Below, in pieces: positions 1 through 64,000 of a stretch of DNA of 64,000 nucleotides. The stretch spans positions 310,001 to 374,000 of the forward strand of contig NZ_JAFKRH010000031.1 of the NCBI RefSeq assembly GCF_019038465.1, in the 5' to 3' direction. The position numbers and the translations under genes are program-made. Source of the stretch: Synechococcus sp. CCY 0621. Lineage in GTDB: Bacteria > Cyanobacteriota > Cyanobacteriia > PCC-6307 > Cyanobiaceae. Positions within the stretch are counted from its first letter, which is position 1. Each line of letters opens with the position of its first letter. The notes under the pieces are model-generated. The model was given only the letters and a program-made list of their open reading frames with translations, was not told the DNA's origin and made no database searches.

Positions 1-1040
<1,040 letters not shown>

Positions 1041-1069
1041 TCAGGCCATTGTCGCCAGTTGAAATGGGC

Positions 1070-2233
1070 TCAGTGACCAGGAGCCTTCTGGGCCTGATTG
1101 AGGCGTTGCCGCAGCCTGCGGCTCCAGCCGAACGCGATGGCACCACCCAGCAAGGGCAGGGGCCCCGGCACGGGAACGTTGCGCAGGGCGGTGGGGTTGA
1201 AGGGCCTGCCGTTGATGACGGCATTGACGCGATTATTGCCGTTGTCCGAACCAAAGCTCAGGGCAGATCCGTTGTTGATGACGATCAGGGACCCCGTGAT
1301 GCTGGAAGGATTGCGATTGCCAGAGCGATTCAGCGTGGCCGTCCCGCCGCCCGTTAACAGGAAAGTGCCGAAGACATCCGAGCCACTCAGACTCAGATTG
1401 GAGCCAGGGCGAGCAAAGTTGAAGATGATCTTGGCCGGATCCACATCCCCCTGCAGCGTCCAGTCTTGGTTGGTGCTCAGACTGGTGGGCATGTTGAAAA
1501 CAAAGTAGTCGCGCCCGGATCCCACAAAGTTCAGATCAACATTATTGCCAACGGTCTGGACGTTGTAGTAGTTGATACCTCCGGTGCCGGACAGCGCACC
1601 GGTGAGCGTCAAGCTGCCTGAGAGGTTGACGGCATCGTTGAACTGGCAGGAGCTGAGCGCCACGGTGCAATTGGACGCGTTGATGCCGTCGATGTAGGTG
1701 GCCACGGCTAGGGCATCCGCTTCAGCCTGAACGGTCCAGGCATTGCTGATCACCGTGGTGCCGGGGCCGTTGGTGACGGTGGCAGACTGGGATCGGAAGA
1801 TCTGATTGGCCTGGATTGATCCCGCATTGAGCCGGGCATTGCCGCCCACCAGCGCTGAGCCGTTGGATGGCTGGGCAGGCGCCGCTGGGGCGACGCTGCA
1901 GCTCGCCGGCACCGATACCGTGCTTCCCCCATTGAGTTGGTTCGGCGAATTATTGCTGGTGCCCAGGGTGGACTGCACGGTGCTTGATGTGATGTTCACC
2001 AGGCCGAAGCCAGCGGCGCAGCCAAGGTTGAGACCATTGGCCTGGGCAACGTTGGCCCGGGCCGGCAGGAATGGCTCCAGCACCAGGACGGTGCAGATTC
2101 CCAGACCGCTGGCCAGGCCGGACAGGGCAGCCCTGCCAGGGTGACGAGAGTGGCCAAACCACACGTGGCTATCGGCACCAACAAAGGGACTGCCTACGGC
2201 CTCAATGTCGATGGGGCGTGATCGTGCGCTCAC
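1070..2233 (-). CDS. Exported protein with choice-of-anchor-A/ice-binding-like domain and cyanobacterial PEP-CTERM-like tail
   Basis: Protein of 387 residues starting at GTG. A hydrophobic stretch near residues 40-52 ending ARANVAQA looks like a signal peptide behind a long N-terminal extension, so the true start may lie downstream. The middle is rich in Asn, Ser, Gly and Thr, and a block such as DYFVFNMP...VDPAKIIFNFA...GSLIVINNG resembles the repeated strands of choice-of-anchor-A and DUF3494 ice-binding-like proteins. The C-terminus has VPVPGPLPLLGG, a short hydrophobic helix, then WSRRLRQR. This is the cyanobacterial PEP-CTERM-like sorting signal recognised by exosortase systems. It is probably a secreted or surface-anchored structural or adhesive protein. 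Divergent from the HpsJ-like gene. Function unknown; the family resemblance was judged by eye. Confidence 0.75.
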   Translation of the reverse strand: MSARSRPIDIEAVGSPFVGADSHVWFGHSRHPGRAALSGLASGLGICTVLVLEPFLPARANVAQANGLNLGCAAGFGLVNITSSTVQSTLGTSNNSPNQLNGGSTVSVPASCSVAPAAPAQPSNGSALVGGNARLNAGSIQANQIFRSQSATVTNGPGTTVISNAWTVQAEADALAVATYIDGINASNCTVALSSCQFNDAVNLSGSLTLTGALSGTGGINYYNVQTVGNNVDLNFVGSGRDYFVFNMPTSLSTNQDWTLQGDVDPAKIIFNFARPGSNLSLSGSDVFGTFLLTGGGTATLNRSGNRNPSSITGSLIVINNGSALSFGSDNGNNRVNAVINGRPFNPTALRNVPVPGPLPLLGGAIAFGWSRRLRQRLNQAQKAPGH

Positions 2234-2268
2234 TGAAAACGTTCACTTGGTTCAGAGGATTTGACCTG

Positions 2269-2295
2269 AAGAGGAATGAAAACTTCCTCTTTTTT
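2269..2295 (+). terminator. Terminator-like hairpin with T-run between two divergent genes
   Basis: AAGAGGAA and TTCCTCTT pair across a seven-base loop and are followed by four more T residues on the plus strand. The site lies in the roughly 275-base divergent region between the PEP-CTERM-type gene and the HpsJ-like gene, so it is not at the end of either. It could end a short leader transcript, work as an attenuator for the HpsJ-like gene, or form a structured 5' leader for the minus-strand gene. Nothing else in this region is recognisable. Confidence 0.45.
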
Positions 2296-2508
2296 CAGGC
2301 AGCGCTCTGCATTCTTAAAGAATGGATTGCTCACTCACAATCTAACACTTCCTGCCATGTTGTCAGGGACACCTGCGCCAGTGACTGATGGACCGCAGAG
2401 GCCAAAGGTCAGAGAAGTTGCAGCCGCAGGCCAACGAGTTTCTGCAGACATGCCCTCAGCATGGGCACAATGTTGGCGATTGGATCCCGCTGGGTCTGGC
2501 ACCCTCTG

Positions 2509-3483
2509 ATGAACCTGCATGACCCGGGACACGGCCTGCGCCGCGTCAACACCACCGATTTTCTGTCCCTGATCGCCCTGGCCCTTTTCGTCACCTACGG
2601 GGTGACGCTGCTGAACACGATTCTGCCGCCGGCGATCCTGCAACCGGCCTGGCTTGTCACCCTGATCAGCGCCCTGCTCGACAGTGCCCCCCTCGCGCTG
2701 TTGGGCCTGGGTCTGGTGCATCTGGTGGCCTATCTGGCGCCTGACGACATCCAGATCCAGGCCCGCCGCGATGCCATTGCCCGGTGGGCGGTCGGGGCCG
2801 TCATCGGCTTCCTGCTGCTGTTCCCCCTGCAAATCGCTTCCGCCGTTCAGGGCCATGGGCTGGTGGCCCGCAGCCAGAACAGCGCCATGCAGGTGGCGGC
2901 CGAACGCGCCCAGGAGTTCCAGCGCGCCATTGATGGCGCCACCTCGATTGAAGACCTGCAGCAGAGACTTGCGACCCTGCAGGGACCCGGGCTCCAGTTG
3001 ACCGAGCAGCGCCAATCCCTGACAGCGCTCAAATCAATGCTCTCCAAGCGACTGGAAGAGTCCATCAGGAGCTCATCGGATGTCATTCGCTCGCCCTGGA
3101 ATCCCAGTGTCTGGGCGATCATTCAGCGCACGCTGCGGGTGTGCCTTCTCGCCGCGGTCTACGCCCTGGCCTTCGCGGCTGGTAGCCAGCGTCGGGCCTG
3201 CGATCTCTCGCTGCTACGGGAGGCCCAGATGCACTGGGATCTCACCAGAGTCAGGATGGTTCGGCGGCGTCAACAGCGCCTCGAGGTCAGGCAGAGGCAG
3301 CAGCAGTTACAGAAGGAGGAAGCACTGGAAGCCCGGGCGCTGAGGAGGCGGCAAGCCGACGCCCCGGTCCCCTCACCACCGACGGTCACGGTGACGGCCT
3401 TACGGGCTCTCCCTGCCGACATGGCGTATTTCCACCAGCTCAGCGTGGACGGGGAGCAAAAGCAGGTCGGGGAACTCACCTGA
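2509..3483 (+). CDS. HpsJ-like membrane protein (exosortase-associated type)
   Basis: Integral membrane protein of 324 residues from the ATG at 2509; an in-frame ATG at 2461 would add 16. There are hydrophobic segments near residues 18-35, 46-75 and 97-115, then a long charged helical region, a further hydrophobic segment around residue 205, and a Gln/Arg-rich coiled coil. The arrangement, with the motif PPAILQPAWLVTLISALLD before the second segment, resembles cyanobacterial HpsJ proteins, linked in hormogonium polysaccharide work and often found with cyanoexosortase systems. Its position facing a protein with a PEP-CTERM-like tail supports a role in that export or surface-sorting pathway. 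The exact function is not known. No strong ribosome binding site decides the start. Confidence 0.6.
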   Translation: MNLHDPGHGLRRVNTTDFLSLIALALFVTYGVTLLNTILPPAILQPAWLVTLISALLDSAPLALLGLGLVHLVAYLAPDDIQIQARRDAIARWAVGAVIGFLLLFPLQIASAVQGHGLVARSQNSAMQVAAERAQEFQRAIDGATSIEDLQQRLATLQGPGLQLTEQRQSLTALKSMLSKRLEESIRSSSDVIRSPWNPSVWAIIQRTLRVCLLAAVYALAFAAGSQRRACDLSLLREAQMHWDLTRVRMVRRRQQRLEVRQRQQQLQKEEALEARALRRRQADAPVPSPPTVTVTALRALPADMAYFHQLSVDGEQKQVGELT

Positions 3484-3499
3484 AGCCTGCGGCTGGTTG

Positions 3500-4261
3500 T
3501 CAGTCGGCAGGGCCAGAGTCCGCTGGCCCATCGGCATTGCCCAGCAGGGTTTCCTCCTCCAGAAGCATGTTGAAACGCAGCAGGTCGGTGTCCTTGAGCT
3601 GCTGCCGGCTGCTCACACCCAGATGCTTCTCGAGAAAACGGCGACCCATGGCGCCGTCCCAGCCCAGCTGCTGCAGCAAGAGGTTGCACTGATCGAGCAG
3701 GTCGGCCCGGCGCAAAGGTACGGCCACCGTGGCGGGATCGCAGCCGGGCTCAAGGGCCTCGATCGCCTGCAGGTAGGCGATCAGGTCGGCATAGACGGTG
3801 ATGCGGTCGCGGCTGGGGTGGCCAAAGGAACGCTGCAGATAAATGGCTTCCCGATCCCTGTCCCATCCCAGCCTCCGCATCTGCAGATCCAGGTGGGTCA
3901 GTTCGGCGCTCCAATCCTGGGGGTCCTCCTCCTGGCTCACCGGCGTGGGCGGCGATTCAGGCGATGGCGGCGGCTCCGGAGTGGGCGTCGGGGCTGGTGT
4001 TGGCTTCGGGGCTTCAGCTGCAGGCGGTGACAGCGGCTTTGGGGCTGAAGCCGTGGCCGGGGCCACAGCCTGCCGCGGCGGGTGCGGGGTGCCCGTGCTC
4101 TGGAGGCTGGCCAGCAGGCGCGTCCTGGCCCGGTCCTCCGCTTCCTCAGCATCGCCCGCCTCCCCCAGGGCACTGCCCAGGAAGCGCTCCCCTTCGCGGG
4201 CCGAGACCAGCACAACGCGGCGCCCGCCGTCGCAGTGCAGCAGTCGGACCTGAAGTTGCAT
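3500..4261 (-). CDS. Conserved hypothetical protein with proline-rich linker
   Basis: Protein of 253 residues, not recognised as a named family. It has three parts: a short N-terminal domain of about 55 residues (MQLQVRLLHCDGGRRVVLVSA), a Pro/Ala/Thr-rich linker at about 58-108, and a helical C-terminal domain of about 130 residues that includes RLGWDRDREAIYLQRSFGH and QLGWDGAMGRRFLEKHLG. The two 'LGW...FL.../YL..' segments look like related half-repeats. There is no signal peptide or membrane segment. It lies divergent from the TerC-family gene with only 75 bases between starts and converges with the HpsJ-like gene. Probably a lineage-specific cyanobacterial protein. Confidence 0.8.
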   Translation of the reverse strand: MQLQVRLLHCDGGRRVVLVSAREGERFLGSALGEAGDAEEAEDRARTRLLASLQSTGTPHPPRQAVAPATASAPKPLSPPAAEAPKPTPAPTPTPEPPPSPESPPTPVSQEEDPQDWSAELTHLDLQMRRLGWDRDREAIYLQRSFGHPSRDRITVYADLIAYLQAIEALEPGCDPATVAVPLRRADLLDQCNLLLQQLGWDGAMGRRFLEKHLGVSSRQQLKDTDLLRFNMLLEEETLLGNADGPADSGPAD

Positions 4262-4336
4262 GGGAGGGGTCAGGCGGGGCCGGCAGTCTTTCTAGAGTGT
4301 CCCTTTGCAGGCGCCAGGGCCGAGCGAACGCCAGGA

Positions 4337-5122
4337 ATGGAAGTGGAATCGGTGGAGAGCCTCACACCCCTGCTGCAGCAGGCGGACCAGTGGGGCGAGG
4401 TGCTGCTGCTGCTGCCGCTGCTGGTGGGGCTTGAGGCGGTGCTCTCCGCCGACAACGCCATCGCCCTGGCCGCCATCTCCCGGCGGCTGCATGACCCGGC
4501 GCGGCAACGCCAGGCCCTGAACCTTGGCCTGGTGCTGGCCCTGGTCTTCCGACTGGGCCTGATCGCCCTGGCCAGCTTCGTGCTCAATTTCTGGCCGCTG
4601 CAACTGCTGGCCTCTGCCTATCTGCTCTGGCTCTGCGGGCGCCACTTGCTCGGCCAGGACGAGGACAAGGACGACGTTGCCGAAGGTGTGAAGACAAGCC
4701 TTTCCGCCCAGGTCCCGAGCTCCCACGAGTCCGGCCATCCCCATCACGGCGCCTCCCTGGCGTCGATCGTGGCGACCCTGGCCCTCACCGATCTGGCCTT
4801 CTCACTCGACAGTGTCTCTGCGGCGGTGGCGGTCACCGACCGGCTTCCCCTGGTGATGGCCGGCGGGGTGATCGGCATCATTGCCCTGCGGCTGACGGCC
4901 GAACTGTTCCTGCGCTGGCTGGAGATCTACCCCCATCTGGAAACCGCCGGCTATCTGGCGGTGGGTCTGGTGGGCCTGCGGCTGCTGCTGCGCCTGCTGC
5001 TGCCGGCGGTGGAGGTGCCGGAATGGGCCCTGCTGCTGGTGGTGGGCGCCTTGTTCGCCTGGGGCTTTTCCCTGCGCACGCCCCCCTCCCCCCTGCCCGG
5101 GCAGGGCAGCGGCGACGCCTGA
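4337..5122 (+). CDS. TerC/YceF-family integral membrane protein
   Basis: Membrane protein of 261 residues with about seven hydrophobic segments. The TerC-family signatures are visible: EAVLSADNAIALAA in the first helix region and the matching ALTDLAFSLDSVSAA in the second half. Both carry the conserved acidic residues thought to bind a metal in this family. A charged His-rich loop (GHPHHG) lies between the halves. TerC-type proteins are linked to tellurite resistance and, in several bacteria, to Mn2+ export during exoenzyme metallation; the substrate here is not shown by sequence. The ATG at 4337 follows CCAGGA and gives the usual family start, although the frame is open upstream. It is followed after 14 bases by a DUF6464-like gene. 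Confidence 0.85.
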   Translation: MEVESVESLTPLLQQADQWGEVLLLLPLLVGLEAVLSADNAIALAAISRRLHDPARQRQALNLGLVLALVFRLGLIALASFVLNFWPLQLLASAYLLWLCGRHLLGQDEDKDDVAEGVKTSLSAQVPSSHESGHPHHGASLASIVATLALTDLAFSLDSVSAAVAVTDRLPLVMAGGVIGIIALRLTAELFLRWLEIYPHLETAGYLAVGLVGLRLLLRLLLPAVEVPEWALLLVVGALFAWGFSLRTPPSPLPGQGSGDA

Positions 5123-5136
5123 GGGCGGCCGGAACG

Positions 5137-5484
5137 ATGCGGATCGAACTGCGCCAGATCGACTCGGACCAGCTGATCACCTGCATCGAGATCGAGAACC
5201 TCAGCGATGTCCCCCATCCCGGCCGCTGGCTGACCACTGGCGATCGCAGCTTTCTGGTGCTGCAGCGACGGCACCGTTACCGGCTGCGGCAGGGCCGCTA
5301 CGAACTGACGGCCGTGGCGCTGCAGGTGAAGTCCCAGCAGCAACCGGCCGATGCGCTCTGGTGGGACGGGCGCTGGGTGATCGGCGACCCCCACTGCCGC
5401 TTCAACGCCCGCAGCCCCCTGCTGCGCTGCGCCGTGCTGCCCGAAGGCCCCTGCGAGCGCTGCAGCCACCGCAGCCCCCGCTGA
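5137..5484 (+). CDS. DUF6464-like small protein
   Basis: Protein of 115 residues. The segments RSFLVLQRRHRYRLRQGRYEL and WVIGDPHCRFNARSPLLRCAV, followed by PEGPCERC, match what I recall of the cyanobacterial DUF6464 family. A C-terminal cluster of four Cys, including CERC, could bind a metal. There is no signal peptide or membrane segment. It lies 14 bases downstream of the TerC-family gene on the same strand and is likely co-transcribed. Function is unknown. The ATG at 5137 was chosen because it follows GGCCGGAAC closely and gives the usual family length. Confidence 0.75.
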   Translation: MRIELRQIDSDQLITCIEIENLSDVPHPGRWLTTGDRSFLVLQRRHRYRLRQGRYELTAVALQVKSQQQPADALWWDGRWVIGDPHCRFNARSPLLRCAVLPEGPCERCSHRSPR

Positions 5485-5664
5485 AGCGATCCACCCCACC
5501 AGCCGGTCCTAGGCTGGGGCCCAACTCTGTCTTCGCGCCCGATCACCGCCCCTTCCTCCAGGCCCCAGGCCAAGGTCATCCGCAGCCGACCCAGCGGCAA
5601 CGGTTCCGCCCCCGCCCCTGAACCGCTCACACCGAGCCACACCGCCACCGGCCTGAATCCGCCA

Positions 5665-6921
5665 GTGGCTGGCCTGGCAACGGATTTTGCCGTCCTGGGG
5701 TTATCCGAGCCGATCCTCAAGGCCGTGGCCGCCAAGGGCTACAGCAGCCCATCCCCGATCCAGCTGCAGTGCATCCCGGCGGTGCTGGCCGGCCACGACG
5801 TGATGGCCGCCGCCCAGACGGGCACCGGCAAGACGGCCGGTTTCACCCTGCCGATGCTGGAGCGGCTGCGCCACGGCCCCCACGCCCGTGCCGGTGTGGT
5901 GCGCGCCCTGGTGCTGACTCCCACCCGGGAGCTGGCGGCCCAGGTGGCCGAAAGCGTCACCGCCTACGGCCGCTACCTGGATCTGCGCTCCGATGTCGTT
6001 TTCGGCGGGGTGAGTGCCAACCCCCAGATGCAGCGGCTGCGCAAGGGCGCCGACGTGCTGGTGGCCACCCCCGGCCGCCTCATGGACCTGCACCAGCAGA
6101 ACGCCCTGCGGCTCGACCGCGTGGAGATCCTGGTGCTGGACGAGGCCGACCGCATGCTCGACATGGGCTTCATCCGCGACATCCGCCGGATCCTGTCCCT
6201 GATGCCGGCGAAGCGCCAGAACCTGCTGTTCTCCGCCACCTTCTCCAGCGAGATCCGCCGCCTGGCGACCGGCCTGCTGCACCAACCGGTGCAGTTGCAG
6301 GCCAGCCCGGAGAACCAGGCCACCCCCCTGGTCGACCAGGTGATCCATCCCTGCGACATGGACCGCAAGGGGGATCTGCTCAGCCATCTGATCCGCACCA
6401 ACGACTGGCGCCAGGTGCTGGTCTTCTCCCGTACGAAGCACGGCGCCAACCGGCTGGCGGAGCGGCTTGAGAAGGAGGGACTGGGGGCGGCGGCGATCCA
6501 CGGCAACAAGAGCCAGGGGGCCCGCACCCGGGCGCTGGCGGAGTTCAAGAGCGGCGAGGTGCGGGTGCTGGTGGCCACCGACATCGCCGCCCGCGGCATC
6601 GACATCCACCAGCTGCCCCACGTGGTCAACCTCGACCTGCCCAACGTGGCTGAGGACTATGTGCACCGCATCGGCCGCACCGGCCGGGCAGGTCAGAACG
6701 GCCATGCGATCTCCCTGGTGGCGGCCGAAGAGCATGAGCTGCTGCGGGCGATCGAGCGCCTGGTCGGCTCCCCCCTGCCCCGCCAGGAGGTGTCGGGCTT
6801 CGAACCCACCGTGCTGTCCGCCCCGCCGCTGGATCTCAGCGGCGGCCGGGGCCGCCGGAGCCCGGGGCCCCGCCAGGGCCAGGGCCACGAGCGGGGTCGG
6901 CGCCGCACTGGCTCCCGCTGA
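5665..6921 (+). CDS. DEAD-box ATP-dependent RNA helicase, RhlE-like
   Basis: Helicase of 418 residues that unwinds RNA duplexes. The motifs are in order: Q motif GYSSPSPIQ, Walker [20 protein letters not shown] in [16 protein letters not shown] in LFSATF, then the second RecA domain with [19 protein letters not shown] and [11 protein letters not shown] short Arg/Gly-rich tail (residues about 390-418) is typical of the RhlE/CrhR group and may contact RNA. In cyanobacteria CrhR-type helicases are cold- or redox-induced, but no control signal is visible here. The start is a GTG at 5665; there is no in-frame ATG before the Q motif, and a longer N-terminus cannot be excluded. Confidence 0.95.
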
Positions 6922-6999
6922 GCGGCCCGGGGAATGGCAATGGTTGTGACAACCCTCGCGGCCGCCCTACGTTGAACTGAGGATCAGTCTCTTTCCGAC

Positions 7000-7209
7000 A
7001 TGCCCTACGAACCCGGATCCACCCAGTGCCGCGTGCTGATCGACTGCAAGGCCCAGATTGAAGGCATGCTCCTCGCCCTGGAACGCATCGACAACAGCCG
7101 CCACATCCGTGACCAGTTGGTGGCCGTCCACAACCAGCTGGAAGGGCTGCACGAACTGCACCGTCGCCAGCCCGAAGAGCTCGCCTCCAGCAGCGGCACC
7201 GCAGGCTGA
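7000..7209 (+). CDS. Small hypothetical protein, 69 residues
   Basis: Short protein starting at an ATG, MPYEPGSTQCRVLIDCKAQ, followed by a helical, Leu- and His-rich stretch (LLALERID, VAVHNQLEGLHELHRRQ). Codon use matches its neighbours, which supports it being real. It has two Cys, one His-rich helix and no signal peptide or membrane segment. The helical layout faintly recalls CsoR-type metal-sensing regulators, but I cannot align the metal ligands, so I leave it unassigned. It stands alone 78 bases downstream of the helicase and converges with another small gene on the minus strand. Confidence 0.6.
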   Translation: MPYEPGSTQCRVLIDCKAQIEGMLLALERIDNSRHIRDQLVAVHNQLEGLHELHRRQPEELASSSGTAG

Positions 7210-7246
7210 AGCTGCCCTACGGGCCGCTGGGACTACCACAGCCGTC

Positions 7247-7444
7247 TCATCCACCCCCACCGTCCGTTTCCGCCTGGAAGCGGGGCTCCCATCCCTGGCA
7301 GGCCGCGTAGGCGCCGGCCAGGGTCGGGCGGACAGCGTGCTGGCCAGGCCTGAGCGCGTGGCTCACCACGTAGCACCCCAGCCGGTCCCGGAAGATCTGG
7401 CACCCCGAGCCGGTGCTGTTGACGAAGGAAAGGTCGCTGGCCAT
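7247..7444 (-). CDS. Small hypothetical protein, 65 residues
   Basis: Short reading frame MASDLSFVNSTGSGCQIFRD with a following CYVVSHALRPGQ and a C-terminal Gly tail. It has three Cys and a plausible codon pattern. Another frame on the same strand (7233-7463) is open but gives an Arg/Pro/Gly-rich product typical of a shadow, so this frame was chosen. No family was recognised. It lies between two convergent or solitary genes and could be a small lineage-specific cyanobacterial protein. Confidence 0.5.
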   Translation of the reverse strand: MASDLSFVNSTGSGCQIFRDRLGCYVVSHALRPGQHAVRPTLAGAYAACQGWEPRFQAETDGGGG

Positions 7445-7552
7445 GGCATCCGCATCCGATCACTGGATTTGGTCTAACGCCTCCAGTCTCTGTCCAACAC
7501 TGAGACGCACTGAAGGGAACAAAACGTCAACAGTTGTTGCCGAAACGGGGCT

Positions 7553-8584
7553 TCAGGGAGTATTTGCACCGATGCCCTGACCCGGAACCAGCCCCAGTTG
7601 CTGGATCAGGGCCTGACCCTCACTGGCCCGGCGTCCCGGCAACTGGGCCTGGCGCAGCAGCACCGGGCAGCCGCCGCTGGCCAGCACCAGCCCCTCCCCC
7701 TCCACCAGCTCGAGCACGGTGCCTGGGGCCGCCGCTGGCGTGGCCTCCCCACCCCAGCGGGCCGCCAGGGACGCGCCCACTGGCGTGAGCTGGTCGGCGA
7801 GGCGGCTGACCAGGGGTTCGGTGGCGAGCAACTTCAGCCGTTCGCCCCCCCAGGGGCAGGACGCCTGGGGATGGAGCCCCATCACCCGGCGGTGAATGGC
7901 CAGGGCGGAGGCGTCCCAGTCCACCAGGGTGTCCTCCTTGGTGAGCTGGCGGGCATGGCTGGTGTCGCCAGCCTGGGGCCGCACCCCGAGACGGGCCAGG
8001 CGTTCCGCCTCCGCTCCGGGGCCCGCCGCCTCGATGCGCGGCAGGGCCTCAAGGAGCAGCTCGGCGGTGAGCTGGGCCAGCCGCTCCCCCAGCTGGCCGG
8101 CGTTCTGCAGCAGGGGGATGGGCAGACGCCGCTCCAGCAGCACCGGGCCGGTGTCGAGGCCCTCTTCCATCGCCATGATGCCGACGCCCGTTTCGGCGTC
8201 CCCCTCCAGCAGGGCCCACTGGATCGGCGCGGCGCCCCGCCAGCGGGGCAGCAGGGAGCCATGGCCGTTCCAGCAGCCCAAGGGGGGCTGGGCCAGCACG
8301 GACGGCGGCAGGATCTGGCCGAAGGCCACCACCACCGAGACGTCGGCCCCCAGGGCCGCCAGCTCCTGCTGGCAGGCCAGATCGCGGCGGATGCGCTCGG
8401 GAGTGAACACCGGCAGACCCAGCTCCAGGGCCCGCTGCTTGACGGCCGAGGCCATCAGGGACTTGCCCCGCCCGCGGCGGCGGTCGGGCTGGCTGACCAC
8501 GCCCACCAGCTCATGGCCGGCCTGCTGAAGCGCATCGAGGCTGGCCACGGCGTAGGCCGGGGTGCCCCAGAACAGGATCCTCAA
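7553..8584 (-). CDS. fmt: Methionyl-tRNA formyltransferase
   Basis: Formylates Met-tRNA(fMet) with 10-formyl-tetrahydrofolate for translation initiation. The protein has 343 residues. The N-terminal catalytic domain begins LRILFWGTP and contains SLLPRWRGAAPIQWA, with the conserved Asn-Gly-His (WNGHGSLLP), and the Asp of EEGLDTGPVL. The C-terminal OB-like tRNA-binding domain follows from about residue 205. The start is taken as TTG at 8584, which overlaps the stop of the upstream tldE gene as TTGA; the frame is open further upstream but that part lies inside tldE. Translational coupling with tldE is likely. Confidence 0.95.
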   Translation of the reverse strand: MRILFWGTPAYAVASLDALQQAGHELVGVVSQPDRRRGRGKSLMASAVKQRALELGLPVFTPERIRRDLACQQELAALGADVSVVVAFGQILPPSVLAQPPLGCWNGHGSLLPRWRGAAPIQWALLEGDAETGVGIMAMEEGLDTGPVLLERRLPIPLLQNAGQLGERLAQLTAELLLEALPRIEAAGPGAEAERLARLGVRPQAGDTSHARQLTKEDTLVDWDASALAIHRRVMGLHPQASCPWGGERLKLLATEPLVSRLADQLTPVGASLAARWGGEATPAAAPGTVLELVEGEGLVLASGGCPVLLRQAQLPGRRASEGQALIQQLGLVPGQGIGANTP

Positions 8585-9978
8585 GCGTCGCCGGTGATCG
8601 AGAGACCCTCCACCCAGACGTGGGGGCAAAGGCCATCGGGTGTCACCTTGGCGGGACCCTCGAAGCCGAGGATGGCCTTGAGCAGGGTGCGGATGTCACC
8701 GGCCACGGTGGCCGCCTCGATGGAGCGCGGGACGCCGTCCTGCACCAGCCAGCCGTCGAAGGGGAGGGAGAAGGAGCCCTGGCTGGCCTTGACGCCGGCA
8801 TGGAGGGCCGAGAGGGAATCGATCACCACCAGGCCGCGCTGATCGCCACTGGCACCGGCCGCGAAGCGATCCAGGCCGGGGGCGCCGCCACTGCTGCCGG
8901 GGGTGGGGCCGATCTCGAACCAGTCCGGGCCCACCGAGACCTTGGCCCCCAGGCCCGCATGGCCGGTGGGGGACACCCCGAAGGCCCGCGCCGTGGCCTC
9001 CGAGTGGAGGAAATGGCGCAGCACACCCCCCTCCAGCAGTGACAGGCGACGGGTGGGGGTGCCTTCCCCGTCGAAGGCGGCCGCACCCACGTTGGCCGGG
9101 TGCAGGCCGTTGTCGTGCAGGGACAGGAAAGGGACGGCCAGCTGCTCGCCGAGGGACTCGCGCCGGCTGAGGCTGACACCATCAAGCACCGCACGGGCAT
9201 TGAACAGGCTGCTGAAGGCGCCGATCAGATCGAGAAACGCCTCTGGACTGAACACGCAGGTGTAGCGACCGGTGGTGATCGGGGCGTAATCAAGGTGGGC
9301 GATGGTGCGCTCCGCTGCCTCCTGCACGCAGCCGGCCACGTCAAGGTCGGCGGCGCCGTAGGCCAACCGCACCGCACCGCTGCTGCGGGGCTTGCGGCCC
9401 GCCTCTTCGGCCCGGGCGTAGAGGTAGAGGGAAGCGGTGCTGAGCCGCTGCTGGCGGCAGGCACCGTCGCTGTTGATGTAGAGCCGGTCGCTGCTGCGCT
9501 GGGCCAGGCCGTTGTAAGGGACCGTGCCGATGGCCGGATGGCGGCCGAGCAGGTCGCGCTCTGCGTCCCGCAGGGTGTCGAGCAGGGTGAGGATGCTCAG
9601 TGGGGTGCTGAGGGGCTGCTCCAGCTCCGGCAACGGGGCCGTGGCCAGGGGGGAGAAATCAGGGATCTCATCGACGTTGCCGTAGGCACTGGCGTCGCGG
9701 GCGCCGGCCAAGGCCCTGGCCAGGCCGGCATCGGAGAGGTCGGAGGTGCTGGTGATGCCCACCAGCCCGTCGTCGTTCCAGACCCGCAGGGTGATGGCAC
9801 TGCGCTGGGCGCCCTTCATCTGTTTGGCCTCGCCCCGGTCGACCTGCACGGAGGTGTCGGTGCTGCAGGAGGCGCCCAGGTCCCAGCGCCTGACGCCCTC
9901 GGCGTGGGCCAGGCTGGCGAGCCGTTGGCGCAGCACCTCGGCGTCGAGGCTGGCGGTGAGCGATTCGGTGTTCGCCAT
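8581..9978 (-). CDS. tldE: TldE/PmbA-family metallopeptidase subunit
   Basis: Protein of 465 residues, the partner subunit of TldD. The TldD/TldE complex is a metalloprotease that trims unfolded peptides and matures ribosomally made peptides in E. coli; in the complex the HExxxH metal site lies in TldD, and TldE lacks it. This fits here, where the downstream-partner motif is absent and the TldE-type segments LGASCSTDTSVQVDRGEAKQ and GLGAKVSVGPDW are present. The start ATG at 9978 follows GGGAGGA inside the end of tldD and is two bases after its stop, so the two are translated together. The stop overlaps the start of fmt. Confidence 0.9.
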   Translation of the reverse strand: MANTESLTASLDAEVLRQRLASLAHAEGVRRWDLGASCSTDTSVQVDRGEAKQMKGAQRSAITLRVWNDDGLVGITSTSDLSDAGLARALAGARDASAYGNVDEIPDFSPLATAPLPELEQPLSTPLSILTLLDTLRDAERDLLGRHPAIGTVPYNGLAQRSSDRLYINSDGACRQQRLSTASLYLYARAEEAGRKPRSSGAVRLAYGAADLDVAGCVQEAAERTIAHLDYAPITTGRYTCVFSPEAFLDLIGAFSSLFNARAVLDGVSLSRRESLGEQLAVPFLSLHDNGLHPANVGAAAFDGEGTPTRRLSLLEGGVLRHFLHSEATARAFGVSPTGHAGLGAKVSVGPDWFEIGPTPGSSGGAPGLDRFAAGASGDQRGLVVIDSLSALHAGVKASQGSFSLPFDGWLVQDGVPRSIEAATVAGDIRTLLKAILGFEGPAKVTPDGLCPHVWVEGLSITGDA

Positions 9979-9980
9979 GC

Positions 9981-11441
9981 TCAGCGTCCTCCCACGGTGA
10001 TGGTGTCGACCTTGATGTGGGGCTGGCCCACCGTGACAAAGATGCTGCCGCTGACCGAGCCGCAGAAGCCGGCAGCCAGTTCCAGATCGTTGGCACACAT
10101 CGAAATTCTGGGCATCACCTCCTTGGCATCACCGATCAGGGTGGCCCCCTTCACCGGCCGGGTGAGAGATCCGTTCTCAATCAGGTAGCCCTCCTCGACG
10201 GCGAAGTTGAACTGGCCCGTGGGGCCGACACTGCCGCCCCCCATCGACTTGCAGTACAGCCCCTTGTCGACGGAGGCGATCAACTCCTCAGGCGTGTGGG
10301 GGCCAGCGGCGATGAAGGTGTTGCGCATGCGGCTGGCGGCGGCGAAGGCGTGGCTCTGGCGCCGACCGCTGCCGGTGCGGGGATGGCCGGTGCGGCGCTC
10401 CCCTGCCCGGTCGCTGAGGAAGCGCTGCAGGATGCCGTTCTCGATCAGCACCGTGCGCTGGGGCTCCATGCCCTCGTCGTCCATGGACAGGGAGCCAAAG
10501 GCACCGGCGGTGAGGCCCTCGTCGATCGCGGTGAGGGAGGGGTGGGCAATGGGCTGGCCGACCATCTCGGCGAAGGGGGTGGTGGCCCGCTCCACCTGGG
10601 TGGTCTCCAGCAGGTGGCCGCAGGCCTCGTGGAAGATCACACCACCGAAGCGGTTGGCCAGCACAACGGGGAACTGGCCGGCCTCGACGTAATCGGCGTA
10701 CAGCATGGTGCCGGCACTGCTGCAGACATCGACGGCGGCGGCTTCCGCATCCCAGTGGCGCAGGTCGTCAGGGCTGTCGGACGTTCCATAGCGCCTCCCC
10801 AGGCTGGCCCGGTGGTCGCCGTCGGCCGCCAGCACATTGAGACCCACCGACTGGTGCAGGCGCACATCGCGGGCGTAGGTGCCGTCACTGGCGGCCACGA
10901 GGACCTCCTGCCAGTCGCGGGCGTAGCTGCCGCGGCGCACCTGCAGGTGCTGGCCATGGGCCTGCAACCGGTCGGTGCCCTCCAGCAGCCGGCCCGTGGC
11001 TTCGGCCAGGGACGGGCAGGCGTGCAGCCAACCCTCTTTGGCGGCGGCGAAATCCCGCAGCTCAGGCAGGCCATCGAAACGGCCACCGGCCTGCACTGGC
11101 AGCACCAGGCCCAGCATGCCGAGGGCCTGCTCCAGGGCGGCCCGCAGGCCGGCGGGGCTCAAGTCGTTGGTGGACACGAACCCGTCGCGATCCCCCAGGA
11201 ACACCCGCAGGCCCGCGCCGGCACCGAAGGCAGGACTGACGCTGGTGATGCTGTCCTGCTCGGCGAGCAGGCCGAGGTGGTCGGAACGCTCCAGGAACAC
11301 CTCGACAAGGTCGGCACCCGCCGAGCGGCCACCGGCCAGGAGAGGTTCCAGAACGGACCTCCAGGTCGGATCACCGAGGGCCGCCGGAGAGGCAGAGCGC
11401 TCGGTGGCGGCAAGGGCGCCGGTGGGAGGGGAGACGACCAA
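9981..11441 (-). CDS. tldD: TldD-family metallopeptidase
   Basis: Catalytic subunit of the TldD/TldE complex, 486 residues. The zinc site HEACGH (HExxxH type) occurs at about residue 270 in [12 protein letters not shown]. Other family segments are SDGTYARD, the [13 protein letters not shown] region and the C-terminal [16 protein letters not shown] followed by [15 protein letters not shown]. It heads a coupled tldD-tldE-fmt set on the minus strand. The start is not certain: an ATG at 11441 gives a slightly long N-terminus ([14 protein letters not shown]) compared with typical family members, and a later in-frame start is possible. Confidence 0.9.
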
Positions 11442-11480
11442 GCGGCGAAAGAAGAACTGGACCGATTCTGGCGGGTCGCC

Positions 11481-12572
11481 TCAGCGCACGGCGGGCTGGA
11501 AGCGCTCGCTGCGAATCGGTGCCATCAGGAACAGGCGTGCCATCTGGACACCGTTGCCGACCCAGTGGGGCAGCTTGCGCAGGGCACGCACCGGCGCCGG
11601 ACCGCCGGAACGCTCTGCCCGATCAAGGGCCGCGTTGTTCTGCACCAGCTTCTCCAGCCGCTCGTAGAACTCAGGGTGCTCGACGTTGAGCACCACGGGG
11701 AACACCCGGGCGGAGGTTTCGTTGGTCTTGGCGATCACGTACTTGTCGTAGGTGCGGGCATCGAGCCCGAGGGCCTCGTAGAACTCTTTACGGGCCACGT
11801 CACGCACATACATGGTGGCAAAGACGGCCAGCAGGAAGAAGCGGCACCACAGGCGGGCCGTGAAGCCACGCACCGTATCCGGTTGGGCCTTCATCAGGGC
11901 ATCGAAGAAATCGCCGTGACGGTTCTCGTCCTGGCACCAGTTCTCGAAAAAGTTGAAGATCGGGAAGATCTTGCTTTCGGGATGCTGCTCGAGATGGCGG
12001 TAGATGGCGATGTAGCGCCAGTAGCCGATCTTCTCGGAGAGATAGGTGGCGTAGAAGATGAACTTGGGCTGGAAGTGGGTGTAGGCCTTGCTGGCCGTCA
12101 GGAAGCCCAGGTCGAGCTGCAGGCCGAAATCGGCCATGGCCTTGTTGAGGAAGCCGGCGTGGCGGGCCTCATCGCGGGCCATGTGGGCGAAGCATTCGGC
12201 CAGCAGGGGGTTGCGCTCCTTGATGCGGCGGCTGAGTTCCTTGTAGAGCAGGAAACCGGAGAACTCAGAGGTGCAGCTCTGCTCAAGGAACTCGACGAAC
12301 ACCCGGCGGGTTTCTGGATCGAGTTTGTCGGCGGCGCCATCGAACTGGCCGTCGCGGACGAAGTGGTGGCGGTTGTAGTCCTTGCGGAACTCCTCGCAGA
12401 TGGCCTCCAGCTCCACTTCGTTGGGCCGCAGATCCATCGCCGCCATGGCGTCGAAATCCGTTGTGTAGAAGCGCGGGGTGAGGATCGTGTCCTTCACCGG
12501 GTCCTTGATGGCCGGGGCATCCGGGGTGCCCACCCGGGGGGCGGTGGGGGCTTGGGTGGCGGGAGGCACCAT
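11481..12572 (-). CDS. acsF: Mg-protoporphyrin IX monomethyl ester (oxidative) cyclase, diiron subunit
   Basis: Oxygen-dependent enzyme that forms the fifth ring of chlorophyll, 363 residues. It is a ferritin-like diiron protein. Two metal-binding EXXH motifs are visible: DEARH in [11 protein letters not shown] and DENRH in [11 protein letters not shown], with the single Glu ligands in the helices before them (CTSEFSGF). The conserved ending region [13 protein letters not shown] and [11 protein letters not shown] is typical of cyanobacterial AcsF. It acts at the membrane with a Ycf54 partner, not in this window. It sits 39 bases upstream of tldD on the same strand and may share its transcript. 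This gene alone marks the organism as an oxygenic phototroph. Confidence 0.97.
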
Positions 12573-12634
12573 CGCGCTGGACGTTCAGAGAGCTCGGCCG
12601 CCATCGTAGGCATCGATCCCCGCGATCGGTCCGG

Positions 12635-12676
12635 ATGTGAAGCCGTGCATGCGAAGCCGTGGATGTGAAGCCAGAG
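12635..12676. repeat. Three tandem 14-base repeats between acsF and the DUF2996 gene
   Basis: ATGTGAAGCCGTGC, ATGCGAAGCCGTGG and ATGTGAAGCCAGAG stand head to tail with no spacer. They lie just upstream of acsF and just downstream of the DUF2996-like gene on the minus strand, so they may be an operator or simple slippage product. Nothing recognisable as a known protein-binding site. Confidence 0.7.
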
Positions 12677-12690
12677 AAGGGTTCGGTCGC

Positions 12691-13134
12691 TCAGTTGGGG
12701 CCGAGCCACTTCTGGCCGTTGAGGCGCTGCACAACCCGTGACACCAGCAGCTGGAGCGTCATCTTCTTCTCATCGATCAGGAACGACTCCAGCAGGCTGG
12801 GGCTGCCCCCCCCTTCCGTCAGGGCGATGGTCTTGGCAGAGCTGATGTCCGGCTGGGTGAAGCAGAGCCAGAAACGTCGCTCGCCTGGAAGCTTGCCGCG
12901 GACCATCCAGCAGTCCGCCCCCACCACGGGCATGGCGCCCTGCTCAAACTCCAGTTCGGGGGACGGCCCTCCGTAGGCCTCGATCTCCTTGATCAGGGCC
13001 GGCAGCAGCAGCTCCGGCACGAACGCCTCGAAGGGCTTGTCCTCAGGGGCGGGGGGCTTCGCCTTCGGGGCAGCTGTCTTCGCCTCCGGCGTGGTGGCGA
13101 CAGGGGCTGGCGTGTTGCTGGGGGTCTCGGTCAC
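12691..13134 (-). CDS. DUF2996-like protein
   Basis: Protein of 147 residues. A Pro/Ala/Lys-rich N-terminus (residues 1-33) precedes a compact domain with FVPELLLPALIKEIEAYGG, MPVVGADCWMVRG, RRFWLCFTQPDISSAKTIAL and SLLESFLIDEKKMTLQLL. This matches my memory of DUF2996, found in cyanobacteria and plastid-bearing plants, whose function is not established. No signal peptide or membrane segment is visible. It lies on the minus strand upstream of acsF, separated by 118 bases that include tandem 14-base repeats. Confidence 0.8.
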   Translation of the reverse strand: MTETPSNTPAPVATTPEAKTAAPKAKPPAPEDKPFEAFVPELLLPALIKEIEAYGGPSPELEFEQGAMPVVGADCWMVRGKLPGERRFWLCFTQPDISSAKTIALTEGGGSPSLLESFLIDEKKMTLQLLVSRVVQRLNGQKWLGPN

Positions 13135-13211
13135 CGGAGCGATCCCTGGGCGCGTTGGTGTGGGGACTTTAGGCAGCGTGCTCCAGCCTCAGGTGTGCGC
13201 GGAGACGGGAC

Positions 13212-13739
13212 TCACCACTCCTCGCCATCGCCATCGCCCCAGCCGTCATCAACGGTGGCCACGGCAGCAGGGCGCGACACCGCGGCCGGCTCGGGACGAA
13301 AGGGCCTGGGGGCGCCGCCCTCGGGGCGGTGCAGCACGCGGTAGGGCACCGAAACCGTGGGTGCAGGTTCGCCGGGTGCACGGCTGGGGCCGGCGGGTGC
13401 TGCGGCGGCCGGGAAGTCGCTGGTGCTGGGGGGTCTGGGCGTGGATCGCGCTTCGCTGCTGCCACCCCAGGGCGCGCTCCAGGGCTCACGCTCCTGACGG
13501 CGGTGCACGGTGCGGCGCAGGGACGGCCGCTCCCCCTGGCGCAGGGCCAGGGCCGTGGCGCTGGCGCTCAGGGCCGCACCACCCCCGGCGGCGATGGCCA
13601 TCCACAGGCCGATCGGCAACGCGGGGGTCTGCCAGATGAGCAACCGCAGGGGCAGGGTGGGCCTGGGGTTGAGGGCCGCCACCAGCAGGGTCGCCAGCAA
13701 CGGCGACAGCAGGGGCAACAGCAACAGGCGGTGCAACAC
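13212..13739 (-). CDS. Small membrane protein with two N-terminal helices and disordered tail
   Basis: Protein of 175 residues. Two hydrophobic segments (about residues 4-24 and 33-66) are followed by a basic stretch (RRTVHRRQERE) and a long Pro/Ala/Arg-rich tail ending in an acidic cluster, DDGWGDGDGEEW. The two-helix plan recalls LapA-type proteins, but I cannot prove membership. It lies 11 bases downstream of the ubiX-like gene on the minus strand and is likely co-transcribed. Function unknown. Confidence 0.7.
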   Translation of the reverse strand: MLHRLLLLPLLSPLLATLLVAALNPRPTLPLRLLIWQTPALPIGLWMAIAAGGGAALSASATALALRQGERPSLRRTVHRRQEREPWSAPWGGSSEARSTPRPPSTSDFPAAAAPAGPSRAPGEPAPTVSVPYRVLHRPEGGAPRPFRPEPAAVSRPAAVATVDDGWGDGDGEEW

Positions 13740-13750
13740 GGTCCGGAGCG

Positions 13751-14401
13751 TCAGGGGATGGAGGCTTCGTCCGCAGCAGAGCGGGCCACGGGCCCCTGCC
13801 AGCGCTGCAGGGAGCCCAGTTGGAGGCCGAGGGTGTCGAAGACGCGGATCACCAGGAAATCCACCATCTCACTGATCGTGGTGGGTTGGTGATACCAGGC
13901 GGGCACCGGCGGGGCAATGCGGGCACCGGCCTCGGCCAGACGGGTGAGGTTGCGCAGGTGCACCAGGTTCCATGGCAGTTCCCGCGGCGCAATCACCAGG
14001 GGCCGGGCCTCCTTGAGGTGGACATCGGCCGCCCGTTCGATCAGATCCAGGGCCACCCCGGAGGCGATCCGCCCCACCGTTCCCATGCTGGCCGGCAGGA
14101 TGACCATGCCACGGGTGAGGTAGCTGCCGCTGGCGATGGCGGCGGCCTGGTCGTTCCAGCGATGGCAGTGGAGCCGGCCGGTCGTGCAGCCGGTGCGCTC
14201 ACGCCAGAACCGCTCCTGGGCGTCGGGCTCCGACGGCACCCGCAGGCCCATCTCCGCCTGCCAGACACCGATCGCGCCGCGGCTGGTCACCATTTCGACC
14301 GACTGGCCGTCCTCAAGCAGCAGCTGCAGGGCCCGTTCGGCCAGGGGCTGGGCGGAGGCGCCGGACACCGCCAGCACCACGGGGAGCGAGGCAGGCGCCA
14401 T
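13751..14401 (-). CDS. ubiX: UbiX-type flavin prenyltransferase
   Basis: Makes prenylated FMN, the cofactor for UbiD-type decarboxylases, from FMN and dimethylallyl phosphate. The protein has 216 residues. The family hallmarks are the N-terminal VVLAVSGASAQPLAERAL, the flavin-contacting VILPASMGTVGRIASGVA, and RPLVIAPRELPWNLVHLRNL. The start at ATG 14401 sits 7 bases after the stop of the RNase II/R-family gene; an open frame upstream of this is inside that gene. The UbiD partner is not in the window. In cyanobacteria UbiX is needed for plastoquinone head-group steps. Confidence 0.9.
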   Translation of the reverse strand: MAPASLPVVLAVSGASAQPLAERALQLLLEDGQSVEMVTSRGAIGVWQAEMGLRVPSEPDAQERFWRERTGCTTGRLHCHRWNDQAAAIASGSYLTRGMVILPASMGTVGRIASGVALDLIERAADVHLKEARPLVIAPRELPWNLVHLRNLTRLAEAGARIAPPVPAWYHQPTTISEMVDFLVIRVFDTLGLQLGSLQRWQGPVARSAADEASIP

Positions 14402-14408
14402 GGGCGGC

Positions 14409-16697
14409 TCAGGCCTCGCTCTCGGGCAGGACCTGCTCGCTGTCCGTGGGGCCGTTGTCACCGTCCTGCTCGAAGGTCTCGGGCTGGAGCACGGCCAGGT
14501 CGATCTGATGGCGCAGGGCGTCGACCTTCTGGATCTCCACGTCCACCCCGTCCCCCACCATGTAGGTGCGACGGAACTTACGGCCCACCAGGCGGTTCTG
14601 GCGGGAGCGGTATTCGTACCAGTCGTCCTTGAGGGAGCTGACGTGCACCAGACCCTCGACCTGGGACGGGGGAACCTCGACGAAGAAGCCGTAGCTCTGC
14701 ACGCCGCTGATCACCCCAGGCAGGGTCTGGCCCACCAGGGGCTCGGTGTGGCGGGCCTGGGCCAGGGCCAGGGCATCGGACTGCAGTTCCTGCAGGAAGC
14801 GGCTGCGACCGTTGAGGCGCTGGGCCAGGCCATGCTCCAGGCCCTGCTGGTAGGGGGCCAGCTGGCCAGGGGTGAGCAGGGGCCAGTCGGTGCTGCCATG
14901 GCAGGTGTCACTGGCCAGGTCGGTGCTGATCTTGTGGCGCACGCTGGGCCGGTCCTTGCCATCCACCAGCAGGGTCACGAGCAGCTGCTGGTTCCAGAGG
15001 TCGGCGTAGTGCAGGCCAGGGCAGCACCAGGGCGCCAGGGCGATCGCCTCGCCGGCCACGGCGTGGGGGCCGGCTTCGGGCGCCAGCTGCACCGGCCTCA
15101 GGGCATCACGCAGCTGCTGCTGCAACGGACGGCCCCGGTCGGTGGCGGCGAAGACGGCGGCCAGTTCGGCGGCGCTGGCATTGCCATCGGCGCTGAGCTC
15201 CATGGGGATGTCCAGGGCCAGGGCCGCCTTGGCGACGTCGTTGATCTCGGTGGCTTCCGCGGCCGGGTTGAGGGCAAAAAGGGCGGGCAGTTCCAGGGCC
15301 AGCAGGTGGCGACCCAGGGCCCGGTGGGCGACCAGGACGGCTTCCCTCAGGATCGCCACAGGATCCTCGGCGGGCAGTTCCACCAGCCAGCCCTGCTGGG
15401 CCGCATCCGGCGCGGGCACCTGCAGGTCGCCCAGGCTGTCGATTGCGGGCATCGGCAGATCGAGATCAATCGAACCCGCCGCCAGCCGCCGCTGGCGCAG
15501 CAGGCCACTCACCTGGACCAGTTGCTCCAGCAGGGGCAGGTGGTCCTTGAGGGCCTTGAGGGGCGCGGGGGTGGTGCGGGCCTTGGGCTTGCGCTCGGCC
15601 AGGGCGTGCATGGCGGCCCGGTCGACCCGGGCAGCGGGGCTGACCTGGCTCAGGCTGAAGCGGAAATGTTCCAGGTTCCCCTCCCCGTCCAGGTCCAGGG
15701 CCACCGAGACGGCCGCCTGGCTTTCACCGGGACGGAAACCGCTGGCCTTGGCCAGGGCCGGGGGCAGCAGGGGAAGCCAGCGGCGTCCCACACAGATCGC
15801 CTCACCCTGGTCCCGCAACCAGGTGTCGAGGCTGTTGCCCATGCCGATCCGCTCGGCGATGGCGGGGCTGTGCACCCAAAGCCGCCAGCCCCCTTCCCGC
15901 TCCTCCAGGGACACCGCCGGAAGACCGGGCGCCTCAGCACCCTCCCAGGCCTCCAGCAGCAGGGTCGGCAAGGCGGTCAGATCGGCACGCCCCTTGGCCA
16001 CGGGCTGCTTCAGGGTCGTGCGGGGACAGGCCGGCCGTTCCTGCAGGCGGTGCTTGGCCAGCAGCAGTTCGGTGTCGGCGGCCTCACCGCCATGCACCGG
16101 CAGGCTGCGGGCGACATGGCCGGCCGGACCGAACTGGGCCACCGGGAAACGGTCGATCTTCACCTCCACCACCGCCTCCTCGGGCGGGTCGAGGTGGACC
16201 GCATCGTCCTCGGTCAGGGACACGGCCGTCAGCAGCCTGTCGTCGAGGGGAACGGCGACCAGCTGCCCGTCCTGGCGTTCCACCTGGGCCAGCAGGCTGG
16301 GGGTGTGGCGCTCAAGGATGCACTGGACCCCCCCTTCCGGAGAGCGGCGCCGGCCCCCCTCACGGGTGATCCTGACCAGCACCCGGTCACCGTTCCAGGC
16401 GTGATTGAGCTGGTGGTCACGGATGTAGATGTCTTCACCGCCGTCTTCCCGCAGGGCGAAACAGAATCCCTTGCTGGAGCAACGCAGGCGGGCCGGGATC
16501 AACTCGGGGGTCTCGCGTGAGCGCAGACCTTCGGCGTCCTCCTCCACCAGCCCCAGACGCTGCAGGGCCTCCAGGCCGATGCGCAGCTGCTGCTTGCAGG
16601 ACTTGGTGGTGAGGCCCAGCGACTTCTCCAGCTTGGCGAGGGCCACCGCATCGGTCGTGGAGAGATGGTCGAGCAGGTCGGCGACCGTGAACTTCAT
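14409..16697 (-). CDS. RNase II/R-family (Zam-like) protein, catalytic motifs lost
   Basis: Protein of 762 residues with the layout of RNase R/II: an N-terminal winged-helix region (1-60), a cold-shock-like domain with CSSKGFCFALREDG (72-85) and YIRD, an RNB-like domain, and an S1 domain at about 653-738. In the RNB domain the segment before WRLWVHSPAIA should carry the aspartate cluster of the type DPxDAxDxDDA. Here residues 244-262 read LLLEAWEGAEAPGLP with no Asp. The second hallmark, SPIRRY, is replaced around residues 555-566 by APWCCPGLHYADL. Both sites used for catalysis and RNA positioning are gone, so I infer a non-nucleolytic RNA-binding protein. It may be a Zam-type regulator. Confidence 0.85.
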   Translation of the reverse strand: MKFTVADLLDHLSTTDAVALAKLEKSLGLTTKSCKQQLRIGLEALQRLGLVEEDAEGLRSRETPELIPARLRCSSKGFCFALREDGGEDIYIRDHQLNHAWNGDRVLVRITREGGRRRSPEGGVQCILERHTPSLLAQVERQDGQLVAVPLDDRLLTAVSLTEDDAVHLDPPEEAVVEVKIDRFPVAQFGPAGHVARSLPVHGGEAADTELLLAKHRLQERPACPRTTLKQPVAKGRADLTALPTLLLEAWEGAEAPGLPAVSLEEREGGWRLWVHSPAIAERIGMGNSLDTWLRDQGEAICVGRRWLPLLPPALAKASGFRPGESQAAVSVALDLDGEGNLEHFRFSLSQVSPAARVDRAAMHALAERKPKARTTPAPLKALKDHLPLLEQLVQVSGLLRQRRLAAGSIDLDLPMPAIDSLGDLQVPAPDAAQQGWLVELPAEDPVAILREAVLVAHRALGRHLLALELPALFALNPAAEATEINDVAKAALALDIPMELSADGNASAAELAAVFAATDRGRPLQQQLRDALRPVQLAPEAGPHAVAGEAIALAPWCCPGLHYADLWNQQLLVTLLVDGKDRPSVRHKISTDLASDTCHGSTDWPLLTPGQLAPYQQGLEHGLAQRLNGRSRFLQELQSDALALAQARHTEPLVGQTLPGVISGVQSYGFFVEVPPSQVEGLVHVSSLKDDWYEYRSRQNRLVGRKFRRTYMVGDGVDVEIQKVDALRHQIDLAVLQPETFEQDGDNGPTDSEQVLPESEA

Positions 16698-16828
16698 CGG
16701 ATGGGGGTACGCAGGGGAGGGCGTTGCCGGAGCAGCGCGATGGCCAGGGAGGTCCTGAGCGCGACGGGGGTTCGGCGGCCCCGCTGCTGGCTGGATGGCC
16801 CGAGGGGGCGCTCGCCATCACGGGTCAT
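16694..16828 (-). CDS. Candidate short reading frame overlapping the RNase-like gene start
   Basis: An ATG at 16828 opens a 44-codon frame, beginning MTRDGERPLGPSSQQ, whose TGA overlaps the downstream start codon as ATGA. Such an overlap would couple its translation to the RNase-like gene. The product is basic and not recognised. GC-rich DNA often stays open by chance, so the support is weak; this may simply be leader sequence. Confidence 0.25.
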   Translation of the reverse strand: MTRDGERPLGPSSQQRGRRTPVALRTSLAIALLRQRPPLRTPIR

Positions 16829-16837
16829 GTCGCGACT

Positions 16838-17146
16838 CTAAGGAGCAGGGGTGTCGGCGTCCTCGCTGCTCCCGGCGCCGGAGCGGAGGATCAGGCGGCT
16901 GCCGATGATCAGGAAGCCGGCGGCGGCGGCCAGCTGCAGGCCATCGGTGGGGATGACGCTGGAGAGGGAACCACCCGCCGCCGCCCCCACCAGACTGGCC
17001 AGCACCAAGGCCGTGGCACTGCCGGCGAAGACGGCACCGGGCCGGTTGGAGGTGCCGCTGATGCTGACGATGGCCAGTTGCGTCTTGTCGCCGAGCTCGG
17101 CCAGAAAGACGGTGGCGAAGGTGGAGGCCAGCAGGGCGAACGGCAT
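16838..17146 (-). CDS. GDT1/UPF0016-family transporter, half-size protein A
   Basis: Membrane protein of 102 residues with three hydrophobic segments. The family motif E-x-G-D-K-(T/S) is clear in FLAELGDKTQLAIVS near residue 16. Full-length members of this family (yeast Gdt1, human TMEM165, cyanobacterial Mnx) have two such halves and move Mn2+ or Ca2+ out of the cytoplasm, in cyanobacteria into the thylakoid lumen. Here each half is a separate gene, so the product probably works as a heterodimer with the gene 7 bases upstream. The Mn2+ role is important for photosystem II but is inferred from the family. Confidence 0.9.
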   Translation of the reverse strand: MPFALLASTFATVFLAELGDKTQLAIVSISGTSNRPGAVFAGSATALVLASLVGAAAGGSLSSVIPTDGLQLAAAAGFLIIGSRLILRSGAGSSEDADTPAP

Positions 17147-17153
17147 GGGGATC

Positions 17154-17531
17154 TCAGGAGGTGAGCAGATGCAGGGGCGCCAGGTGCAGCACCGCCTGGC
17201 GCCCGAGCCACAGACCCAGGGCCACCATCAGCACCCCCGCCGCCCGCTCGAGCTGGTGGGCGGGCATGACGGTGGAAAGCCAACGGCCCAGCAGCACCCC
17301 CACCAGGCTGGAGCAGATCAGGGCCAGGGAAGCCCCCACGAACACCGTGAAGGGTCGGCCCGACTGGGCCGACAGCAGCAGGGCGGCCAACTGCGTCTTG
17401 TCGCCCAGTTCCGCCAGGAACACGGTGGTGGCGGTGCTCAGGAACACCGTGATCCAGCTGGAGGGAGCCGGGGTGTCGGTCGGCTCCGGCGCAGGCGTGG
17501 GCTGATCGGGGGCGTCGGGGGTGCTGCTCAT
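17154..17531 (-). CDS. GDT1/UPF0016-family transporter, half-size protein B
   Basis: Second half of the split transporter, 125 residues. A Pro/Thr-rich N-terminal tail (about 25 residues) precedes three hydrophobic segments with the same E-x-G-D-K-T motif, FLAELGDKTQLAALL. The ATG at 17531 overlaps the stop of the YkgJ-like gene as ATGA, which fixes the start and suggests coupling; an open frame continues upstream inside that gene. It is followed after 7 bases by half-size protein A. The extended hydrophilic N-terminus distinguishes it from its partner. Confidence 0.9.
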   Translation of the reverse strand: MSSTPDAPDQPTPAPEPTDTPAPSSWITVFLSTATTVFLAELGDKTQLAALLLSAQSGRPFTVFVGASLALICSSLVGVLLGRWLSTVMPAHQLERAAGVLMVALGLWLGRQAVLHLAPLHLLTS

Positions 17532-17914
17532 GACGACTGACGGATCGTCCGCAGAAAACGGTGCATCACAGCGTGGCGGCCGCCCAGCTCGGCACGGATC
17601 TGCTCCTTGCAGGAGGCGATGGCCAGGGCCTCGGGATCGTCGCCGGGCTGGCCGAACAGGGCGACCAGCTGATCCACCCGGCAGAAGTCGGGTCGCTCCG
17701 CATAGATGCGGCAGCGACGGGAGCCGGTGTCGAAGTGGCGGCACCAACCGTCCTCTCCCACCATCGAGAGGTAGAGCTGTTGCTGCTCGGGGTCGAGGGC
17801 CTCAATCGCGTCGCCCCTGAGGGCCGGATCGAGACGGCAGCAGGAGCCGCAGCCGCTGATGCAGTGCCAGTGCTCGGATCGGGGCAACGGAGCGCCACAG
17901 GTTGTCCCATTCAC
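17528..17914 (-). CDS. YkgJ-family cysteine cluster protein
   Basis: Protein of 128 residues with a Cys pattern typical of the YkgJ family: C-x3-C-G-x-C-C at [12 protein letters not shown] (about residues 17-27), then WCRHFD and RRCRIY, and FCRVDQ later. These Cys residues are thought to bind zinc or an iron-sulfur cluster, but no activity is proven. The order ykgJ, transporter half B, transporter half A on one strand with an ATGA overlap suggests a link to metal homeostasis. The ATG start at 17914 was kept because the protein begins shortly before the first Cys cluster. Confidence 0.85.
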
Positions 17915-17993
17915 TCACACCCCACGGCCGGCGCCAGCCATCACAACCGATCACGGCTGCGAGGTCAGAGTTTGGAAGCGGCGCGCAGGCGAC

Positions 17994-19427
17994 CTACACT
18001 CCATGCCGATCGTCCCCTTCGCCAGCTGTCGCCCCATGGGTATCGACTTCCATCTCATCTCCAACTTCGGCGCCCTGGCCCTGATCACCCTGGCCGGTCC
18101 GGCCGTGATCTTCATCCTCTACTACCGCCGCGGCGCCCTCTGAGCCCACGGGCATCAGCAGGTCGGCCAAGGCGTGATACACCGGCCGGCCCTGAATCGC
18201 CTGGCCGGTGTAGGTGGCGATGGCGGCTGCGGCCACCAGGCCTGGAAGGAGCTGCTGATCGCCCGCCAGGCGAATGGCGAAGGCCACCGTCATCACCGGC
18301 AGCTGGGTGGCCCCCGCCAGTCCGCCCGCCATGCCCAGGGCCAGGCCCAGGTGTGGATCGCCGGCCAGGGCCCGCACCACCCCCGCTCCGAACACGCCCC
18401 CCAGGGCAAAGGCCGGGTCGATCAGGCCGCCGGGAATTCCCGCCGACAGGGCCAGCACCGGTCCGAGCAGCCGGGAGGCCAGCAGGGCCACCCAGGGCCA
18501 GTCGAGCGTCGTGTCAGCGTCCTGGTCGAGGACCAGGCGCATCAGGGCTTCGCCATCACCGCCGCTGGCGCCGCCGGTGAGCAGAGCCAGCAGGGCCAGC
18601 ACCAGCCCTGCGGCCAGGCCGAGACGCAGGGGCCAGCGGCGGGCGATGGGGGTGATCAGGGCCGTGGCCCGCACCAGCAGCCAGGCGAAGCCACCACCGA
18701 GCAGGCCGCCGCCGAGGCCGATCGGAATCGCCCACAGCAACTGCTCGAGTTCCGTCACGGGGCTGGCGTTGATCCCCAGGGCGAACATCGGCTGACCGCC
18801 CAGGTTGCTCACCAGCGCCGCCGTGCTCGCCAACACCAGGGCCGGCCACACCAATCGCTGCTGGAAGCTGCCGGTGAGCTCCTCCACCACGAAGATCACC
18901 CCCATCAGGGGTGTGTTGAAACCGCCGGCCAGACCGGCACCGGCCGCACCGGCCAGCAGATGACCCCGGCTGGTCCGGTGCAGCAGGCCCGGCCAGCGTC
19001 GCAGCAGGGCCTGGCCCACCGAGGCTCCCACCTCCACCACCGGGCCCTCGCGGCCCAGGGGGAGCAGGGCCAGGCTGGCCACGGTCCAGAGCCCCAGCCG
19101 TTCCGCGGTGGGGGCGGCGCTGAGCAACTGGGCGCCGCGATGGGGATCCTCCAGGCAGAGCATCACCTGGGGGATGCCCGAGCCGGCGCCACGGCGCCAG
19201 GGGCCCCGCTGGAACCAGAGCAGCAGGGGCACCAGGGGGATCGGCGCCAGGGCCAGCAGCCAGCCCGGGCCGCTCCAGGGAACGCCGCTGAACGCCGGCA
19301 GGGCCGAGAGCAAACGGTCCTGGAGCAGGTCGATGCGGTTGAGGGGCCAGCAGGCCAGCCCCACCAAGGCCCCCAGCAGCGCCAGCTGGATGAGGGAACG
19401 CAGCAGACCGAAGCGATGGCGGCTCAT
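17994..19427 (-). CDS. CLC-type chloride channel/transporter
   Basis: Membrane protein of about 477 residues. CLC signatures are present: GSGIPQ for chloride coordination, [14 protein letters not shown] with the gating Glu, [14 protein letters not shown] in the second half, and PVYHAL carrying the conserved Tyr near the end. The Glu pair after GVIFVV (EEL) matches the proton-path Glu of H+/Cl- exchangers, so an antiporter is more likely than a channel. The start ATG at 19427 overlaps the recJ stop as ATGA. The last 45 or so residues, after ADLLMPVGS, are acidic, have no family equivalent, and run antisense to psb30; this tail may be a by-product of the frame staying open. Confidence 0.9.
18036..18143 (+). 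CDS. psb30: Photosystem II small subunit Psb30 (Ycf12)
   Basis: Small one-helix membrane protein of 35 residues, [19 protein letters not shown] followed by the motif [16 protein letters not shown]. The ending GP-x-(V/I)I-x-x-L-x-x-RRG-x-L is the hallmark of Psb30/Ycf12, which binds near cytochrome b559 and PsbJ in photosystem II. It lies entirely opposite the 3' end of the CLC reading frame. No clear ribosome binding site is seen; an in-frame ATG at 18003 would add eleven residues. It is easily missed because of its size. Confidence 0.85.
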
Positions 19428-21385
19428 CCTGCGGCCATCCCCAGGGCCATGGCCGCCTCCCGCAGCAGGGCCTGCACGTAGGGGTGGGGGGACTCCTCCG
19501 AGGCCACGAGTGTGCCGGAGTCGGGATGAATGGGCGAGCGCAGCTCTTCGCCGGCAGCGTTGCGAATCACCAGGCTGTCCCCCTGGCGCCGGCACCAGTA
19601 GGTGCGATCCCGCCGCTGCAGCACCACCCCGTCACCGCCACTGCAACGGATCGCCTCCAGTTCCAGCTGGAACCGTTCCACCCCCTGCCAGTCATCGCGG
19701 CGCAGCCGGAAGGCCACATCCACCGGGCCGGCCCACTGGCAGGCTCCCTGCCAGCGCCAGGCGATCGCCCGCAACCGCGCCTCCCCCTGGGCCAGCTGCA
19801 GCTGGAGGTGGCCACCACGCAACACCTTCTGCTCCACCACCTGGCAACGACTGGTCCAGAACAGGGGCGTGGGGTGGCCGATGCCGAAGGGGGCCAGCCG
19901 TTGCAGGTGGTGCCAGAACTCCCGATCGATGCGCTCCAGCCGCAGCAGGGCCTCGGGTTCGACGGCGCGCCCATCCCCCGCCGCCTCCAGCCAGATGGCG
20001 GCCAGGGCATCGAGGCGTTCCTGCAGGGCGGCGACGTTCTCGGCCCGCACGGTGAAGCCCCCGGCGGCCGGATGGCCGCCGTAGCGCTCCAGCAGCTCGG
20101 CGCAGGCCGTCAGGGCCGCATCCACAGCAAAGCCCTTGGGTGCCCGCACCGAAGCCCGCAGGCGACCGCCCCCCTCCCCCGCCAGCAGGGCCACCGGACG
20201 GCCGAAACGTTCCACCAGACGGGAGGCGACGATGCCGATGACGCCGTGGTGCCAGTGGCCCTGAGCCAGCAGCAGGAAGGCGGGCCGACGGGGACCATCG
20301 GCCTCCAGCAGGGCCAGGGCCTCCGCCTCGATCGCACCGCAGAGTTCCCGGCGCTGACGGTTGAGGGCTTCACAGGAGCGAGCCAGCTCCAGGGCCCGCT
20401 CCGGATCCTCCGTGGTCAGCAGGTCGACCACCAGCTGGGGATCGCCCAGCCGGCCCACGGCATTGATGCGGGGGGCCAGCTGGAAGCCCACCGCCTCCGC
20501 ATCGACCCGGTGCTTCTCCAGGCCCGCCAGTTGGCGCAGGGCCTGCAGACCAGGCAGGGGGCTGCAGCCGAGATGGGGCAGGCCATCCAACAGCCAGCGG
20601 CGGTTCACCCCCTGCAGGGGCGCCATGTCGGCAATGGTGCCGATGCAGAACAGGTTCAGGGCGATCTCCAGCCCCTGGCGGTTCTTCAGCCTCCGGCAGA
20701 GGGCGGTGGCCAGCACGTGGGCCAGCCCGACGCCCGCCAGGCCGCGGTAGGGGGAGCCTTCCGGAGTGACGGCCGGGTGCAGCAGGGCCAGGTGCGGCGG
20801 CAGTTGGGGCGGCAGGGTGTGGTGGTCGGTGAGGATCACCTCCACCTCCAGGGCGGCGGCGCGCTCGAGGGCCTCGGTGGCGGCCACCCCGTTATCCACG
20901 GTGATCAGCAGCCTTACCCCCTCGGCCGCCAGCCGCTCCACCATCGCCGCGTTGAGGCCGTAACCCTCCTCCATGCGGCTCGGGATGGCGGCGCGGGGCC
21001 GGGCGCCGAGGCGCCCCAGCACCCCCACCAGCAGGGCGGTGCTGGTCATGCCGTCGGCGTCGTAGTCGCCGCAGATGGCCACCGACTCGGCCGTCTGGCA
21101 GCACCGCACCAGCCGCTCGACCGCCAGCTCCAGACTGGGAAAATGGGCCTCTGGCTCGGGGGCAACCTCGGGGTCGAGCAGCTCACGCACTGCCGCCGTC
21201 GTCAGCAGGCCGCGACGCCGCAGGATCGCCAGCAGTTCCTCGGGCAGCTCGCCGCCGGCCTCCCAGCCGGTCGCCGCCGGGTCATCGCCGTCCAGCGGAG
21301 TGGGCAGCAACCAGCGGCGCTCGTCGACGGCAGGCAGCAACGAACGACGGGCGGGGCCTTCGCATTGTGGGAGGCGGGGCAGCAC
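19424..21385 (-). CDS. recJ: Single-stranded-DNA exonuclease RecJ
   Basis: 5'-3' exonuclease of the DHH superfamily used in recombination and mismatch repair, about 653 residues. Motifs in order: CGDYDADGMTSTALL, TVDNGVAATEAL, the DHH motif in ILTDHHTLPP, and GTIADMAPLQG. Also seen is the later GLAP-type region GHWHHGVIGIVASRL and the GGHPAAGGF segment of the DHHA1 domain. The GTG at 21385 was chosen as start because the frame further upstream runs into the divergent HAD gene, which starts at 21429. The stop overlaps the CLC gene start as ATGA, so the two are probably co-translated. Confidence 0.95.
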   Translation of the reverse strand: MLPRLPQCEGPARRSLLPAVDERRWLLPTPLDGDDPAATGWEAGGELPEELLAILRRRGLLTTAAVRELLDPEVAPEPEAHFPSLELAVERLVRCCQTAESVAICGDYDADGMTSTALLVGVLGRLGARPRAAIPSRMEEGYGLNAAMVERLAAEGVRLLITVDNGVAATEALERAAALEVEVILTDHHTLPPQLPPHLALLHPAVTPEGSPYRGLAGVGLAHVLATALCRRLKNRQGLEIALNLFCIGTIADMAPLQGVNRRWLLDGLPHLGCSPLPGLQALRQLAGLEKHRVDAEAVGFQLAPRINAVGRLGDPQLVVDLLTTEDPERALELARSCEALNRQRRELCGAIEAEALALLEADGPRRPAFLLLAQGHWHHGVIGIVASRLVERFGRPVALLAGEGGGRLRASVRAPKGFAVDAALTACAELLERYGGHPAAGGFTVRAENVAALQERLDALAAIWLEAAGDGRAVEPEALLRLERIDREFWHHLQRLAPFGIGHPTPLFWTSRCQVVEQKVLRGGHLQLQLAQGEARLRAIAWRWQGACQWAGPVDVAFRLRRDDWQGVERFQLELEAIRCSGGDGVVLQRRDRTYWCRRQGDSLVIRNAAGEELRSPIHPDSGTLVASEESPHPYVQALLREAAMALGMAAG

Positions 21386-21428
21386 GACGCACCCCTTAGC
21401 CTTCCGAAGGCAACACGTGTGGCATCCG

Positions 21429-22190
21429 ATGGCCCCGGCCCTGACGGCCCTGCTCTGGGACGTGGATGGCACCCTGGCCGAAACGGAGTTCGAGGGCCAC
21501 AGGGTGGCGTTCAACCGCAGCTTCGCGGCCGCCGGTCTCCCCTGGCGATGGGACCAGCCCACCTACGCCCGGCTGCTGACGGTGAGTGGCGGCCACGAAC
21601 GGATCACCCATTTTCTGGAGCAGGCAGAAGGCCGCGCCCCCGAGCCAGAGCGGGTGGCGGAGCTGCAACGCCACAAGCAGGCCCTGTACACCGATCTGGT
21701 GCGCCAGGGCGGTCTGGCCCTCAGGCCGGGGGTGGCCCGCCTGGTGATGGCGGCCGCGGCGGCGGGCCTGCGGCAGGCGATCGTCACCACCAGTGGCCGC
21801 CGTGCCGTGACCTCCCTGCTCGAAGGCGCGCCGCCCGGGGTGGCCGGAGCCTTCGAGTTCTGGATCTGCGGCGAGGACGTGGAACGCAAGAAGCCTGACC
21901 CGGAGGCCTACCGGCTCGCGCTGGAACGCCTGGAGGCCGGTGATCAGGGGGTGCTGGTCCTGGAGGATTCCCCGGCCGGCCTGGCAGCCGCCAGCGGCGC
22001 CGGCCTGCCCTGCCTGGTCTGCCTGAGTGTGGCGACCCGGGAGCAACCGGCCAGCGCCTTCAGGGCCGCCCGGGCCGTGGTCGAGAGCCTGGAGGAAAGC
22101 GAGGGGGCGGTGGTGGTGCACCAGGGCCCGGCTTGCCCCGGCCATCAGGTGACGCTGTCGTGGCTGCAGCGCCTGCTCGATCAGCCATGA
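21429..22190 (+). CDS. cbbY: CbbY-like HAD-superfamily sugar phosphatase
   Basis: Phosphatase of 253 residues. The first HAD motif is LLWDVDGTLAETE, with the nucleophile and acid/base Asp pair, the second is IVTTSG, then the Lys in ERKKPDPEAY and the acidic VLVLEDSPAGL. The opening TLAETEFEGHRVAFNRSF and the following LLTVSGGHERITHF match CbbY, which removes xylulose-1,5-bisphosphate, a misfire product that inhibits Rubisco. It is followed by ycf20 (ATGA overlap) and a glycerate 3-kinase, which fits carbon-fixation upkeep and photorespiration. The family assignment rests on the N-terminal cap motifs; the substrate is an inference. Confidence 0.85.
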   Translation: MAPALTALLWDVDGTLAETEFEGHRVAFNRSFAAAGLPWRWDQPTYARLLTVSGGHERITHFLEQAEGRAPEPERVAELQRHKQALYTDLVRQGGLALRPGVARLVMAAAAAGLRQAIVTTSGRRAVTSLLEGAPPGVAGAFEFWICGEDVERKKPDPEAYRLALERLEAGDQGVLVLEDSPAGLAAASGAGLPCLVCLSVATREQPASAFRAARAVVESLEESEGAVVVHQGPACPGHQVTLSWLQRLLDQP

Positions 22191-22534
22191 CCCGCCTCCC
22201 CGTACAGCGCACCCGTTTCCAGGGCTTGATCAGCCACCTGGGGACAAGGGTCGCCGGCCAGGTGCGGCGCAGCTGGCGGACCGGCAGCCTGGCCGCCCTG
22301 GCCCTGCTAGTGGGATTCTTCTCCGGTCAAAACCTCACCAGCTTCCTGCTGTTCGCCTCTCCGGGGGGGAGGCCGGCCGTGGTGCTCGGCCTGCTGCTGG
22401 TGATGGAAGCACTGGTGCGGTTGCGAAGCCGCCTGGTGCGGGGCGAGCCCCCCCTGGGCTGGGTGATCGTCGACAACCTGCGCATCGGCGTCACGTACTC
22501 GATCGTGCTGGAGGCCTTCAAGGTTGGGACCTGA
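22187..22534 (+). CDS. ycf20: Ycf20-family (DUF565) protein
   Basis: Membrane protein of 115 residues. It has two to three hydrophobic segments (ALALLVGFFSGQ, VVLGLLLVMEALV) and ends [18 protein letters not shown], the signature of the Ycf20/DUF565 family found in cyanobacteria and algal plastids. In plants a related protein affects photoprotective quenching; the cyanobacterial role is not known. The start ATG at 22187 overlaps the stop of the CbbY gene as ATGA. The stop overlaps the start of the downstream kinase by 11 bases, making a tightly coupled three-gene set. Confidence 0.9.
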   Translation: MTRLPVQRTRFQGLISHLGTRVAGQVRRSWRTGSLAALALLVGFFSGQNLTSFLLFASPGGRPAVVLGLLLVMEALVRLRSRLVRGEPPLGWVIVDNLRIGVTYSIVLEAFKVGT

Positions 22535-23462
22535 GCCGGCGGCCGCCTGGGAACGGCGGTTGGAGCGGGCCGGCGACCTCGGCCCGGTGCACCCCAGCCT
22601 GCTGCGGCACCTGGCCGTGCCGCTGCTGCGGCGTCTCGAGGACGGTCTGGGCTGCGGAACCGACCAGCGGCGACCGGTCCTGGCCCTGAATGGGCCGGTG
22701 GGTGCCGGCAAGACCAGCCTGGGCCGCGCCCTGGAGCGCCTCGCCGACCTGGGCGGCCTGCGGCTGGTGGTGGCCTCGATCGACGACCTGTACCTGCCCG
22801 CCGAGCAACGGCGCCAGGTGCTGGCGGGCAATCCCTTCGGCGTCAGCCGGGTGCCGCCTGGCAGCCACGACCTGCCGCTGCTGCTGGCGGCGCTGGCGGC
22901 CTGGCGTGCCGGGGGTCCGCTGCGGCTGCCCCGCTTCGACAAGACCCTGGCCGGAGGCGAAGGGGAACGTTCCGGCTGGCGGGAACAGCCCGCGGACGCC
23001 CTGGTCATCGAGGGCTGGCTGATGGGATGCCGAGCTCTTGGTCCAGAGGCCCTGGAGGCATGCCTGCAGAGCGGGGCTGGTCTCGAGGAGCTGACGGCCG
23101 ACGAACGGCGGTGGCTGCCCATCTGGGACCACCATCTGGCGGGCTACGGGGACCTCTGGGACGCCTGTGATGGGCTCTGGCTGCTGCGTCCACAGTGCTG
23201 GAGCCTGCCGCGCCGCTGGCGCTTTCAGGCCGAAGCCAGACAACGGCGAAGAGGTGGCGGCTGGCTCACGGCCGACAAGCTCGATGGCTTGGTGCGGGCC
23301 ACGGTCCGCTCGGTTCCACCGGCGCTCTACCAGGACCCGCTGCTCAAGCAGCAGCAAGCTCTGGAACTGGAAGGCGGTGTGATCCTCGATGGCAGGAGGC
23401 GTTGCCGCCCCCTGGGGACTCAGCTCTCTTCGCTGGCTTCGGCGTCTTCGGCGATCGGGTAG
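22524..23462 (+). CDS. D-glycerate 3-kinase (GLYK type)
   Basis: Last enzyme of the photorespiratory cycle: it phosphorylates glycerate to 3-phosphoglycerate and returns carbon to the Calvin cycle. The protein is 312 residues with a P-loop [19 protein letters not shown] (about residues 52-70), [11 protein letters not shown], and [18 protein letters not shown], the plant/cyanobacterial GLYK fingerprint. The start is TTG at 22524, which overlaps the ycf20 stop region; an alternative start inside is possible. Its 3' end runs past the end of rpmF on the opposite strand, an overlap of about 43 bases. Co-transcribed with cbbY and ycf20. Confidence 0.9.
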
Positions 23463-23602
23463 ACGAAGCCCTGGGCGCGACCGCTCAGGACGGCCTTGCC
23501 CAGCGACATGGCCTTCTGGGCCGCCACACCGGCCTTGGCCTTCCAGTGGGCGTGGCGCTGGTTGCGCTTGCCTTTGGAGGTTTTCTTCTTGGGTACGGCC
23601 AT
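23420..23602 (-). CDS. rpmF: Ribosomal protein L32
   Basis: Large-subunit ribosomal protein of 60 residues beginning [20 protein letters not shown], the conserved start of L32. As in other cyanobacteria it lacks the zinc-binding Cys residues found in many bacterial L32 proteins. The C-terminus is acidic (EDAEASEES). The gene faces ftsH across a 92-base divergent region and converges with the glycerate kinase, overlapping its 3' end. Confidence 0.95.
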
Positions 23603-23694
23603 CCGGCTATCTCGTTGCCAAACGATGATCCTGCGCCGCCGACTCGCCTTTCGTCAAATGGCTACAGTCCATTTCTGATAAGGATGCCAGGCCT

Positions 23695-25566
23695 GTGAGC
23701 AGCAGTTCTCCTCCGGAGCCGGCCAAACCAGCCCCACCGGTGCAACCGGGCTTCAGTTTCGGGGGCCAGACGGCCGCTGCGCCCTCCTACAGCCAGCTGC
23801 TGCGGGACATCGAAGCCGGAAAGGTGAAGAGCCTGGAACTCTCTCCCACCCAACGGGTGGTGACGGCCACGTTCGCCGACGGCCGCAGCCGCCAGGTGGC
23901 GGTTTTCAGCGACAACCAGCAGCTGTTGCGCACCGCCGAACAGGCCAGGGTGCCCCTGGCGGTGCGGGATGAACGGCGCGACGACGCCATGGCCGGGCTG
24001 GTCACCAACGGCCTGCTGGTGGCTCTGCTGATCGCCGGCCTGGTTCTGCTGGTGCGGCGCTCCGCCCAGGTGGCCAACAAGGCGATGGGATTCGGCCGCA
24101 GCCAGCCCCGTCTGCAGGAAGAAGGGGCGATCACGGTGCGCTTCGAGGACGTGGCCGGCATCGCCGAGGCCAAAGAGGAGCTGCAGGAGGTGGTGACCTT
24201 CCTCAAGACCCCGGAACGGTTCACCTCCATCGGCGCCCGCATCCCCAAGGGGGTGCTGCTGGTCGGTCCCCCAGGCACCGGCAAGACGCTGCTGGCCAGG
24301 GCCATCGCCGGGGAAGCCGGCGTGCCCTTCTTCTCGATGGCCGCCACCGAATTCGTGGAGATGTTCGTGGGCGTGGGTGCCAGCCGGGTGCGGGATCTGT
24401 TCCGCCAGGCCAAGGCCAAGGCCCCTTGCATCATTTTCATCGACGAGATCGATGCCGTGGGACGCCAGCGGGGGGCGGGGATCGGCGGCGGCAACGACGA
24501 ACGGGAGCAGACCCTCAACCAGTTGCTGACGGAGATGGACGGCTTCGAGGACAACTCGGGGGTGATCCTGCTGGCCGCCACCAACCGCCTCGACGTGCTG
24601 GACACGGCCCTGCTGCGTCCCGGTCGCTTCGATCGCCGCATCAGCGTCGATCTCCCGGACCGCTCCGGGCGCGAGGAGATCCTCTCGGTCCACGCCCGCA
24701 CCAGGCCCCTGGCCGAGGAGGTGTCGATGGCCGACTGGGCCCGCCGCACCCCCGGTTTCTCCGGTGCCGACCTGGCCAACCTGCTCAACGAGGCGGCCAT
24801 CCTCACGGCCCGGCGCCAGAAGAGTCAGGTGGATGACCAGGCCATCGGCGACGCGCTCGAACGCATCACCATGGGGCTGACCGCCGCCCCGCTGCAGGAC
24901 AGCGCCAAGAAGCGTCTGATCGCCTACCACGAGATCGGCCACGCCCTGCTCACCACCCTGGTGCCCCACGCCGACAAGCTCGACAAGGTGACCCTGCTGC
25001 CCAGGGCCGGCGGCGTCGGCGGTTTCGCCCGCACCATGCCCGATGAGGACATCCTCGATTCCGGGCTGATCAGCAAGGCCTACCTGCGGGCCCGTCTTGT
25101 TGTGGCCCTCGGCGGCCGGGCCGCCGAACTGGTGGTGTTCGGCCCCAGCGAGGTGACCCAGGGGGCCAGCAGCGACCTGCAACTGGTGCGGCGCATCTGC
25201 CGCGACATGGTGATGCGCTACGGCTTTTCCAGCCTCGGCAGCTTCGCCCTTGAGGAAGAGGGGGAGGAGGTGTTCCTCGGCCGCGACTGGATCCGCTCCA
25301 GCCCCCACACCTCGGTGCGCACCGGCAACCGCATCGACGAGCAGGTGCGTCAGCTCGCCTGCGAGGCCCTGGAGAGGGCCATCGCGGTGCTCACGCCCCG
25401 CCGTGAACTGATCGATGAGCTGGTCAACCGGCTGATCGAGCTGGAAACCATCGACGGCGACAGCTTCCGCGCCCTGGTGGAGGCCTATGAAACGTCTGGC
25501 GGTTCAGCCCTCGCCGCCCAGGCCGGAGGCAAAGCGGATGTCGAGGCTGCGCAGGTGGGTGTGTAG
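23695..25566 (+). CDS. ftsH: FtsH-type membrane metalloprotease lacking the first membrane segment
   Basis: ATP-dependent protease of 623 residues. The AAA domain has the Walker A GPPGTGKT (191-198), [11 protein letters not shown], and the SRH region [20 protein letters not shown]. The zinc site HEIGH is at 412-416 and the third ligand region is GASSDLQLV. Unlike normal FtsH, the N-terminus is Pro-rich and hydrophilic, and the only clear membrane segment is at about 98-120. No upstream in-frame start could supply the missing helix because a stop lies at 23626-23628. The start is GTG at 23695, 10 bases after AAGGA. It converges with and overlaps the cupin gene by 63 bases. Thylakoid FtsH proteases degrade damaged D1, but this form's role is unknown. 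Confidence 0.93.
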
Positions 25567-26502
25567 GCCGGCGTCCTGAATCGGCAGCAGCCGTGCCATG
25601 CGGCCACTTTCATTGCCATGGGAATGCCAGTGGCCGGGCGGCGTGATAAAGGCGCCCCCGGGCTCCCAGTCGATACGGGTGGGATTGAGGATGGTGCCGT
25701 CGGCGCGGAGCTCGGTGCCCACCAGGCTGTAGCAGCCGGGGTCGCAGTCGATGATCAGATCGAGGGCCACCGACTGGTGCCGGTGGGGCGGCTGGACGGC
25801 ACCATCGGGCACCACCCCGAGCATGGCCCAGAGGGTGTGGCTCACGGTGCGGGTGGCGGGCAGATCGGCGTGGGCCAGCAGGATGCTCAGCCGGTTGGAC
25901 CGGGCGGCGCTGGGGTCGGCCAGCAGCTGCTGCAGGGCCTCCTCCTGGCGGGCGGCCGGGTAGTGGACGGCCGTGAAGCGGGGGGCGGCGGGCAGCACCC
26001 CCAGGTAGCGCAGCAGGGGGGCGTCATGCACCCAGTACAGAACGCTCTCTTCGGTGGCGTGCAAAAGCGGATCGGCGCCGGCGGGCAGCACGAACAGATC
26101 GCCCCGGGCCCAGCTGAGGCTGAGCGGGGCGCCGAGGGCATCCGCCGGACGCTCCAGCGTGCCGGCGCCACGCAGCACGTAAAACAACGAGCTGGTGGCG
26201 GCGGCCGCCGCCTTGAGCCCCTCTCCGGCCAACAGGCGCAGGAAGTGGGCCGCCAGGCCAGGGCTGGTGGCGGGACCTTCGCAACCAAGGGCACCGCTCA
26301 GATCGAGGGGCAACACCGCCGTCGGCCCCTGGCCATGGAGCTCGGCGCCCCACTGGTGGTAGCGAATCGGCTCGGTCAGCCCCGGCCGCACCGGATTGGC
26401 AGCCTGGCGGTAGTCGTAATAGAGGCCGGCCGACAGCCAGTCGTGGGGGGGACCGCTGCTTCCGGCAGAAACCGTGGGGCTGGAGGCCTGGATCGGTTCC
26501 AT
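25504..26502 (-). CDS. Double-cupin protein, gentisate-dioxygenase-like
   Basis: Protein of 332 residues with two beta-barrel cupin regions. The first is near residues 100-160 (LFYVLRGAGTLERP, GDLFVLPAGA). The second is near 240-310, with metal-type ligands in PPHRHQSVALDLIID and the later FITPPGHWHSHGNES, which carries three His. The layout recalls gentisate 1,2-dioxygenase-type double cupins, but I cannot identify a substrate. The ATG at 26502 was chosen as it starts MEPIQASSP. The 3' end overlaps the end of ftsH by 63 bases in a convergent arrangement. Confidence 0.75.
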   Translation of the reverse strand: MEPIQASSPTVSAGSSGPPHDWLSAGLYYDYRQAANPVRPGLTEPIRYHQWGAELHGQGPTAVLPLDLSGALGCEGPATSPGLAAHFLRLLAGEGLKAAAAATSSLFYVLRGAGTLERPADALGAPLSLSWARGDLFVLPAGADPLLHATEESVLYWVHDAPLLRYLGVLPAAPRFTAVHYPAARQEEALQQLLADPSAARSNRLSILLAHADLPATRTVSHTLWAMLGVVPDGAVQPPHRHQSVALDLIIDCDPGCYSLVGTELRADGTILNPTRIDWEPGGAFITPPGHWHSHGNESGRMARLLPIQDAGLHTHLRSLDIRFASGLGGEG

Positions 26503-26589
26503 GAGGAGGAAGCGGATGGGTACAAAAGCTTATGGACATCCGAAGCCCATCGGCGAGCCCCTTCCCCTTGCTGGGGCCCGACTCCGGAC

Positions 26590-26865
26590 TCAGCCGCCGG
26601 CAACCGCCGGAACGATGCTCACCTCGTCGCCATCGCTGAGAACCGTTGCCTGGTTGTCCAGGAAGCGGATGTCCTCGCTGTTCACGTAGAGGTTGAGGAA
26701 GCGGCGCAGCTTGCCGTTCTCATCACACAGGCGGGCCTGGATGCCGGGGTAGCGACCTTCGAGGGCCTGGAGCAGGCCGTCGATGCTGGCGGCCTCGAGG
26801 TTGACGCTGGCCTCGTCGTTGGTGAACTTCTGCAGCGGGGTGGGAATCAGAACCTGGATGGCCAT
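26590..26865 (-). CDS. MoaD/ThiS-like ubiquitin-fold sulfur carrier
   Basis: Small protein of 91 residues with the beta-grasp fold of sulfur carriers: [15 protein letters not shown] at the start, [30 protein letters not shown], and [14 protein letters not shown] at the end. The C-terminal Gly-Gly is the site of adenylylation and thiocarboxylation in MoaD, ThiS and CysO. It lies 43 bases downstream of thrC on the same strand, and an open frame upstream lies inside thrC. Such a pairing resembles CysO-CysM in actinobacteria and HcyS systems, in which the carrier delivers sulfide to an amino-acid synthase. That link is inferred from position. No activating MoeB/ThiF gene is in the window. Confidence 0.85.
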
Positions 26866-26908
26866 GGAATGCGTCGGTGGGGCAGGAATGGATGGGAAAC
26901 GGGCGACT

Positions 26909-28213
26909 TCAGGCCGGCGCGGCCTTGCTCCCATGGGAGGCCTGGGACTGGGCCCAGGCAGCATTGAAGCTGGCAAGCTGCGGCTCGATGGTGTACGGCG
27001 CACCGATGCAGGAGGCGATCGCTTCGGTGGTCTTGAGGCCGTTTCCGGTGATGTAGGCGACGGTGGTTTCCGAGGGGTCGATCTTGCCCTGTTCCACCAG
27101 CTTCTTGAGCACGGCGATCGTGGTGCCACCGGCGGTCTCGGTGAACACCCCCTCCATCTCGGCCAGCAGCTTGATGCCATCGATGATCTCCTCATCGGTG
27201 ACCGCCGCGATGGTGCCGCCGGTACGGTTGGCGATGTCGATGGCGTAGGGGCCGTCGGCGGGGTTGCCGATGGCGATCGACTTGGCGATGGTGTTCGGCT
27301 TCACCGGGGTGATGAAATCGCGGCCGGCGGCAAACGCCTGGGCGATGGGCGAGCAGCCTTCGGCCTGGGCACCGCTGAAGCGCACGGGCTTCTCCTCGAC
27401 CAGGCCCACCTTGATGAACTCGTCGAAGCCCTTGCGGATCTTGGTGAACAGGGAGCCGGAGGCCAGGGGGGCGACGATGTGGTCGGGAAGCTGCCAGCCC
27501 AGCTGCTCGATCACCTCGTAGCCGAGGGTCTTGGAGCCTTCGGAGTAATAGGGGCGCAAGTTGATGTTGACGAAGCCCCAGCCATAGGTGTTGGCCACCT
27601 CGGAGCAGAGCCGGTTGACCTGGTCGTAGTTGCCCTTCACCGCCATCAGGGTGGGGTTGTAGACGAGGGTGCCCAGCACCTTGCCGAGTTCGAGATCACT
27701 GGGGATGAAGACGCAGCACTCCAGGCCGGCGTGGGCGGCGATGGCCGCGGTGGAGTTGGCCAGGTTGCCGGTGGAGGCACAGCTGACGGTGGTGAAGCCC
27801 AGCTCCCGGGCGCGGGTGAGGGCCACCGAGACGACGCGGTCCTTGAAGGACAGCGTCGGCATGTTGACGCCGTCGTTCTTGATGTAGAGCGAGGACAGGC
27901 CGAGACGCCTGGCCAGACGGTCGGCCTTGAGCAGGGGGGTGAAGCCGGTGCCGACGTCGATGGGGTCACCTTCGACGGGCAGAAATTCGCGGTAACGCCA
28001 GATGGAGGTGGGACCGGCCTCGATGGTGGCACGGCTGACCCGGCTGCGGATGGCGTCGTAGTCGTAGACCACCTCAAGCGGGCCGAAGCAGACGTCTTCG
28101 CAGACGTGGCGCGCCCCAGCTTCATAGGGATGACCGCATTCCTTGCAGCGCAGGCCCGTGAAGGTGGAGCGGGAAAGGGTGGCGGTCAAGTCGGTCCCGG
28201 TCACTGGGAACAA
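26909..28213 (-). CDS. thrC: Threonine synthase
   Basis: PLP-dependent enzyme that converts O-phosphohomoserine to threonine, 434 residues. The PLP-binding Lys is in [35 protein letters not shown] is the phosphate-binding loop, and [12 protein letters not shown]-type and [12 protein letters not shown] are further family segments. The N-terminus has a Cys cluster ([20 protein letters not shown]) that could bind zinc, as in many class I threonine synthases. The start is a TTG at 28213 or a GTG nine bases later; neither has a clear ribosome binding site. It is transcribed with the MoaD-like gene and divergent from UPF0182. Confidence 0.95.
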
Positions 28214-28364
28214 CGCTAACAGCGGCGGCCAGCGCCTGCCTCTAAAGCCGACATCCGAGATCGGGTATGAAGTTGGCCGTCCGGATCCGGCCGTTACCGC
28301 GGCGGAAGGCGATGGCCTGGAGGCGGCACCTTGTCGCCAGCAGGGTTCTGCCTACGCTCCGCTT

Positions 28365-31253
28365 GTGCCCGATTCCTCCCCCCAGCCGGCCCGCGTGGGG
28401 CCACGCCTTGCCGCCGGCCTCGCCATTGCCTTCGGGCTGCTGCTGGCCCTGTGGGCCGCGGCCCGGCTGGGCATCGAATGGCTCTGGTTCGCCCAGTTCG
28501 ACTTCCAGGGAATCCTGCTGCGGCGCTGGATGCTGCAGATCTCGGCCTTCACGTTGGTCTTCGGCCTCGGTTCAGCGCTGCAGCTGGCCCAACTGCAGCG
28601 CTGCTGGCGCCTGCGGCAGCAGGGTGCCGAGGCGCCCCGGCCGGGGGAGCCCCTGCTGCGGCTGGGGAACGGCGCCCTGGTGGTGGTGCTGATCGGCCTG
28701 GTGCTGCTGCTGGCCGGTGGCCTGAGCTACCTGCTGGTGCAGGCCCGGGGACTGATCGCCAACCCCTTCAATGGCGATGTGATCACAGGCTTCTCCGTGC
28801 TGCGCGATCTGCCGCCCCTGCTGGTGGCCGGCCTGGCGGGGGGCCTGCTGCTGCCGCTGCTGCTCTGGCCCCTCACCACCCTGCGGATCACCCTGGCGGC
28901 CTCCCTCGCGGGCTCGGCCACGGCGGTGGCGCGGGGCTGGAGCCTGTGGCTGCCGGCCCTGCTGGCCACGCCCTTCGGCGAGGGGGATCCGATCACCGGT
29001 TTCGATCTCTCCTTCACCGTGCTGCGGCTGCCAGCCCTGCGGCTGCTGCTGAGCGTGCTGCTGGCCCAGGGGGTGGTGGGGCTGGCGGCCTGCCTGCTGC
29101 TCACGATCGGCAAGAGCCGCATCCTGTCGGATCTGCGCTTCGACGGGCTCAGCAAGGCCCAGCAACGGGTGCTGCAGCCCCAGGTGGCCGCCCTGGCCGT
29201 GGTGATGGCCCTCAGCAATGCCCTGGCCCCCTTCGATCTGATGGTGCAGGGCAGCGGCGTGGCCTCAGGGGCGGGCTACGTGGATCTGCACGTGCGCCTG
29301 CCCCTGCGGCTGCTGTTCGCGGTGCTGCTCCTGCTCACGGCCTGTGCCCTGCTGGTGCCCCTGCCCCGGGGCTGGGTGCGCCGCGGCGCCCTGCTGCCCC
29401 TGGCCGGCACGGCCCTGCTGGTGCCGATCAGCGAATGGGTGATCACGCCCCTGGCCCAGCGCTTCTGGGTGCAGCCGCGGGAGCTGGCGGTGGAGGCCCC
29501 GTACCTGGAGCGCAGCATCCGGGCCACCCGCCGCGCCTTCGGCCTCGAGAATGTGCGAACGCTGCGGCTCGAACCCAACCAGGCTCTGACGAAGGCGGAT
29601 CTGGCCAGCGCCCCCGGCACCCTCGACAACATCCGCCTCTGGGACAGCCAGCCCCTGCTGGCCGCCAACCGTCAGCTGCAGCAGTTGCGGCTCTACTACA
29701 CCTTCCCTTCGGCGGCGGTGGATCGCTATCCGCTGCAGGGCAAGGCGGCCCGCAACGGCTCCCAGCAGGTGCTGATCTCGGCCCGGGAGCTGGACAGCAG
29801 CGCCCTCCCCCCCGGCTCGCGCACCTGGCTGAACCGCCATCTGGTGTTCACCAACGGTCACGGCTTCACCGTCTCGCCGGTGAACGCCTTCGGCGCCGAC
29901 GGCCTGCCCCTGTTCTTCGTCAAGGACCTTGGCAGCAGCGGCCGGGTGCAGGGGATCCCCAAGCTGGGCATCACCGACCAGGAGGCCCGGGCGGCCCTGC
30001 CGGTGGGCAGCCCGAGCCTGTACTTCGCCTCCGGGCCCTCCCCCTACGCCATCGCCCCCACCAAGGTGAAGGAGTTCTCCTATCCGGAGGGCGAACTGAA
30101 CGTCTACACCCATTACACCGGCACCCGGGGCATCTCCCTTGCCCATCCCCTCAACAGGCTGGGCGCGGCGATCTACCTTCGGGAGCCGCGGCTGCTGTTC
30201 ACCGGCTCCTTCACCGACCGGTCGCTGCTGCTGCTGCGGCGGCAGGTGAACCAACGCCTGACGGCCCTGGCGCCGTTCCTGCGTTTTGAAAGCCAGCCCT
30301 ACCTGGTCACGGCGCGGGTGGCCGGCAGTGCAGGCTACCGGCCGGAGCAATACCAGTACTGGCTGCTGGATGGCTTCACCACCAGCCGCTCCTATCCCTA
30401 CAGCGATCCCAATCCCCAGGGACTGCGCTATTTCCGCAACCCGGTGAAGGCGGTGGTGGATGCCCACGACGGCCGGATCTGGTTCTACGTGAATGACGCC
30501 AGGGATCCGGTGCTGCGCACCTGGATCCGCGCCTTTCCCGAACTGTTCCGGCCGCTCTCGGCCATGCCGAAGGCCCTGCTCGCCCACATCCGGGTGCCGA
30601 AAAGCCAGTTCGACATCCAGGCGGAGCGGCTGCTGCGGTACCACGTCACCGACGTGCGCACCTTCTACAACGGCGACGACGTCTGGGCGGTGCCCACCGA
30701 GATCTACGGCGAAAGCAGCGTGCCGGTGTCGCCGTACCACCTCACGATGCAACTGCCCGGGCAGCAGCGCTCCGAGTTCGTGCTGCTGCTGCCCTTCACC
30801 CCCCTGCGGCGCTCCAACCTGGTGGGCTGGCTGGCGGCCCGCAACGATCCACCCCACTACGGGGAGCTGATGCTGGTGCGCTTCCCCCAGCAGCGGCTGC
30901 TGCTCGGCCCCCAGCAGATCACCGCCCTGATTGATCAGGACCCGACGATCAGTTTCCAGTTCGGTCTCTGGAACCGGCTCGGCTCGCGGTTGTTCCGCGG
31001 CAATTTGCTGGTGTTGCCAGTGGGCGAGGGTCTGCTCTACGTGGAGCCGATCTACCTGCAGTCAAAGAGCAACGATCTGCCCACCCTGGTGCGGGTGGTG
31101 GTCACCGACGGCCGGCGCTTCGTGATGGAGCGAAGCCTGCGCCGGGCCCTCGACCGACTGGTGGACGAGGCACCCACCGGCAAGGAGGCCGGTGACGCCA
31201 GCAAGCCCCTGCCCCTGCCGGCTGGAGCGCCGGTGCCCCTGCCCCTGCCCTGA
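28365..31253 (+). CDS. UPF0182-family large membrane protein
   Basis: Protein of 962 residues. Seven hydrophobic segments lie in the first 380 residues, beginning with LAAGLAIAFGLLLALWAAARLG. A large soluble domain of about 550 residues follows, with the family segments IRLWDSQPLL, LVFTNGHGFTVSPVN and QYQYWLLDGFTTS, and the tail ends in a Pro/Leu-rich stretch (LPLPAGAPVPLPLP). The function of UPF0182 is not established; members are found in cyanobacteria and actinobacteria. The GTG at 28365 was chosen because the family starts near the first membrane segment, although the frame is open back to 28143. It faces thrC across about 150 bases. Confidence 0.9.
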   Translation: MPDSSPQPARVGPRLAAGLAIAFGLLLALWAAARLGIEWLWFAQFDFQGILLRRWMLQISAFTLVFGLGSALQLAQLQRCWRLRQQGAEAPRPGEPLLRLGNGALVVVLIGLVLLLAGGLSYLLVQARGLIANPFNGDVITGFSVLRDLPPLLVAGLAGGLLLPLLLWPLTTLRITLAASLAGSATAVARGWSLWLPALLATPFGEGDPITGFDLSFTVLRLPALRLLLSVLLAQGVVGLAACLLLTIGKSRILSDLRFDGLSKAQQRVLQPQVAALAVVMALSNALAPFDLMVQGSGVASGAGYVDLHVRLPLRLLFAVLLLLTACALLVPLPRGWVRRGALLPLAGTALLVPISEWVITPLAQRFWVQPRELAVEAPYLERSIRATRRAFGLENVRTLRLEPNQALTKADLASAPGTLDNIRLWDSQPLLAANRQLQQLRLYYTFPSAAVDRYPLQGKAARNGSQQVLISARELDSSALPPGSRTWLNRHLVFTNGHGFTVSPVNAFGADGLPLFFVKDLGSSGRVQGIPKLGITDQEARAALPVGSPSLYFASGPSPYAIAPTKVKEFSYPEGELNVYTHYTGTRGISLAHPLNRLGAAIYLREPRLLFTGSFTDRSLLLLRRQVNQRLTALAPFLRFESQPYLVTARVAGSAGYRPEQYQYWLLDGFTTSRSYPYSDPNPQGLRYFRNPVKAVVDAHDGRIWFYVNDARDPVLRTWIRAFPELFRPLSAMPKALLAHIRVPKSQFDIQAERLLRYHVTDVRTFYNGDDVWAVPTEIYGESSVPVSPYHLTMQLPGQQRSEFVLLLPFTPLRRSNLVGWLAARNDPPHYGELMLVRFPQQRLLLGPQQITALIDQDPTISFQFGLWNRLGSRLFRGNLLVLPVGEGLLYVEPIYLQSKSNDLPTLVRVVVTDGRRFVMERSLRRALDRLVDEAPTGKEAGDASKPLPLPAGAPVPLPLP

Positions 31254-31261
31254 GCGCCATG

Positions 31262-31283
31262 AAAAAGGGCCCCTGAGGGGCCC
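31262..31283 (-). terminator. Intrinsic terminator of fba
   Basis: Read on the minus strand, GGGCCCC and GGGGCCC form a seven-pair stem around TCA, followed directly by TTTTTC. It lies 38 bases after the fba stop. It also sits just past the end of UPF0182, but the T-run is only on the fba strand, so it serves fba. Confidence 0.85.
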
Positions 31284-31320
31284 GGAAGGATCGTTGGAGA
31301 TCGTTGGACGCAGACGCCGA

Positions 31321-32394
31321 TCAGGCGGCCACGGCGGTCTTGGGGTCCAGGGCGCCTTTGGCGTAGAGGGCGGCGTAGTAGTTGATGTCGCGCTGCTTGA
31401 TCTTGCTGGCGTTGCCGGCGCACCAGAACTGCTGATAACGGTCGAGGCAGACCTTCTTCATGTAGGCCCGGGCAGGCTTGTTGAAGTGGCGGGGATCGAA
31501 GTTGGCGGGATCCTTGGCGGCGGCTTCCCGCACAGCAGCGGTGAAGGCGAGGCGGTTGTCGGTGTCGATGTTCACCTTGCGCACGCCATTGCGGATGCCT
31601 TCCTGGATCTCCTCAACGGGAACCCCGTAGGTTTCGGGGATGGCACCGCCGTACTTGTTGATCATGTCCAGCCATTCCTGGGGAACGGAGCTGGAGCCGT
31701 GCATCACCAGGTGGGTGTTGGGGATGGCCTTGTGGATCTCGGCGATCCGGGAGATGGCCAGCACTTCGCCGGTGGGCTTACGGGTGAACTTGTAAGCGCC
31801 GTGGCTGGTGCCGATGGCGATGGCCAGGGCATCCACCTTGGTCTTGGCGACGAAGTCGGCCGCCTCGGCGGGGTCGGTGAGGAGCTGGGAATGGTCGAGG
31901 GAGCCCTCGAAACCATGGCCATCCTCGGCTTCACCCTTGCCGGTTTCCAGGGAACCCAGACAACCCAGTTCGCCTTCCACACTCACGCCGATGGCGTGGG
32001 CCACGTCCACCACTTCCTTGGTGACGGCCACGTTGTAGTCGTAGCTGGCGGGGGTCTTGGCGTCGGCCTCGAGGGAGCCGTCCATCATCACCGAGGTGAA
32101 TCCGTTGGCGGCGGCGCCGTAGCAGGTGGCGGGGCTGTTGCCGTGGTCCTGGTGCATCACCACCGGGATGTCGGGATAGGTTTCCACCGCGGCCAGGATC
32201 AGGTGGCGCAGGAAGCTTTCGCCGGCGTACTGACGGGCGCCCCGGGAGGCCTGCAGGATCACCGGGCTGTCGGTTTCGTAGGCAGCCTCCATGATCGACT
32301 GCACCTGCTCCAGGTTGTTGACGTTGAAGGCAGGAATGCCGTAGCCGTTTTCTGCGGCGTGATCGAGCAGCAGACGAAGCGGTACGAGCGCCAT
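31321..32394 (-). CDS. fba: Class II fructose-bisphosphate aldolase
   Basis: Zinc-dependent aldolase of glycolysis and the Calvin cycle (also acting on sedoheptulose-bisphosphate), 357 residues. The metal ligands are the His in [10 protein letters not shown], the Glu in [12 protein letters not shown] and the His in [12 protein letters not shown] and [10 protein letters not shown]. The catalytic Asp is in VVMHQDHG and the phosphate-binding GTSHGAYKF and [10 protein letters not shown] follow. The class II type CbbA is typical of cyanobacteria. It has its own terminator and a 105-base region with the upstream oxidoreductase gene, so it probably has its own promoter. Confidence 0.97.
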
Positions 32395-32499
32395 GGGAAA
32401 TCTCGCGGTTTTTGGGTGGGTACGGTTGGGGAGAACCGTGGTCGGAGGACGGCTGGCGGGGTCGTCCCGCCGGGTCTGACGGGGAGTCTAGGGGATGCC

Positions 32500-33582
32500 C
32501 TACGGGCCTTCTGTTCCCAGGCGGGCCCAGTCGCAGCAGCGCTGGCTGGTCACGGCCTCAGCGAGCCCCGGCACCATTGGCCGGCGCTCCCGAACCGCCT
32601 GCGACCACCAGCCCAGCAACCGCCGCACCGGGGCGATGCGGCCGTCCTCCCAGGTGCGGCCATAGGCCAGGGCCGGATCGGCCGGGACGGGGCGCAGGGC
32701 TTCGCCCGGACGGGCCATCCAAAGCTGCATGCCGTGCACATAGTCGGCCTGGTTGCTGGAGCCCAGCACCAGCGTGGCCTCGCTGCCATAGAGCTCGATC
32801 CAGAAGCCCCGTCCCGCCCTGGCCACCGAGGAGAGGGTCAGCTGGGCGGGAACGGCCCGGCCCCGGACGTCTTCGAGATCGAGCTGGATCAGGGCGCTGT
32901 CCTCGGCATCCACCAATCCCATGGCGCCGGAGCCGGGGATGGGGCGCTCGCCGATGGCGGTGCTCAGCCGGGCGCTGAGGCCGCGGCTGGGGCCGACCAG
33001 CCAGTGCAGGGTGTCGAAGGCGTGGGTGCCGAGGGCACCGAGCACGCCGCCGCCGGCCGCCGCCTGGGAGTACCAGGTGTGGGGCCGGCGGGGATCGGCG
33101 CGGCTGCTCATCAGCCAGTCGAACGTCACCAGCCAGGGATCTCCCAGCACCCCCTGGCCGACCAGGGCCGCCAGCTGCTGGACATGGGGCACGGCCCGGT
33201 ATTCGAAGTCGACCGCCACCACCAGGCCCCGTTCGATGGCAAGACGCTGCAGCTCCTCCACCTGCTCGACGTTCAGCGCCACCGGCTTTTCCAGCAGCAG
33301 GTGCTTGCCGGCCTCGAGGGCCGCCCTGGCCAGGGCGAAGCGGGGCTCGGGGGGGGTGGCGATCACCACCGCCTCCACGGCCGGATCGGCCAGCAGGGCC
33401 GCGAAGTCGTCGAAGGCGGGCAGCTCGGCCGCCTGGCCGGCGGCGGCGGCCCGCTCGGGGCGGGGATGCCAGAGGGCCACCGGTTCGGTGATCGGGCAGT
33501 CGCGCAGGGCCGGCAGGATCACCTTCTCGCCGAAGCCGAGGCCGGCGACGGCAACCCGCAGGGGTGGATCAGGCCGTCGCAT
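32500..33582 (-). CDS. Gfo/Idh/MocA-family oxidoreductase
   Basis: NAD(P)-dependent oxidoreductase of 360 residues, substrate unknown. The Rossmann motif is VAVAGLGFGEKVILPAL, and the family signature EKPVALN is in KHLLLEKPVALNVEQ. The C-terminal domain includes GGVLGALGTHAFDTLHWL, where the conserved Asp/His pair of the family is kept. The start ATG at 33582 overlaps the end of the upstream secreted-protein gene by 14 bases. It is in the accD-fba run but has no obvious link to fatty acid or Calvin-cycle steps; sugar dehydrogenation is the family norm. Confidence 0.88.
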   Translation of the reverse strand: MRRPDPPLRVAVAGLGFGEKVILPALRDCPITEPVALWHPRPERAAAAGQAAELPAFDDFAALLADPAVEAVVIATPPEPRFALARAALEAGKHLLLEKPVALNVEQVEELQRLAIERGLVVAVDFEYRAVPHVQQLAALVGQGVLGDPWLVTFDWLMSSRADPRRPHTWYSQAAAGGGVLGALGTHAFDTLHWLVGPSRGLSARLSTAIGERPIPGSGAMGLVDAEDSALIQLDLEDVRGRAVPAQLTLSSVARAGRGFWIELYGSEATLVLGSSNQADYVHGMQLWMARPGEALRPVPADPALAYGRTWEDGRIAPVRRLLGWWSQAVRERRPMVPGLAEAVTSQRCCDWARLGTEGP

Positions 33583-33991
33583 CGCTCTCCTGGGACAGGC
33601 GGGCGGCCGCGCAGGCGGCGTGCAGCACCCGGATCGTGAGGTTGTCACCGGCGGCGGTTTGCCAGGTGGCGCCCCAGCGGGGCAGGCCGTTGACGGCCGT
33701 GTCGCGGTAGAGCTCCTCGTCGCAATCGAGCTGCATCACATACAGCTGGCCGACGGGGGGGCTGGCATCTTCGGCCGCATCGGCGGCGGCGGCGGGCTGG
33801 AAGCGGCTGAGCACCGAGAGGCGGCCCTCGCGATCGAAGCGGAGGCTGCCGGAATCCCACCACTGCCGGCCCTCAGGGCTGGCCTCCACCTCCTGCCAGT
33901 CGACCGGACCGGCCCAGACGGCAGCGGGCGCAGCCAGCCAGAGGCCGAGCACCAGCAGGGCCGCCAGCAGCCGGCCCACAACGCTTCTCAT
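33569..33991 (-). CDS. Small exported protein
   Basis: Protein of 140 residues with a clear signal peptide, [19 protein letters not shown] then AAPAAVWA, cut probable before GPVDW. The mature part has [19 protein letters not shown], a beta-strand-rich segment VLSRFQPA, and [16 protein letters not shown], with a second Cys in HAACAAA that could pair with it. This pattern of a Trp/Tyr-rich small beta domain recalls surface-adhesin-E-like proteins, but weakly. The start ATG at 33991 overlaps the accD stop as ATGA, so it is translated with accD. Function unknown. Confidence 0.75.
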
Positions 33992-34878
33992 GGTGCGACC
34001 GACAGGGGTGTGCGCACGCTGCCATGCAGGCGCAACAGGGTGGCCAGGGTGCCGCGCAGCTCGGGCCGGGAGACGATCGTGTCCACGAAGCCGTGATCCT
34101 GGAGGTACTCGGCGGTCTGGAAGCCATCGGGCAGCTTCTCACCCAGGGTCTGCTCGATCACGCGCCTGCCGGCGAAGGCGATCATCGCCTTGGGCTCCGC
34201 CAGAATCAGATCGCCGAGCATGGCGAAGCTGGCCGTGACCCCACCGGTGGTGGGATGGGTGAGCAGGGGCAGGTAGAGCAGTTCGGCGCTGCGGTGGCGC
34301 TGCAGGGCACCGGACACCTTGGCCATCTGCATCAGGCTGAGCATTCCCTCCTGCATGCGGGCGCCACCGGAGGCGCAGACGATCAGCAACGGGTAGCGGC
34401 GGGCGGTGGCCAGTTCCACCAGCCGGGTGAGCTTCTCGCCCACCACCGAGCCCATCGAACCGCCCATGAAACGGAAGTCCATCACCCCCAGGGCCAGTGG
34501 CATGCCCTCCAGGCGGCAGAGGCCGGTGACCACCGCATCACGCAGGCCCGTGGCCCGCTGGGTGTCCCGCAGCCGGTCGGCATAGCTGCGGCGGTCCTTG
34601 AAGGCGAGGGGATCGGTGGGAGCCAGATCGGCATCGATCGGCTCGAAGCTGCCCTCGTCAGCGATCAGACGGATGCGCTCACTGCTGTCGATGCGGTGAT
34701 GGTGGCCGCAACCCTTGCAGACGCTGGCATTGGCGATCAGATCCTTGCGGTAGACCACCAAGCCGCATTCGGCGCACTTGCTCCAGAGGCCATCCCCCTC
34801 GTCGGCTTCAGGCCCCTTGCTGGCCCGCACGGCCGGGGCGTTCTTGCGGCGATCGGCGAACCAGTCGAACAGGGACAT
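33988..34878 (-). CDS. accD: Acetyl-CoA carboxylase carboxyltransferase, beta subunit
   Basis: Part of acetyl-CoA carboxylase, the first step of fatty acid synthesis, 296 residues. The zinc-ribbon [13 protein letters not shown] with the matching [12 protein letters not shown] (four Cys) is at about residues 35-62. The carboxyltransferase domain has [33 protein letters not shown] and [16 protein letters not shown], the oxyanion-hole motifs. It is the beta partner of AccA, which is not in the window. It lies 36 bases after pilD on the minus strand, and its stop overlaps the start of the next gene. Confidence 0.97.
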
Positions 34879-34914
34879 GGGGCGACGGAAGCAAGGGTGA
34901 CGGCTGACCAGTCA

Positions 34915-35766
34915 TTAAAGACCCAGGCCCCACAGCCGCAGCCAGGGGGCGTGACCACCGATCCAGACGGCCAGGGCACCGGCGGCGAGAAAGGGGCCGA
35001 AGGGAAAGGGCTGCTGGCGGCCGAGCCGACCGGTGAGCCGGGCCAGCCCGCCGATCAGGGCGCCACCGAGAACGGACAGGCTGACGGCCAGGCCCAGACC
35101 CAGCGGTCCGAGCCAGGCCCCCATCAGGGCGGCCAGCTTGGCGTCCCCCAACCCCAGGGCCGGCCGGCCCATGGCCTTCTCGGCCAGGGCGCTGAGGGCC
35201 TCGAAGCCCAGCAGGCCAGCGGCCACGGCCAGAAGATGGGAGAACAGCAGGGTGCGGCCCACGTCGGCCCCCTGCTGGAAGCCGACGGCGGCGGTGACCG
35301 CCAGGCCGAGCAGCACCCCCCAGCGGCAGAGGGGTTCCGGCAGCCAGAGGCTGTCGAGGTCGATCAGGGCCAGGGGCAGCAGCCAGCTGGCCAGCAGCCA
35401 ACCCGCCACCAGCAGCAGCCAGGGGCTGGGATCGGGGCCCATGGCAGCAGGACGGGCGAAAAGCATCGCCACCCAGAGACCAGCGGTGAGCAGCTCCACG
35501 AGGGGGTAGCGGATGGCAATGGCGGCGTGGCAGTGGCGGCAGCGGCCACGCAGCAGCAGCCAGCTGAGCAGGGGCAGGTTCTCGAACCAGGCCAGGGAGG
35601 CGCCACAGCGGGGGCAATGGCTGCCGGGGAAGACAAGCGACTCCTCCCGCGGCAACCGCCACACCACCACGTTCAGGAAGCTGCCGATGCAGGCGCCGGC
35701 CAGGGCCACGAAGGGGGCCAGCAGGGCCGGAGGGATAACCAGGGTGAAGATGAGGTCGGTGCTCAT
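34915..35766 (-). CDS. pilD: Type IV prepilin peptidase
   Basis: Membrane aspartic protease of 283 residues that cleaves and N-methylates type IV pilins. The zinc-type Cys pairs are CPRCGASLAWF and GRCRHCHAAI. The two catalytic Asp residues are in LALIDLDS and in the family motif ALGLGDAKLAAL. About eight hydrophobic segments surround them, and SFLNVVVWRLPR is the usual N-terminal segment. In cyanobacteria this peptidase is needed for phototaxis and competence. The start ATG at 35766 overlaps the stop of the upstream small gene as ATGA. Confidence 0.95.
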   Translation of the reverse strand: MSTDLIFTLVIPPALLAPFVALAGACIGSFLNVVVWRLPREESLVFPGSHCPRCGASLAWFENLPLLSWLLLRGRCRHCHAAIAIRYPLVELLTAGLWVAMLFARPAAMGPDPSPWLLLVAGWLLASWLLPLALIDLDSLWLPEPLCRWGVLLGLAVTAAVGFQQGADVGRTLLFSHLLAVAAGLLGFEALSALAEKAMGRPALGLGDAKLAALMGAWLGPLGLGLAVSLSVLGGALIGGLARLTGRLGRQQPFPFGPFLAAGALAVWIGGHAPWLRLWGLGL

Positions 35767-36125
35767 GGCAGTGGACGATTGGGTCCCCCCCGACCAGCAC
35801 GAGGCCGTGTTGGCCTGGGCCGCAGCAGGTCGAGTGGCACGAATTGTTCGTCCGGCAGGAGGATCGGCGCTTCGAACACCACCCGTCCCTGGGGGCCGGC
35901 GCCGAGAAGCACCACCCCCAGCGGCTCAGGAGCGGTGGGGCAGGACTCCAGGAAACGGAAATAGACGCGGCGCCCGTGGCGCAGCAGCTCGGCGCTGTTG
36001 ATGCGATCGAGGCGCAGGGAGCTCTGGTACGGGGTTGCCGAGGACTCCCCGCCGCGGATCTGGAAGGAGGGACTGCCGGATCCGGACGGGGTGATGGTGG
36101 GGGGCTGGGCGGTGATGGGATTCAC
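35763..36125 (-). CDS. Conserved small hypothetical protein upstream of pilD
   Basis: Protein of 120 residues, no family recognised. The N-terminal third is Pro/Ser/Thr/Gly-rich and likely disordered. The centre has RLDRINSAELLRHGRRVYFRF and PLGVVLLGAGPQGRVVFEA, which look like paired beta strands, and the C-terminus is basic and Pro-rich. There is no signal peptide. Its stop overlaps the start of pilD (ATGA), so it is likely coupled to the peptidase. The prk 3' stem-loops lie just upstream of it. Confidence 0.65.
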   Translation of the reverse strand: MNPITAQPPTITPSGSGSPSFQIRGGESSATPYQSSLRLDRINSAELLRHGRRVYFRFLESCPTAPEPLGVVLLGAGPQGRVVFEAPILLPDEQFVPLDLLRPRPTRPRAGRGGPNRPLP

Positions 36126-36128
36126 CGG

Positions 36129-36179
36129 TTCCTTTCGGGCGATCTTAGGGCCGAAAGGAAGATCAAGAGACTGATCTTC
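36129..36179 (-). terminator. Two stem-loops after prk
   Basis: On the minus strand GAAGATCA and TGATCTTC form an eight-pair stem with a six-base loop directly after the prk stop codon (36158-36179). A second stem pairs TTCCTTTCGG with CCGAAAGGAA (36129-36160), sharing three bases with the first, so the two are alternative structures. No T-run follows either one. This could be an RNA-stabilising or Rho-linked 3' structure. Confidence 0.55.
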
Positions 36180-37080
36180 AGCTGAGTTTCTTCTGCTCCT
36201 CGATCATCTTGTGGATGATCGGAGTGAGGATGATCTCCATCGCGAATCCCATCTTGCCGCCGTTCACCACGATGCTTGTGGGGCTCGACATGAAGGAGCC
36301 GTTGATCATGCGCAGCAGGTAGGAGAAGTCGATACCCCACTTCTCGCGAGCGCCCTTGCGGAAGTGAATGATGACGAAGCTCTCGTCCGGGGTGGGGATG
36401 TTGCGGCAGATGAACGGGTTGGAGGTGTCCACCGTGGGCACCCGCTGGAAGTTGATGTCGGTGAGGCTGAACTGGGGGCAGATGTGGTTGATGTAGTCGG
36501 GCATGCGGCGCAGGATCGTGTCGACGATCGCTTCGGCCGAGTAGCCGCGCTCGGCGTTGTCGCGGGAGATCTTCTGGATCCATTCCAGGTTGGCGATCGG
36601 CACCACACCGATCAGCAGATCCACCATCGAGGCCACGTCATAGCCGTCGCCCACCACGCCGCCGTGCAGGCCTTCATAGAAAAGGAGCTGGGTGTCGGAG
36701 GGGATGGGCTCCCAGGGGGTGAACTGGCCGGGCTCCAGGTTGGTGCCCAGGCGGGCGTTGTGCTCAGCCGCCTCCTCCACCGAGTGGAGGTAGTAGCGGC
36801 GGTCGCCGCTGCCGGTTTCGCTGTAGGTGCGGAACAGCTCTTCGAGCTTGTCGAAGATGTTGGCCTCGGGGCCGAAGTGGGAGAAGTTCTCGCCGCGGGC
36901 CTGGGCCTCGGCCATCGCCTGCTTCATCGGGCCGCGCTCGAAGCGGTGGAAGCTGTCGCCTTCCACCACCGCCGGGATGATGCCCTCGCGGGAGAAGATG
37001 TGCTCGAAGGCCCGTTTGACGGTGCTGGTTCCCGCTCCCGAGGAACCGGTGACTGCCACGACCGGGTGACGCTTCGACAT
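36178..37080 (-). CDS. prk: Phosphoribulokinase, class I type
   Basis: Calvin-cycle kinase that makes ribulose-1,5-bisphosphate, 300 residues. The P-loop is VVAVTGSSGAGTSTVKRAF and the catalytic region has VVEGDSFHRFERGPMK, LLFYEGLHGG, and LEWIQKISRDNAERGYS. The N-terminal style and length resemble class I enzymes of proteobacteria. There is no Cys in the first 60 residues. Class II cyanobacterial PRK has the two redox Cys there, used for thioredoxin and CP12 control. The start is ATG 37080 (MSKRHPV), though the frame is open to 37131. It sits between leuB and a pilD-linked gene. Regulation by NADH or AMP, as in other class I enzymes, is a family inference. Confidence 0.95.
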   Translation of the reverse strand: MSKRHPVVAVTGSSGAGTSTVKRAFEHIFSREGIIPAVVEGDSFHRFERGPMKQAMAEAQARGENFSHFGPEANIFDKLEELFRTYSETGSGDRRYYLHSVEEAAEHNARLGTNLEPGQFTPWEPIPSDTQLLFYEGLHGGVVGDGYDVASMVDLLIGVVPIANLEWIQKISRDNAERGYSAEAIVDTILRRMPDYINHICPQFSLTDINFQRVPTVDTSNPFICRNIPTPDESFVIIHFRKGAREKWGIDFSYLLRMINGSFMSSPTSIVVNGGKMGFAMEIILTPIIHKMIEEQKKLS

Positions 37081-37159
37081 CGACGCAGGGGGGTTCAGAG
37101 GGTGTGAGTTTGGCAGGTCGCCGGTCCGCACCCCCCGCCGCCGTTACCTGACGGGGACT

Positions 37160-38242
<1,083 letters not shown>

Positions 38243-38271
38243 CGCGAGGGGGGGCCGCTCAGCAGGCGAGG

Positions 38272-39300
38272 CTACTTCTGCAGCTGCCGCAGGGTGCGGG
38301 CCATGTCGGGCAGCTTGTTGAAGACGGCGGAGCAGCGCAGCCAGAGCCGGTTGGGGATGGCGGGGTAGCCGCTGACCACCTCGCCGGCGGCGATCTCGCC
38401 GTGGATGCCGGACTTGGAGGAGGCGATGGCCCGGTCGCCGATCACGGCCCGGTTGGCCACGCCCACCTGGCCGGCGAGGATCACGCCGTTGCCGAGCACG
38501 GCGCCGCCGGCGATGCCCACCTGGGCGGCCAGGGCACAGCCTTTCCCTGTGACCACGCCATGGCCGACGTGCACCAGGTTGTCGATCTTGGTGCCGGCGC
38601 CGATGCGGGTCTCACCGACGGCGGGGCGATCGATGGTGGAGCCGCAGCCCACCTCGACGCCGTCCTCGAGCACCACCCGGCCGGTCTGGGGCATCTTCAC
38701 CCACCCCGAAGCGGTGGGCACGAAGCCGAAACCCTCGGCGCCGATCACCGCCTGGGACTGGACAACGCACCCCTTCCCGAGGCGGCTGCCGGGGTGGAGC
38801 ACCGCCTGGGCATGGATCTCGCAACCCTCGCCCAGCTGAACGTCCTCATAAAGGACGACCCCGGGATGGAGCACACAGCCGCGGGCCACGACGCAACCGG
38901 CGCCGATCACGACATGGGCGCCCACATGGACATCGGCCGCCACAGCCGCGCTCGACTCGACCACGGCGCTGGGGTGGATCCCCGGGGGCTTCGGGGTGGG
39001 CGGATGCAGGGCGGCGAGGGCCTCGGCGAAGCCGAGCCGGGGATTGGCAAGGGCCACCCAGGCCAGGCCCCGCTCGCTGGCCAGCTGCTGCAGCTCCGCA
39101 TCAGGGGGCAGCAGCAGGGCGGCGGCACCGCTGGCCGAAAGGGCGGCGGCCAGGGCATTGCCGGGTTCAAGGAAGGCCAGCTGGCCGGGGCCGGCGCGAT
39201 CGAGCGCTTCGGCGCCCGTGATCTCCGGATCCCCTGCCAGGTGCCGCGGGCTGCCGTCCTGCACGGCGCCGATCCGGGTGAGCAGGCTGCTGAAGCGCAT
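38272..39300 (-). CDS. lpxD: UDP-3-O-acylglucosamine N-acyltransferase
   Basis: Third enzyme of lipid A synthesis, adding the N-linked acyl chain, 342 residues. The N-terminal uridine-binding domain (about 1-100) is followed by a left-handed beta-helix of hexapeptide repeats from about 105 to 300. The catalytic His is in [14 protein letters not shown]. The C-terminal helix ends [19 protein letters not shown]. It marks an LPS-bearing outer membrane. It is 29 bases upstream of leuB and reads into it. Confidence 0.95.
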
Positions 39301-39357
39301 TCCCCAGGGGGCGGACGGCCCGGATCGTAGGCCCCACGCCCACCAGCGGACGACGGA

Positions 39358-40080
39358 TCAGGCGGCCGGGTCGAGCAGCTCCTGGAGGGGCACGAAGCGG
39401 TAGCCGCGGCGGCGCAGGTCGGGGACGATGCGGCGCAGGGTGTCCAGGGTGCGGCCACTGAGGGCCGGGGTGTCGTGCAGCACCAGGATGCCGCCGGGGT
39501 GGGCATTGAGGCGCACGAACAGGCGCACGAACCAGAAGGGCGGCCGCAGGGTGTCCCAGGGAAAGATCGAGCCCAGCACCAGGCGGTAGGAGCGGGCCGC
39601 CAGGGCGTCGAGCATGGGCCGATGAAACCAGCCCCGGCCGGGCCGGAACCAGCGCCAGCGCAGGCTGGCGGGGGCAGCGGCCCGGGCGATGGCCCGCTCG
39701 GCGTCGGCGAGCTGCTGCTGGAAGAGCGGCGGCGGCAGGGAAACGGAGGACTCGTCGCGCCAGAGGTGGTTGCCGAGATCATGGCCCCGCTGCAGGGCGC
39801 GGCGGGGGAAACGGTGGTCGCGCTCCAGGTGGGAGCCGATCAGGAAGAAGGTGGCCGGCACCTCGAGCTCCCGCAACAGGGCCAGCAGGGACTCCGATCC
39901 GGGGCTGGGGCCGTCATCGATCGTGAGGGCGAGCCGCTTCCCGCGGCCCGGGCCGCACCACACCACCTCCGGACACAGGGGCACCAGCAGCAGGCGGATC
40001 AGCAGCGAGGGCAGCAGCACCACCAGCACCACCACATCGAGCAGCAGCACCACGGACAGAACGGACAGCAGCAGGGTCAT
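39358..40080 (-). CDS. NodB-type polysaccharide deacetylase
   Basis: Protein of 240 residues. A long N-terminal hydrophobic segment (residues 1-35) anchors it in the membrane. The NodB motif 1 is ALTIDDGPSPG with Asp55/Asp56, motif 2 is GHDLGNHLWRDES, and the later motifs include RWRWFRPGRGW and ILVLHDTPAL. In most family members motif 2 has two His ligands for the metal (H-x3-H). Here the second is Asp109. The start ATG at 40080 was chosen over an upstream in-frame TTG as it begins the membrane segment. It probably trims N- or O-acetyl groups of cell-wall glycans. Confidence 0.85.
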   Translation of the reverse strand: MTLLLSVLSVVLLLDVVVLVVLLPSLLIRLLLVPLCPEVVWCGPGRGKRLALTIDDGPSPGSESLLALLRELEVPATFFLIGSHLERDHRFPRRALQRGHDLGNHLWRDESSVSLPPPLFQQQLADAERAIARAAAPASLRWRWFRPGRGWFHRPMLDALAARSYRLVLGSIFPWDTLRPPFWFVRLFVRLNAHPGGILVLHDTPALSGRTLDTLRRIVPDLRRRGYRFVPLQELLDPAA

Positions 40081-40184
40081 GGGCGGGTGCGGCCTCAAGA
40101 ACGATGACAGCGGCGGCAGGCCGTGACCCGTGGGCGGCCGGGCTGGCTAGGGCGGGGGTCGGTTCCCTTCTTCTCCGCGACACC

Positions 40185-42536
40185 ATGACCGCCCCGAAGA
40201 AAGCCGCCGCCACCGGCAGCGCCAGCACCCCGGCCGCGCGGGGGCAGGCCCGCACGGTGATCTACTGCCACGGGATCTCCAACATGCCCCCCGAGGGGGT
40301 GCTGCGCTCGGAGTGGGACCGGGCCCTGTTCGGCGCCGACCAGGGGGAGCGCACCCGCATGGCTTACTGGGTCGACCGGGAGCGGTACCCGGAGACGGCG
40401 GGCTTCTCCACCCGGGCGATCGGCGAGGACCGGGCGACGCTGCAGCCGGAGGCGCAGGGGCTTCTGGCCGCCTCGATCCAGGAGAGCGACGCGCCGGCGG
40501 AATCGCAGGCGTTCGTGGACGCCCTGACGGCGCAGCTGGAGGCGGCCGCCCAGACGGCGGCCCATCGGGGGGCTCCGATGGGCGGCCCGGCGACGCTCTC
40601 GGTGGAGGCCAAGGGGCTGTGGAGCCCGGTGACGGCGATGTTCACCCAGGCGTTCCTGGCGGATGTGAACGATTTCCTGTTCAACAAGACGAAGCGCCAG
40701 CGGATGGTGCAGACGGTGAAGGACCGGATCAGCACCGGCGGCGGCCCCTTCGTGGTGGTCGGCCACAGCCAGGGGAGCATGGTCACCTACCAGGCGCTGA
40801 TGGAGCTGGGCGCCGCCCTGGAGGTGGATCTGTACGTCACGATCGGCTCACCGCTGGGACTGCCCCAGGTGACCGACGTGCTGCAGACATGGCACGGCAA
40901 AAAGCTGCCGATCCCAGCCGGTGTGAAGCGCTGGGTGAACATCGCCCAGGACGGCGACATCGTCTGCCTCGACCAGAGCCTGGCCGACGAGTACAGCGCC
41001 GCCGGCAAGCCGAAGATCATCGATGAACGGGTGATGGGGGTGGTGTGGCCGCCCAGCAAGGCCCATTCCGCCAGCCGCTATCTGTCGCGCCAGTCGACCC
41101 AGGAGACGGTGATGGCGGCACTGGACCGCTCCCGCTTCCAGCCCGTGAGTCCGATGACGGTGGCCCGCAGCCTCGCCGATGCCCTGGATGTGGAGGCCAC
41201 GGCCCGGGTGCCGGTGCTGATCGAGCTGGCGGATCGCTCCACGGCAGGCCCGGAGGGGGGCGATTCGCTCCAGAAGGCACGGGAGGCGGTGCTGGAGTGG
41301 ATCCGGGCGCATGTGCTGCAGGGTCCGATCACCGCCGAGACGGTGTTTCTGGAGGACCAGCTGGATCGCTACGTGGCGGTGAACCTGACCCGAGCCGAGG
41401 TGGAGACGCTGGCGGGGGCGATGGGCCGGCAGTACGGCAACACCTCGCCGGCGGTGTACCGGATGTTCAGCAACAGCCGCAAGAAGGCGCTGATGCACGA
41501 TTCGATCCACACGGTGCAGGCCCGCACCGCCCAGCTGGGCTACAACGCCTGCGGCCAGGGCATCACCTGGGCCGTGCTCGACACCGGCATCGACAGCCGC
41601 CATCCCCACTTCCACAACCCGAGCTTCGCTCCGGACGGCACGATCGCCGCCGAGTGGGACTGCACAGAGCGGGGGCCGGTGCAGAAGGGCAGCGGCAACG
41701 ATGCCAACGGCCACGGCACCCATGTGGCGGGGATCATCGCCGGCGGTCTGCTCTCGGTGGGCGGCGAGGGCGGCCCCGACCTGCTGGCGATGGCCCCCCG
41801 GGCCCGGATCGTGAGCTACAAAGTGCTGGCCGACAACGGCGGCGGCTACGACGCCTGGATCATCAAGGCGATCGACCACATCTGGAAGCAGAACCAGGAG
41901 GGACGGCGCCTGGCGATCCAGGGGGTGAACCTGAGCCTGGGAGGGCCGTTCGATCCGGCCAGCTTCGGCTGCGGCGATTCACCCCTGTGCGCCTCCCTGC
42001 TGCGGCTGGTGCGCCAGGGGGTGCTGGTGGTGCTGGCGGCGGGCAACGAGGGCAGCGGCGACATCGTGGTGGATGGCTTCAGCGCCACGCGCTCGTTTGA
42101 TCTGTCGATCGGCGATCCGGCCAACCTGGATGAGGCGATCGCCGTGGGCTCGGTGCACCCGACCCTGCCGCACCGCTACGGCACCTCCTACTTTTCCTCG
42201 CGTGGTCCCACCGCCGATGGCCGCCTCAAGCCCGACGTGGTGGGTCCGGGAGAAAAGATCCTCTCCTGCCGCAGCAGCAGCGACCCCAAACGCTCCCACA
42301 GCCGGGACAAAGGCAAGAGCCTCGATGAGCTCTACGTGGCCCTTTCCGGCACCAGCATGGCGGCGCCGCACATCTCCGGCCTGCTGGCCGCGTTCCTCTC
42401 GGTGCGCACCGAATTAATCGGCTATCCCGACCGGGTGAAGCGGATCCTGCTGGAGCACTGCACCGACCTGCAACGGGACCGCTACCACCAGGGAGCGGGC
42501 CTGCCGAATCTGTCGAAGATGTTGCTGGAGACCTGA
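40185..42536 (+). CDS. Fusion of alpha/beta-hydrolase and subtilisin-like (S8) protease
   Basis: Protein of 783 residues with two enzyme domains and no signal peptide. The N-terminal part (about 22-300) is an alpha/beta hydrolase: oxyanion segment TVIYCHGISN and nucleophile elbow VVVGHSQGSM with Ser195; candidate acid and base are Asp256/258 and His294. The C-terminal part (about 440-783) is a peptidase S8: AVLDTGID (Asp466), NGHGTHVAG (His510), AAGNEG (Asn621) and SGTSMAAPH (Ser724), a complete triad. A linker of about 100 residues (340-440) with VAVNLTRAEVETLAGAMG looks like a propeptide-type domain. Codon use is host-like. The substrate is unknown; I am sure of both domains, not of the pathway. 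Confidence 0.9.
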   Translation: MTAPKKAAATGSASTPAARGQARTVIYCHGISNMPPEGVLRSEWDRALFGADQGERTRMAYWVDRERYPETAGFSTRAIGEDRATLQPEAQGLLAASIQESDAPAESQAFVDALTAQLEAAAQTAAHRGAPMGGPATLSVEAKGLWSPVTAMFTQAFLADVNDFLFNKTKRQRMVQTVKDRISTGGGPFVVVGHSQGSMVTYQALMELGAALEVDLYVTIGSPLGLPQVTDVLQTWHGKKLPIPAGVKRWVNIAQDGDIVCLDQSLADEYSAAGKPKIIDERVMGVVWPPSKAHSASRYLSRQSTQETVMAALDRSRFQPVSPMTVARSLADALDVEATARVPVLIELADRSTAGPEGGDSLQKAREAVLEWIRAHVLQGPITAETVFLEDQLDRYVAVNLTRAEVETLAGAMGRQYGNTSPAVYRMFSNSRKKALMHDSIHTVQARTAQLGYNACGQGITWAVLDTGIDSRHPHFHNPSFAPDGTIAAEWDCTERGPVQKGSGNDANGHGTHVAGIIAGGLLSVGGEGGPDLLAMAPRARIVSYKVLADNGGGYDAWIIKAIDHIWKQNQEGRRLAIQGVNLSLGGPFDPASFGCGDSPLCASLLRLVRQGVLVVLAAGNEGSGDIVVDGFSATRSFDLSIGDPANLDEAIAVGSVHPTLPHRYGTSYFSSRGPTADGRLKPDVVGPGEKILSCRSSSDPKRSHSRDKGKSLDELYVALSGTSMAAPHISGLLAAFLSVRTELIGYPDRVKRILLEHCTDLQRDRYHQGAGLPNLSKMLLET

Positions 42537-42539
42537 TGT

Positions 42540-42677
42540 GTTCACGGGTCCGTGAACCACGGCTACCATCCTGCTGCAAAAGGATTGAACAGGCTTGCCC
42601 GTGGGGTTTTCATCTATCGCTGCAGGTTGTTGGCTTGTGGTTCACGGAATGGGCTGGGCGACAGGAGGGGTTCACGG
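42540..42677. repeat. Four copies of GTTCACGG at the left border of the cassette region
   Basis: GTTCACGG occurs at 42540-42547, inverted at 42550-42557 (with the first it makes a perfect eight-base inverted repeat), and directly at 42640-42647 and 42670-42677. Two copies extend to GTGGTTCACGG. They lie between the protease-fusion stop and the first cassette gene. They could be recombinase-arm or repressor sites; the function is not known. Confidence 0.65.
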
Positions 42678-42696
42678 AAACCGTCTAAGAACAAGT

Positions 42697-42722
42697 TTGT
42701 CTGTGATTTCTTCTGATATACT
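42697..42722 (+). promoter_or_regulatory. Candidate promoter ahead of the first cassette gene
   Basis: TTGTCT and the extended -10 element TG-A-TATACT (42714-42722) lie 31 bases before the ATG of the cupin gene. The spacing between the two boxes is only 14 bases, so the extended -10 is probably what counts. All following cassette genes point the same way, so this promoter could drive the whole array. Confidence 0.4.
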
Positions 42723-42752
42723 TCCACTCCATGGTGACTAAGGGCAATTTCC

Positions 42753-43151
42753 ATGGGTGCACGCGACATTATTGCTCATCCAGTGCATCTGGGTCTTGGC
42801 GCAACTGCCGAGGTTGAACCATTATTCACCGGTGCAATGGATTGGTACGAGGAATACGTCAACCGGCATGCCGAGGATGGCGCTGAGGGGCGTCTCGTAA
42901 GCATGCACAAATTCAACGTGTCGTGGGAAATGTGGGAAATGCACCCGCATGGAAGCGAAGTCGTTCTATGCACGTCCGGATCAATGATCCTCTACCAAGA
43001 GGATCCTGATGGTGCCCGTTCGGCCGTAACTTTGGGTCCTGGCCAGTACGCAGTCAATGCTCCTGGCACCTGGCACACGGCTGACGTGGAGCACGAGGCA
43101 ACAGCAGTGTTCATTACCGCAGGATTGGGCACTAAGCACCGTCCGCGATAA
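42753..43151 (+). CDS. Cupin-domain protein (cassette 1)
   Basis: Protein of 132 residues. The single cupin barrel has FNVSWEMWEMHPHGSEVVLC, GSMILYQED and AVNAPGTWHTADVEHEA, with His residues in the first and last segments that could bind a metal. It resembles small one-domain cupins of unknown substrate. The ATG at 42753 follows AAGGGCAATTTCC, a modest ribosome binding site. Its composition is closer to average than the next two cassette genes. It is the first gene of the array and is followed by attC-like site 1 after 62 bases. Confidence 0.8.
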   Translation: MGARDIIAHPVHLGLGATAEVEPLFTGAMDWYEEYVNRHAEDGAEGRLVSMHKFNVSWEMWEMHPHGSEVVLCTSGSMILYQEDPDGARSAVTLGPGQYAVNAPGTWHTADVEHEATAVFITAGLGTKHRPR

Positions 43152-43213
43152 GAAGTTTGTCTTACACATGCGGAATTTGTTCCATGGTCGATTCAGGCGA
43201 GAAATCAAGTGCC

Positions 43214-43302
43214 GTATAACATCAAGATACACCTGACACGCCTCCTAGGGGGCTTTGATTTCTACCTGAGATTCTTTCATTCAGGTGATCTTGGCGTTGG
43301 GC
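43214..43302 (+). other. attC-like recombination site 1
   Basis: Right core GTTGGGC at 43296-43302; the left core is GTATAAC at 43214-43220, one base outside the consensus. In the folded strand CAAGAT pairs with ATCTTG and CACCTGA with TCAGGTG, with one extra A left out, as expected of attC extrahelical bases. Length 89 bases. It follows the cupin gene. Confidence 0.8.
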
Positions 43303-43347
43303 AGGCCTAAGCTGTAGAGGTGACTTGGCGGATTTGGCAGCTCTTTG

Positions 43348-43869
43348 ATGGAATGGTTAACGCTGCTATCTCTACTAGCTGCAGTCACTGCCGCTTATCT
43401 TTCTTGGCGCCAACTTCGTACGCAGCAAGAACGATGGGCGATTGATGACGCTCGCATTCGCCCTAGAGGGTATGTAAGCTCTAGTGAGGTAATCTTAGAT
43501 GAAGGCTGGTTTCACGGAGTATGGCAAGTCACTAATCGCGCGCCCTTCGAGATCGAGGTGATTGAGGTTGTTGCGACATTCCCCGAGTCTCTAGAGATTG
43601 CCGAGCTTGAGCCTGGCTCTGATGGACCTGTACAGCTCATGAGAGCCATAGATCGAGGGAAGATTCTTAAAGTAAACCAGATTATGCCTCCCTATGAATC
43701 TCCAGTGAAGTTCGGCATTATCGGCTCAAACTTTATGTTTCGCATCTCAGGGTCGCCAAAGTCTAATCGAGGCAGGTCGATTCGCTTGCAGATTAACTGC
43801 AGAGAGCTTGATAACCCGAATCAAACATACTCGGTCAAGTGTGAAGCAATTGTCCCTCAGCAACTATAG
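43348..43869 (+). CDS. Membrane-anchored hypothetical protein (cassette 2)
   Basis: Protein of 173 residues. One hydrophobic segment at residues 3-20 (WLTLLSLLAAVTAAYLSW) is followed by a soluble domain of beta-rich type (VWQVTNRAPFEIEVIEVVA, PPYESPVKFGIIGSNFMF). No family was recognised. Base use is clearly more AT-rich than the chromosome, supporting transfer. An in-frame TTG directly before the ATG at 43348 is not favoured. The gene starts 46 bases after attC-like site 1 and ends 86 bases before site 2, the normal position for a one-gene cassette. Confidence 0.75.
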   Translation: MEWLTLLSLLAAVTAAYLSWRQLRTQQERWAIDDARIRPRGYVSSSEVILDEGWFHGVWQVTNRAPFEIEVIEVVATFPESLEIAELEPGSDGPVQLMRAIDRGKILKVNQIMPPYESPVKFGIIGSNFMFRISGSPKSNRGRSIRLQINCRELDNPNQTYSVKCEAIVPQQL

Positions 43870-43954
43870 CCGCCTACAAGCGTCTAAGCACGTCGTAATA
43901 GTTTCCAGTTTTCATGCTCGGCGTACTTCAAAGAAGCTTACTGCTTGTTGGCCT

Positions 43955-44044
43955 GTTCAACACCACCATCCACCTGGGCCGCCTCCGAATGGTCTGTGTG
44001 TATCCCTCGATCTGTCTGCGGCCAGGTGATGGCGAGCGTTGGGC
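43955..44044 (+). other. attC-like recombination site 2
   Basis: Left core GTTCAAC at 43955-43961 and right core GTTGGGC at 44038-44044. The arms pair as CCATC with GATGG, ACCTGG with CCAGGT and CCGC with GCGG, leaving two extra bases on the left arm. Length 90 bases. It lies after the cassette 2 gene. Confidence 0.85.
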
Positions 44045-44346
44045 TGCTTCATGCCTTAGACACGAGTTTTGGGAACATTTCCAAAGAATCTCGACCTAGT
44101 CGATTGCGGTGATATGTCATCCAATGATTCAAATACGGTCAAGGACCTTCCTTGAATGATTGGAGAGCATGTTAAGTCAAATCAAGGCGAAGGCTGTGCC
44201 AGTACAGGAACTGAAGCCGAGTTAAAAGGCAGTTGAGGCTTTATCTATACAGGAGATACAGGAATGCGGAAGTCGCCCTAAGCATCGGGCCAGACTACGG
44301 CTGATGACCACCTCTAGAGCTGGTACAGTTACCAGGAGCCGAGAAT
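44045..44346. other. Cassette 3 leader, no gene seen
   Basis: About 300 AT-rich bases between attC-like site 2 and the cassette 3 gene. Several short frames are open but none has a good start or recognisable product. A GTTAAGT that fits the loose core consensus occurs at about 44169, but no matching left arm was found, so I do not call another site. Cassettes normally have short leaders, so this may be a degenerate gene or a toxin-type element I cannot see. Confidence 0.5.
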
Positions 44347-44685
44347 GTGCCTCGACTTCGGCCCTCATCCCAACGTTCATACAATACGACCAACATCAGG
44401 ATGATCTCATTCTTGCAAAGGATTGGAAGTTTAGCGTTCGTCGCCGGTCTTATTGCTCTTGGTCTCCGGTTCTGCTCAGGATATAATCCAGGAATAGTGG
44501 AATCAATAACAAAGCCTGGATGTCTTGTGAAAGGGAATGTATCCATTGAATCCGGCAGGAGAATTTACCATGTAGTTGGCATGGAGGATTATGAGATCAC
44601 AAAGATCAGCCCTGAGAAGGGAGAGCAGTGGTTCTGCACCGAACAAGAGGCGATCTCGGCTGGATGGATTAGAGCACCCAGATAG
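44347..44685 (+). CDS. Sunset-domain-like small protein (cassette 3)
   Basis: Protein of 112 residues starting at GTG 44347 (AGGAG lies about eight bases upstream); an ATG at 44401 would give 94. A hydrophobic segment (LAFVAGLIALGLRF) is followed by a small Cys-containing domain: GCLVKGNVSIESGRRIYHVVG, KISPEKGEQWFC and EQEAISAGWIRAPR. This pattern (KGN, YHV-x-G, ERWFC, AGWR) is the sunset domain, often at the end of secreted nuclease-like proteins and of unknown function. Here it stands alone behind a membrane or signal segment. It is AT-rich like its neighbour and ends 8 bases before attC-like site 3. Confidence 0.75.
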   Translation: MPRLRPSSQRSYNTTNIRMISFLQRIGSLAFVAGLIALGLRFCSGYNPGIVESITKPGCLVKGNVSIESGRRIYHVVGMEDYEITKISPEKGEQWFCTEQEAISAGWIRAPR

Positions 44686-44693
44686 GTCGAACA

Positions 44694-44793
44694 GTCCAAC
44701 ATCCCACTACAGCAGATGGGAAGCGCTACTGCTTGATCCGAATAAAGTTCTTGAACTTGACATTTCTGCCCGCGGCTGAGTGGGGTGTTAGGC
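44694..44793 (+). other. attC-like recombination site 3
   Basis: Left core GTCCAAC at 44694-44700 and right core GTTAGGC at 44787-44793. CCCACT pairs with AGTGGG and CAGC with GCTG, with an extra A between them on the left. Length 100 bases. It begins 8 bases after the sunset-like gene. Confidence 0.85.
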
Positions 44794-44833
44794 GTCGGAA
44801 TCCACTACTCAGCCATTCCGTCATTGGAGAACC

Positions 44834-45451
44834 ATGATCGGACCAGACCGTGCGGCATTCACCGCTGACCCCATTGGATACAGTGGCCTTGCCTGGCATA
44901 AGTGGCAGACGGCGTTACTGTTCGCTGGCATGATCGAACGGCCAAGCGAAGAGCCAACGAGGGAAGACCTTAAGTCACCGATTCTTTGGCTCAGTCAAGC
45001 AAATGCACTTAGCGAAGCGGCAAAGGTACTTGTTCAGTTCGAGCCGACGTGGGAATCGATGCCTCTGTCTATCCGTGGAATGTGCGATTGCCAGTACTCC
45101 GCAGTCGCGCTCATGCTTGTTGGCTATAGCCTCGAAACATGCCTCAAAGCAATGCACATATTGAGGCATGGCGCCGAAGAGTTCATCGCGCGGGAGAAAG
45201 ACTATTTTCACCACGACTTGGTTGAACTTGCCGAGTTCCTGCCGCAGGTTACTGACAAAGAGCGAGCTACGCTCAAGGCGCTAACGCATTTCACAACCTG
45301 GGCCGGTCGATATCCGGACCCGGGCTCGCGACGGATTGATCATGCTGAAGAAGTGTTCGCTCTTTCCGAGAGCCATCAAATCTCTGGACACGATCTCTTC
45401 GCGCTTGCAGCCCGTGTCATGAAACATGTTCAGACCTTCACTGCGGAGTAA
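44834..45451 (+). CDS. Helical HEPN-like hypothetical protein (cassette 4)
   Basis: Protein of 205 residues. It is almost wholly helical, with ALMLVGYSLETCLKAMHIL and YFHHDLVELAEFLPQ followed by LKALTHFTTWAGRYPDPGS. The motif of a helix carrying a Glu/Lys pair, then HDL, then a wrapped helix ending WAGRYP is like HEPN-type proteins often seen in accessory DNA, but the canonical R-x4-6-H site is not seen. Strong ribosome binding sequence GGAGAACC lies before the ATG at 44834. Starts 41 bases after site 3 and ends 15 bases before site 4: a standard one-gene cassette. Confidence 0.75.
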   Translation: MIGPDRAAFTADPIGYSGLAWHKWQTALLFAGMIERPSEEPTREDLKSPILWLSQANALSEAAKVLVQFEPTWESMPLSIRGMCDCQYSAVALMLVGYSLETCLKAMHILRHGAEEFIAREKDYFHHDLVELAEFLPQVTDKERATLKALTHFTTWAGRYPDPGSRRIDHAEEVFALSESHQISGHDLFALAARVMKHVQTFTAE

Positions 45452-45466
45452 GCTCTTGTCGCCGAC

Positions 45467-45535
45467 GCCTAACCCCTCGGTCAACCGGAGTGCCAATGGC
45501 AGGCCACCAGCGCCCGGTTACCTCGAACGTTAGGC
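45467..45535 (+). other. attC-like recombination site 4
   Basis: Perfectly matched cores GCCTAAC (45467-45473) and GTTAGGC (45529-45535), the classic 59-base-element ends. TCG and AACCGG pair with CGA and CCGGTT after spacer bases, with an extra C on the left arm. Length 69 bases, close to the 60-base type. It is the clearest of the four. Confidence 0.9.
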
Positions 45536-45568
45536 CACGTTAGCGGTTCCATAAAGGAGTAAAGCCAC

Positions 45569-45985
45569 ATGTCAGAGGAGAACAAAAACATCATCCGCCG
45601 ACTCATCGCGGAAGGATGGAACGCGCGCAATTTCGCAGTGATTGATGAGCTTTGCTCGGCCACCTTCACCATGCACGATCCATCGGCTCCCCATCTTGCG
45701 AACGGGCCAGAGGCCGCCAAGGCCTACATCGGAGCGCTCGTCGCAGCGTTTCCCGACCTGCACATGCAGGTCCACGATCTGCTCGGAGAAGCAGACCGAG
45801 TCTCCCTGCGCTGGTCGGCCGAAGGCACCCACCAAGGGGAATTCAACGGAATTCCACCAACAAACAATCGCGTCTGCGTGTCCGGTCAGGCGATCTACCG
45901 CATCGCGAACGGCAAGATTGAGGAAGACTGGATCATCGTGGATACCTACGGGATGCTTCAGCAGCTCGGCGTGATTCCAGGCTGA
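45569..45985 (+). CDS. SnoaL-like ester cyclase family protein
   Basis: Protein of 138 residues of the SnoaL/NTF2 fold. The start is MSEENKNIIRRLIAEGWN, and further segments are LHMQVHDLLGEADRVSLRW, GIPPTNNRVCVSGQAIYRI and GKIEEDWIIVDTYGMLQQL, which are typical. The ATG at 45569 has a strong ribosome binding site, AAAGGAG. It follows the last attC-like site but has none of its own after it, so it is either a last cassette that lost its site or a chromosomal gene. GC content is between the cassette genes and the P450. Substrate unknown. Confidence 0.85.
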   Translation: MSEENKNIIRRLIAEGWNARNFAVIDELCSATFTMHDPSAPHLANGPEAAKAYIGALVAAFPDLHMQVHDLLGEADRVSLRWSAEGTHQGEFNGIPPTNNRVCVSGQAIYRIANGKIEEDWIIVDTYGMLQQLGVIPG

Positions 45986-46038
45986 CCGAGCAACATCGGG
46001 GAAGATCTCGATACCGTCATCCGTGAGTGTCATCAACC

Positions 46039-47250
46039 ATGACGACAGACCTGTTCAGCCCGGCGATGCTGGTCGATCCCTACCCGACCTACGCCGAGTT
46101 GCGCCGGACCGACCCGGTCCACTGGCATGAACCATTCGGGGCCTGGGTGCTGACGCGCTACGACGACGTGGTGGCGGCGACGCACGACCCCCGGCTGCGC
46201 TCCGATCGCGCCGGCGGCATGGGCGAGCGGGCCGGACGCCCCGAACTGCAGCCCCTCTTCGAGGTCATCGGGGCCCAGATGAACATCACCAATCCGGAGC
46301 GCCACCACCGGCTGCGCGCCCTGGTGGCCAAGGTGTTCACGCCACGGGCCGTGGAGGCCCAGCGGTCGGCCGTTGAAGCCATGGTTGGCGAACTGCTGGA
46401 TCGGCTGCCGGAGCAGGGCCGCTTCGATGTGATCGCCGACTTCGCCTTCCCGCTGCCGGCCCGGGTCATCGCCCGTCTGCTCGGCCTGGAAACTGGAGAG
46501 CTGGATCAACTGAAGCGCTGGTCGGACGACTTTTCGGCGATCTTCGGCACCGATCCCTCCGCCGTGACCCCCGAGCAGTACCAGCGGGCCCTGCAGAGCA
46601 CCCACGAGCTGACCGCGTTCTTCCGCGCCGAATTCGAAAAGCGCCGGACCTTGCCCGGCGACGATCTGCTGAGCCTGCTGGTGCACGCCGACATTGACGG
46701 CGATCGGCTCAGCGAGACGGAGCTGATCGCCAACGCCAATCTGCTCCTGGCGGCCGGCCACGAGACCACCACCCACCTGATCGGCAACGGCCTGCTGGCC
46801 CTGCTGCGCCACCCCGATCAGCTGCAGCTGCTGCTGGATGACCCGTCCCTGATTCCCAGCGCGATCGAGGAGTTTCTCCGCTACGACGGCACCGTCCAGT
46901 TCATGTACCGCGAGGCGGGGGAGGATCTGACGATCGGCGGCCGCTCGATCCGCAAGGGCCAGCTGGTGTACCTGATGTTCGCGGCCGCCAATCGCGACCC
47001 GGACCGCTTCCCCGACCCCGACCGGCTCGACGTGCGCCGCAGGCCCGACGTGCACCTGGCGTTCGGCCATGGACCCCATGTCTGCCTCGGGGCGGCCCTG
47101 GCACGGATGGAGGCCCAGGTCGCCTTCACGGCGCTGCTGCGGCGCTGCTCAGGACTGCGCCTCACCGGTGAGCCTTTGGCGTATCAGGACAACCTGGAGC
47201 TGCGTGGGCTCAAGGCGTTGCCCGTGATCTTCCAGTACCGTTCGGCCTGA
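46039..47250 (+). CDS. Cytochrome P450, bacterial class
   Basis: Monooxygenase of 403 residues. The oxygen-activation helix LLLAAGHETTTHL, the E-x-x-R pair in EEFLRYDG, and the heme loop AFGHGPHVCLGAALARME with the Cys ligand are all present. Other family segments are the substrate-side QMNITNPERHHRLR. It is a soluble class I-type P450 needing ferredoxin-type electron donors, not in this window. The substrate cannot be told. The ATG at 46039 was preferred over a GTG at 46027. GC content is host-like, so it probably lies outside the cassette array. Confidence 0.9.
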   Translation: MTTDLFSPAMLVDPYPTYAELRRTDPVHWHEPFGAWVLTRYDDVVAATHDPRLRSDRAGGMGERAGRPELQPLFEVIGAQMNITNPERHHRLRALVAKVFTPRAVEAQRSAVEAMVGELLDRLPEQGRFDVIADFAFPLPARVIARLLGLETGELDQLKRWSDDFSAIFGTDPSAVTPEQYQRALQSTHELTAFFRAEFEKRRTLPGDDLLSLLVHADIDGDRLSETELIANANLLLAAGHETTTHLIGNGLLALLRHPDQLQLLLDDPSLIPSAIEEFLRYDGTVQFMYREAGEDLTIGGRSIRKGQLVYLMFAAANRDPDRFPDPDRLDVRRRPDVHLAFGHGPHVCLGAALARMEAQVAFTALLRRCSGLRLTGEPLAYQDNLELRGLKALPVIFQYRSA

Positions 47251-47254
47251 GCGC

Positions 47255-48679
47255 TCAGCCGGCCTCCGTTTCCACCGACGCCGCCGCGGGGCGTCCGGCC
47301 AGTACCCGCCGCAGCCGCTCGCGGAACCACTGCAGGGGGTGGCCCATGTCGGCGTCCTCGAGCAGGCCGCGCTGGCGCAGGCAGTCCTCGTAGCTACGCA
47401 GCACGTCGCTGCGGCGCGCCACCTCCCGGGCGACGGTGTCGGCGAATTCGGGCCGTGAGGCCAGCAGGGCGCGGAAGCTGCCGCTGGGAACGACGAACAG
47501 CGTCGTGTCCTCGGTCGCCACCATGGTGGTGGGGTAAGGCACCTGCAGCAGCAGCGGCAGTTCGCCGAAGAACTCCCCGGCGGTGAAGGTGAACAGCTTG
47601 CGGCTCACCCGGTCGGTTTCGTGGATCGCATCCACTGCGCCGCTCAGCACCAGATGGAAGGAGCGGCCCTCCTCCCCCTGGCGCACCAGCACCGTGCCGG
47701 CGGGCACCAGACGGCGGGCGCCGCTGCCCACCAGTTCCCGCAGACGCCGATCGTCCATGCTGCTGTAGCAGGGATGGTCTGGCAGGGAGGTCCGCAGGGG
47801 GCGCCAGTCCGGGCCGGCTCGCTCCTCTTGCCCGGCGCGCCTGGAGGAGAGCAGCTGGATCTGCTGGCGGGAGCCGGCCAGTTCGATGCGGCGCTCGCGC
47901 AGCCCCTGCTCGATCGCGTAATTCAGCGAGCTGCGCAGGCTGAGGCTGGCGTGGATCGCCGAGGTCCAGGCCCAGAGCTCGAACGCCATCCCCTGGCCCT
48001 GGAGCCCGTGCAGCAGCACCTTCGGCGGCGGATCGGCCAGCACCGTCGGTTCGGCCAGGGCGGCATCCAGCAGCACCTCGGTCACGGCCAGGGGGTCGCT
48101 GCCGTGGGCCACCGTCACCTCCACATCCACCCGGCCATCGGAGCTCAGGTAGCTGAGGTTCTTCACCGGCGCATTGGTGATGGCAGAATTGGGCACCACG
48201 ATCTCGGCGCCCTGGAAGGTGCGGATCACGGTGGAGCGGATCGAGATCTCACGGATGAAGCCGCTGGTGTCGCCGAACTCGATCTGATCGCCCACCTTCA
48301 GCTTCCCCTCCATCAGCAGGGTGAGGCCACTGGTGAGGTTGCGGGTGAGCTCCTGCAGGCCGAAGCCGATGCCCACCCCGAGGGCCCCGAAGATCACGGC
48401 GAGGGCGCCGATGTCGAGCCCCATCCCCTGGGCCACCACCACATAGCCCAGGGCCGCCAGCCCCATGGAGAAGAGGGTGGCCACCGCCTCGCGCCGCCCC
48501 TCCGGCAGGGAGAACCAGCGCAGCACCCGTCCGGCCAGCAACCGCTTCAGCCACCGCGCCGCCAGGCTCACGGCCAGCAGCAGCAGCAGCACCTCCACGA
48601 CCCAGAGAAGGGAGAAGCTCTGGCGACCCAGCGGCAGCAGCGGGGCCGTGAACAGCTTCTGAAGGCGCTCGAGATCCAC
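47255..48679 (-). CDS. MscS-type mechanosensitive channel with C-terminal cyclic-nucleotide-binding domain
   Basis: Protein of 474 residues. The N-terminal three hydrophobic segments include the pore-lining helix IFGALGVGIGFGLQELTRN, followed by the MscS beta domain with GDTSGFIREISIRSTVI and VVPNSAITNAPVKN. Residues about 320-440 form a cNMP-binding barrel with LVLSGAVDAIHE, FTAGEFFGELPLLL and the phosphate-cassette region. This is the plan of the bCNG channel group, some of which open with cyclic nucleotides. The GTG at 48679 was chosen as start: AAAGGAGGA lies just upstream. It converges with the P450 gene, five bases apart. Confidence 0.9.
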   Translation of the reverse strand: MDLERLQKLFTAPLLPLGRQSFSLLWVVEVLLLLLAVSLAARWLKRLLAGRVLRWFSLPEGRREAVATLFSMGLAALGYVVVAQGMGLDIGALAVIFGALGVGIGFGLQELTRNLTSGLTLLMEGKLKVGDQIEFGDTSGFIREISIRSTVIRTFQGAEIVVPNSAITNAPVKNLSYLSSDGRVDVEVTVAHGSDPLAVTEVLLDAALAEPTVLADPPPKVLLHGLQGQGMAFELWAWTSAIHASLSLRSSLNYAIEQGLRERRIELAGSRQQIQLLSSRRAGQEERAGPDWRPLRTSLPDHPCYSSMDDRRLRELVGSGARRLVPAGTVLVRQGEEGRSFHLVLSGAVDAIHETDRVSRKLFTFTAGEFFGELPLLLQVPYPTTMVATEDTTLFVVPSGSFRALLASRPEFADTVAREVARRSDVLRSYEDCLRQRGLLEDADMGHPLQWFRERLRRVLAGRPAAASVETEAG

Positions 48680-48804
48680 CCCTTGTGCTCCTCCTTTGCA
48701 CCCTTCTAGCCCGAGGGGCCGGGATGAGGCTGTCCGCGGCGGGCGGCTGCACGGACGACCGCCCCTACAGTCGCCCTGGACGCCAGTCATCTCCGGAGCC
48801 GCCC

Positions 48805-49200
48805 ATGCGACGCCGACTTCTCACTGCGGCAATGGTTCTGACGCTGGGCTCAACGCCCTCCTGGGCTGCCCCGGCAACACCACCCTGTGAGGCGGCGCTG
48901 GGCACGTGGGACTACGTGGCCCCCAGCAAGCCCGGCAGGGCGGTGGTGACGAAGCTGGCCGACGGTCGCCATCACCTGGTGTGGATCCTGTCCGAGGCCG
49001 GTGCCACCGCCGCCGGCGCCTGGGAGGGAACCTGCGAGGGCTCCCGCCGGACCTGGCGGATCCTCTTCCCATCGGATCCAGCCACCCTTGGACGGAAGAT
49101 CCTCGAGGAGTTTGAGGTGAGCGGCGATGCCATTCGTTTCTGGCTTCTGGGGCCCGATGGCAAGCGTGGACCAATGGGTGGCGCCCGTCGCCTGCCCTAG
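48805..49200 (+). CDS. Small exported hypothetical protein
   Basis: Protein of 131 residues with a signal peptide MRRRLLTAAMVLTLGSTPSW ending AWA before APA. The mature part has two Cys (PCEAALGTWDYV, GTCEGSRRTWR) which could form a disulfide, and segments RHHLVWILSEAG and IRFWLLGPDGKRG suggest a small beta-barrel, perhaps lipocalin- or META-like. No family was recognised. The ATG at 48805 follows CCGGAG. It stands alone and is divergent from the MscS-type channel. Confidence 0.7.
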   Translation: MRRRLLTAAMVLTLGSTPSWAAPATPPCEAALGTWDYVAPSKPGRAVVTKLADGRHHLVWILSEAGATAAGAWEGTCEGSRRTWRILFPSDPATLGRKILEEFEVSGDAIRFWLLGPDGKRGPMGGARRLP

Positions 49201-49235
49201 AGCAGCCGAAACGGGCGTGCTCACCTGGACCTGGC

Positions 49236-50081
49236 CTACAACCCGCCTGGCAGCCCCACCTGCACACTCTGCTCATTCAAAAAGTAGTTCGGATCAAACG
49301 CCTTGAGCTTTCGATCCATCTGAACGTGCTGCTTCTCAGAATCATCCAGACGAAGACAGTCGCTTGGGTTGCCTTCCATGCAAAGCAATGGAATGACGAC
49401 ATCATTCTTGTCGTAGCCCCATTCCAAACTTCTGCCACCCAACAGACCGTTCCCCTTGGGTGGCTGCCGCGTCAGGACGGGAACCAAAACGTCGACTTGG
49501 GCGGCATAGGACCCAGAGGGCAGGGAAACGATCAGGGACCGATGAATCGTTTCACCGGGATTGATGTGGTCGTCCACGAACAACTTCCCAGCTGCTTCGG
49601 TTGGGTAGGGCTGCAGCTCGGCGCCCCGCTCCACCTGAATGACATCAAAAGGTCCTTTGGCCCGATCAGTAAAGGTGGATCGATTCAGCACCTGGCGGCG
49701 AATCGGGAACAACTCCCAGAAACTGTTGAGCAGATAGAGCCTGCGATTGCTGGCATTGGTGGCACTGACCTTCAGCTCCCGTTGCAGTGATGGTTGCGGT
49801 CGATCGCCCTGCCCATCAGCGGCGATCGGCGTCAGGCTGATCTGAAGACTGATGCTGGCTGGCGCCTGGGACGGCACATAGATCTCCTTCCAGACAAAGG
49901 TGTAGATCCCCCAGGAAGCGGCGATGATGATGCCCAGGGTCCTGACCCATTCGTGCAGCGATGGCGAGCGCATCCAGGCAGGGATACGGAACGGGCCCGC
50001 TCCGGCACCGGCGCCGGGCATCCCTTTCTTGGGCAGCTTCTCACTGTCTCTCGGTGACTTGATCGGGGATTCGCTGCTCAC
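49236..50081 (-). CDS. Membrane-anchored hypothetical protein in the CHAT operon
   Basis: Protein of 281 residues. An N-terminal cytoplasmic tail (1-45, Ser/Pro/Gly-rich) is followed by one membrane helix (LGIIIAASWGIYTFVW) and a soluble outer domain. That domain has LKVSATNASNRRLYLLNSFWE, ELQPYPTEAAGKLFVDDH and IHRSLIVSLPSGSYAAQVDV, which read as Ig-like or jelly-roll strands. No family was recognised. It is 16 bases downstream of the degenerate metallopeptidase-like gene and on the same strand as the TPR-CHAT protease. All three are likely one transcript. Confidence 0.75.
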   Translation of the reverse strand: MSSESPIKSPRDSEKLPKKGMPGAGAGAGPFRIPAWMRSPSLHEWVRTLGIIIAASWGIYTFVWKEIYVPSQAPASISLQISLTPIAADGQGDRPQPSLQRELKVSATNASNRRLYLLNSFWELFPIRRQVLNRSTFTDRAKGPFDVIQVERGAELQPYPTEAAGKLFVDDHINPGETIHRSLIVSLPSGSYAAQVDVLVPVLTRQPPKGNGLLGGRSLEWGYDKNDVVIPLLCMEGNPSDCLRLDDSEKQHVQMDRKLKAFDPNYFLNEQSVQVGLPGGL

Positions 50082-50097
50082 GGGCTGGGGTGTTGGC

Positions 50098-50931
50098 TTA
50101 CTTCTGGCCAGTGAAACTGGGCACTCGCCTTGGGCAGGGCGAGTTGGGCAGCCTCCTGCAGCGCCGATTCATCACCGCCATCGTGTTGAACGCAGCCCGA
50201 TCCCTTCCCTTGGCCAGCTCGCTCAGCAGCGCTGGATCGGGCACCTGGTCCTTGGCGAGCTGGGCCATTGATCCGTCGGAGCAGCTGCCCAGATCCGTCA
50301 CCCCGAGGCCGGTGAGCAAGGCATAGGAGCGCTGGCTGCGGGTCCCCATCTGCTCGGCCGCGGCGGTGCCGTAGGCCCCGTTGGCCGGGGCAATGAGCTG
50401 ATCTGGCATGGGGGGATCCTGGGGCTTGGGTTGCAAGTTGGTGCCACCGATCAACACCCCCGCCAGGCAGTTGGCCTGAAGGTTGGCGGCGGCAGGTGGC
50501 AGAACCGACGCGGCCCGGTTGCCAAGGATGGCCTTGCCCAGGCCGACCCCGACCCAATAGACCACCCCCCACTCCCCATGGCGGCTGGCCTCCTTCGCCA
50601 GCCTGGTGCGATCCAGCAGTACTTTGCCGCTGGCGGCGCAATACAGGGCCGGAGTCTGCGCTCCCGTTGCCACGATGGCCGTCGCGGTGGCCCCAGGGCA
50701 GATCGGTAGAGGCGTCTGGCCGGCGGGAAGCACGTCGATGGCCGGCCAGGGCAGCTTCGCGGTGGCTGGATCCGCTTTCCAGCTCTGGCGGAGCTGGCTG
50801 GCGATGGACGCCACCGTGCTGTCCAGTTCAGCGGCAGCGGCTCCAGGGGCCACCGACACGAGCTGCGGTGCTGTGATCAGCAGAGCGCCCAGTGCCGCAG
50901 ACCCCCGTTGGTTTCGCATGGGTGAAAACAA
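50098..50931 (-). CDS. Exported protein resembling YpfJ zinc metallopeptidase, active site lost
   Basis: Protein of 277 residues (an ATG four residues inside, at 50919, may be the real start). The N-terminus is a signal peptide (GALLITAPQLVSVAPGAAAAE). The body recalls YpfJ-type neutral zinc metallopeptidases: ALYCAASGKVLLDRTRLAKEA corresponds to 'FYCPADQTIYLD..', and NLQANCLAGVLIGG to 'LQADCxAGVWA'. In the active family a HExGHH motif lies between these. Here that place reads WGVVYWVGVGLGKAI without His or Glu. It is therefore a non-catalytic relative at best. Also four paired Cys suggest disulfides. It follows the TPR-CHAT gene by 46 bases. Confidence 0.6.
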   Translation of the reverse strand: MFSPMRNQRGSAALGALLITAPQLVSVAPGAAAAELDSTVASIASQLRQSWKADPATAKLPWPAIDVLPAGQTPLPICPGATATAIVATGAQTPALYCAASGKVLLDRTRLAKEASRHGEWGVVYWVGVGLGKAILGNRAASVLPPAAANLQANCLAGVLIGGTNLQPKPQDPPMPDQLIAPANGAYGTAAAEQMGTRSQRSYALLTGLGVTDLGSCSDGSMAQLAKDQVPDPALLSELAKGRDRAAFNTMAVMNRRCRRLPNSPCPRRVPSFTGQK

Positions 50932-50977
50932 CCGCTGCCAACCGTTGCATCAGTTTGCCTGGTGTGCAGAGCTTGGC

Positions 50978-53900
50978 TCACAATCCAGGAACCGCCCCCC
51001 CGTCGCCCGTGAGCTGCCAGGCGGCCCAGAACTTGTGGTCGGCCCAGTCCGGCTCTGGCGGATTGCTGCGGAACTCCTGCTGCACCGTCGCTAGCGCGTC
51101 CATTCGACCGATCCCCTTCTTGAGCAGGGCGACGTACCGCTGCATGAACGCCGCCGTGGCGTCATCATCCACTTTCCACAGGGACAGCAGGGTGGAGCGG
51201 GCGCCGGCCACGGTGAGGGCCCGCTGCAGGCCATAGACCCCTTCGCCCGTCTGCAGGCTGCCGGAGGCGGTGTCGCAGGCGGAGAGCACCACCAGCTCGG
51301 TGCCATCAAGCTGCAGCTGGGCCGCCTCCTTGGCGGTGAGATAGCCGTCATCGTCGGCCGTGCGGTTGCGGTTGGCGCCCGCCAGCACGATGCCGCTGTT
51401 CAGCAGCGGGTCGCCGCTGCCCGTGGTGAAGAACCCGTGGCTGGCGATGTGCAACACCCTGGGGCCGCGCGCCTGCTGCAACACGCCGGTGGTGGCGGCG
51501 GATCCCTGATAGAGCGCCGCCCCGAGCCGTTCGGCAATCCAGCTCCCCTCAGAGGCCGTGGCGGGCAAGGGCTGCCACTTGCCTGGGCCACCGAAATCAG
51601 GATCGGCGAGTACAAGGGAACGCTGGCCGCCTGGTCCGGGGCTGGGCAGGCTGAGCAGATCACGGCCGCTGGTGAGGATCCGCAGCTGCACGCGCTGGCC
51701 CAGGGTGGCCGATGAATCGGCTTCAACTCCGCTCAAGCTGTCAGCGGGAGCAGGCAGCGCCGTGAACGGGATGCGGCTCAGCTCACCATCGGGTGAAACA
51801 AACCAACGCCGCCGCCCCACCAGCTGCGGCAGCAGGGGCCCCAGCACCTTCTGGCTCACCCGGGCCCAGAACGGTCCAGCGGGGCGGTTGCGGGCCAGGC
51901 TTTCGGCCAGGGCCTGCTGGATCAGGGGATCGGTGGCCGCCGCCGGGCCGAGGTCCACCGCACGGGTCGCCCCATCGGGGAACAGCAGCATCGCCAGATA
52001 GCGCGCTTCTCCCCAGCTCCTGGCCTCCGGTTGACGGGCGTCGTAGGGGCGAAAGCGCTGGAATTCGATCAACACCCCATCAGGCGGCAGGGCAGCGGCC
52101 ACCTGGGCGGTGTCCACCAGTCGCGGGGTCAGGGCCGGTAGCTGGCGGTAGAGCTCCTGCTCCAGCCGATCACGCTCCTGCTGCAGGCTCTGCCGCTGCG
52201 GCTCGCTGAGGTTCACATCGGCCAGCCGGCCTGTCATGGCCGTTATCTGGCTCACAAGCTTCTGCTGGCCAGGGGAGCCGCGGCCAAGCTGGGCCTGGCG
52301 CCGTTCAATGTCCTGCAGCAGGCCATGGCGGTTCAAGCGCGTGAACAGGGCCAGTGGGGCGCCGGCCGGAGCTCTGGCCACAAGGGAAAAGGGGATTTCC
52401 CAGACACTGCCGAGGGCCTTGATCTGTTGCAGTCGCCGCGCCTGGGGCAGCAGGGGAGCCTCCCGTTGCAGAAACAGGGACTGGCTGCCGATTCCACGGC
52501 GCAACAGCGGCTCCGCCTTGGCGTCGGCCCCCTGGCTCAAGTGCAACTTGGCGAGGTTGCTGAGGCTGGTGGCCGTCGTGGGGTGATCACGCCCCAGCAC
52601 GTTCTCGTAGATCGCCAGGGAGCGGAGAAACAGGGGCTCAGCCTTGGCATCGGCGCCCTGAAGACGATAAAGATCCGCAAGATTATTGAGGCTACCGGCG
52701 GTATCGGGATGATCAGGACCCAGCACCTTCTCCCGGATCGCCAGAGCGCGAAGGTGGAGCGGCTCGGCTTTGTTGGAGAAGCCCTGATTGTCGTACAGCA
52801 CCGCGAGGTTGCTGAGGTTGGTGGCCGTGGTGGGGTGATCGGGCCCCAGAGCCTTCTCATGGATGGCAAGGGCACGACGCAGCAGGGGCTCGGCCTTGGC
52901 GTAGGTGCCCGGATCGTCGTAGATCATGGCGAGGTTATTGAGGCTGGTGGCTGTATCGGCGTGGTCGGAGCCGAGCGCCTTCTCTTTGATCGCCAGGGCG
53001 CGACGTAGCAGGGGTTCCGCCTTGGCGTAGGCGCCCTGGCTCCGGTACAGCGCGGCGAGGTTACTCAGGCTGGTGGCGGTTGAATGATGCTCGGGTCCCA
53101 CCGTCATCTCATTGATCGCCAGGGCGCGGAGGTAGAGGGGTTCGGCCCTAGAAAAGGCGCCCTGGATTTCATACAAGAAAGCAAGATTGTTAAGGCTGGC
53201 CGCGGTATCGGGATGATTGGCTCCCATTTCCTTCTCGCTGATCGCCAGGCTGCGCCGAAACAGGGGCTCAGCTTTGGGATAGGCACCCTGGGCGATGTAC
53301 AGCTTCGCAAGGTAGTTGAGACTGACGGCCGTTTGGCGGTGATCGGGGCCCAATGCCTTCTCACTGATCGCCAGGGCGCGGAGATAGAGGGGCTCAGCCT
53401 TGGCGTAGGCGCCCTGCCTCTCATACAGAGCCCCAAGGCTGTTCAGGCCAAGGCCGATACCATCATGGTTAGGCCCGAGCACCTTTTCGGCGATCACCAG
53501 GGCGCGTAGATAGAGAGGCTCGGCCTTGGCGTAGGCGCCTTGGTTGGAATACAGCTGAGCAAGATTGTGGAGGCTCAGGGCGGTCAACGGGTGATCAGGT
53601 CCCAGCACCTTGTTCCTGATCGCCAAGGAGCGGATTAGGAGGGGCTGGGCTTTGGCGTAGGCGCCCTGGTTGCTGTGCAGCCGCGAGAGGATGTCGAGGC
53701 TGGCGGCCATGTCGAGGTGATCGGGACCTTGCACCTTTTCGCGCCAGGCCAGAATCTTTTCCCACAGCGCCGCCGCCTGCCCATAGAGCCCCTTGGCCTC
53801 CAGGGTGTTGGCCTGGTCGATCCAGTCCCACACCTGCTCCGGGATCTGGGTGTAGCGCTCGCCCAACGGCTGGGCGATCCAGTCCTGCTGCCGTGGCCGT

Positions 53901-54016
53901 GGTGACTGGCCTTGGTGATCGACGGCCGCCGACGGCTGTCCATCGGCCAGCAGGAGCATGGCGAGGGCGGTTCCCCAACGGAACAGGGCCACCAAGGAAC
54001 GAGCGGACCGCGTCAT
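50978..54016 (-). CDS. Exported TPR-CHAT (caspase-like) protease
   Basis: Protein of 1012 residues. The start (ATG 54016) has a basic segment and a hydrophobic stretch (LVALFRWGTALAMLLLADG) ending SAA, a probable signal peptide. Ten full repeats of 42 residues of the TPR type follow, each with a core like AKAEPLYLRALAIxEK-xLGPDH; they occupy roughly residues 70-500. A coiled linker leads to the C-terminal CHAT domain with the catalytic dyad: His about 860 in VLHIASHGFFTT and Cys about 914 in LVVLSACDTASG. CHAT proteases are caspase relatives; the TPRs usually bind a partner that triggers them. The signal peptide suggests action outside the cytoplasm. The frame stays open upstream to 54172, but only across the divergent SDR gene. 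Confidence 0.9.
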   Translation of the reverse strand: MTRSARSLVALFRWGTALAMLLLADGQPSAAVDHQGQSPRPRQQDWIAQPLGERYTQIPEQVWDWIDQANTLEAKGLYGQAAALWEKILAWREKVQGPDHLDMAASLDILSRLHSNQGAYAKAQPLLIRSLAIRNKVLGPDHPLTALSLHNLAQLYSNQGAYAKAEPLYLRALVIAEKVLGPNHDGIGLGLNSLGALYERQGAYAKAEPLYLRALAISEKALGPDHRQTAVSLNYLAKLYIAQGAYPKAEPLFRRSLAISEKEMGANHPDTAASLNNLAFLYEIQGAFSRAEPLYLRALAINEMTVGPEHHSTATSLSNLAALYRSQGAYAKAEPLLRRALAIKEKALGSDHADTATSLNNLAMIYDDPGTYAKAEPLLRRALAIHEKALGPDHPTTATNLSNLAVLYDNQGFSNKAEPLHLRALAIREKVLGPDHPDTAGSLNNLADLYRLQGADAKAEPLFLRSLAIYENVLGRDHPTTATSLSNLAKLHLSQGADAKAEPLLRRGIGSQSLFLQREAPLLPQARRLQQIKALGSVWEIPFSLVARAPAGAPLALFTRLNRHGLLQDIERRQAQLGRGSPGQQKLVSQITAMTGRLADVNLSEPQRQSLQQERDRLEQELYRQLPALTPRLVDTAQVAAALPPDGVLIEFQRFRPYDARQPEARSWGEARYLAMLLFPDGATRAVDLGPAAATDPLIQQALAESLARNRPAGPFWARVSQKVLGPLLPQLVGRRRWFVSPDGELSRIPFTALPAPADSLSGVEADSSATLGQRVQLRILTSGRDLLSLPSPGPGGQRSLVLADPDFGGPGKWQPLPATASEGSWIAERLGAALYQGSAATTGVLQQARGPRVLHIASHGFFTTGSGDPLLNSGIVLAGANRNRTADDDGYLTAKEAAQLQLDGTELVVLSACDTASGSLQTGEGVYGLQRALTVAGARSTLLSLWKVDDDATAAFMQRYVALLKKGIGRMDALATVQQEFRSNPPEPDWADHKFWAAWQLTGDGGAVPGL
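52530..53790 (-). repeat. Tandem 126-base repeats coding for ten TPR units
   Basis: Ten in-frame copies of a 126-base unit in the TPR-CHAT gene, diverged in sequence but with strongly conserved blocks such as the codons for AKAEPL and LGPDHP. Recent duplication is likely between some neighbours. Such units can expand or contract by recombination, so repeat number may vary among strains. Confidence 0.85.
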
Positions 54017-54095
54017 GGGCGTACGGGGGGTTCCCAGCTTCCGGTACGGGATCCAGCATGGTCTGGACATCGACAAACCCTGCTGGAACGGGTCC

Positions 54096-54812
54096 ATGAA
54101 ACTGATGGTGGTCGGGGCCAGCCGCGGGCTTGGCCGTGCCTTTGTCGAGGGTCTGGGCAGTGCCGGCGACACGGTGATCGGCGTCTCGCGGCGACGGCCC
54201 GATGGCCTGAGGCTGCCGGCGGACGTCGAGCTCGCCTGGATCGAGGCGGATCTGGCGGAGCCGTTGCCGGCGGTGCGGTGGATCGAGCAGCAGGCCCCCG
54301 CCCAGCTGGATGTGCTGATCTACAACCTCGGCGTCTGGGAAGCGAACGCCTTCAGCGAGGCCTACAGCTTCCTGGAAGATCCCGACGACAGCATCGCCAC
54401 CATGGTGGCCATCAACATCACCGGTGCCCTGATGCTGCTCCGGCGGCTGATTCCGCGGCTGCTCGACTCCCCCAGGCCCCAGCTGATCCTCACGGGCTCC
54501 ACCTCCGGCCTGCGCCAGAGCGGGCAGCCGGAGGTGACCTTCGGCGCCTCAAAGTTCGCCTTCACCGGCATCGCCGATGCCCTGCGGGAGAGCTTCCGGG
54601 ACCAGCGGCTGGCGGTGACCTGTCTGCAGCTGGGCTACCTGAACACCGACGACGGCCTGGAGGTGCCGTCCGAGGCGGCCGCCGGGCGCGGTGAGGGCCG
54701 GCAGATTCCGCTCCACGACGTGATCCGGATCGTCTCGGCCCTGCTGCAGCTGTCCCCGGCCTCCTTTGTTCGCGAGCTGGTGCTGCCCGCCATCGGCGAC
54801 GAGCGGTTCTGA
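54096..54812 (+). CDS. Short-chain dehydrogenase/reductase with altered active site
   Basis: Protein of 238 residues with a Rossmann fold. The nucleotide motif is MVVGASRGLGRAF and the later NLGVWEANAF. The catalytic Ser is kept in LTGSTSGL. In the usual Y-x-x-x-K motif the Tyr is replaced by Phe149, with Lys153 kept (VTFGASKFAF). The enzyme may lack normal redox activity or use another acid. The ATG at 54096 was chosen because it begins the Rossmann strand; the frame upstream belongs to the divergent TPR-CHAT control region. It heads a plus-strand run with the phosphatase. Confidence 0.85.
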   Translation: MKLMVVGASRGLGRAFVEGLGSAGDTVIGVSRRRPDGLRLPADVELAWIEADLAEPLPAVRWIEQQAPAQLDVLIYNLGVWEANAFSEAYSFLEDPDDSIATMVAINITGALMLLRRLIPRLLDSPRPQLILTGSTSGLRQSGQPEVTFGASKFAFTGIADALRESFRDQRLAVTCLQLGYLNTDDGLEVPSEAAAGRGEGRQIPLHDVIRIVSALLQLSPASFVRELVLPAIGDERF

Positions 54813-54862
54813 CGTCCGGAGCGCCCTTACGGTGCGGCCACCCCAGCGACGGCACCGGAGCC

Positions 54863-55624
54863 ATGAACACCCTGCGCCCGGGACATTGGCTGTCCAGCCT
54901 CCTGCTGCTGCAGACCGCCCTGCTGCCGGGTTCGCTGGCGCTGGGGGGGCCGGCGTCCGCCCAGCCGGCGGACCCGGCGGCGGGCCTGGTGCTCCAGCCG
55001 GCCGCCTACCGCGCCGTGATCGGCCAGCCACCAGCCCCCGGCAGCCGCCTGGCACTCGATGATCTGGCGATCCTGCGCTGGAACCAGCGCACCCGCACGC
55101 CGGCGGGAATCGTGCACAGCTGGCGCTTCCTGAACCGCCATCTCAGCGTCTTCGATGCCGCCGTGGGCGCCGACCTGGCGCGGACCGCCCCCCTCCTCTA
55201 CGCGGGCCTGCCGGCCTTTCTGGAGCGGGCCGATGGGCTGAAGGATCAGATCAAGGATGGGGTGGCCCGTCCCCGCCCCTTCCTGAGCCACCCGGATCTG
55301 AAGCCCTGCCTGCCCCTGGAGGGCTCCTGGTCATTCCCCAGCGGCCACGCCACCTGGTTTGGCACCGCATCCCTGCTGCTGGCCGACCTGCTGCCGGAGC
55401 GCCGGGAGCGGCTGCTGCCGGTGGGTCTTCAGGGGGGATACGTGCGCGCCTACTGCGCCCTGCACTACCCCAGTGATGTCCTGGCCAGCCAGCGCCTCGC
55501 CCAGGCGGTCAGTCAGGAGGTGATCGCCTCCCCCCAGTGGCGGCGCTTCAAGCAGCAGGTGGCCGGTGAGCGCCTCCTGCTGCTCACGGTCCCACCGGCC
55601 GGCCTGCCCCTGCTGGCGGATTGA
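54863..55624 (+). CDS. PAP2-type class A acid phosphatase
   Basis: Exported phosphatase of 253 residues. A signal peptide ([18 protein letters not shown]...ASAQ) precedes the domain. The three PAP2 motifs are in order: K-x6-RP in [18 protein letters not shown] in [12 protein letters not shown], and R-x5-H-x3-D in [16 protein letters not shown]. These match non-specific acid phosphatases of class A, which release phosphate from organic esters outside the cytoplasm. It lies 50 bases after the SDR gene and its stop overlaps the next gene's start as TTGA. Phosphate-starvation control would be expected but no PHO box was confirmed. Confidence 0.9.
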
Positions 55625-56847
55625 TCGCGTTCCACGCCACGGTTCGCGGCGCCCGGCGCAACGGACTGGGCCTGCTGCTCACCCCGCTGGTGCTGCTCCG
55701 CCGCGTCGTGCAGGGGTTGGCCCTGGCCCTCGAGCGCATGATCTGGCGGGAGCTGATCGAGGACGAGGCCCCCGCCAACCCGCTCGTCAGCCTGCTGGCC
55801 TTCCTGCTGTTCTCCGGCCTCTGCCTGCTGGCCAGCCTCCAGGGGGCCGTGGCCTATGTGATCGCCCTGCTGCTGTTCCTGCTGCCGATGGAGTGGCTGA
55901 TGGCCAGCTTCGGCTACGCCGCGCCGGTGCAGCGACGGGTGCTGCTGCAGAGCTGGGGCCAGCGGATCCGCCTGTTCGCGGACACGGCCGGGGGAAGCGA
56001 GCGGCTGGAGTTGGACCGGGCCGCCATCACGGCCGTACGGATCCGCCGGGCCAACCTGGAGCTGCCGCCGCTGGGGGAGCGGCCCCTCGGCTGGGATCTG
56101 TGTCTGGCCATGGCCGATCCCGCCGCGGAGCACCTGCTGGCCCGCGCCACAAGCTTGTCCGGCGCCTGGCAGCAGGCCCACGCCCTGGCCGCCGACCTGG
56201 GGGTTCCCCTGCACCTGGCCGGCGCCCTCAACGCCCGGCAGCTCGCCGCAGCCCGGCCGGGCGGGCCGCAGCCGGACGATGTCTGGAGGCTGGAAACGGG
56301 GTCTTCCGCCACACGCCTGGTCCGCAGCCGCCGCGGCGTGGGCGCGGCGCAGTGGTGGCGCTCCTTTGCCCAGCAGGGCAGCTACCTGCTGTTCGTCGCC
56401 GTGCTCAACACCGTGATGGTGAAGTACGGCGGCTTTCTGGTCTGGATGTTCGGGCCGCGCCTGGGCCTGAGCGAATCCACCACCCTGGTGCTGGATCTCT
56501 CCCTGCCGGGCCTGCTGTCACTGGCCCTGCCGGAGTGGACCGTGATCCAGACCCTGCTGGTGGTCGCCGCCCTTGGCGCGGCAGGCATCGGCAGCTACCG
56601 GCAGTGGAGCCCGCAGGAGCTCTGCCTGACGGACGACCAGCTCAGCCTCCGCCGCCCTGGCCAGCCCAGCCGCAGCCTGCCGCTGCGGCTGATCACCGGG
56701 GCGCTGCTGCTGCCGGGTCCGCCCCCCCGGGTGATCCTCTGGAGCGAGCGCCGGCCCCCGATCGTGGTGGACGGCCTCTCCGGCGAGCGGGAGGCCGCCG
56801 AGCTGCTGGAGAAGCTGGAGTCCGTCCTGGGTCCGCCGCAGGGATGA
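55621..56847 (+). CDS. Multi-segment membrane protein, unknown
   Basis: Protein of 408 residues starting at a TTG that overlaps the phosphatase stop (TTGA). Hydrophobic pairs are seen near residues 18-33, 56-90 and 255-330, with soluble domains between and after them. The soluble part after the first membrane pair is beta-rich with many charged residues; the last 80 residues have [20 protein letters not shown], suggesting a PH-like fold. No family was recognised. Its stop overlaps the start of the beta-lactamase. Both overlaps suggest a coupled phosphatase-membrane protein-lactamase set. Confidence 0.75.
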
Positions 56848-57719
56848 TGAACCCGATGGAACCCCTCAACACCCTGGCCCTGGCCGCAGCCCTGGTAGCG
56901 GCGGCGCCCGCCACGGCGGAAACCGGCCTGGCGGCCCTGGAAGCCCGCTCGGGCGGCCGGCTGGGGGTGTTCGCCATCGACACCGCCAGCGGCACCCGCA
57001 TCGGGCATCGGGCCGACGAACGCTTTCCCGTCTGCAGCACCTTCAAGGCGATCCTGGCGGCGGCCGTACTCCACAGGAGCCAGCGGGAGCCCGGCTTCCT
57101 GGAGCAGCGGATCCGCTTCGGCCGCCAGGATCTGGTGACCTACTCGCCGATCGCCGAGCAGCACCTCGAGGACGGCCTGACAGTGGCGGAGATGGCCGCC
57201 GCCACCGTCCAATACAGCGACAACACCGCCGCCAACCAGCTGATGGCACGCCTGGGCGGCCCCGCGGGCCTGACCGCCTTCGCCCGCTCCATCGGCAACC
57301 GGACCTTCCGGCTCGATCGCTGGGAAACCGACCTCAACTCCGCCATCCCCGGCGATCCCCGCGACACCGACACCCCCGCCGGCATGGGCAGCAGCCTCCA
57401 GGCCCTGGTGCTCGGCACCGCCCTGGGCTCGCCCCAGCGCCGTCGACTGCAGGACTGGCTGATCGGCAACACCACCGGCGACCGGAGGGTGCGGGCCGGG
57501 GTGCCGACGGGCTGGCGTGTGGGCGACAAGACGGGCAGTTGCGGCGTGTACGGCACCGCCAACGACGTGGCCGTGGTCTGGCCGCCGGACCGTGCGCCGA
57601 TCGTGCTGGCGATCTTCCATACCCAGGCCGATCCGGCCGCCCAGGCGCAGGAGGGGGTGATCGCCGCAGCCGCCACGATCGTGGTTGAGGCGTTCACGCA
57701 TTCGCAGACCCCGCACTGA
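56844..57719 (+). CDS. Class A beta-lactamase with carbapenemase-type signature residues
   Basis: Serine beta-lactamase of 291 residues with a signal peptide ending APATA. In the chain, Cys64-Ser65-x-x-Lys68 (CSTFK), Ser125-Asp126-Asn127 (YSDN), Glu161-x-x-Leu-Asn165 (WETDLN) and Lys229-Thr-Gly-Ser-Cys233 (KTGSC) are complete. Adding 5 gives standard Ambler numbers: Ser70, Lys73, Ser130, Glu166, Asn170 and Lys234. Cys69 and Cys238 form the disulfide typical of class A carbapenemases (KPC, SME, NMC-A); Arg220 and Ser237 also match that group. Whether it hydrolyses carbapenems is an inference. It is a chromosomal gene overlapping its upstream neighbour (ATGATGA), with no mobile element near. 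Confidence 0.92.
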
Positions 57720-58180
57720 AACCCAGGCATGGGTCAGGCTCTGGACGCGAAATGTTTGTTGCTGCAATGGACCTCAGCGATGTCGGCATGCGGAACCAAG
57801 CCAGAACAGGGGCATTGATCAGATCTTCTGACCAGTCGTCGCAAGATCCTTCGAATCCATTTGAGAGCTTGTGATCTGAGCCATCGAACCTATTGGATCT
57901 TCGAAAAGATGACCCAACACACTGCTAGTAATCCGCTCCATCGTGATAGGATTAATTGACTGGAACAATCCAGCTTGCACGATGGTCGTCCTCAGGACTT
58001 CCAGGCTCAGGAAACAGCTCTTCCTTGCCTTGATCACGTGCTCTGCCCCTTCCTTTACGAATTCGTCTTTCGTTTCGCTTGAGCATTTCGCCTGTCGTCG
58101 TGAGCAGGCCAACGGCCCTTAAGGCCATTGCGAAAGGGGTGTCGGTCGTTCCGGTTGTCATATCGCAAGAGAATCCATCC
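57720..58180. other. AT-rich stretch between the lactamase and coiled-coil gene
   Basis: About 460 bases that are visibly less GC-rich than the flanks. A minus-strand frame at 57819-58112 is open for 97 codons (MACSRRQAKCSSETKDEFVK) but has no recognisable product and no good ribosome binding site. I see no RNA gene. It may hold a promoter for the coiled-coil gene or the remains of a lost gene. Confidence 0.5.
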
Positions 58181-58525
58181 ATGACCACCCAACAACCCAC
58201 CATCAACCACTCTTCCCAGGAGATGGCCAACGTCGACGAACGCCTGCGCCAGGCCATTCTCGACAAGCGGCAGTCCCAGATGAAGGAACTGTCGGACAAG
58301 ATCGATCAGCTGCAACACCAGGCCAAACAGCTGACAGAAAGCATTCGCGACGAATCCGAGAGCAAGCTCGAGGAGCTCAGGGCCGCCCGCGATGCGGCCA
58401 GCTCACAGTTGCAGGAGCTGCAACACAGCACCCAGGACGCATGGTCCAACGTGCTTGAGCAGACCGACGAGGCGTTGCAGTCCGTGTCCGATCGCTTCCA
58501 CGCCTACGTCAAGAGCCAGAGCTGA
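58181..58525 (+). CDS. Coiled-coil protein, 114 residues
   Basis: Hydrophilic protein with a long heptad-repeat region: VDERLRQAILDKRQSQMKEL, IDQLQHQAKQLTESI and ASSQLQELQHSTQDAW. There is no signal peptide or membrane segment. It is likely a dimeric or multimeric coiled coil of unknown role, with some resemblance in style to phasin-like or stress-related proteins. The ATG at 58181 was preferred over frames open upstream since it follows CATCC and begins a typical Thr/Gln-rich tail. It is 74 bases before the PfkB-like gene. Confidence 0.75.
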   Translation: MTTQQPTINHSSQEMANVDERLRQAILDKRQSQMKELSDKIDQLQHQAKQLTESIRDESESKLEELRAARDAASSQLQELQHSTQDAWSNVLEQTDEALQSVSDRFHAYVKSQS

Positions 58526-58599
58526 TTGCGGATGTCGCTCGTTCTCTCCAACTTGCCATCCGATCTCCGAATTTCGCCCACCCACTCCACGTCTTGCCT

Positions 58600-59673
58600 A
58601 TGTCCAACATCACAACCACCAAACCCATCACCATCCATCCCCTGAGCCTGGAATCCCACGACCAACCCCGTGTGCTCTGCTTCGGCGAAGCCCTGATCCA
58701 TCGCATCAACAGGCCCGATACCGAGAACAAAGCGAACACACTGGATCGTCCGGGAGGCTCCGCGGCCAGCGTGGCCTGCGGGGTCACCCGCCTGGGTACC
58801 CCGGCCAGCTTCCTGGGCCGGATCGGCGACGATCCGCTCGGCCGGCAACTGCTGGAGCTGTTCGAACGACGACAGGTGAGCACGCCGGCGCTGCAGACGG
58901 ATCCGAAACGTCCAACACGGGTAGCCCGGCTGCAATGGAAGCCAGGTGGGGAGCTTTGCCTCGACGACTTCCTGGGCGACAGGGGCCAGGGCTTCGCCGA
59001 CAGCGCTGTGGTTCCCGCCACACTGGCTGAATCGGTGAAGCCCCTGCTCCGGGAAGCCCGCTGGCTGCTCATCAGCACCAATGCCCTCGTCAGCGGCCCG
59101 AGCGCCATGGCACTGGATCTGCTGCTCAAGCGGGCCACGGCCCAGGGACTTGGCATCGCCCTGGACATCGATTGGTGCCCCGGTTTCTGGGGCCTTGCTC
59201 CGGATGCGGCCCCATCGGCCGAAGTGCTGCGCCGTTTCCGGCCCCTCGGCGAGAAGGCCACCCTGATCCTGGCGTCCGCCGGGGAGGCCAAGGCCTTCTT
59301 CAGCAGCGCCGATCCCGCAACCATTCATGGCGCGCTGGCCAAGCGCCCGGCCGTTCTGGTGACGGGGTGCAAGGGAACCGTGCGCTGGTGCCTGGGCGGT
59401 CGCCAAGGCACCCTGTCGCCCGCCGAGGAGCATGTTCCCAGCCATCCTCTGGGCGTCCGTCAAGCCTTCACGGCAGCCCTGCTGGATGGCCTCTGCCGCC
59501 GGCCTGAGCTGCTCGAAGCTCCGGCACCGGGCGGTGCTGGCGTCGCCGGACCTGGTCCGATCGAAGACCTGCTTCGCTTTGCCTCGGCCTGCGCCACCCT
59601 CGTGGGCCGCACCGAAGGGGCTATCGAGCCCCAGCCCAGGCGAGAGGCCGTGAAGGCGTTCCTCAAGGCCTGA
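58600..59673 (+). CDS. PfkB-fold sugar-kinase relative lacking the catalytic Asp
   Basis: Protein of 357 residues. The N-terminal GGSAASVACGVTRLGTPASF and GRIGDDPLGRQLLELF match the PfkB/ribokinase family, and the FTAALLDGL region is present near the end. The family motif D-T-x-G-A-G-D, which supplies the catalytic base, should precede this. Here (about residues 280-290) it reads HPLGVRQAF with no acidic residue. It may be inactive, or use another site. The ATG at 58600 was chosen over an in-frame TTG six bases before. It ends with a strong terminator. Confidence 0.8.
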   Translation: MSNITTTKPITIHPLSLESHDQPRVLCFGEALIHRINRPDTENKANTLDRPGGSAASVACGVTRLGTPASFLGRIGDDPLGRQLLELFERRQVSTPALQTDPKRPTRVARLQWKPGGELCLDDFLGDRGQGFADSAVVPATLAESVKPLLREARWLLISTNALVSGPSAMALDLLLKRATAQGLGIALDIDWCPGFWGLAPDAAPSAEVLRRFRPLGEKATLILASAGEAKAFFSSADPATIHGALAKRPAVLVTGCKGTVRWCLGGRQGTLSPAEEHVPSHPLGVRQAFTAALLDGLCRRPELLEAPAPGGAGVAGPGPIEDLLRFASACATLVGRTEGAIEPQPRREAVKAFLKA

Positions 59674-59717
59674 TCTCCAACCTCCCTCAAGGCGCTTCGC
59701 AACGCGCTTTGTCCCCG

Positions 59718-59745
59718 GCCCCCTGGCTACGCCGGGGGCTTTGTT
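59718..59745 (+). terminator. Intrinsic terminator after the PfkB-like gene
   Basis: GCCCCC-T-GGC pairs with GCCGGGGGC around TAC, with one bulged T, followed by TTTGTT. It lies 45 bases after the stop and also faces the end of proB, but the T-run favours the plus strand. Confidence 0.8.
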
Positions 59746-59755
59746 GCGGGAAGCC

Positions 59756-60895
59756 TCAGGCCGGCAGGCAGGTGAGCACCAGCTGATCACGGTGCACCAC
59801 CGCATCGCCCACCGGCCCCAGCTGGCGGCGCACCTCCTCGCTGCTGAGGCCCATGATGCGGCGCAGCTCCTCGCTGCTGAGGGTGCTCAGGCCCCGCCCC
59901 AGTTCGCGACCATCGCTGGCCAGCACCCGCACCGCATCGCGCCGGGAGAAGTGACCCTCCACCGCCCGGATGCCCACCGCCAGCAGGGAGGCCCCCTGCT
60001 GCAGCAGGGCCCGCTCGGCGCCCGCATCCACCCGCACGCTGCCCTTCACCAGCAGGGCATGGGCGAGCCAGCTCTTGCGATCGGCCAGGGGCGTGGTGCT
60101 CGGCTGGAACACCGTGCCCACCTTCTCGCCGGCGAACAGGGCGTCGAGCACCGCCGGATCGCGGCCATCGGCCAGCCGCACCCGGATGCCGCTGGAGGTG
60201 GCAATGCGGGCCGCCGCCAGCTTGGTGGTCATGCCGCCGGTGCCCCACTGGCCGCCCCCTTCGGCCACGTGGCTGAGGCGCTCCAGTTCGGCCAGGTCCC
60301 GCACCTCTTCGATCGGGCTGGCGTCGGCATCGGTGCGGGGGTTGCCGGAATAGAGCCGATCCACATCCGTGAGCAGCACCAGTTCATCGGCGCCGATCGC
60401 CACCGCCACCAGGGCCGAGAGGGTGTCGTTGTCGCCGAAACGCAGTTCATCGGTGGCCAGGGTGTCGTTCTCGTTCACCACCGGCAGCACGCCCCACTCC
60501 AGCAGCTGCTCCAGGGTGCGGCAGGCGTTCTGATAGCGGCGCCGGGAGGCCAGATCGCTGCGGGTGAGCAGCACCTGGGCCACTGCCAGCCCCCGCACGG
60601 CGAAGGCGTCCTGGTAGAGGGCCATCAGCCGGCCCTGGCCCACGGCGGCGGCGGCCTGAAGGGCCACCACTTCGGTGGGGCGCTTGCTGAAGCGCAGGGC
60701 CTCGCAGCCCAGCCCCACCGCCCCACTGGTCACCAGCGCCAGGCGATCCCCCTGGCGCTGCTGCCGGCTGAAGCTGGCCGCCAGGTCGGCGATCACCGCC
60801 GCCGTGGGCCGCTCGGGGCTGCCCCTCAGCAGGCTGGTACCCACCTTGATCACGCGCCGCAATCCGCCGGCGGCGGGTGTGCCGGAGGTCGCCAT
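59756..60895 (-). CDS. proB: Glutamate 5-kinase
   Basis: First enzyme of proline synthesis from glutamate, 379 residues. The kinase domain has VIKVGTSLLRG, LVTSGAVGLGCEALR, PVVNENDTLATDELRFGDND, and VDRLYSGNPRTD. The C-terminal PUA domain is about residues 285-379. The ATG at 60895 shares a base with the stop of the YqeG-type gene (TGATG), so the start is well supported. Feedback by proline is the family norm. It is the last gene in the GNAT-ruvX-DUF3727-YqeG-proB run on the minus strand. Confidence 0.95.
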   Translation of the reverse strand: MATSGTPAAGGLRRVIKVGTSLLRGSPERPTAAVIADLAASFSRQQRQGDRLALVTSGAVGLGCEALRFSKRPTEVVALQAAAAVGQGRLMALYQDAFAVRGLAVAQVLLTRSDLASRRRYQNACRTLEQLLEWGVLPVVNENDTLATDELRFGDNDTLSALVAVAIGADELVLLTDVDRLYSGNPRTDADASPIEEVRDLAELERLSHVAEGGGQWGTGGMTTKLAAARIATSSGIRVRLADGRDPAVLDALFAGEKVGTVFQPSTTPLADRKSWLAHALLVKGSVRVDAGAERALLQQGASLLAVGIRAVEGHFSRRDAVRVLASDGRELGRGLSTLSSEELRRIMGLSSEEVRRQLGPVGDAVVHRDQLVLTCLPA

Positions 60896-61404
60896 CAGCC
60901 CGGAACCGAGCCCACCCAGCGGGCCATGCGCAGCTCCAGGTTCTGCAGCCGATCCTGGCGGCAAGGCTCGCCGTCAGGATCGATCGGCTTGACCAGCACG
61001 GTGAACAGGCCCATGCGGTTGCCCACCAGCACATCGGTGAACAGCCGATCCCCCACCAGGGCCACCTGGGCGGGGGGCAGATCGAGATCCAGCAGCACCT
61101 TGCGCAGGGCGGCCCGGCGCGGCTTGCCCGCCGAGGTGGTGTAGGGAAGTCCCATGGTGTCGGCCACCGCCCCGATGCGGCGGCGGGAGGGATTGTTGCT
61201 GAGCAGATGCAGGGGCATCCGCTCGCGGGCGTGGCGCAGCCACAGCTCAGCCTGGACAGGCATGGTGGCCTGGCGGCGGGGCAGCAGGGTGCGGTCCACG
61301 TCGAGGACGAGGGCGCGAATGCCACGCTCGACCAACTCCTGCAGCGGCAGGTGGGCCAGGGACGTCCCCGGCAGCCAGTCAGGCGTGAGCAGATCGCGCA
61401 GCAT
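60895..61404 (-). CDS. YqeG-family HAD IIIA phosphatase
   Basis: HAD-superfamily protein of 169 residues. Motif 1 is ALVLDVDRTLLPR, motif 2 is LHLLSNNPSRR, Lys lies in GKPRRAAL, and motif 4 is VALVGDRLFTDVLVGNRMG. YqeG proteins include the phosphatidylglycerophosphate phosphatase Pgp1/GEP4 types; in cyanobacteria and plastids a related PGP phosphatase completes phosphatidylglycerol synthesis. That role is possible but not shown here. Stops and starts are tied: its ATG overlaps the DUF3727 stop and its stop overlaps the proB start (both TGATG). Confidence 0.9.
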   Translation of the reverse strand: MLRDLLTPDWLPGTSLAHLPLQELVERGIRALVLDVDRTLLPRRQATMPVQAELWLRHARERMPLHLLSNNPSRRRIGAVADTMGLPYTTSAGKPRRAALRKVLLDLDLPPAQVALVGDRLFTDVLVGNRMGLFTVLVKPIDPDGEPCRQDRLQNLELRMARWVGSVPG

Positions 61405-61952
61405 CAGTCGTCGCTCTCCCGCTCGTCGAGTTCGGCTTCGATGCGGGGCTGGACCCGCTCGAACTCCTCTCCCTCCACCATCACCGCGTCGGCCCCCTCC
61501 ATGCGGGCCACCACGAAGAAAGGATCCAGGGGGATGTACAGGCCGTACTCCTCATCGCCGGCCATGAAGCTCACCAGCAATTCGTAGGTTTCGCTGTCGT
61601 CGTCGCCTTCCTCATCCTCGAGTTCATCGGGATCGGGCTCCTCCAGCTCGCCGCTGACGGTGAGGGTGACAGCCGAACGCACCAGGGTCAGGTCGTGTTC
61701 CTGCAGCACCACATCCGCCACCGAAAGGATCGGCTCGGTGGCATTGAGGGTCTCGACCAGCTCGGGATCGTCGTCGTCGCTGAGGCGAAACAGGCAGACC
61801 GGGGTGTCCACCGGTGTCAGCAGGGCGTAGTCGTGGCCATCGAGGGGGATCAGCTGCTCCAGGAAACACAGCAGCTGGCGGCCGCTGCCGTCCCGCACCT
61901 GCACGGTGGGCACGTCACCGGAGCCCGTCATCGCAGGGGGGTCGGAGGCCAT
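61404..61952 (-). CDS. DUF3727-family protein
   Basis: Protein of 182 residues with an acidic C-terminal half. The segments CFLEQLIPLDGHDYALLTPVD and VCLFRL match the DUF3727 pattern I know from cyanobacteria and plastids. The sequence later has a Glu/Asp-rich linker and YGLYIPLDPFFVVARMEG. No function is known. The ATG at 61952 (MASDPPAM) was chosen because the frame upstream overlaps ruvX. The downstream coupling with the YqeG-type gene is by TGATG. Confidence 0.85.
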   Translation of the reverse strand: MASDPPAMTGSGDVPTVQVRDGSGRQLLCFLEQLIPLDGHDYALLTPVDTPVCLFRLSDDDDPELVETLNATEPILSVADVVLQEHDLTLVRSAVTLTVSGELEEPDPDELEDEEGDDDSETYELLVSFMAGDEEYGLYIPLDPFFVVARMEGADAVMVEGEEFERVQPRIEAELDERESDD

Positions 61953-61971
61953 CAAGGGGAAGCGGGTGTAC

Positions 61972-62490
61972 TCAGAATGAATCAGCACCGGCCCGAGTGC
62001 CCACGGCGATGGCCGCCGGGGCGACCGGATCGTGGCTCAACGCCGTCAGGTCCAGCGGTTCGGGGCCTTCCCGCTGCCATTGCTCCAGCAACAACACGGC
62101 CGCGGCGCTGTCGAGACGGCCGCTGCGGTCGCCGTGCAGAGCAAAACGCTCGCCCGCCGCCCAGCTGCTGGCGTGCTCATCCACCCAGGCCAGGGGCAGG
62201 GGCTGGCCGAGGGCCGCCAGGGCCCGGGCCAGCCGCAGTCCGTAACGTCGGCAGTGGATCCCCTGGAGTGTGGGCCGCTGGCCGGCATCGAGGGGCAGTC
62301 CCACCACCAGCGCCTCCACCCGCCGCTGTCGCAAAAGGATCACCAGCCGCTCAAGGTCGGCCTGGAACTCCCCACGCGCCAGCGCCGGCAATGGTGTGAC
62401 GGTGACCCCCAGCGGATCGCAACCGGCCAGGCCGATGCGGCGGCGCCCCACATCGATGGCCAGCACCGATCGCGGCCGGGGAGGGGCCAT
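61972..62490 (-). CDS. ruvX: YqgF/RuvX-family RNase H-fold nuclease
   Basis: Protein of 172 residues. The RNase H-like fold has VLAIDVGRRRIGLAGCDP (catalytic Asp), LVVGLPLDAGQRP, WVDEHASSWAAGE (Glu), and LDSAAAVLLLEQW (Asp). Members help process 16S rRNA precursor in E. coli and were once described as Holliday-junction resolvases. The ATG at 62490 immediately follows the stop of the GNAT-like gene (TGAATG). It is part of a closely packed minus-strand run. Confidence 0.9.
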   Translation of the reverse strand: MAPPRPRSVLAIDVGRRRIGLAGCDPLGVTVTPLPALARGEFQADLERLVILLRQRRVEALVVGLPLDAGQRPTLQGIHCRRYGLRLARALAALGQPLPLAWVDEHASSWAAGERFALHGDRSGRLDSAAAVLLLEQWQREGPEPLDLTALSHDPVAPAAIAVGTRAGADSF

Positions 62491-63612
62491 TCAGCGGGGC
62501 AGCAGGGACGCCGTGGGCAGGCTGCCGAGGGGACCGCTGGGGGTGGGCATGGGCCGCCGCCGGGGCTGCAGCTGCTCGAGCACCGCTTCAAGGCGCCGCG
62601 CCGCCCGCTTGGCCGGCTGGCCCTCCTGACGCCGCCAGACACTGCGGGCCATCAGCACCTCCTCGCCGTGGGCTTCGGCCCCCAGGGCCTGCAACCAGCC
62701 CTGGCGCTCAGCGTCGCTCACCTCACAGCGCAGCCACAGGCTGGTGCCCCCCTTGGCGAGGCGGTGCAGCAGGCCTTCCGCCGCCGTTTCGAGCAGGTGG
62801 GCCCAGCCGGGATGGATGCTCAGCTCCACCGCCTGGCCGCCACCGGGGTGCTCGTCGAGCCAACGCACGCCCGCCACGGCCTCGTTGCGCACCGCATCCA
62901 CCAGCATCCAGCCATGGCTGCGGCTCTGGTCGAGCAGGTCTTCGATGCGGCGATCCTGGAGCTGGCGCAGGTGGGCCGGGCAGGTGGCCTGCTCCAGGTG
63001 CCACAGCAAAGGGGCCGTGCGGCGGTTGAGCTGGCGCAACTGCAGCTCAACCGGCAGGGGCGGGACAGCGCGATCCGCCGCTGGTTGCCAGCGCCAGAGG
63101 CGATCGGTGCGTTGGGGCTGGAAACCCTGCTCCCGCAGGGTGGCCAGCCGGGAGGTGTCGAGACTGGAGGCGGTGGCGATCCAGCTGGCGGCCCCCTTCA
63201 CCCGGCCGATGGCCTGGCGCAGCAGATCCCCGGCCAGGGCTGCCCGGCTGGGTGACGATGCGTCTGGAGCGGTGACTTCGGTGGCGGCCAGGGCCAGGCG
63301 AAGGTGCTGCACCTGCCAGCAGGTGCCGCTGCGATTGAGACGGCGGGAAACGATCAGCCCGAGGGCCTGTTGGCGGCTCAGGCCCTGGCGCTGCAGGGCC
63401 ACCAGCACCTGGGCGGCCAGTGGGCGGCGGCTGGTCACCGCCGTCAGCAGCTGCTCCGGCAGGGCCAGCAAAAGGGAGCGCTGCAGCAATGGCTGCAGCG
63501 GCAGAAAGGCAGGATCATCCAGCAGGGGCAGGTGCCAGCCCTGCAGTGCCTCCACCGTCCAACTGGGGGAAGGTCTGCCCTGGGCAGGCACTGGCACGGC
63601 AGGCACTGGCAC
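62491..63612 (-). CDS. Conserved hypothetical protein, GNAT-like C-terminal half
   Basis: Protein of up to 373 residues, not assigned. The middle (about 195-305) has LRQLNRRTAPLLWHLE, GWMLVDAVRNEAVAGVRWLD, and SLWLRCEVSDAERQGWL, which read as an acetyltransferase-type fold, and the N-terminal half looks like a diverged second copy. The start is uncertain: GTG at 63612 lies in a short tandem repeat (two copies of a 15-base unit, 63584-63613), while a GTG at 63555 would begin at VEALQGWHLP. It is coupled to ruvX. Seems to be a cyanobacterium-specific family. Confidence 0.7.
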   Translation of the reverse strand: MPVPAVPVPAQGRPSPSWTVEALQGWHLPLLDDPAFLPLQPLLQRSLLLALPEQLLTAVTSRRPLAAQVLVALQRQGLSRQQALGLIVSRRLNRSGTCWQVQHLRLALAATEVTAPDASSPSRAALAGDLLRQAIGRVKGAASWIATASSLDTSRLATLREQGFQPQRTDRLWRWQPAADRAVPPLPVELQLRQLNRRTAPLLWHLEQATCPAHLRQLQDRRIEDLLDQSRSHGWMLVDAVRNEAVAGVRWLDEHPGGGQAVELSIHPGWAHLLETAAEGLLHRLAKGGTSLWLRCEVSDAERQGWLQALGAEAHGEEVLMARSVWRRQEGQPAKRAARRLEAVLEQLQPRRRPMPTPSGPLGSLPTASLLPR

Positions 63613-63694
63613 GGCAGACGACGGAAGAATGGGGAGAGGTGCGGGAACGCGTCAAGGCGTGGACGGCGATTGACACGCCATCAACATTGCCATT

Positions 63695-64000
63695 CTACGC
63701 GGGACGCACCAGCACGAGGGGGGTGCGCTCGTTGGCATTGCCGGCGGGGTTGGGTCGCAGGGCCCGCATCAGCAAGGCCTCGTCGGTGCCGTTGCTGGCG
63801 GCCAGCACCTTCACCCGCCCCAGGTCGTTCACGTCCACCACCGCCACGGCCACCCCGAGGGCCGCCGCCATCTGCTCGCACCAGGCCGCCGGAGCCTCAG
63901 GGCCAAGAACGATCGTCTGGTCATAGGGAGGCGTGGTACCGGTGATGTCGTCGATCAGGCGAGCCTGCTCCCCGGCCAGCCGATAAAACCAGCCCTTGCT
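63695..64000 (-). CDS. CofE-like F420-0:glutamate ligase homologue, 3' part
   Basis: The end of a gene cut by the right edge; about 101 codons are visible. The C-terminal segment has DITGTTPPYDQTIVLG, VAVVDVNDLGRVKVLAAS and NPAGNANERTPLVLVRPA. These match the C-terminal region of cyanobacterial proteins annotated as F420-0:gamma-glutamyl ligase (CofE/FbiB-like). Cyanobacteria mostly use such proteins in an unproven role because many do not make F420-polyglutamate. TAG stop at 63695-63697. Between it and the GNAT-like gene 82 bases are empty. Confidence 0.75.
   Translation of the reverse strand, partial: SKGWFYRLAGEQARLIDDITGTTPPYDQTIVLGPEAPAAWCEQMAAALGVAVAVVDVNDLGRVKVLAASNGTDEALLMRALRPNPAGNANERTPLVLVRPA

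Follow-up and report, generated by a model that had tools for sequence, protein, structure and literature searches.

The stretch of DNA analysed here (the window) comprises 64,000 nucleotides from the chromosome of Synechococcus sp. CCY 0621 and carries, between an S8 peptidase gene and the genes for a SnoaL-like protein and a cytochrome P450, a short array of gene cassettes that is headed by an attI site (Table 1). Four attC sites are packed into 2.3 kb, each preceded by one small gene on the + strand (window 43214-45535), and the cassettes all lie in one orientation. The GC content of 42698-45535 is 51% compared with 68% for the window, in agreement with an earlier note, made from the sequence alone, that had described this DNA as AT-richer than its surroundings.

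Table 1. Features of the cassette array and its flanks (window positions; R1 is the covariance model for attC described in the text)
Feature	Positions	Strand	Details
S8 peptidase gene (left flank)	40104-42536	+	Pfam Peptidase_S8, 1.1e-45
attI	42540-42697	+	3 bases after S8 peptidase stop codon (42536); crossover GTT at 42695-42697
Cassette 1, cupin-like gene 42753-43151	42696-43296	+	Cupin_2, 5.5e-05, under Pfam cut-off
attC 1	43214-43302	+	89 bases; right core GTTGGGC; R1 54.9 bits, E 3.2e-12
Cassette 2, gene 43345-43869	43297-44038	+	apparent N-terminal membrane segment (by eye)
attC 2 (top score of four)	43955-44044	+	90 bases; GTTGGGC; R1 64.6 bits, E 9e-15
Cassette 3, gene 44347-44685	44039-44787	+	sunset domain NF051437, 33.3 bits (cut-off 27)
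attC 3	44694-44793	+	100 bases; right core GTTAGGC; R1 44.1 bits, E 2.3e-9
Cassette 4, gene 44834-45451	44788-45529	+	weakly HEPN-like; HEPN, 0.0057, under Pfam cut-off
attC 4 (short type)	45467-45535	+	69 bases; GTTAGGC; R1 29.7 bits, E 1.5e-5
SnoaL-like gene (right flank)	45569-45985	+	read as flank, not cassette
Cytochrome P450 gene (right flank)	46027-47250	+	read as flank, not cassette

The attC sites were scored with a covariance model (R1) built from 24 attC adjoining intI in relatives, none of them from the strain's own genome, and E-values were computed for 96 kb. The earlier note had described four attC-like sites of 69-100 bases, each behind one gene, with right cores GTT(A/G)GGC, left cores ending in AAC and arms that pair, and had proposed a covariance-model search as a check: by R1 the four sites are not noise, both cores are read at every site, and among the 20 pairs of the model only 3, 1, 1 and 2 are non-standard in attC 1 to 4, respectively. 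With default filters, R1 found no match at E<=5 beyond these four in the whole window. When the filters were removed for 42001-47000, the next + strand stretch reached merely 6.7 bits (E 0.88), and three of the sites gave weak minus-strand echoes (16.5, 11.4 and 8.1 bits) which, set against the strong + strand scores, indicate that the attC are oriented on the + strand, the same as the genes. A custom attC scanner (threshold 32) scored the four at 33.5, 42.5, 41.5 and 36.0, and out of 1000 dinucleotide shuffles of 42537-45985 five contained at least one match at >=33.5 and none contained four. Both sides vary among the attC of relatives at 12 of the 20 stem pairs, and single sites folded as DNA only mildly better than shuffles (minus strand, z -1.1 to -2.6). 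As for controls, on R46 R1 recovered two of the three + strand attC that the scanner had placed adjoining cassette genes; seven of 20 stretches fetched around intI gave no attC at scanner threshold 32, and a Marinobacter plasmid stretch (L068), annotated with an integron integrase and bearing cassette-like genes, gave none with either the scanner (threshold 32) or R1, so both methods miss some attC types. An Rfam scan of 42500-46100 found no attC family, and its sole match at E<=1, an L31 leader, was rejected at 18.8 bits, below the gathering score. A search of 42500-45600 (+ strand) for a Pc promoter of the cassettes gave no match to the sigma-70 consensus, from which cyanobacterial promoters may differ.

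The attI heading the array contains a palindrome (42540-42558) and two repeats (42638-42649 and 42669-42682). A model (R2) built only from the intI-linked attI of relatives scores 49.8 bits (E 4.5e-14) over 42540-42694, and a negative control of 245 kb returned no match at E<=1. The whole site (about 158 bases) is homologous to the attI found 3' of intact intI in relatives, and the alignments agree. The start of the element, formerly put at 42753, moves to the attI at 42540. A CALIN is commonly understood as two or more attC close together with no intI adjoining, and this term had been applied to the array; what it describes, a cassette array without an adjoining integrase in a cyanobacterial chromosome, is present, but the term is incomplete because the array is headed by attI. 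This heading marks the array as an integron whose intI has been lost, rather than a bare attC cluster, and 42540-45535 is probably a chromosomal integron platform that has lost its own intI and kept its attI. Compared with a complete integron, attI at the head and attC cassettes of one orientation are present whilst intI in cis is absent. CALINs are called on the basis of attC and intI, so that attI-headed platforms would be filed as CALINs; tools restricted to those two elements would overlook arrays of this kind.

Orthologues of the S8 peptidase gene are found in 16 of 42 genomes of the genus, own included, and the attI follows in 11 of these (own included; partial in G163) and was not found at the locus in the other five. 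In the ten that were aligned the repeats are 81-94% identical, the spacers 57% and the sequence past the core 30%, and attI starts within a few bases of the S8 stop codon, with the exception of G005 (about 130 bases on). Sisters have the same attI followed by other cassettes, the similarity breaking off at the crossover point between G and TT of the core. GTT is kept in eight of the ten, with several unrelated sequences after it; the sequence that follows is alike in own and G187, and alike for about 11 bases in G286 and G280. The core has been lost in G226 and G198 and, outside the ten, in G163. By the earlier note, sister strains with the same genes at this place but no attC folds would have spoken against the array: G187, the sister that shares these genes, has the folds as well, and in other sisters the attI is followed by different cassettes. 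Between own and G187 the cassette block differs by 10.2 substitutions per kb as against 56-86 in the flanks and attI, with 61.8 differing sites per kb in the S8 3' part (41501-42536), 57.8 in 45536-45985 and 86.2 in 45986-47250. The SnoaL-like and P450 genes are read as flank because their divergence from G187 is flank-like and R1 places attC neither between the two genes nor beyond them in the window.

No intI match was obtained in the window, as had been stated before, and tblastn found no IntI remnant in the 3.5 kb upstream of attI. No IntI match in the own genome exceeds the curated cut-off, and TIGR02249 matches at E<=0.001 are confined to contigs C15 and C21, the window being on C31. The earlier note had recommended a scan of the genome for intI and further attC: further attC include six on contig C46, and the sole recognisable intI, on C15, is broken, with in-frame stops at three points and two changes of frame; the C21 match was rejected, its own sequence and neighbouring gene suggesting by eye the tyrosine recombinase of an IS91-like element. 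Across the family, IntI matches at E<=1e-30 occur in 73 of 300 genomes and lie above the curated cut-off in 60 of 300, and cyanobacterial integrons or attC are already in print in passages of three papers (PMC9668308, PMC8618304, PMC8352920); an array of this kind, previously thought unusual in a picocyanobacterium, is ordinary in the family.

Several such platforms, the one in the window among them, lie in the own genome, and the genus has many. Linkage was surveyed in five genus genomes (41 attI-like sites, 98 attC): at 36 of the 41 sites the 400 bases upstream contain no intI, and same-strand attC occur within 10 kb downstream of 34 and upstream of two, with none on the opposite strand; seven sites have no same-strand attC in 10 kb downstream, and 20 attC, including all six on C46, have no attI in 15 kb upstream. 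Directly upstream of 59 attI sites, intI is intact at five, broken but full-length on C15, reduced elsewhere to about 134, 65, 40, 33 and 24 C-terminal residues, and without a remnant at 48. GTT is missing from the core at eight of the 53 sites that do not follow an intact or near-full intI. Of ten genomes from other genera, searched with an attI model (R3) in one or two contigs each, seven gave 2-5 matches; in genus g34 none of three did. Two relatives each have one complete cassette of their intI-linked array again in first position at an orphan attI (838 bases at 99.76% identity in G090, 628 bases at 96.0% in G163), ending in both at a GTTAG core. A cassette common to two platforms might alternatively have reached each of them independently from outside. 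A 2.47 kb stretch common to three attI of G090 was rejected as a cassette, being an IS91-like element and not a proven cassette.

We lean, by a narrow preference, towards a distributed integron in the genus, in which several to about ten attI platforms, spread over the chromosome and each with its own short array, would depend on one to a few integrase genes; the repeats of orphan attI would be kept by selection despite the erosion of intI, platforms would outlive integrases and cassettes would move between platforms. Each platform probably started as intI followed by attI, after which intI would have eroded whilst attI and the array stayed. Cassettes would have been inserted at attI between G and TT; the simplest agent is an integrase supplied from another locus in the same cell, for example from the own C15 intI before its breakage. 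The action of IntI in trans on orphan attI is inferred, as is the present frozen state of the own platform, this genome having yielded no intact intI. The state of the C15 copy and the lack of an IntI match over the cut-off are also what would be expected if all platforms had been frozen since integrase loss, strain differences being due to deletion and homologous exchange of whole loci without IntI in trans. In own and G187 the four cassettes could indeed have travelled as a single block, and the core is lost in two of the ten aligned attI and in G163; this history is nonetheless unlikely, given the unrelated sequences behind a GTT kept in eight of ten, the conservation of the repeats while the spacers drift, and the complete cassettes common to intI-linked and orphan attI within G090 and within G163. 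Rather less probable is that attI is itself a mobile unit copied to many places without intI, as might be suggested by the R2 matches, up to 25 in one genome (G262), and by the short intI-tail-like stretch seen by eye upstream of many copies: left edges are unfixed, as the intI remnants of varied length show, and these, together with the spacing from the S8 stop codon, G005 excepted, both fit deletions. An off-target insertion of the attG type at a non-attI site, with any attI resemblance irrelevant, as cited for Xanthomonas CALINs at conserved positions in part of PMC12444791, is very improbable where the insertion point is homologous to attI (an attG being non-homologous), occupies this position in 11 of 16 strains and, in G005, seems by eye to retain an intI-tail-like stretch upstream, although tblastn finds no remnant there.

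Published proposals for the origin of CALINs include intI loss, off-target insertion and rearrangement (PMC8618304, in part), and the first of these can be read here in stages, beside a conserved attI. The sedentary chromosomal integron at ilvD in Xanthomonas is similar, with an intI that many strains have inactivated or deleted, an array at a fixed place and CALINs elsewhere (PMC12444791); the sections available describe one intI locus and CALINs without mention of attI, whereas here several attI-headed arrays share a chromosome. In Treponema, intI and the cassettes share one direction, and here too attI lies between the 3' end of intI and the cassettes that follow; the Treponema IntI groups with one of Synechococcus sp., and the many integrase-less attI copies per genome set the present case apart from what the excerpt describes (PMC3607928). 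Archaeal integrons likewise have attI directly downstream of intI and frequent CALINs, orphan attI not being among the features described in the portion available (PMC9668308). Among published papers, preprints lying outside the search, no account was found of integron orphan attI or of multiple attI with IntI in trans. If IntI does work in trans on many attI, sites of first-position cassette uptake are no longer one per integrase, and the way of counting integron capacity changes.

With regard to the cargo, the sunset assignment of the earlier note holds, the cupin and HEPN assignments fall below Pfam cut-offs and the membrane protein is recognised by eye; the latter (cassette 2) matches no family in Pfam, NCBIfam or PADLOC, and PADLOC returned nothing for the four cargo proteins or the SnoaL protein. 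The boundaries of cassette 1 were deduced from the attI core and the attC R'; its left end, TTTGTC, departs from TTRRRY and counts against the platform reading, as do the lack of a sigma-70 match, the attI-like sites and attC found without a partner in the linkage survey, the cores without GTT and the five strains whose S8 gene is not followed by attI; no recombination was seen. A proteobacterial origin of the cassettes, sought through relatives of the HEPN-like protein (Burkholderia, Pseudoalteromonas) and of the cupin (Qipengyuania), is unsupported, since neither the scanner nor R1 found attC there, and Polaromonas and Aminobacter stretches resembling attC 4 were likewise rejected by both. 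The resemblance to the Polaromonas plasmid amounts to 84% over 56 bases (blastn), and relatives of the cassette 4 protein at 49-50% identity are encoded in two plasmid-collection records.

The window carries an attI followed by four attC cassettes without intI; across the strains compared, this docking point is conserved and its contents vary, and a graded range of intI remnants occurs next to attI sites elsewhere. The four attC sites claimed in the earlier note are real, and were borne out by a pairing scanner, by shuffled sequence and by a covariance model, R1 (Table). Among 1000 dinucleotide shuffles, at least one match scoring 33.5 or more arose in five and four matches arose in none. R1 was trained on 24 attC of 12 genomes; of the 20 regions inspected around the intI genes of relatives, 13 supplied these sites. 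Their alignment contains 20 stem pairs, of which 12 have changed on both sides. Over the window at E<=5 no match besides the four attC was returned, and with filters off the next best + strand stretch of 42001-47000 reached only 6.7 bits. The fourth attC belongs to a shorter type and has the lowest R1 score. As a yardstick, the model recovered two of three scanner-placed attC beside + strand cassette genes of plasmid R46 and nothing beyond those two in its 50 kb at E<=0.5; no attC was found with R1 on a Marinobacter integron plasmid stretch.

Features of the array, its flanks and related sites (C, contigs; L, fetched stretches; R2, attI covariance model)
Feature	Location	Coordinates	Strand	Scanner score	R1 (bits)	R2 (bits)
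S8 peptidase gene	window	40104-42536				
attI	window	42540-42697	+			49.8
Own/G187 divergence switch, left	window	42637-42721				
Start of cassette 1	window	42696-42701	+			
attC 1	window	43214-43302	+	33.5	54.9	
attC 2	window	43955-44044	+	42.5	64.6	
attC 3	window	44694-44793	+	41.5	44.1	
attC 4	window	45467-45535	+	36.0	29.7	
Own/G187 divergence switch, right	window	45511-45563				
SnoaL-like gene	window	45569-45985				
Cytochrome P450 gene	window	46027-47250				
attI match	C15					78.5
attI matches	C35					68.3; 23.2
attI match	C26					39.5
attI match	C16					35.9
attI match	C10					31.9
attI match, 40-base fragment	C21					15.8
Recombinase and transposase gene pair	own C21, L006	6619-8859				
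Six-attC array	own C46, L089	5464-15812				
Partial attI match (model 2-46)	G005, L178	2348-2392				21.4
Seven attC around S8 relative	RedBA-s, L185	1395-8771				
S8 relative	RedBA-s, L185	3402-5783				
DUF3265 ORF	Pseudoalteromonas plasmid, L204	4145-4234				

In the relatives examined, cassettes are located beyond the 3' end of intI, and the interval from the intI stop to the first cassette ends with a GTT core. One group of relatives shows conservation of this interval, which is about 165 bases long there, and the window attI can be aligned to it; R2, built from five attI of that group, detected the window site at E 4.5e-14 (search space 188 kb), and gave no match at E<=1 in a 245 kb control of plasmids, non-cyanobacterial S8 loci and five attI-less S8 loci. 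The earlier reading of the array as a CALIN thus stands in that no intI adjoins the attC, but not in full, as an attI heads the array. The first cassette begins with TTTGTC rather than TTRRRY, as it does in G187 (the MAG Aphanothece saxicola), which may be a mutated end or a remnant.

The source assembly comprises 3.23 Mb in 101 contigs, with the window at C31:310001-374000. Relatives of the S8 gene occur at 25 loci in the named genome collection, 20 of them cyanobacterial (Cyanobium, Synechococcus, Aphanothece, one 'Microcystis elabens' and one MAG) and five in other phyla at 41-48% identity; the source organism is accordingly assigned to the picocyanobacteria of this group. The gene is present in 16 of 42 genus genomes; an attI lies beside it in 11 of the 16, own included, and none was found there in the other five. 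The S8-linked attI is only partial in G163 (Cyanobium sp. N.Huapi 1H5) and lies about 130 bases past the gene in G005. When sister strains were compared, G187 was found to carry the same four cassette genes at this attI, attC 1-3 being detected with R1 and attC 4 by the scanner only, and five others (G208, G226, G198, G113 and G286) carried different DNA, with at least one attC detected by R1 in four and none in G226. Ten strains compared in pairs show 81-94% identity within the attI repeats, 57% within the spacers and 30% past the core; the GTT core is retained in eight of the ten aligned and is gone in G226 and G198, as it is, outside the ten, in G163. Own and G187 differ at 10.2 sites per kb in the cassette block, against 61.8 at the S8 end, 55.9 in attI, 57.8 in the SnoaL region and 86.2 in the P450 region, and divergence switches at two points that bracket the attI core and the attC 4 end. 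Because divergence is high in the SnoaL and P450 genes and the right-hand switch brackets the attC 4 end, both genes are read as flank; the low divergence between the switches similarly leads us to place the origin of the shared block after the flanks diverged, whether single cassettes or one block moved. On the G005 contig with the P450 orthologue there is a partial attI match, separate from the S8-linked attI of that genome, which sits on another contig.

Sites resembling attI are widespread in the genus: R2 at E<=0.01 gave 1 to 25 matches in each of 40 of the 42 genomes, counts that take in antisense echoes of the palindrome. Five closely studied genomes hold 41 attI-like sites after five echoes were discarded, some of them partial (for example the C21 fragment). 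An intI lies within 400 bases upstream at five of the 41 and same-strand attC within 10 kb downstream at 34, with attC upstream at two and on the opposite strand at none; conversely, for 78 of 98 attC an attI lies no more than 15 kb upstream. Upstream flanks sort the attI into loci common to several strains, forming six clusters (11, 5, 5, 4, 4 and 3 members) besides the intI-linked one. Of 59 attI, five directly follow an intact intI and the C15 site follows a broken one; five more are each preceded by a C-terminal remnant, of about 134, 65, 40, 33 and 24 residues, and at 48 no intI was detectable directly upstream. Setting aside the attI that an intact or near-full intI directly precedes, 45 of 53 keep the GTT core. 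A six-attC array of single orientation on own C46, in a stretch where R2 found no attI, is possibly a plain CALIN or an array with a different attI type.

With the IntI profile TIGR02249 at E<=1e-30, matches were obtained in 73 of the 300 genomes of the family (60 over cut-off), and in 36 of 42 within the genus (28 over cut-off). The window was noted to lack intI, and no match in the whole own genome exceeds the cut-off; the C15 copy, which is followed by attI and attC, is broken by three in-frame stops and two frame changes. The only other match, on C21, was rejected as intI, being by eye a recombinase that adjoins an IS91-like transposase.

Cassettes would enter at the attI core, between G and TT, via an integrase produced elsewhere. 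Cassettes common to two platforms are the trace expected of IntI acting in trans: 838 bases in G090 (99.76% identity) and 628 bases in G163 (96.0%) occur both in the intI-linked array and in first-cassette position behind an orphan attI (one without adjoining intI), both duplicate stretches stop at the attC GTTAG, and each orphan-attI copy ends in an attC detected with R1. The first cassette of own C35 likewise resembles this G163 array cassette (97.3% over 620 bases). It is possible instead that the same cassette was captured twice, independently, from outside. If integrase does act in trans, the source in the own genome is now broken, and the window array is therefore probably frozen unless an integrase arrives. 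Cyanobacteria are among the phyla listed with integrons (PMC8618304), and their attC model is one of 11 published taxon-specific models (PMC8352920); one Synechococcus IntI clusters with that of Treponema, whose integron structure is atypical (PMC3607928). In Xanthomonas, arrays persist beside inactivated intI, and CALINs, the same paper states, can be mobilised in trans (PMC12444791). No literature on several attI platforms per chromosome was found in a search of published papers, preprints apart, that took in a minority of the subscription journals.

Further elements were observed at or near these sites. A 2.47 kb IS91-like element (99.9% identical copies) sits at the core of three attI in G090 (L058, L144 and L150); a tyrosine recombinase and an IS91-type transposase were named in it by eye, as was an attC-like hairpin ahead of GTTAG at its far end, and the element may enter attI cassette-fashion. 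A similar gene pair follows the attI fragment on own C21. All that was found in the four cargo proteins of the window is a resemblance to cupins, an apparent membrane segment seen by eye, a sunset domain and weak HEPN similarity. DUF3265 ORFs often sit on attC sites in Vibrio; on a Pseudoalteromonas plasmid an ORF so annotated follows a relative of the weakly HEPN-like protein, and the attC models found no site there. In Synechococcus sp. RedBA-s, seven same-strand attC surround a relative of the S8 gene, which is cassette-like there.

Follow-up and report, generated by a model that had tools for sequence, protein, structure and literature searches.

Does a picocyanobacterial chromosome hold a natural relative of the clinical class A carbapenemases, and how would such a gene have arrived there? 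The question is raised by an open reading frame (56844-57719, + strand; hereafter bla) in the window, by which we mean the whole 64-kb stretch of Synechococcus sp. CCY 0621 DNA analysed here. A first-pass annotation had read it as a chromosomal class A beta-lactamase gene with KPC/SME-type residues, and possibly as an ancient environmental relative of that group. Our analysis leaves us with strong confidence that its product is a secreted, working class A serine beta-lactamase, derived by transfer from the proteobacterial PEN/CTX-M/KPC cluster and then inherited with repeated loss. The kinship to KPC itself and the activity on carbapenems are a different matter and call for a more graded answer.

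The gene and its predicted product

The reading frame is intact and encodes 291 amino acids, with an export signal-like N-terminal helix (residues 6-36 in the AlphaFold model) and a mature domain from about residue 26; the n-region of the signal peptide carries no Lys or Arg in the window copy. The match to PF13354 (1.9e-42; 145.5 bits against a cut-off of 22) is far beyond chance, and the NCBIfam class A model NF033103 is also passed (338.6 bits against 200). In an alignment numbered on TEM-1, in which Cys238 falls in an inserted column, the product has C69, S70, K73, S130, D131, N132, R164, E166, N170, D179, T216, R220 and K234-T-G-S237-C238-G (Ambler numbering), and the class A motif set (S70-x-x-K73, S130-D-N132, E166 and K234-T/S-G) is complete. 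On the DNA these motifs lie, all on the + strand, at 57033..57047 for Cys69-Ser70-Thr-Phe-Lys73 (TGC AGC ACC TTC AAG; protein residues 64-68), at 57216..57224 for Ser130-Asp131-Asn132 (residues 125-127), at 57324..57338 for Glu166 to Asn170 of the omega loop (residues 161-165), which is whole (RWETDLN), and at 57528..57545 for Lys234-Thr-Gly-Ser237-Cys238-Gly (residues 229-234). The first-pass description of a complete active site, together with the Cys69-Cys238 pair, Arg220 and Ser237, is thus borne out in full.

The AlphaFold model (pLDDT 91.3) superposes on the crystal structures of KPC-2 and PenA with TMt 0.97-0.98 and rmsd 0.8-0.9 A. The mature chain contains exactly two cysteines, at Ambler positions 69 and 238, which are most likely bonded to each other as in the active site of class A carbapenemases. 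The enzyme would be exported and act in the periplasm, where Ser70, activated through Lys73 and Glu166 with Ser130 and Lys234, would be acylated by the beta-lactam, and a water molecule placed by Glu166 and Asn170 would then free the hydrolysed drug. Its role would be to shield periplasmic peptidoglycan synthesis from beta-lactams; other freshwater cyanobacteria that have been tested are very sensitive to these compounds (PMC4531292). The product very likely hydrolyses penicillins and cephalosporins.

One alternative is that bla encodes PBP-A, a DD-peptidase relative of class A enzymes, as this is the typical class A-like protein of cyanobacteria (PMC11189452) and is weakly matched in most genomes of the genus. 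While both proteins have a class A-like fold, PBP-A has no omega-loop glutamate (PMC11189452); a separate PBP-A-like paralogue in the same genome lacks Glu166, and the bla product, which has it, is 60-65% identical to KPC and PenA but only about 35% identical, over partial length, to that paralogue. The presence of Glu166 rules this identity out by sequence, and we leave it a very slight probability. The paralogue itself (L002, G000:C42:20745-20930) is class A-like and probably a cyanobacterial PBP-A. Contamination of the assembly by proteobacterial DNA could be suggested by the proteobacterial nature of the nearest relatives outside the clade, but it is negligibly probable given that the gene is embedded in 64 kb of cyanobacterial sequence on a long contig, occupies the same site in six separately assembled genomes and has a GC content (72%) equal to that of its neighbours. 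A pseudogene and a plasmid or transposon origin were likewise rejected on sequence, site and context.

Likeness to PEN and KPC enzymes

Among named enzymes the product is closest to PEN/PenA (PDB 3w4q/7doo; about 65% identity over 253 positions to PenA of Burkholderia multivorans), followed by KPC-2 (60%), CTX-M-14 (57%), SME-1 (51%), and TEM-1 and GES-1 (both 37%). PenA, which is chromosomal in Burkholderia, shares the catalytic residues, Cys69, Arg220 and a near-identical fold with our model, but reads KTGTGDYG, without Cys238, where the bla product has KTGSCGVYG, one residue more. KPC-2, on the other hand, has the Cys69-Cys238 pair, the KTG(S/T)CGVYGTAND motif and Arg220 in common with the product, as well as its fold (TMt 0.98); it differs in overall sequence, in Trp105 and His274 (Tyr and Ala in the bla product) and in the transposon context that is absent around bla. 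SME-1 and NMC-A share the KTGSCG motif including Ser237, along with Cys69 and Arg220, but are only 50-51% identical and have His105 and His274, neither of which is found in the bla product. GES also has both cysteines but falls in another tree cluster, with its Cys at 238 arising without an inserted residue. PEN-Bcc is the top-scoring NCBIfam model (393.1, below its cut-off of 540), and the PenA model (382.2 against 640), the class A carbapenemase model NF000538 (353.3 against 390, with KPC-2 as control scoring 455.3) and the KPC model (347 against 625) all remain below their cut-offs.

How much, then, do the residues say about carbapenemases? In our alignment most of the proteobacterial relatives, and many of the actinobacterial ones, also have Cys69, Arg220, Thr216 and Ser/Thr237, so these residues do not single out carbapenemases. 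Cys69, Arg220 and Ser/Thr237 are common to many that have no Cys238, so the label "KPC/SME-type" rests on one inserted residue. By this alignment the Cys238 insertion, one residue beyond what PEN and CTX-M have, is the only discriminating feature among the residues noted, and among the 112 aligned homologues its combination with C69 is confined to the cyanobacterial clade, KPC, SME and NMC-A. The first-pass label therefore holds for the insertion and loses its force for the other residues, the more so as PenA is the closest enzyme and the carbapenemase cut-off is missed.

In the maximum-likelihood tree the seven cyanobacterial rows form one clade (support 99/97), placed inside a 25-row group (100/98) with PEN, CTX-M, KPC/SME/NMC-A and environmental proteobacterial enzymes; this grouping, from which CRH, CRP, SFC, BIC and LUT sequences were left out, is consistent with the carbapenemase/ESBL cluster described in the literature (PMC5324141). 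The tree places the product in the proteobacterial PEN/CTX-M/KPC cluster and neither establishes nor excludes KPC/SME/NMC-A as its sister group. Of the kinship proposed at first pass, the shared broad cluster stands, and as to the closer tie the AU tests reject neither placement: forcing the cyanobacterial rows together with KPC/SME/NMC-A gives p 0.32, or p 0.155 once motif columns and long rows are removed, and holding them with PEN gives p 0.44.

These results allow two readings of the inserted cysteine. It may have been gained once, in a common ancestor, in which case the product would be a true carbapenemase and the cyanobacterial clade an environmental branch sister to KPC/SME/NMC-A. The confinement of the insertion to these enzymes argues for this, as does the survival of the joint clade in both AU tests, and according to a review the disulfide is present in all class A carbapenemases but SHV-38, with a C69A change in SME-1 abolishing the imipenem resistance it confers (PMC4463611). 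Nonetheless, in the best trees the cyanobacterial clade groups with PEN/CTX-M-type rows rather than KPC, a joint clade is 3.9-9.2 log units worse, identity to PenA exceeds that to KPC or SME, the carbapenemase cut-off is missed and the His274 of KPC/SME/NMC-A is Ala in the product; we consider this first reading possible but less likely than not. Alternatively, the cysteine arose independently on a PEN-like penicillinase/cephalosporinase whose carbapenem hydrolysis would be weak at most. The tree prefers PEN/CTX-M neighbours even without the motif columns, GES provides a case of a separately arisen Cys238, and the carbapenemases PAD-1 and BKC-1 lack Cys238 (PMC5566211), so that residue and activity are not strictly tied. 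It would, however, be a coincidence for a one-residue insertion to produce the same SCG/TCG motif twice, and the tree does not settle the position relative to KPC; we rate this second reading slightly short of an even chance. Carbapenem hydrolysis by the product, at whatever rate, is plausible, and we regard it as evenly balanced. The fuller proposition, that a picocyanobacterial lineage holds a natural sister group of KPC/SME/NMC-A with the inserted Cys238 in common and with real carbapenemase activity, at one chromosomal site and with no mobile element, appears unlikely to us.

A variable site between PAP2 and proB

In the window bla follows two other genes on the + strand: one for a PAP2-family periplasmic/acid phosphatase (54863..55624; PF01569, 3.8e-12), the first of an overlapping set, and one for a membrane protein with five hydrophobic segments (55621..56847) that has no match in Pfam, NCBIfam or the plasmid collection. 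The phosphatase gene overlaps the membrane protein gene by 4 bp, and the latter overlaps bla by 4 bp in an ATGA stop/start, which confirms the coupled set described at first pass; bla would close a translationally coupled trio. An obligatory three-component system is nevertheless rejected: the phosphatase, the membrane protein and bla each occur without the others in some genomes, so the coupling is positional. Downstream, a 2-kb block with a PfkB-type kinase (57720..59755), of lower GC3 (0.77), separates bla from proB, a convergently oriented gene for glutamate 5-kinase that anchors the site (59756..60964, - strand; AA_kinase and PUA domains). This block is present in the window, G013, G062 and partly G028, and absent from the other bla-positive genomes. 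No transposase family was detected among the scanned ORFs (about 43-64 kb of the window), and neither tRNA genes in the 64 kb nor repeats bracketing bla were found, in agreement with the first-pass view of a chromosome-type gene free of mobile elements; promoter and terminator scans likewise returned nothing. Upstream of the set, a gene at 50978-54172 (- strand) encodes about ten TPR repeats followed by a caspase-like CHAT domain, and its start overlaps an SDR gene on the opposite strand.

The distribution of bla is narrow. At E <= 1e-20 it is found in 6 of 42 genomes of the genus and 7 of 400 of the family, the seventh (G139) belonging to another genus and carrying the gene at another site, and in a sample of 386 genomes across the phylum (E <= 1e-30) only the window's own genome matches. 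Relatives known by name are Aphanothece saxicola, two Cyanobium strains and Synechococcus sp. BO 8801. The enzyme of G139 (L102) is about 66-67% identical, has the Cys238 insertion and is sister to the others in the tree (99/97), but its gene lies beside a predicted amidohydrolase ORF with no PAP2 or membrane protein gene nearby. The gene is thus a patchy acquisition of one genus and one related genome, and the suggestion that it is ancient, in the sense of old in cyanobacteria, fails.

Within the genus, bla is flanked by the membrane protein gene and proB in all six positive genomes and shows the identical ATGA overlap, while close relatives document its absence in several forms. In G003 and G023 the site is empty and the membrane gene leads directly into proB; G062 retains only the last ~80 bases (3' end) of bla; in G004, which is sister to the window genome, no more than a scrap of the membrane gene is left; and in G025, G012, G060 and G009 the slot is filled by another gene, histidine phosphatase-like by motif. 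The PAP2-proB slot (54863-59756) appears as a small variable site whose contents alternate between close sister genomes: some have the membrane protein with bla or the membrane protein by itself, others a gene resembling a histidine phosphatase, and yet others scraps or no gene at all. The membrane gene of G026 is degraded whereas its bla is whole, which indicates that bla is kept for itself. With dN/dS of 0.15-0.34 across the six genomes, bla is under purifying selection, and together with the intact copy in G026 this argues that it is retained for its own enzymatic function.

On a gene tree of RNase II/R (RNB), genomes with bla are interspersed with others across a 14-genome clade, which requires at least five changes, and the bla tree groups them as the species tree does. 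Given the shared site and start/stop overlap, the empty or swapped sites in close relatives and the bla scrap, one gain by transfer before the 14-genome clade followed by several losses is the simplest reading. The ancestor of a Cyanobium-like subclade would have received the gene horizontally, at the PAP2-proB site, from the proteobacterial PEN/CTX-M/KPC cluster and passed it on vertically; part of the pattern could be mimicked if strains swapped the slot through homologous recombination at PAP2-proB. As no proteobacterial row exceeds about 66% identity, the donor is narrowed only to that cluster, and the plasmid collection yielded only KPC, CTX-M and PEN types, all below 68% identity. Another homologue from our searches, in the insect symbiont Candidatus Fukatsuia symbiotica (L024), has stop codons in the matched stretch and looks to be decaying.

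Implications for class A enzymes

Eleven cases of resistance gene transfer between Proteobacteria and Cyanobacteria are on record (PMC12188727), and a search of the open literature, partial in coverage, turned up no description of such a class A enzyme in Cyanobium. The locus adds a clear case in which a class A gene passed from proteobacteria to cyanobacteria and both empty sites and remnants can still be seen. Should the enzyme hydrolyse carbapenems, a KPC-like active site would exist naturally, and independently of drug use, in a photosynthetic lineage of fresh water; the Cys238 insertion would then point either to common ancestry with the clinical carbapenemases or to the same solution having arisen a second time. 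If it does not, the residues used for sequence-based calls of environmental carbapenemases would be weak predictors. And if the cyanobacterial clade is sister to KPC/SME/NMC-A and has true carbapenemase activity, the KPC-type active site would go back much further, and be far more widely spread, than the clinical record shows.
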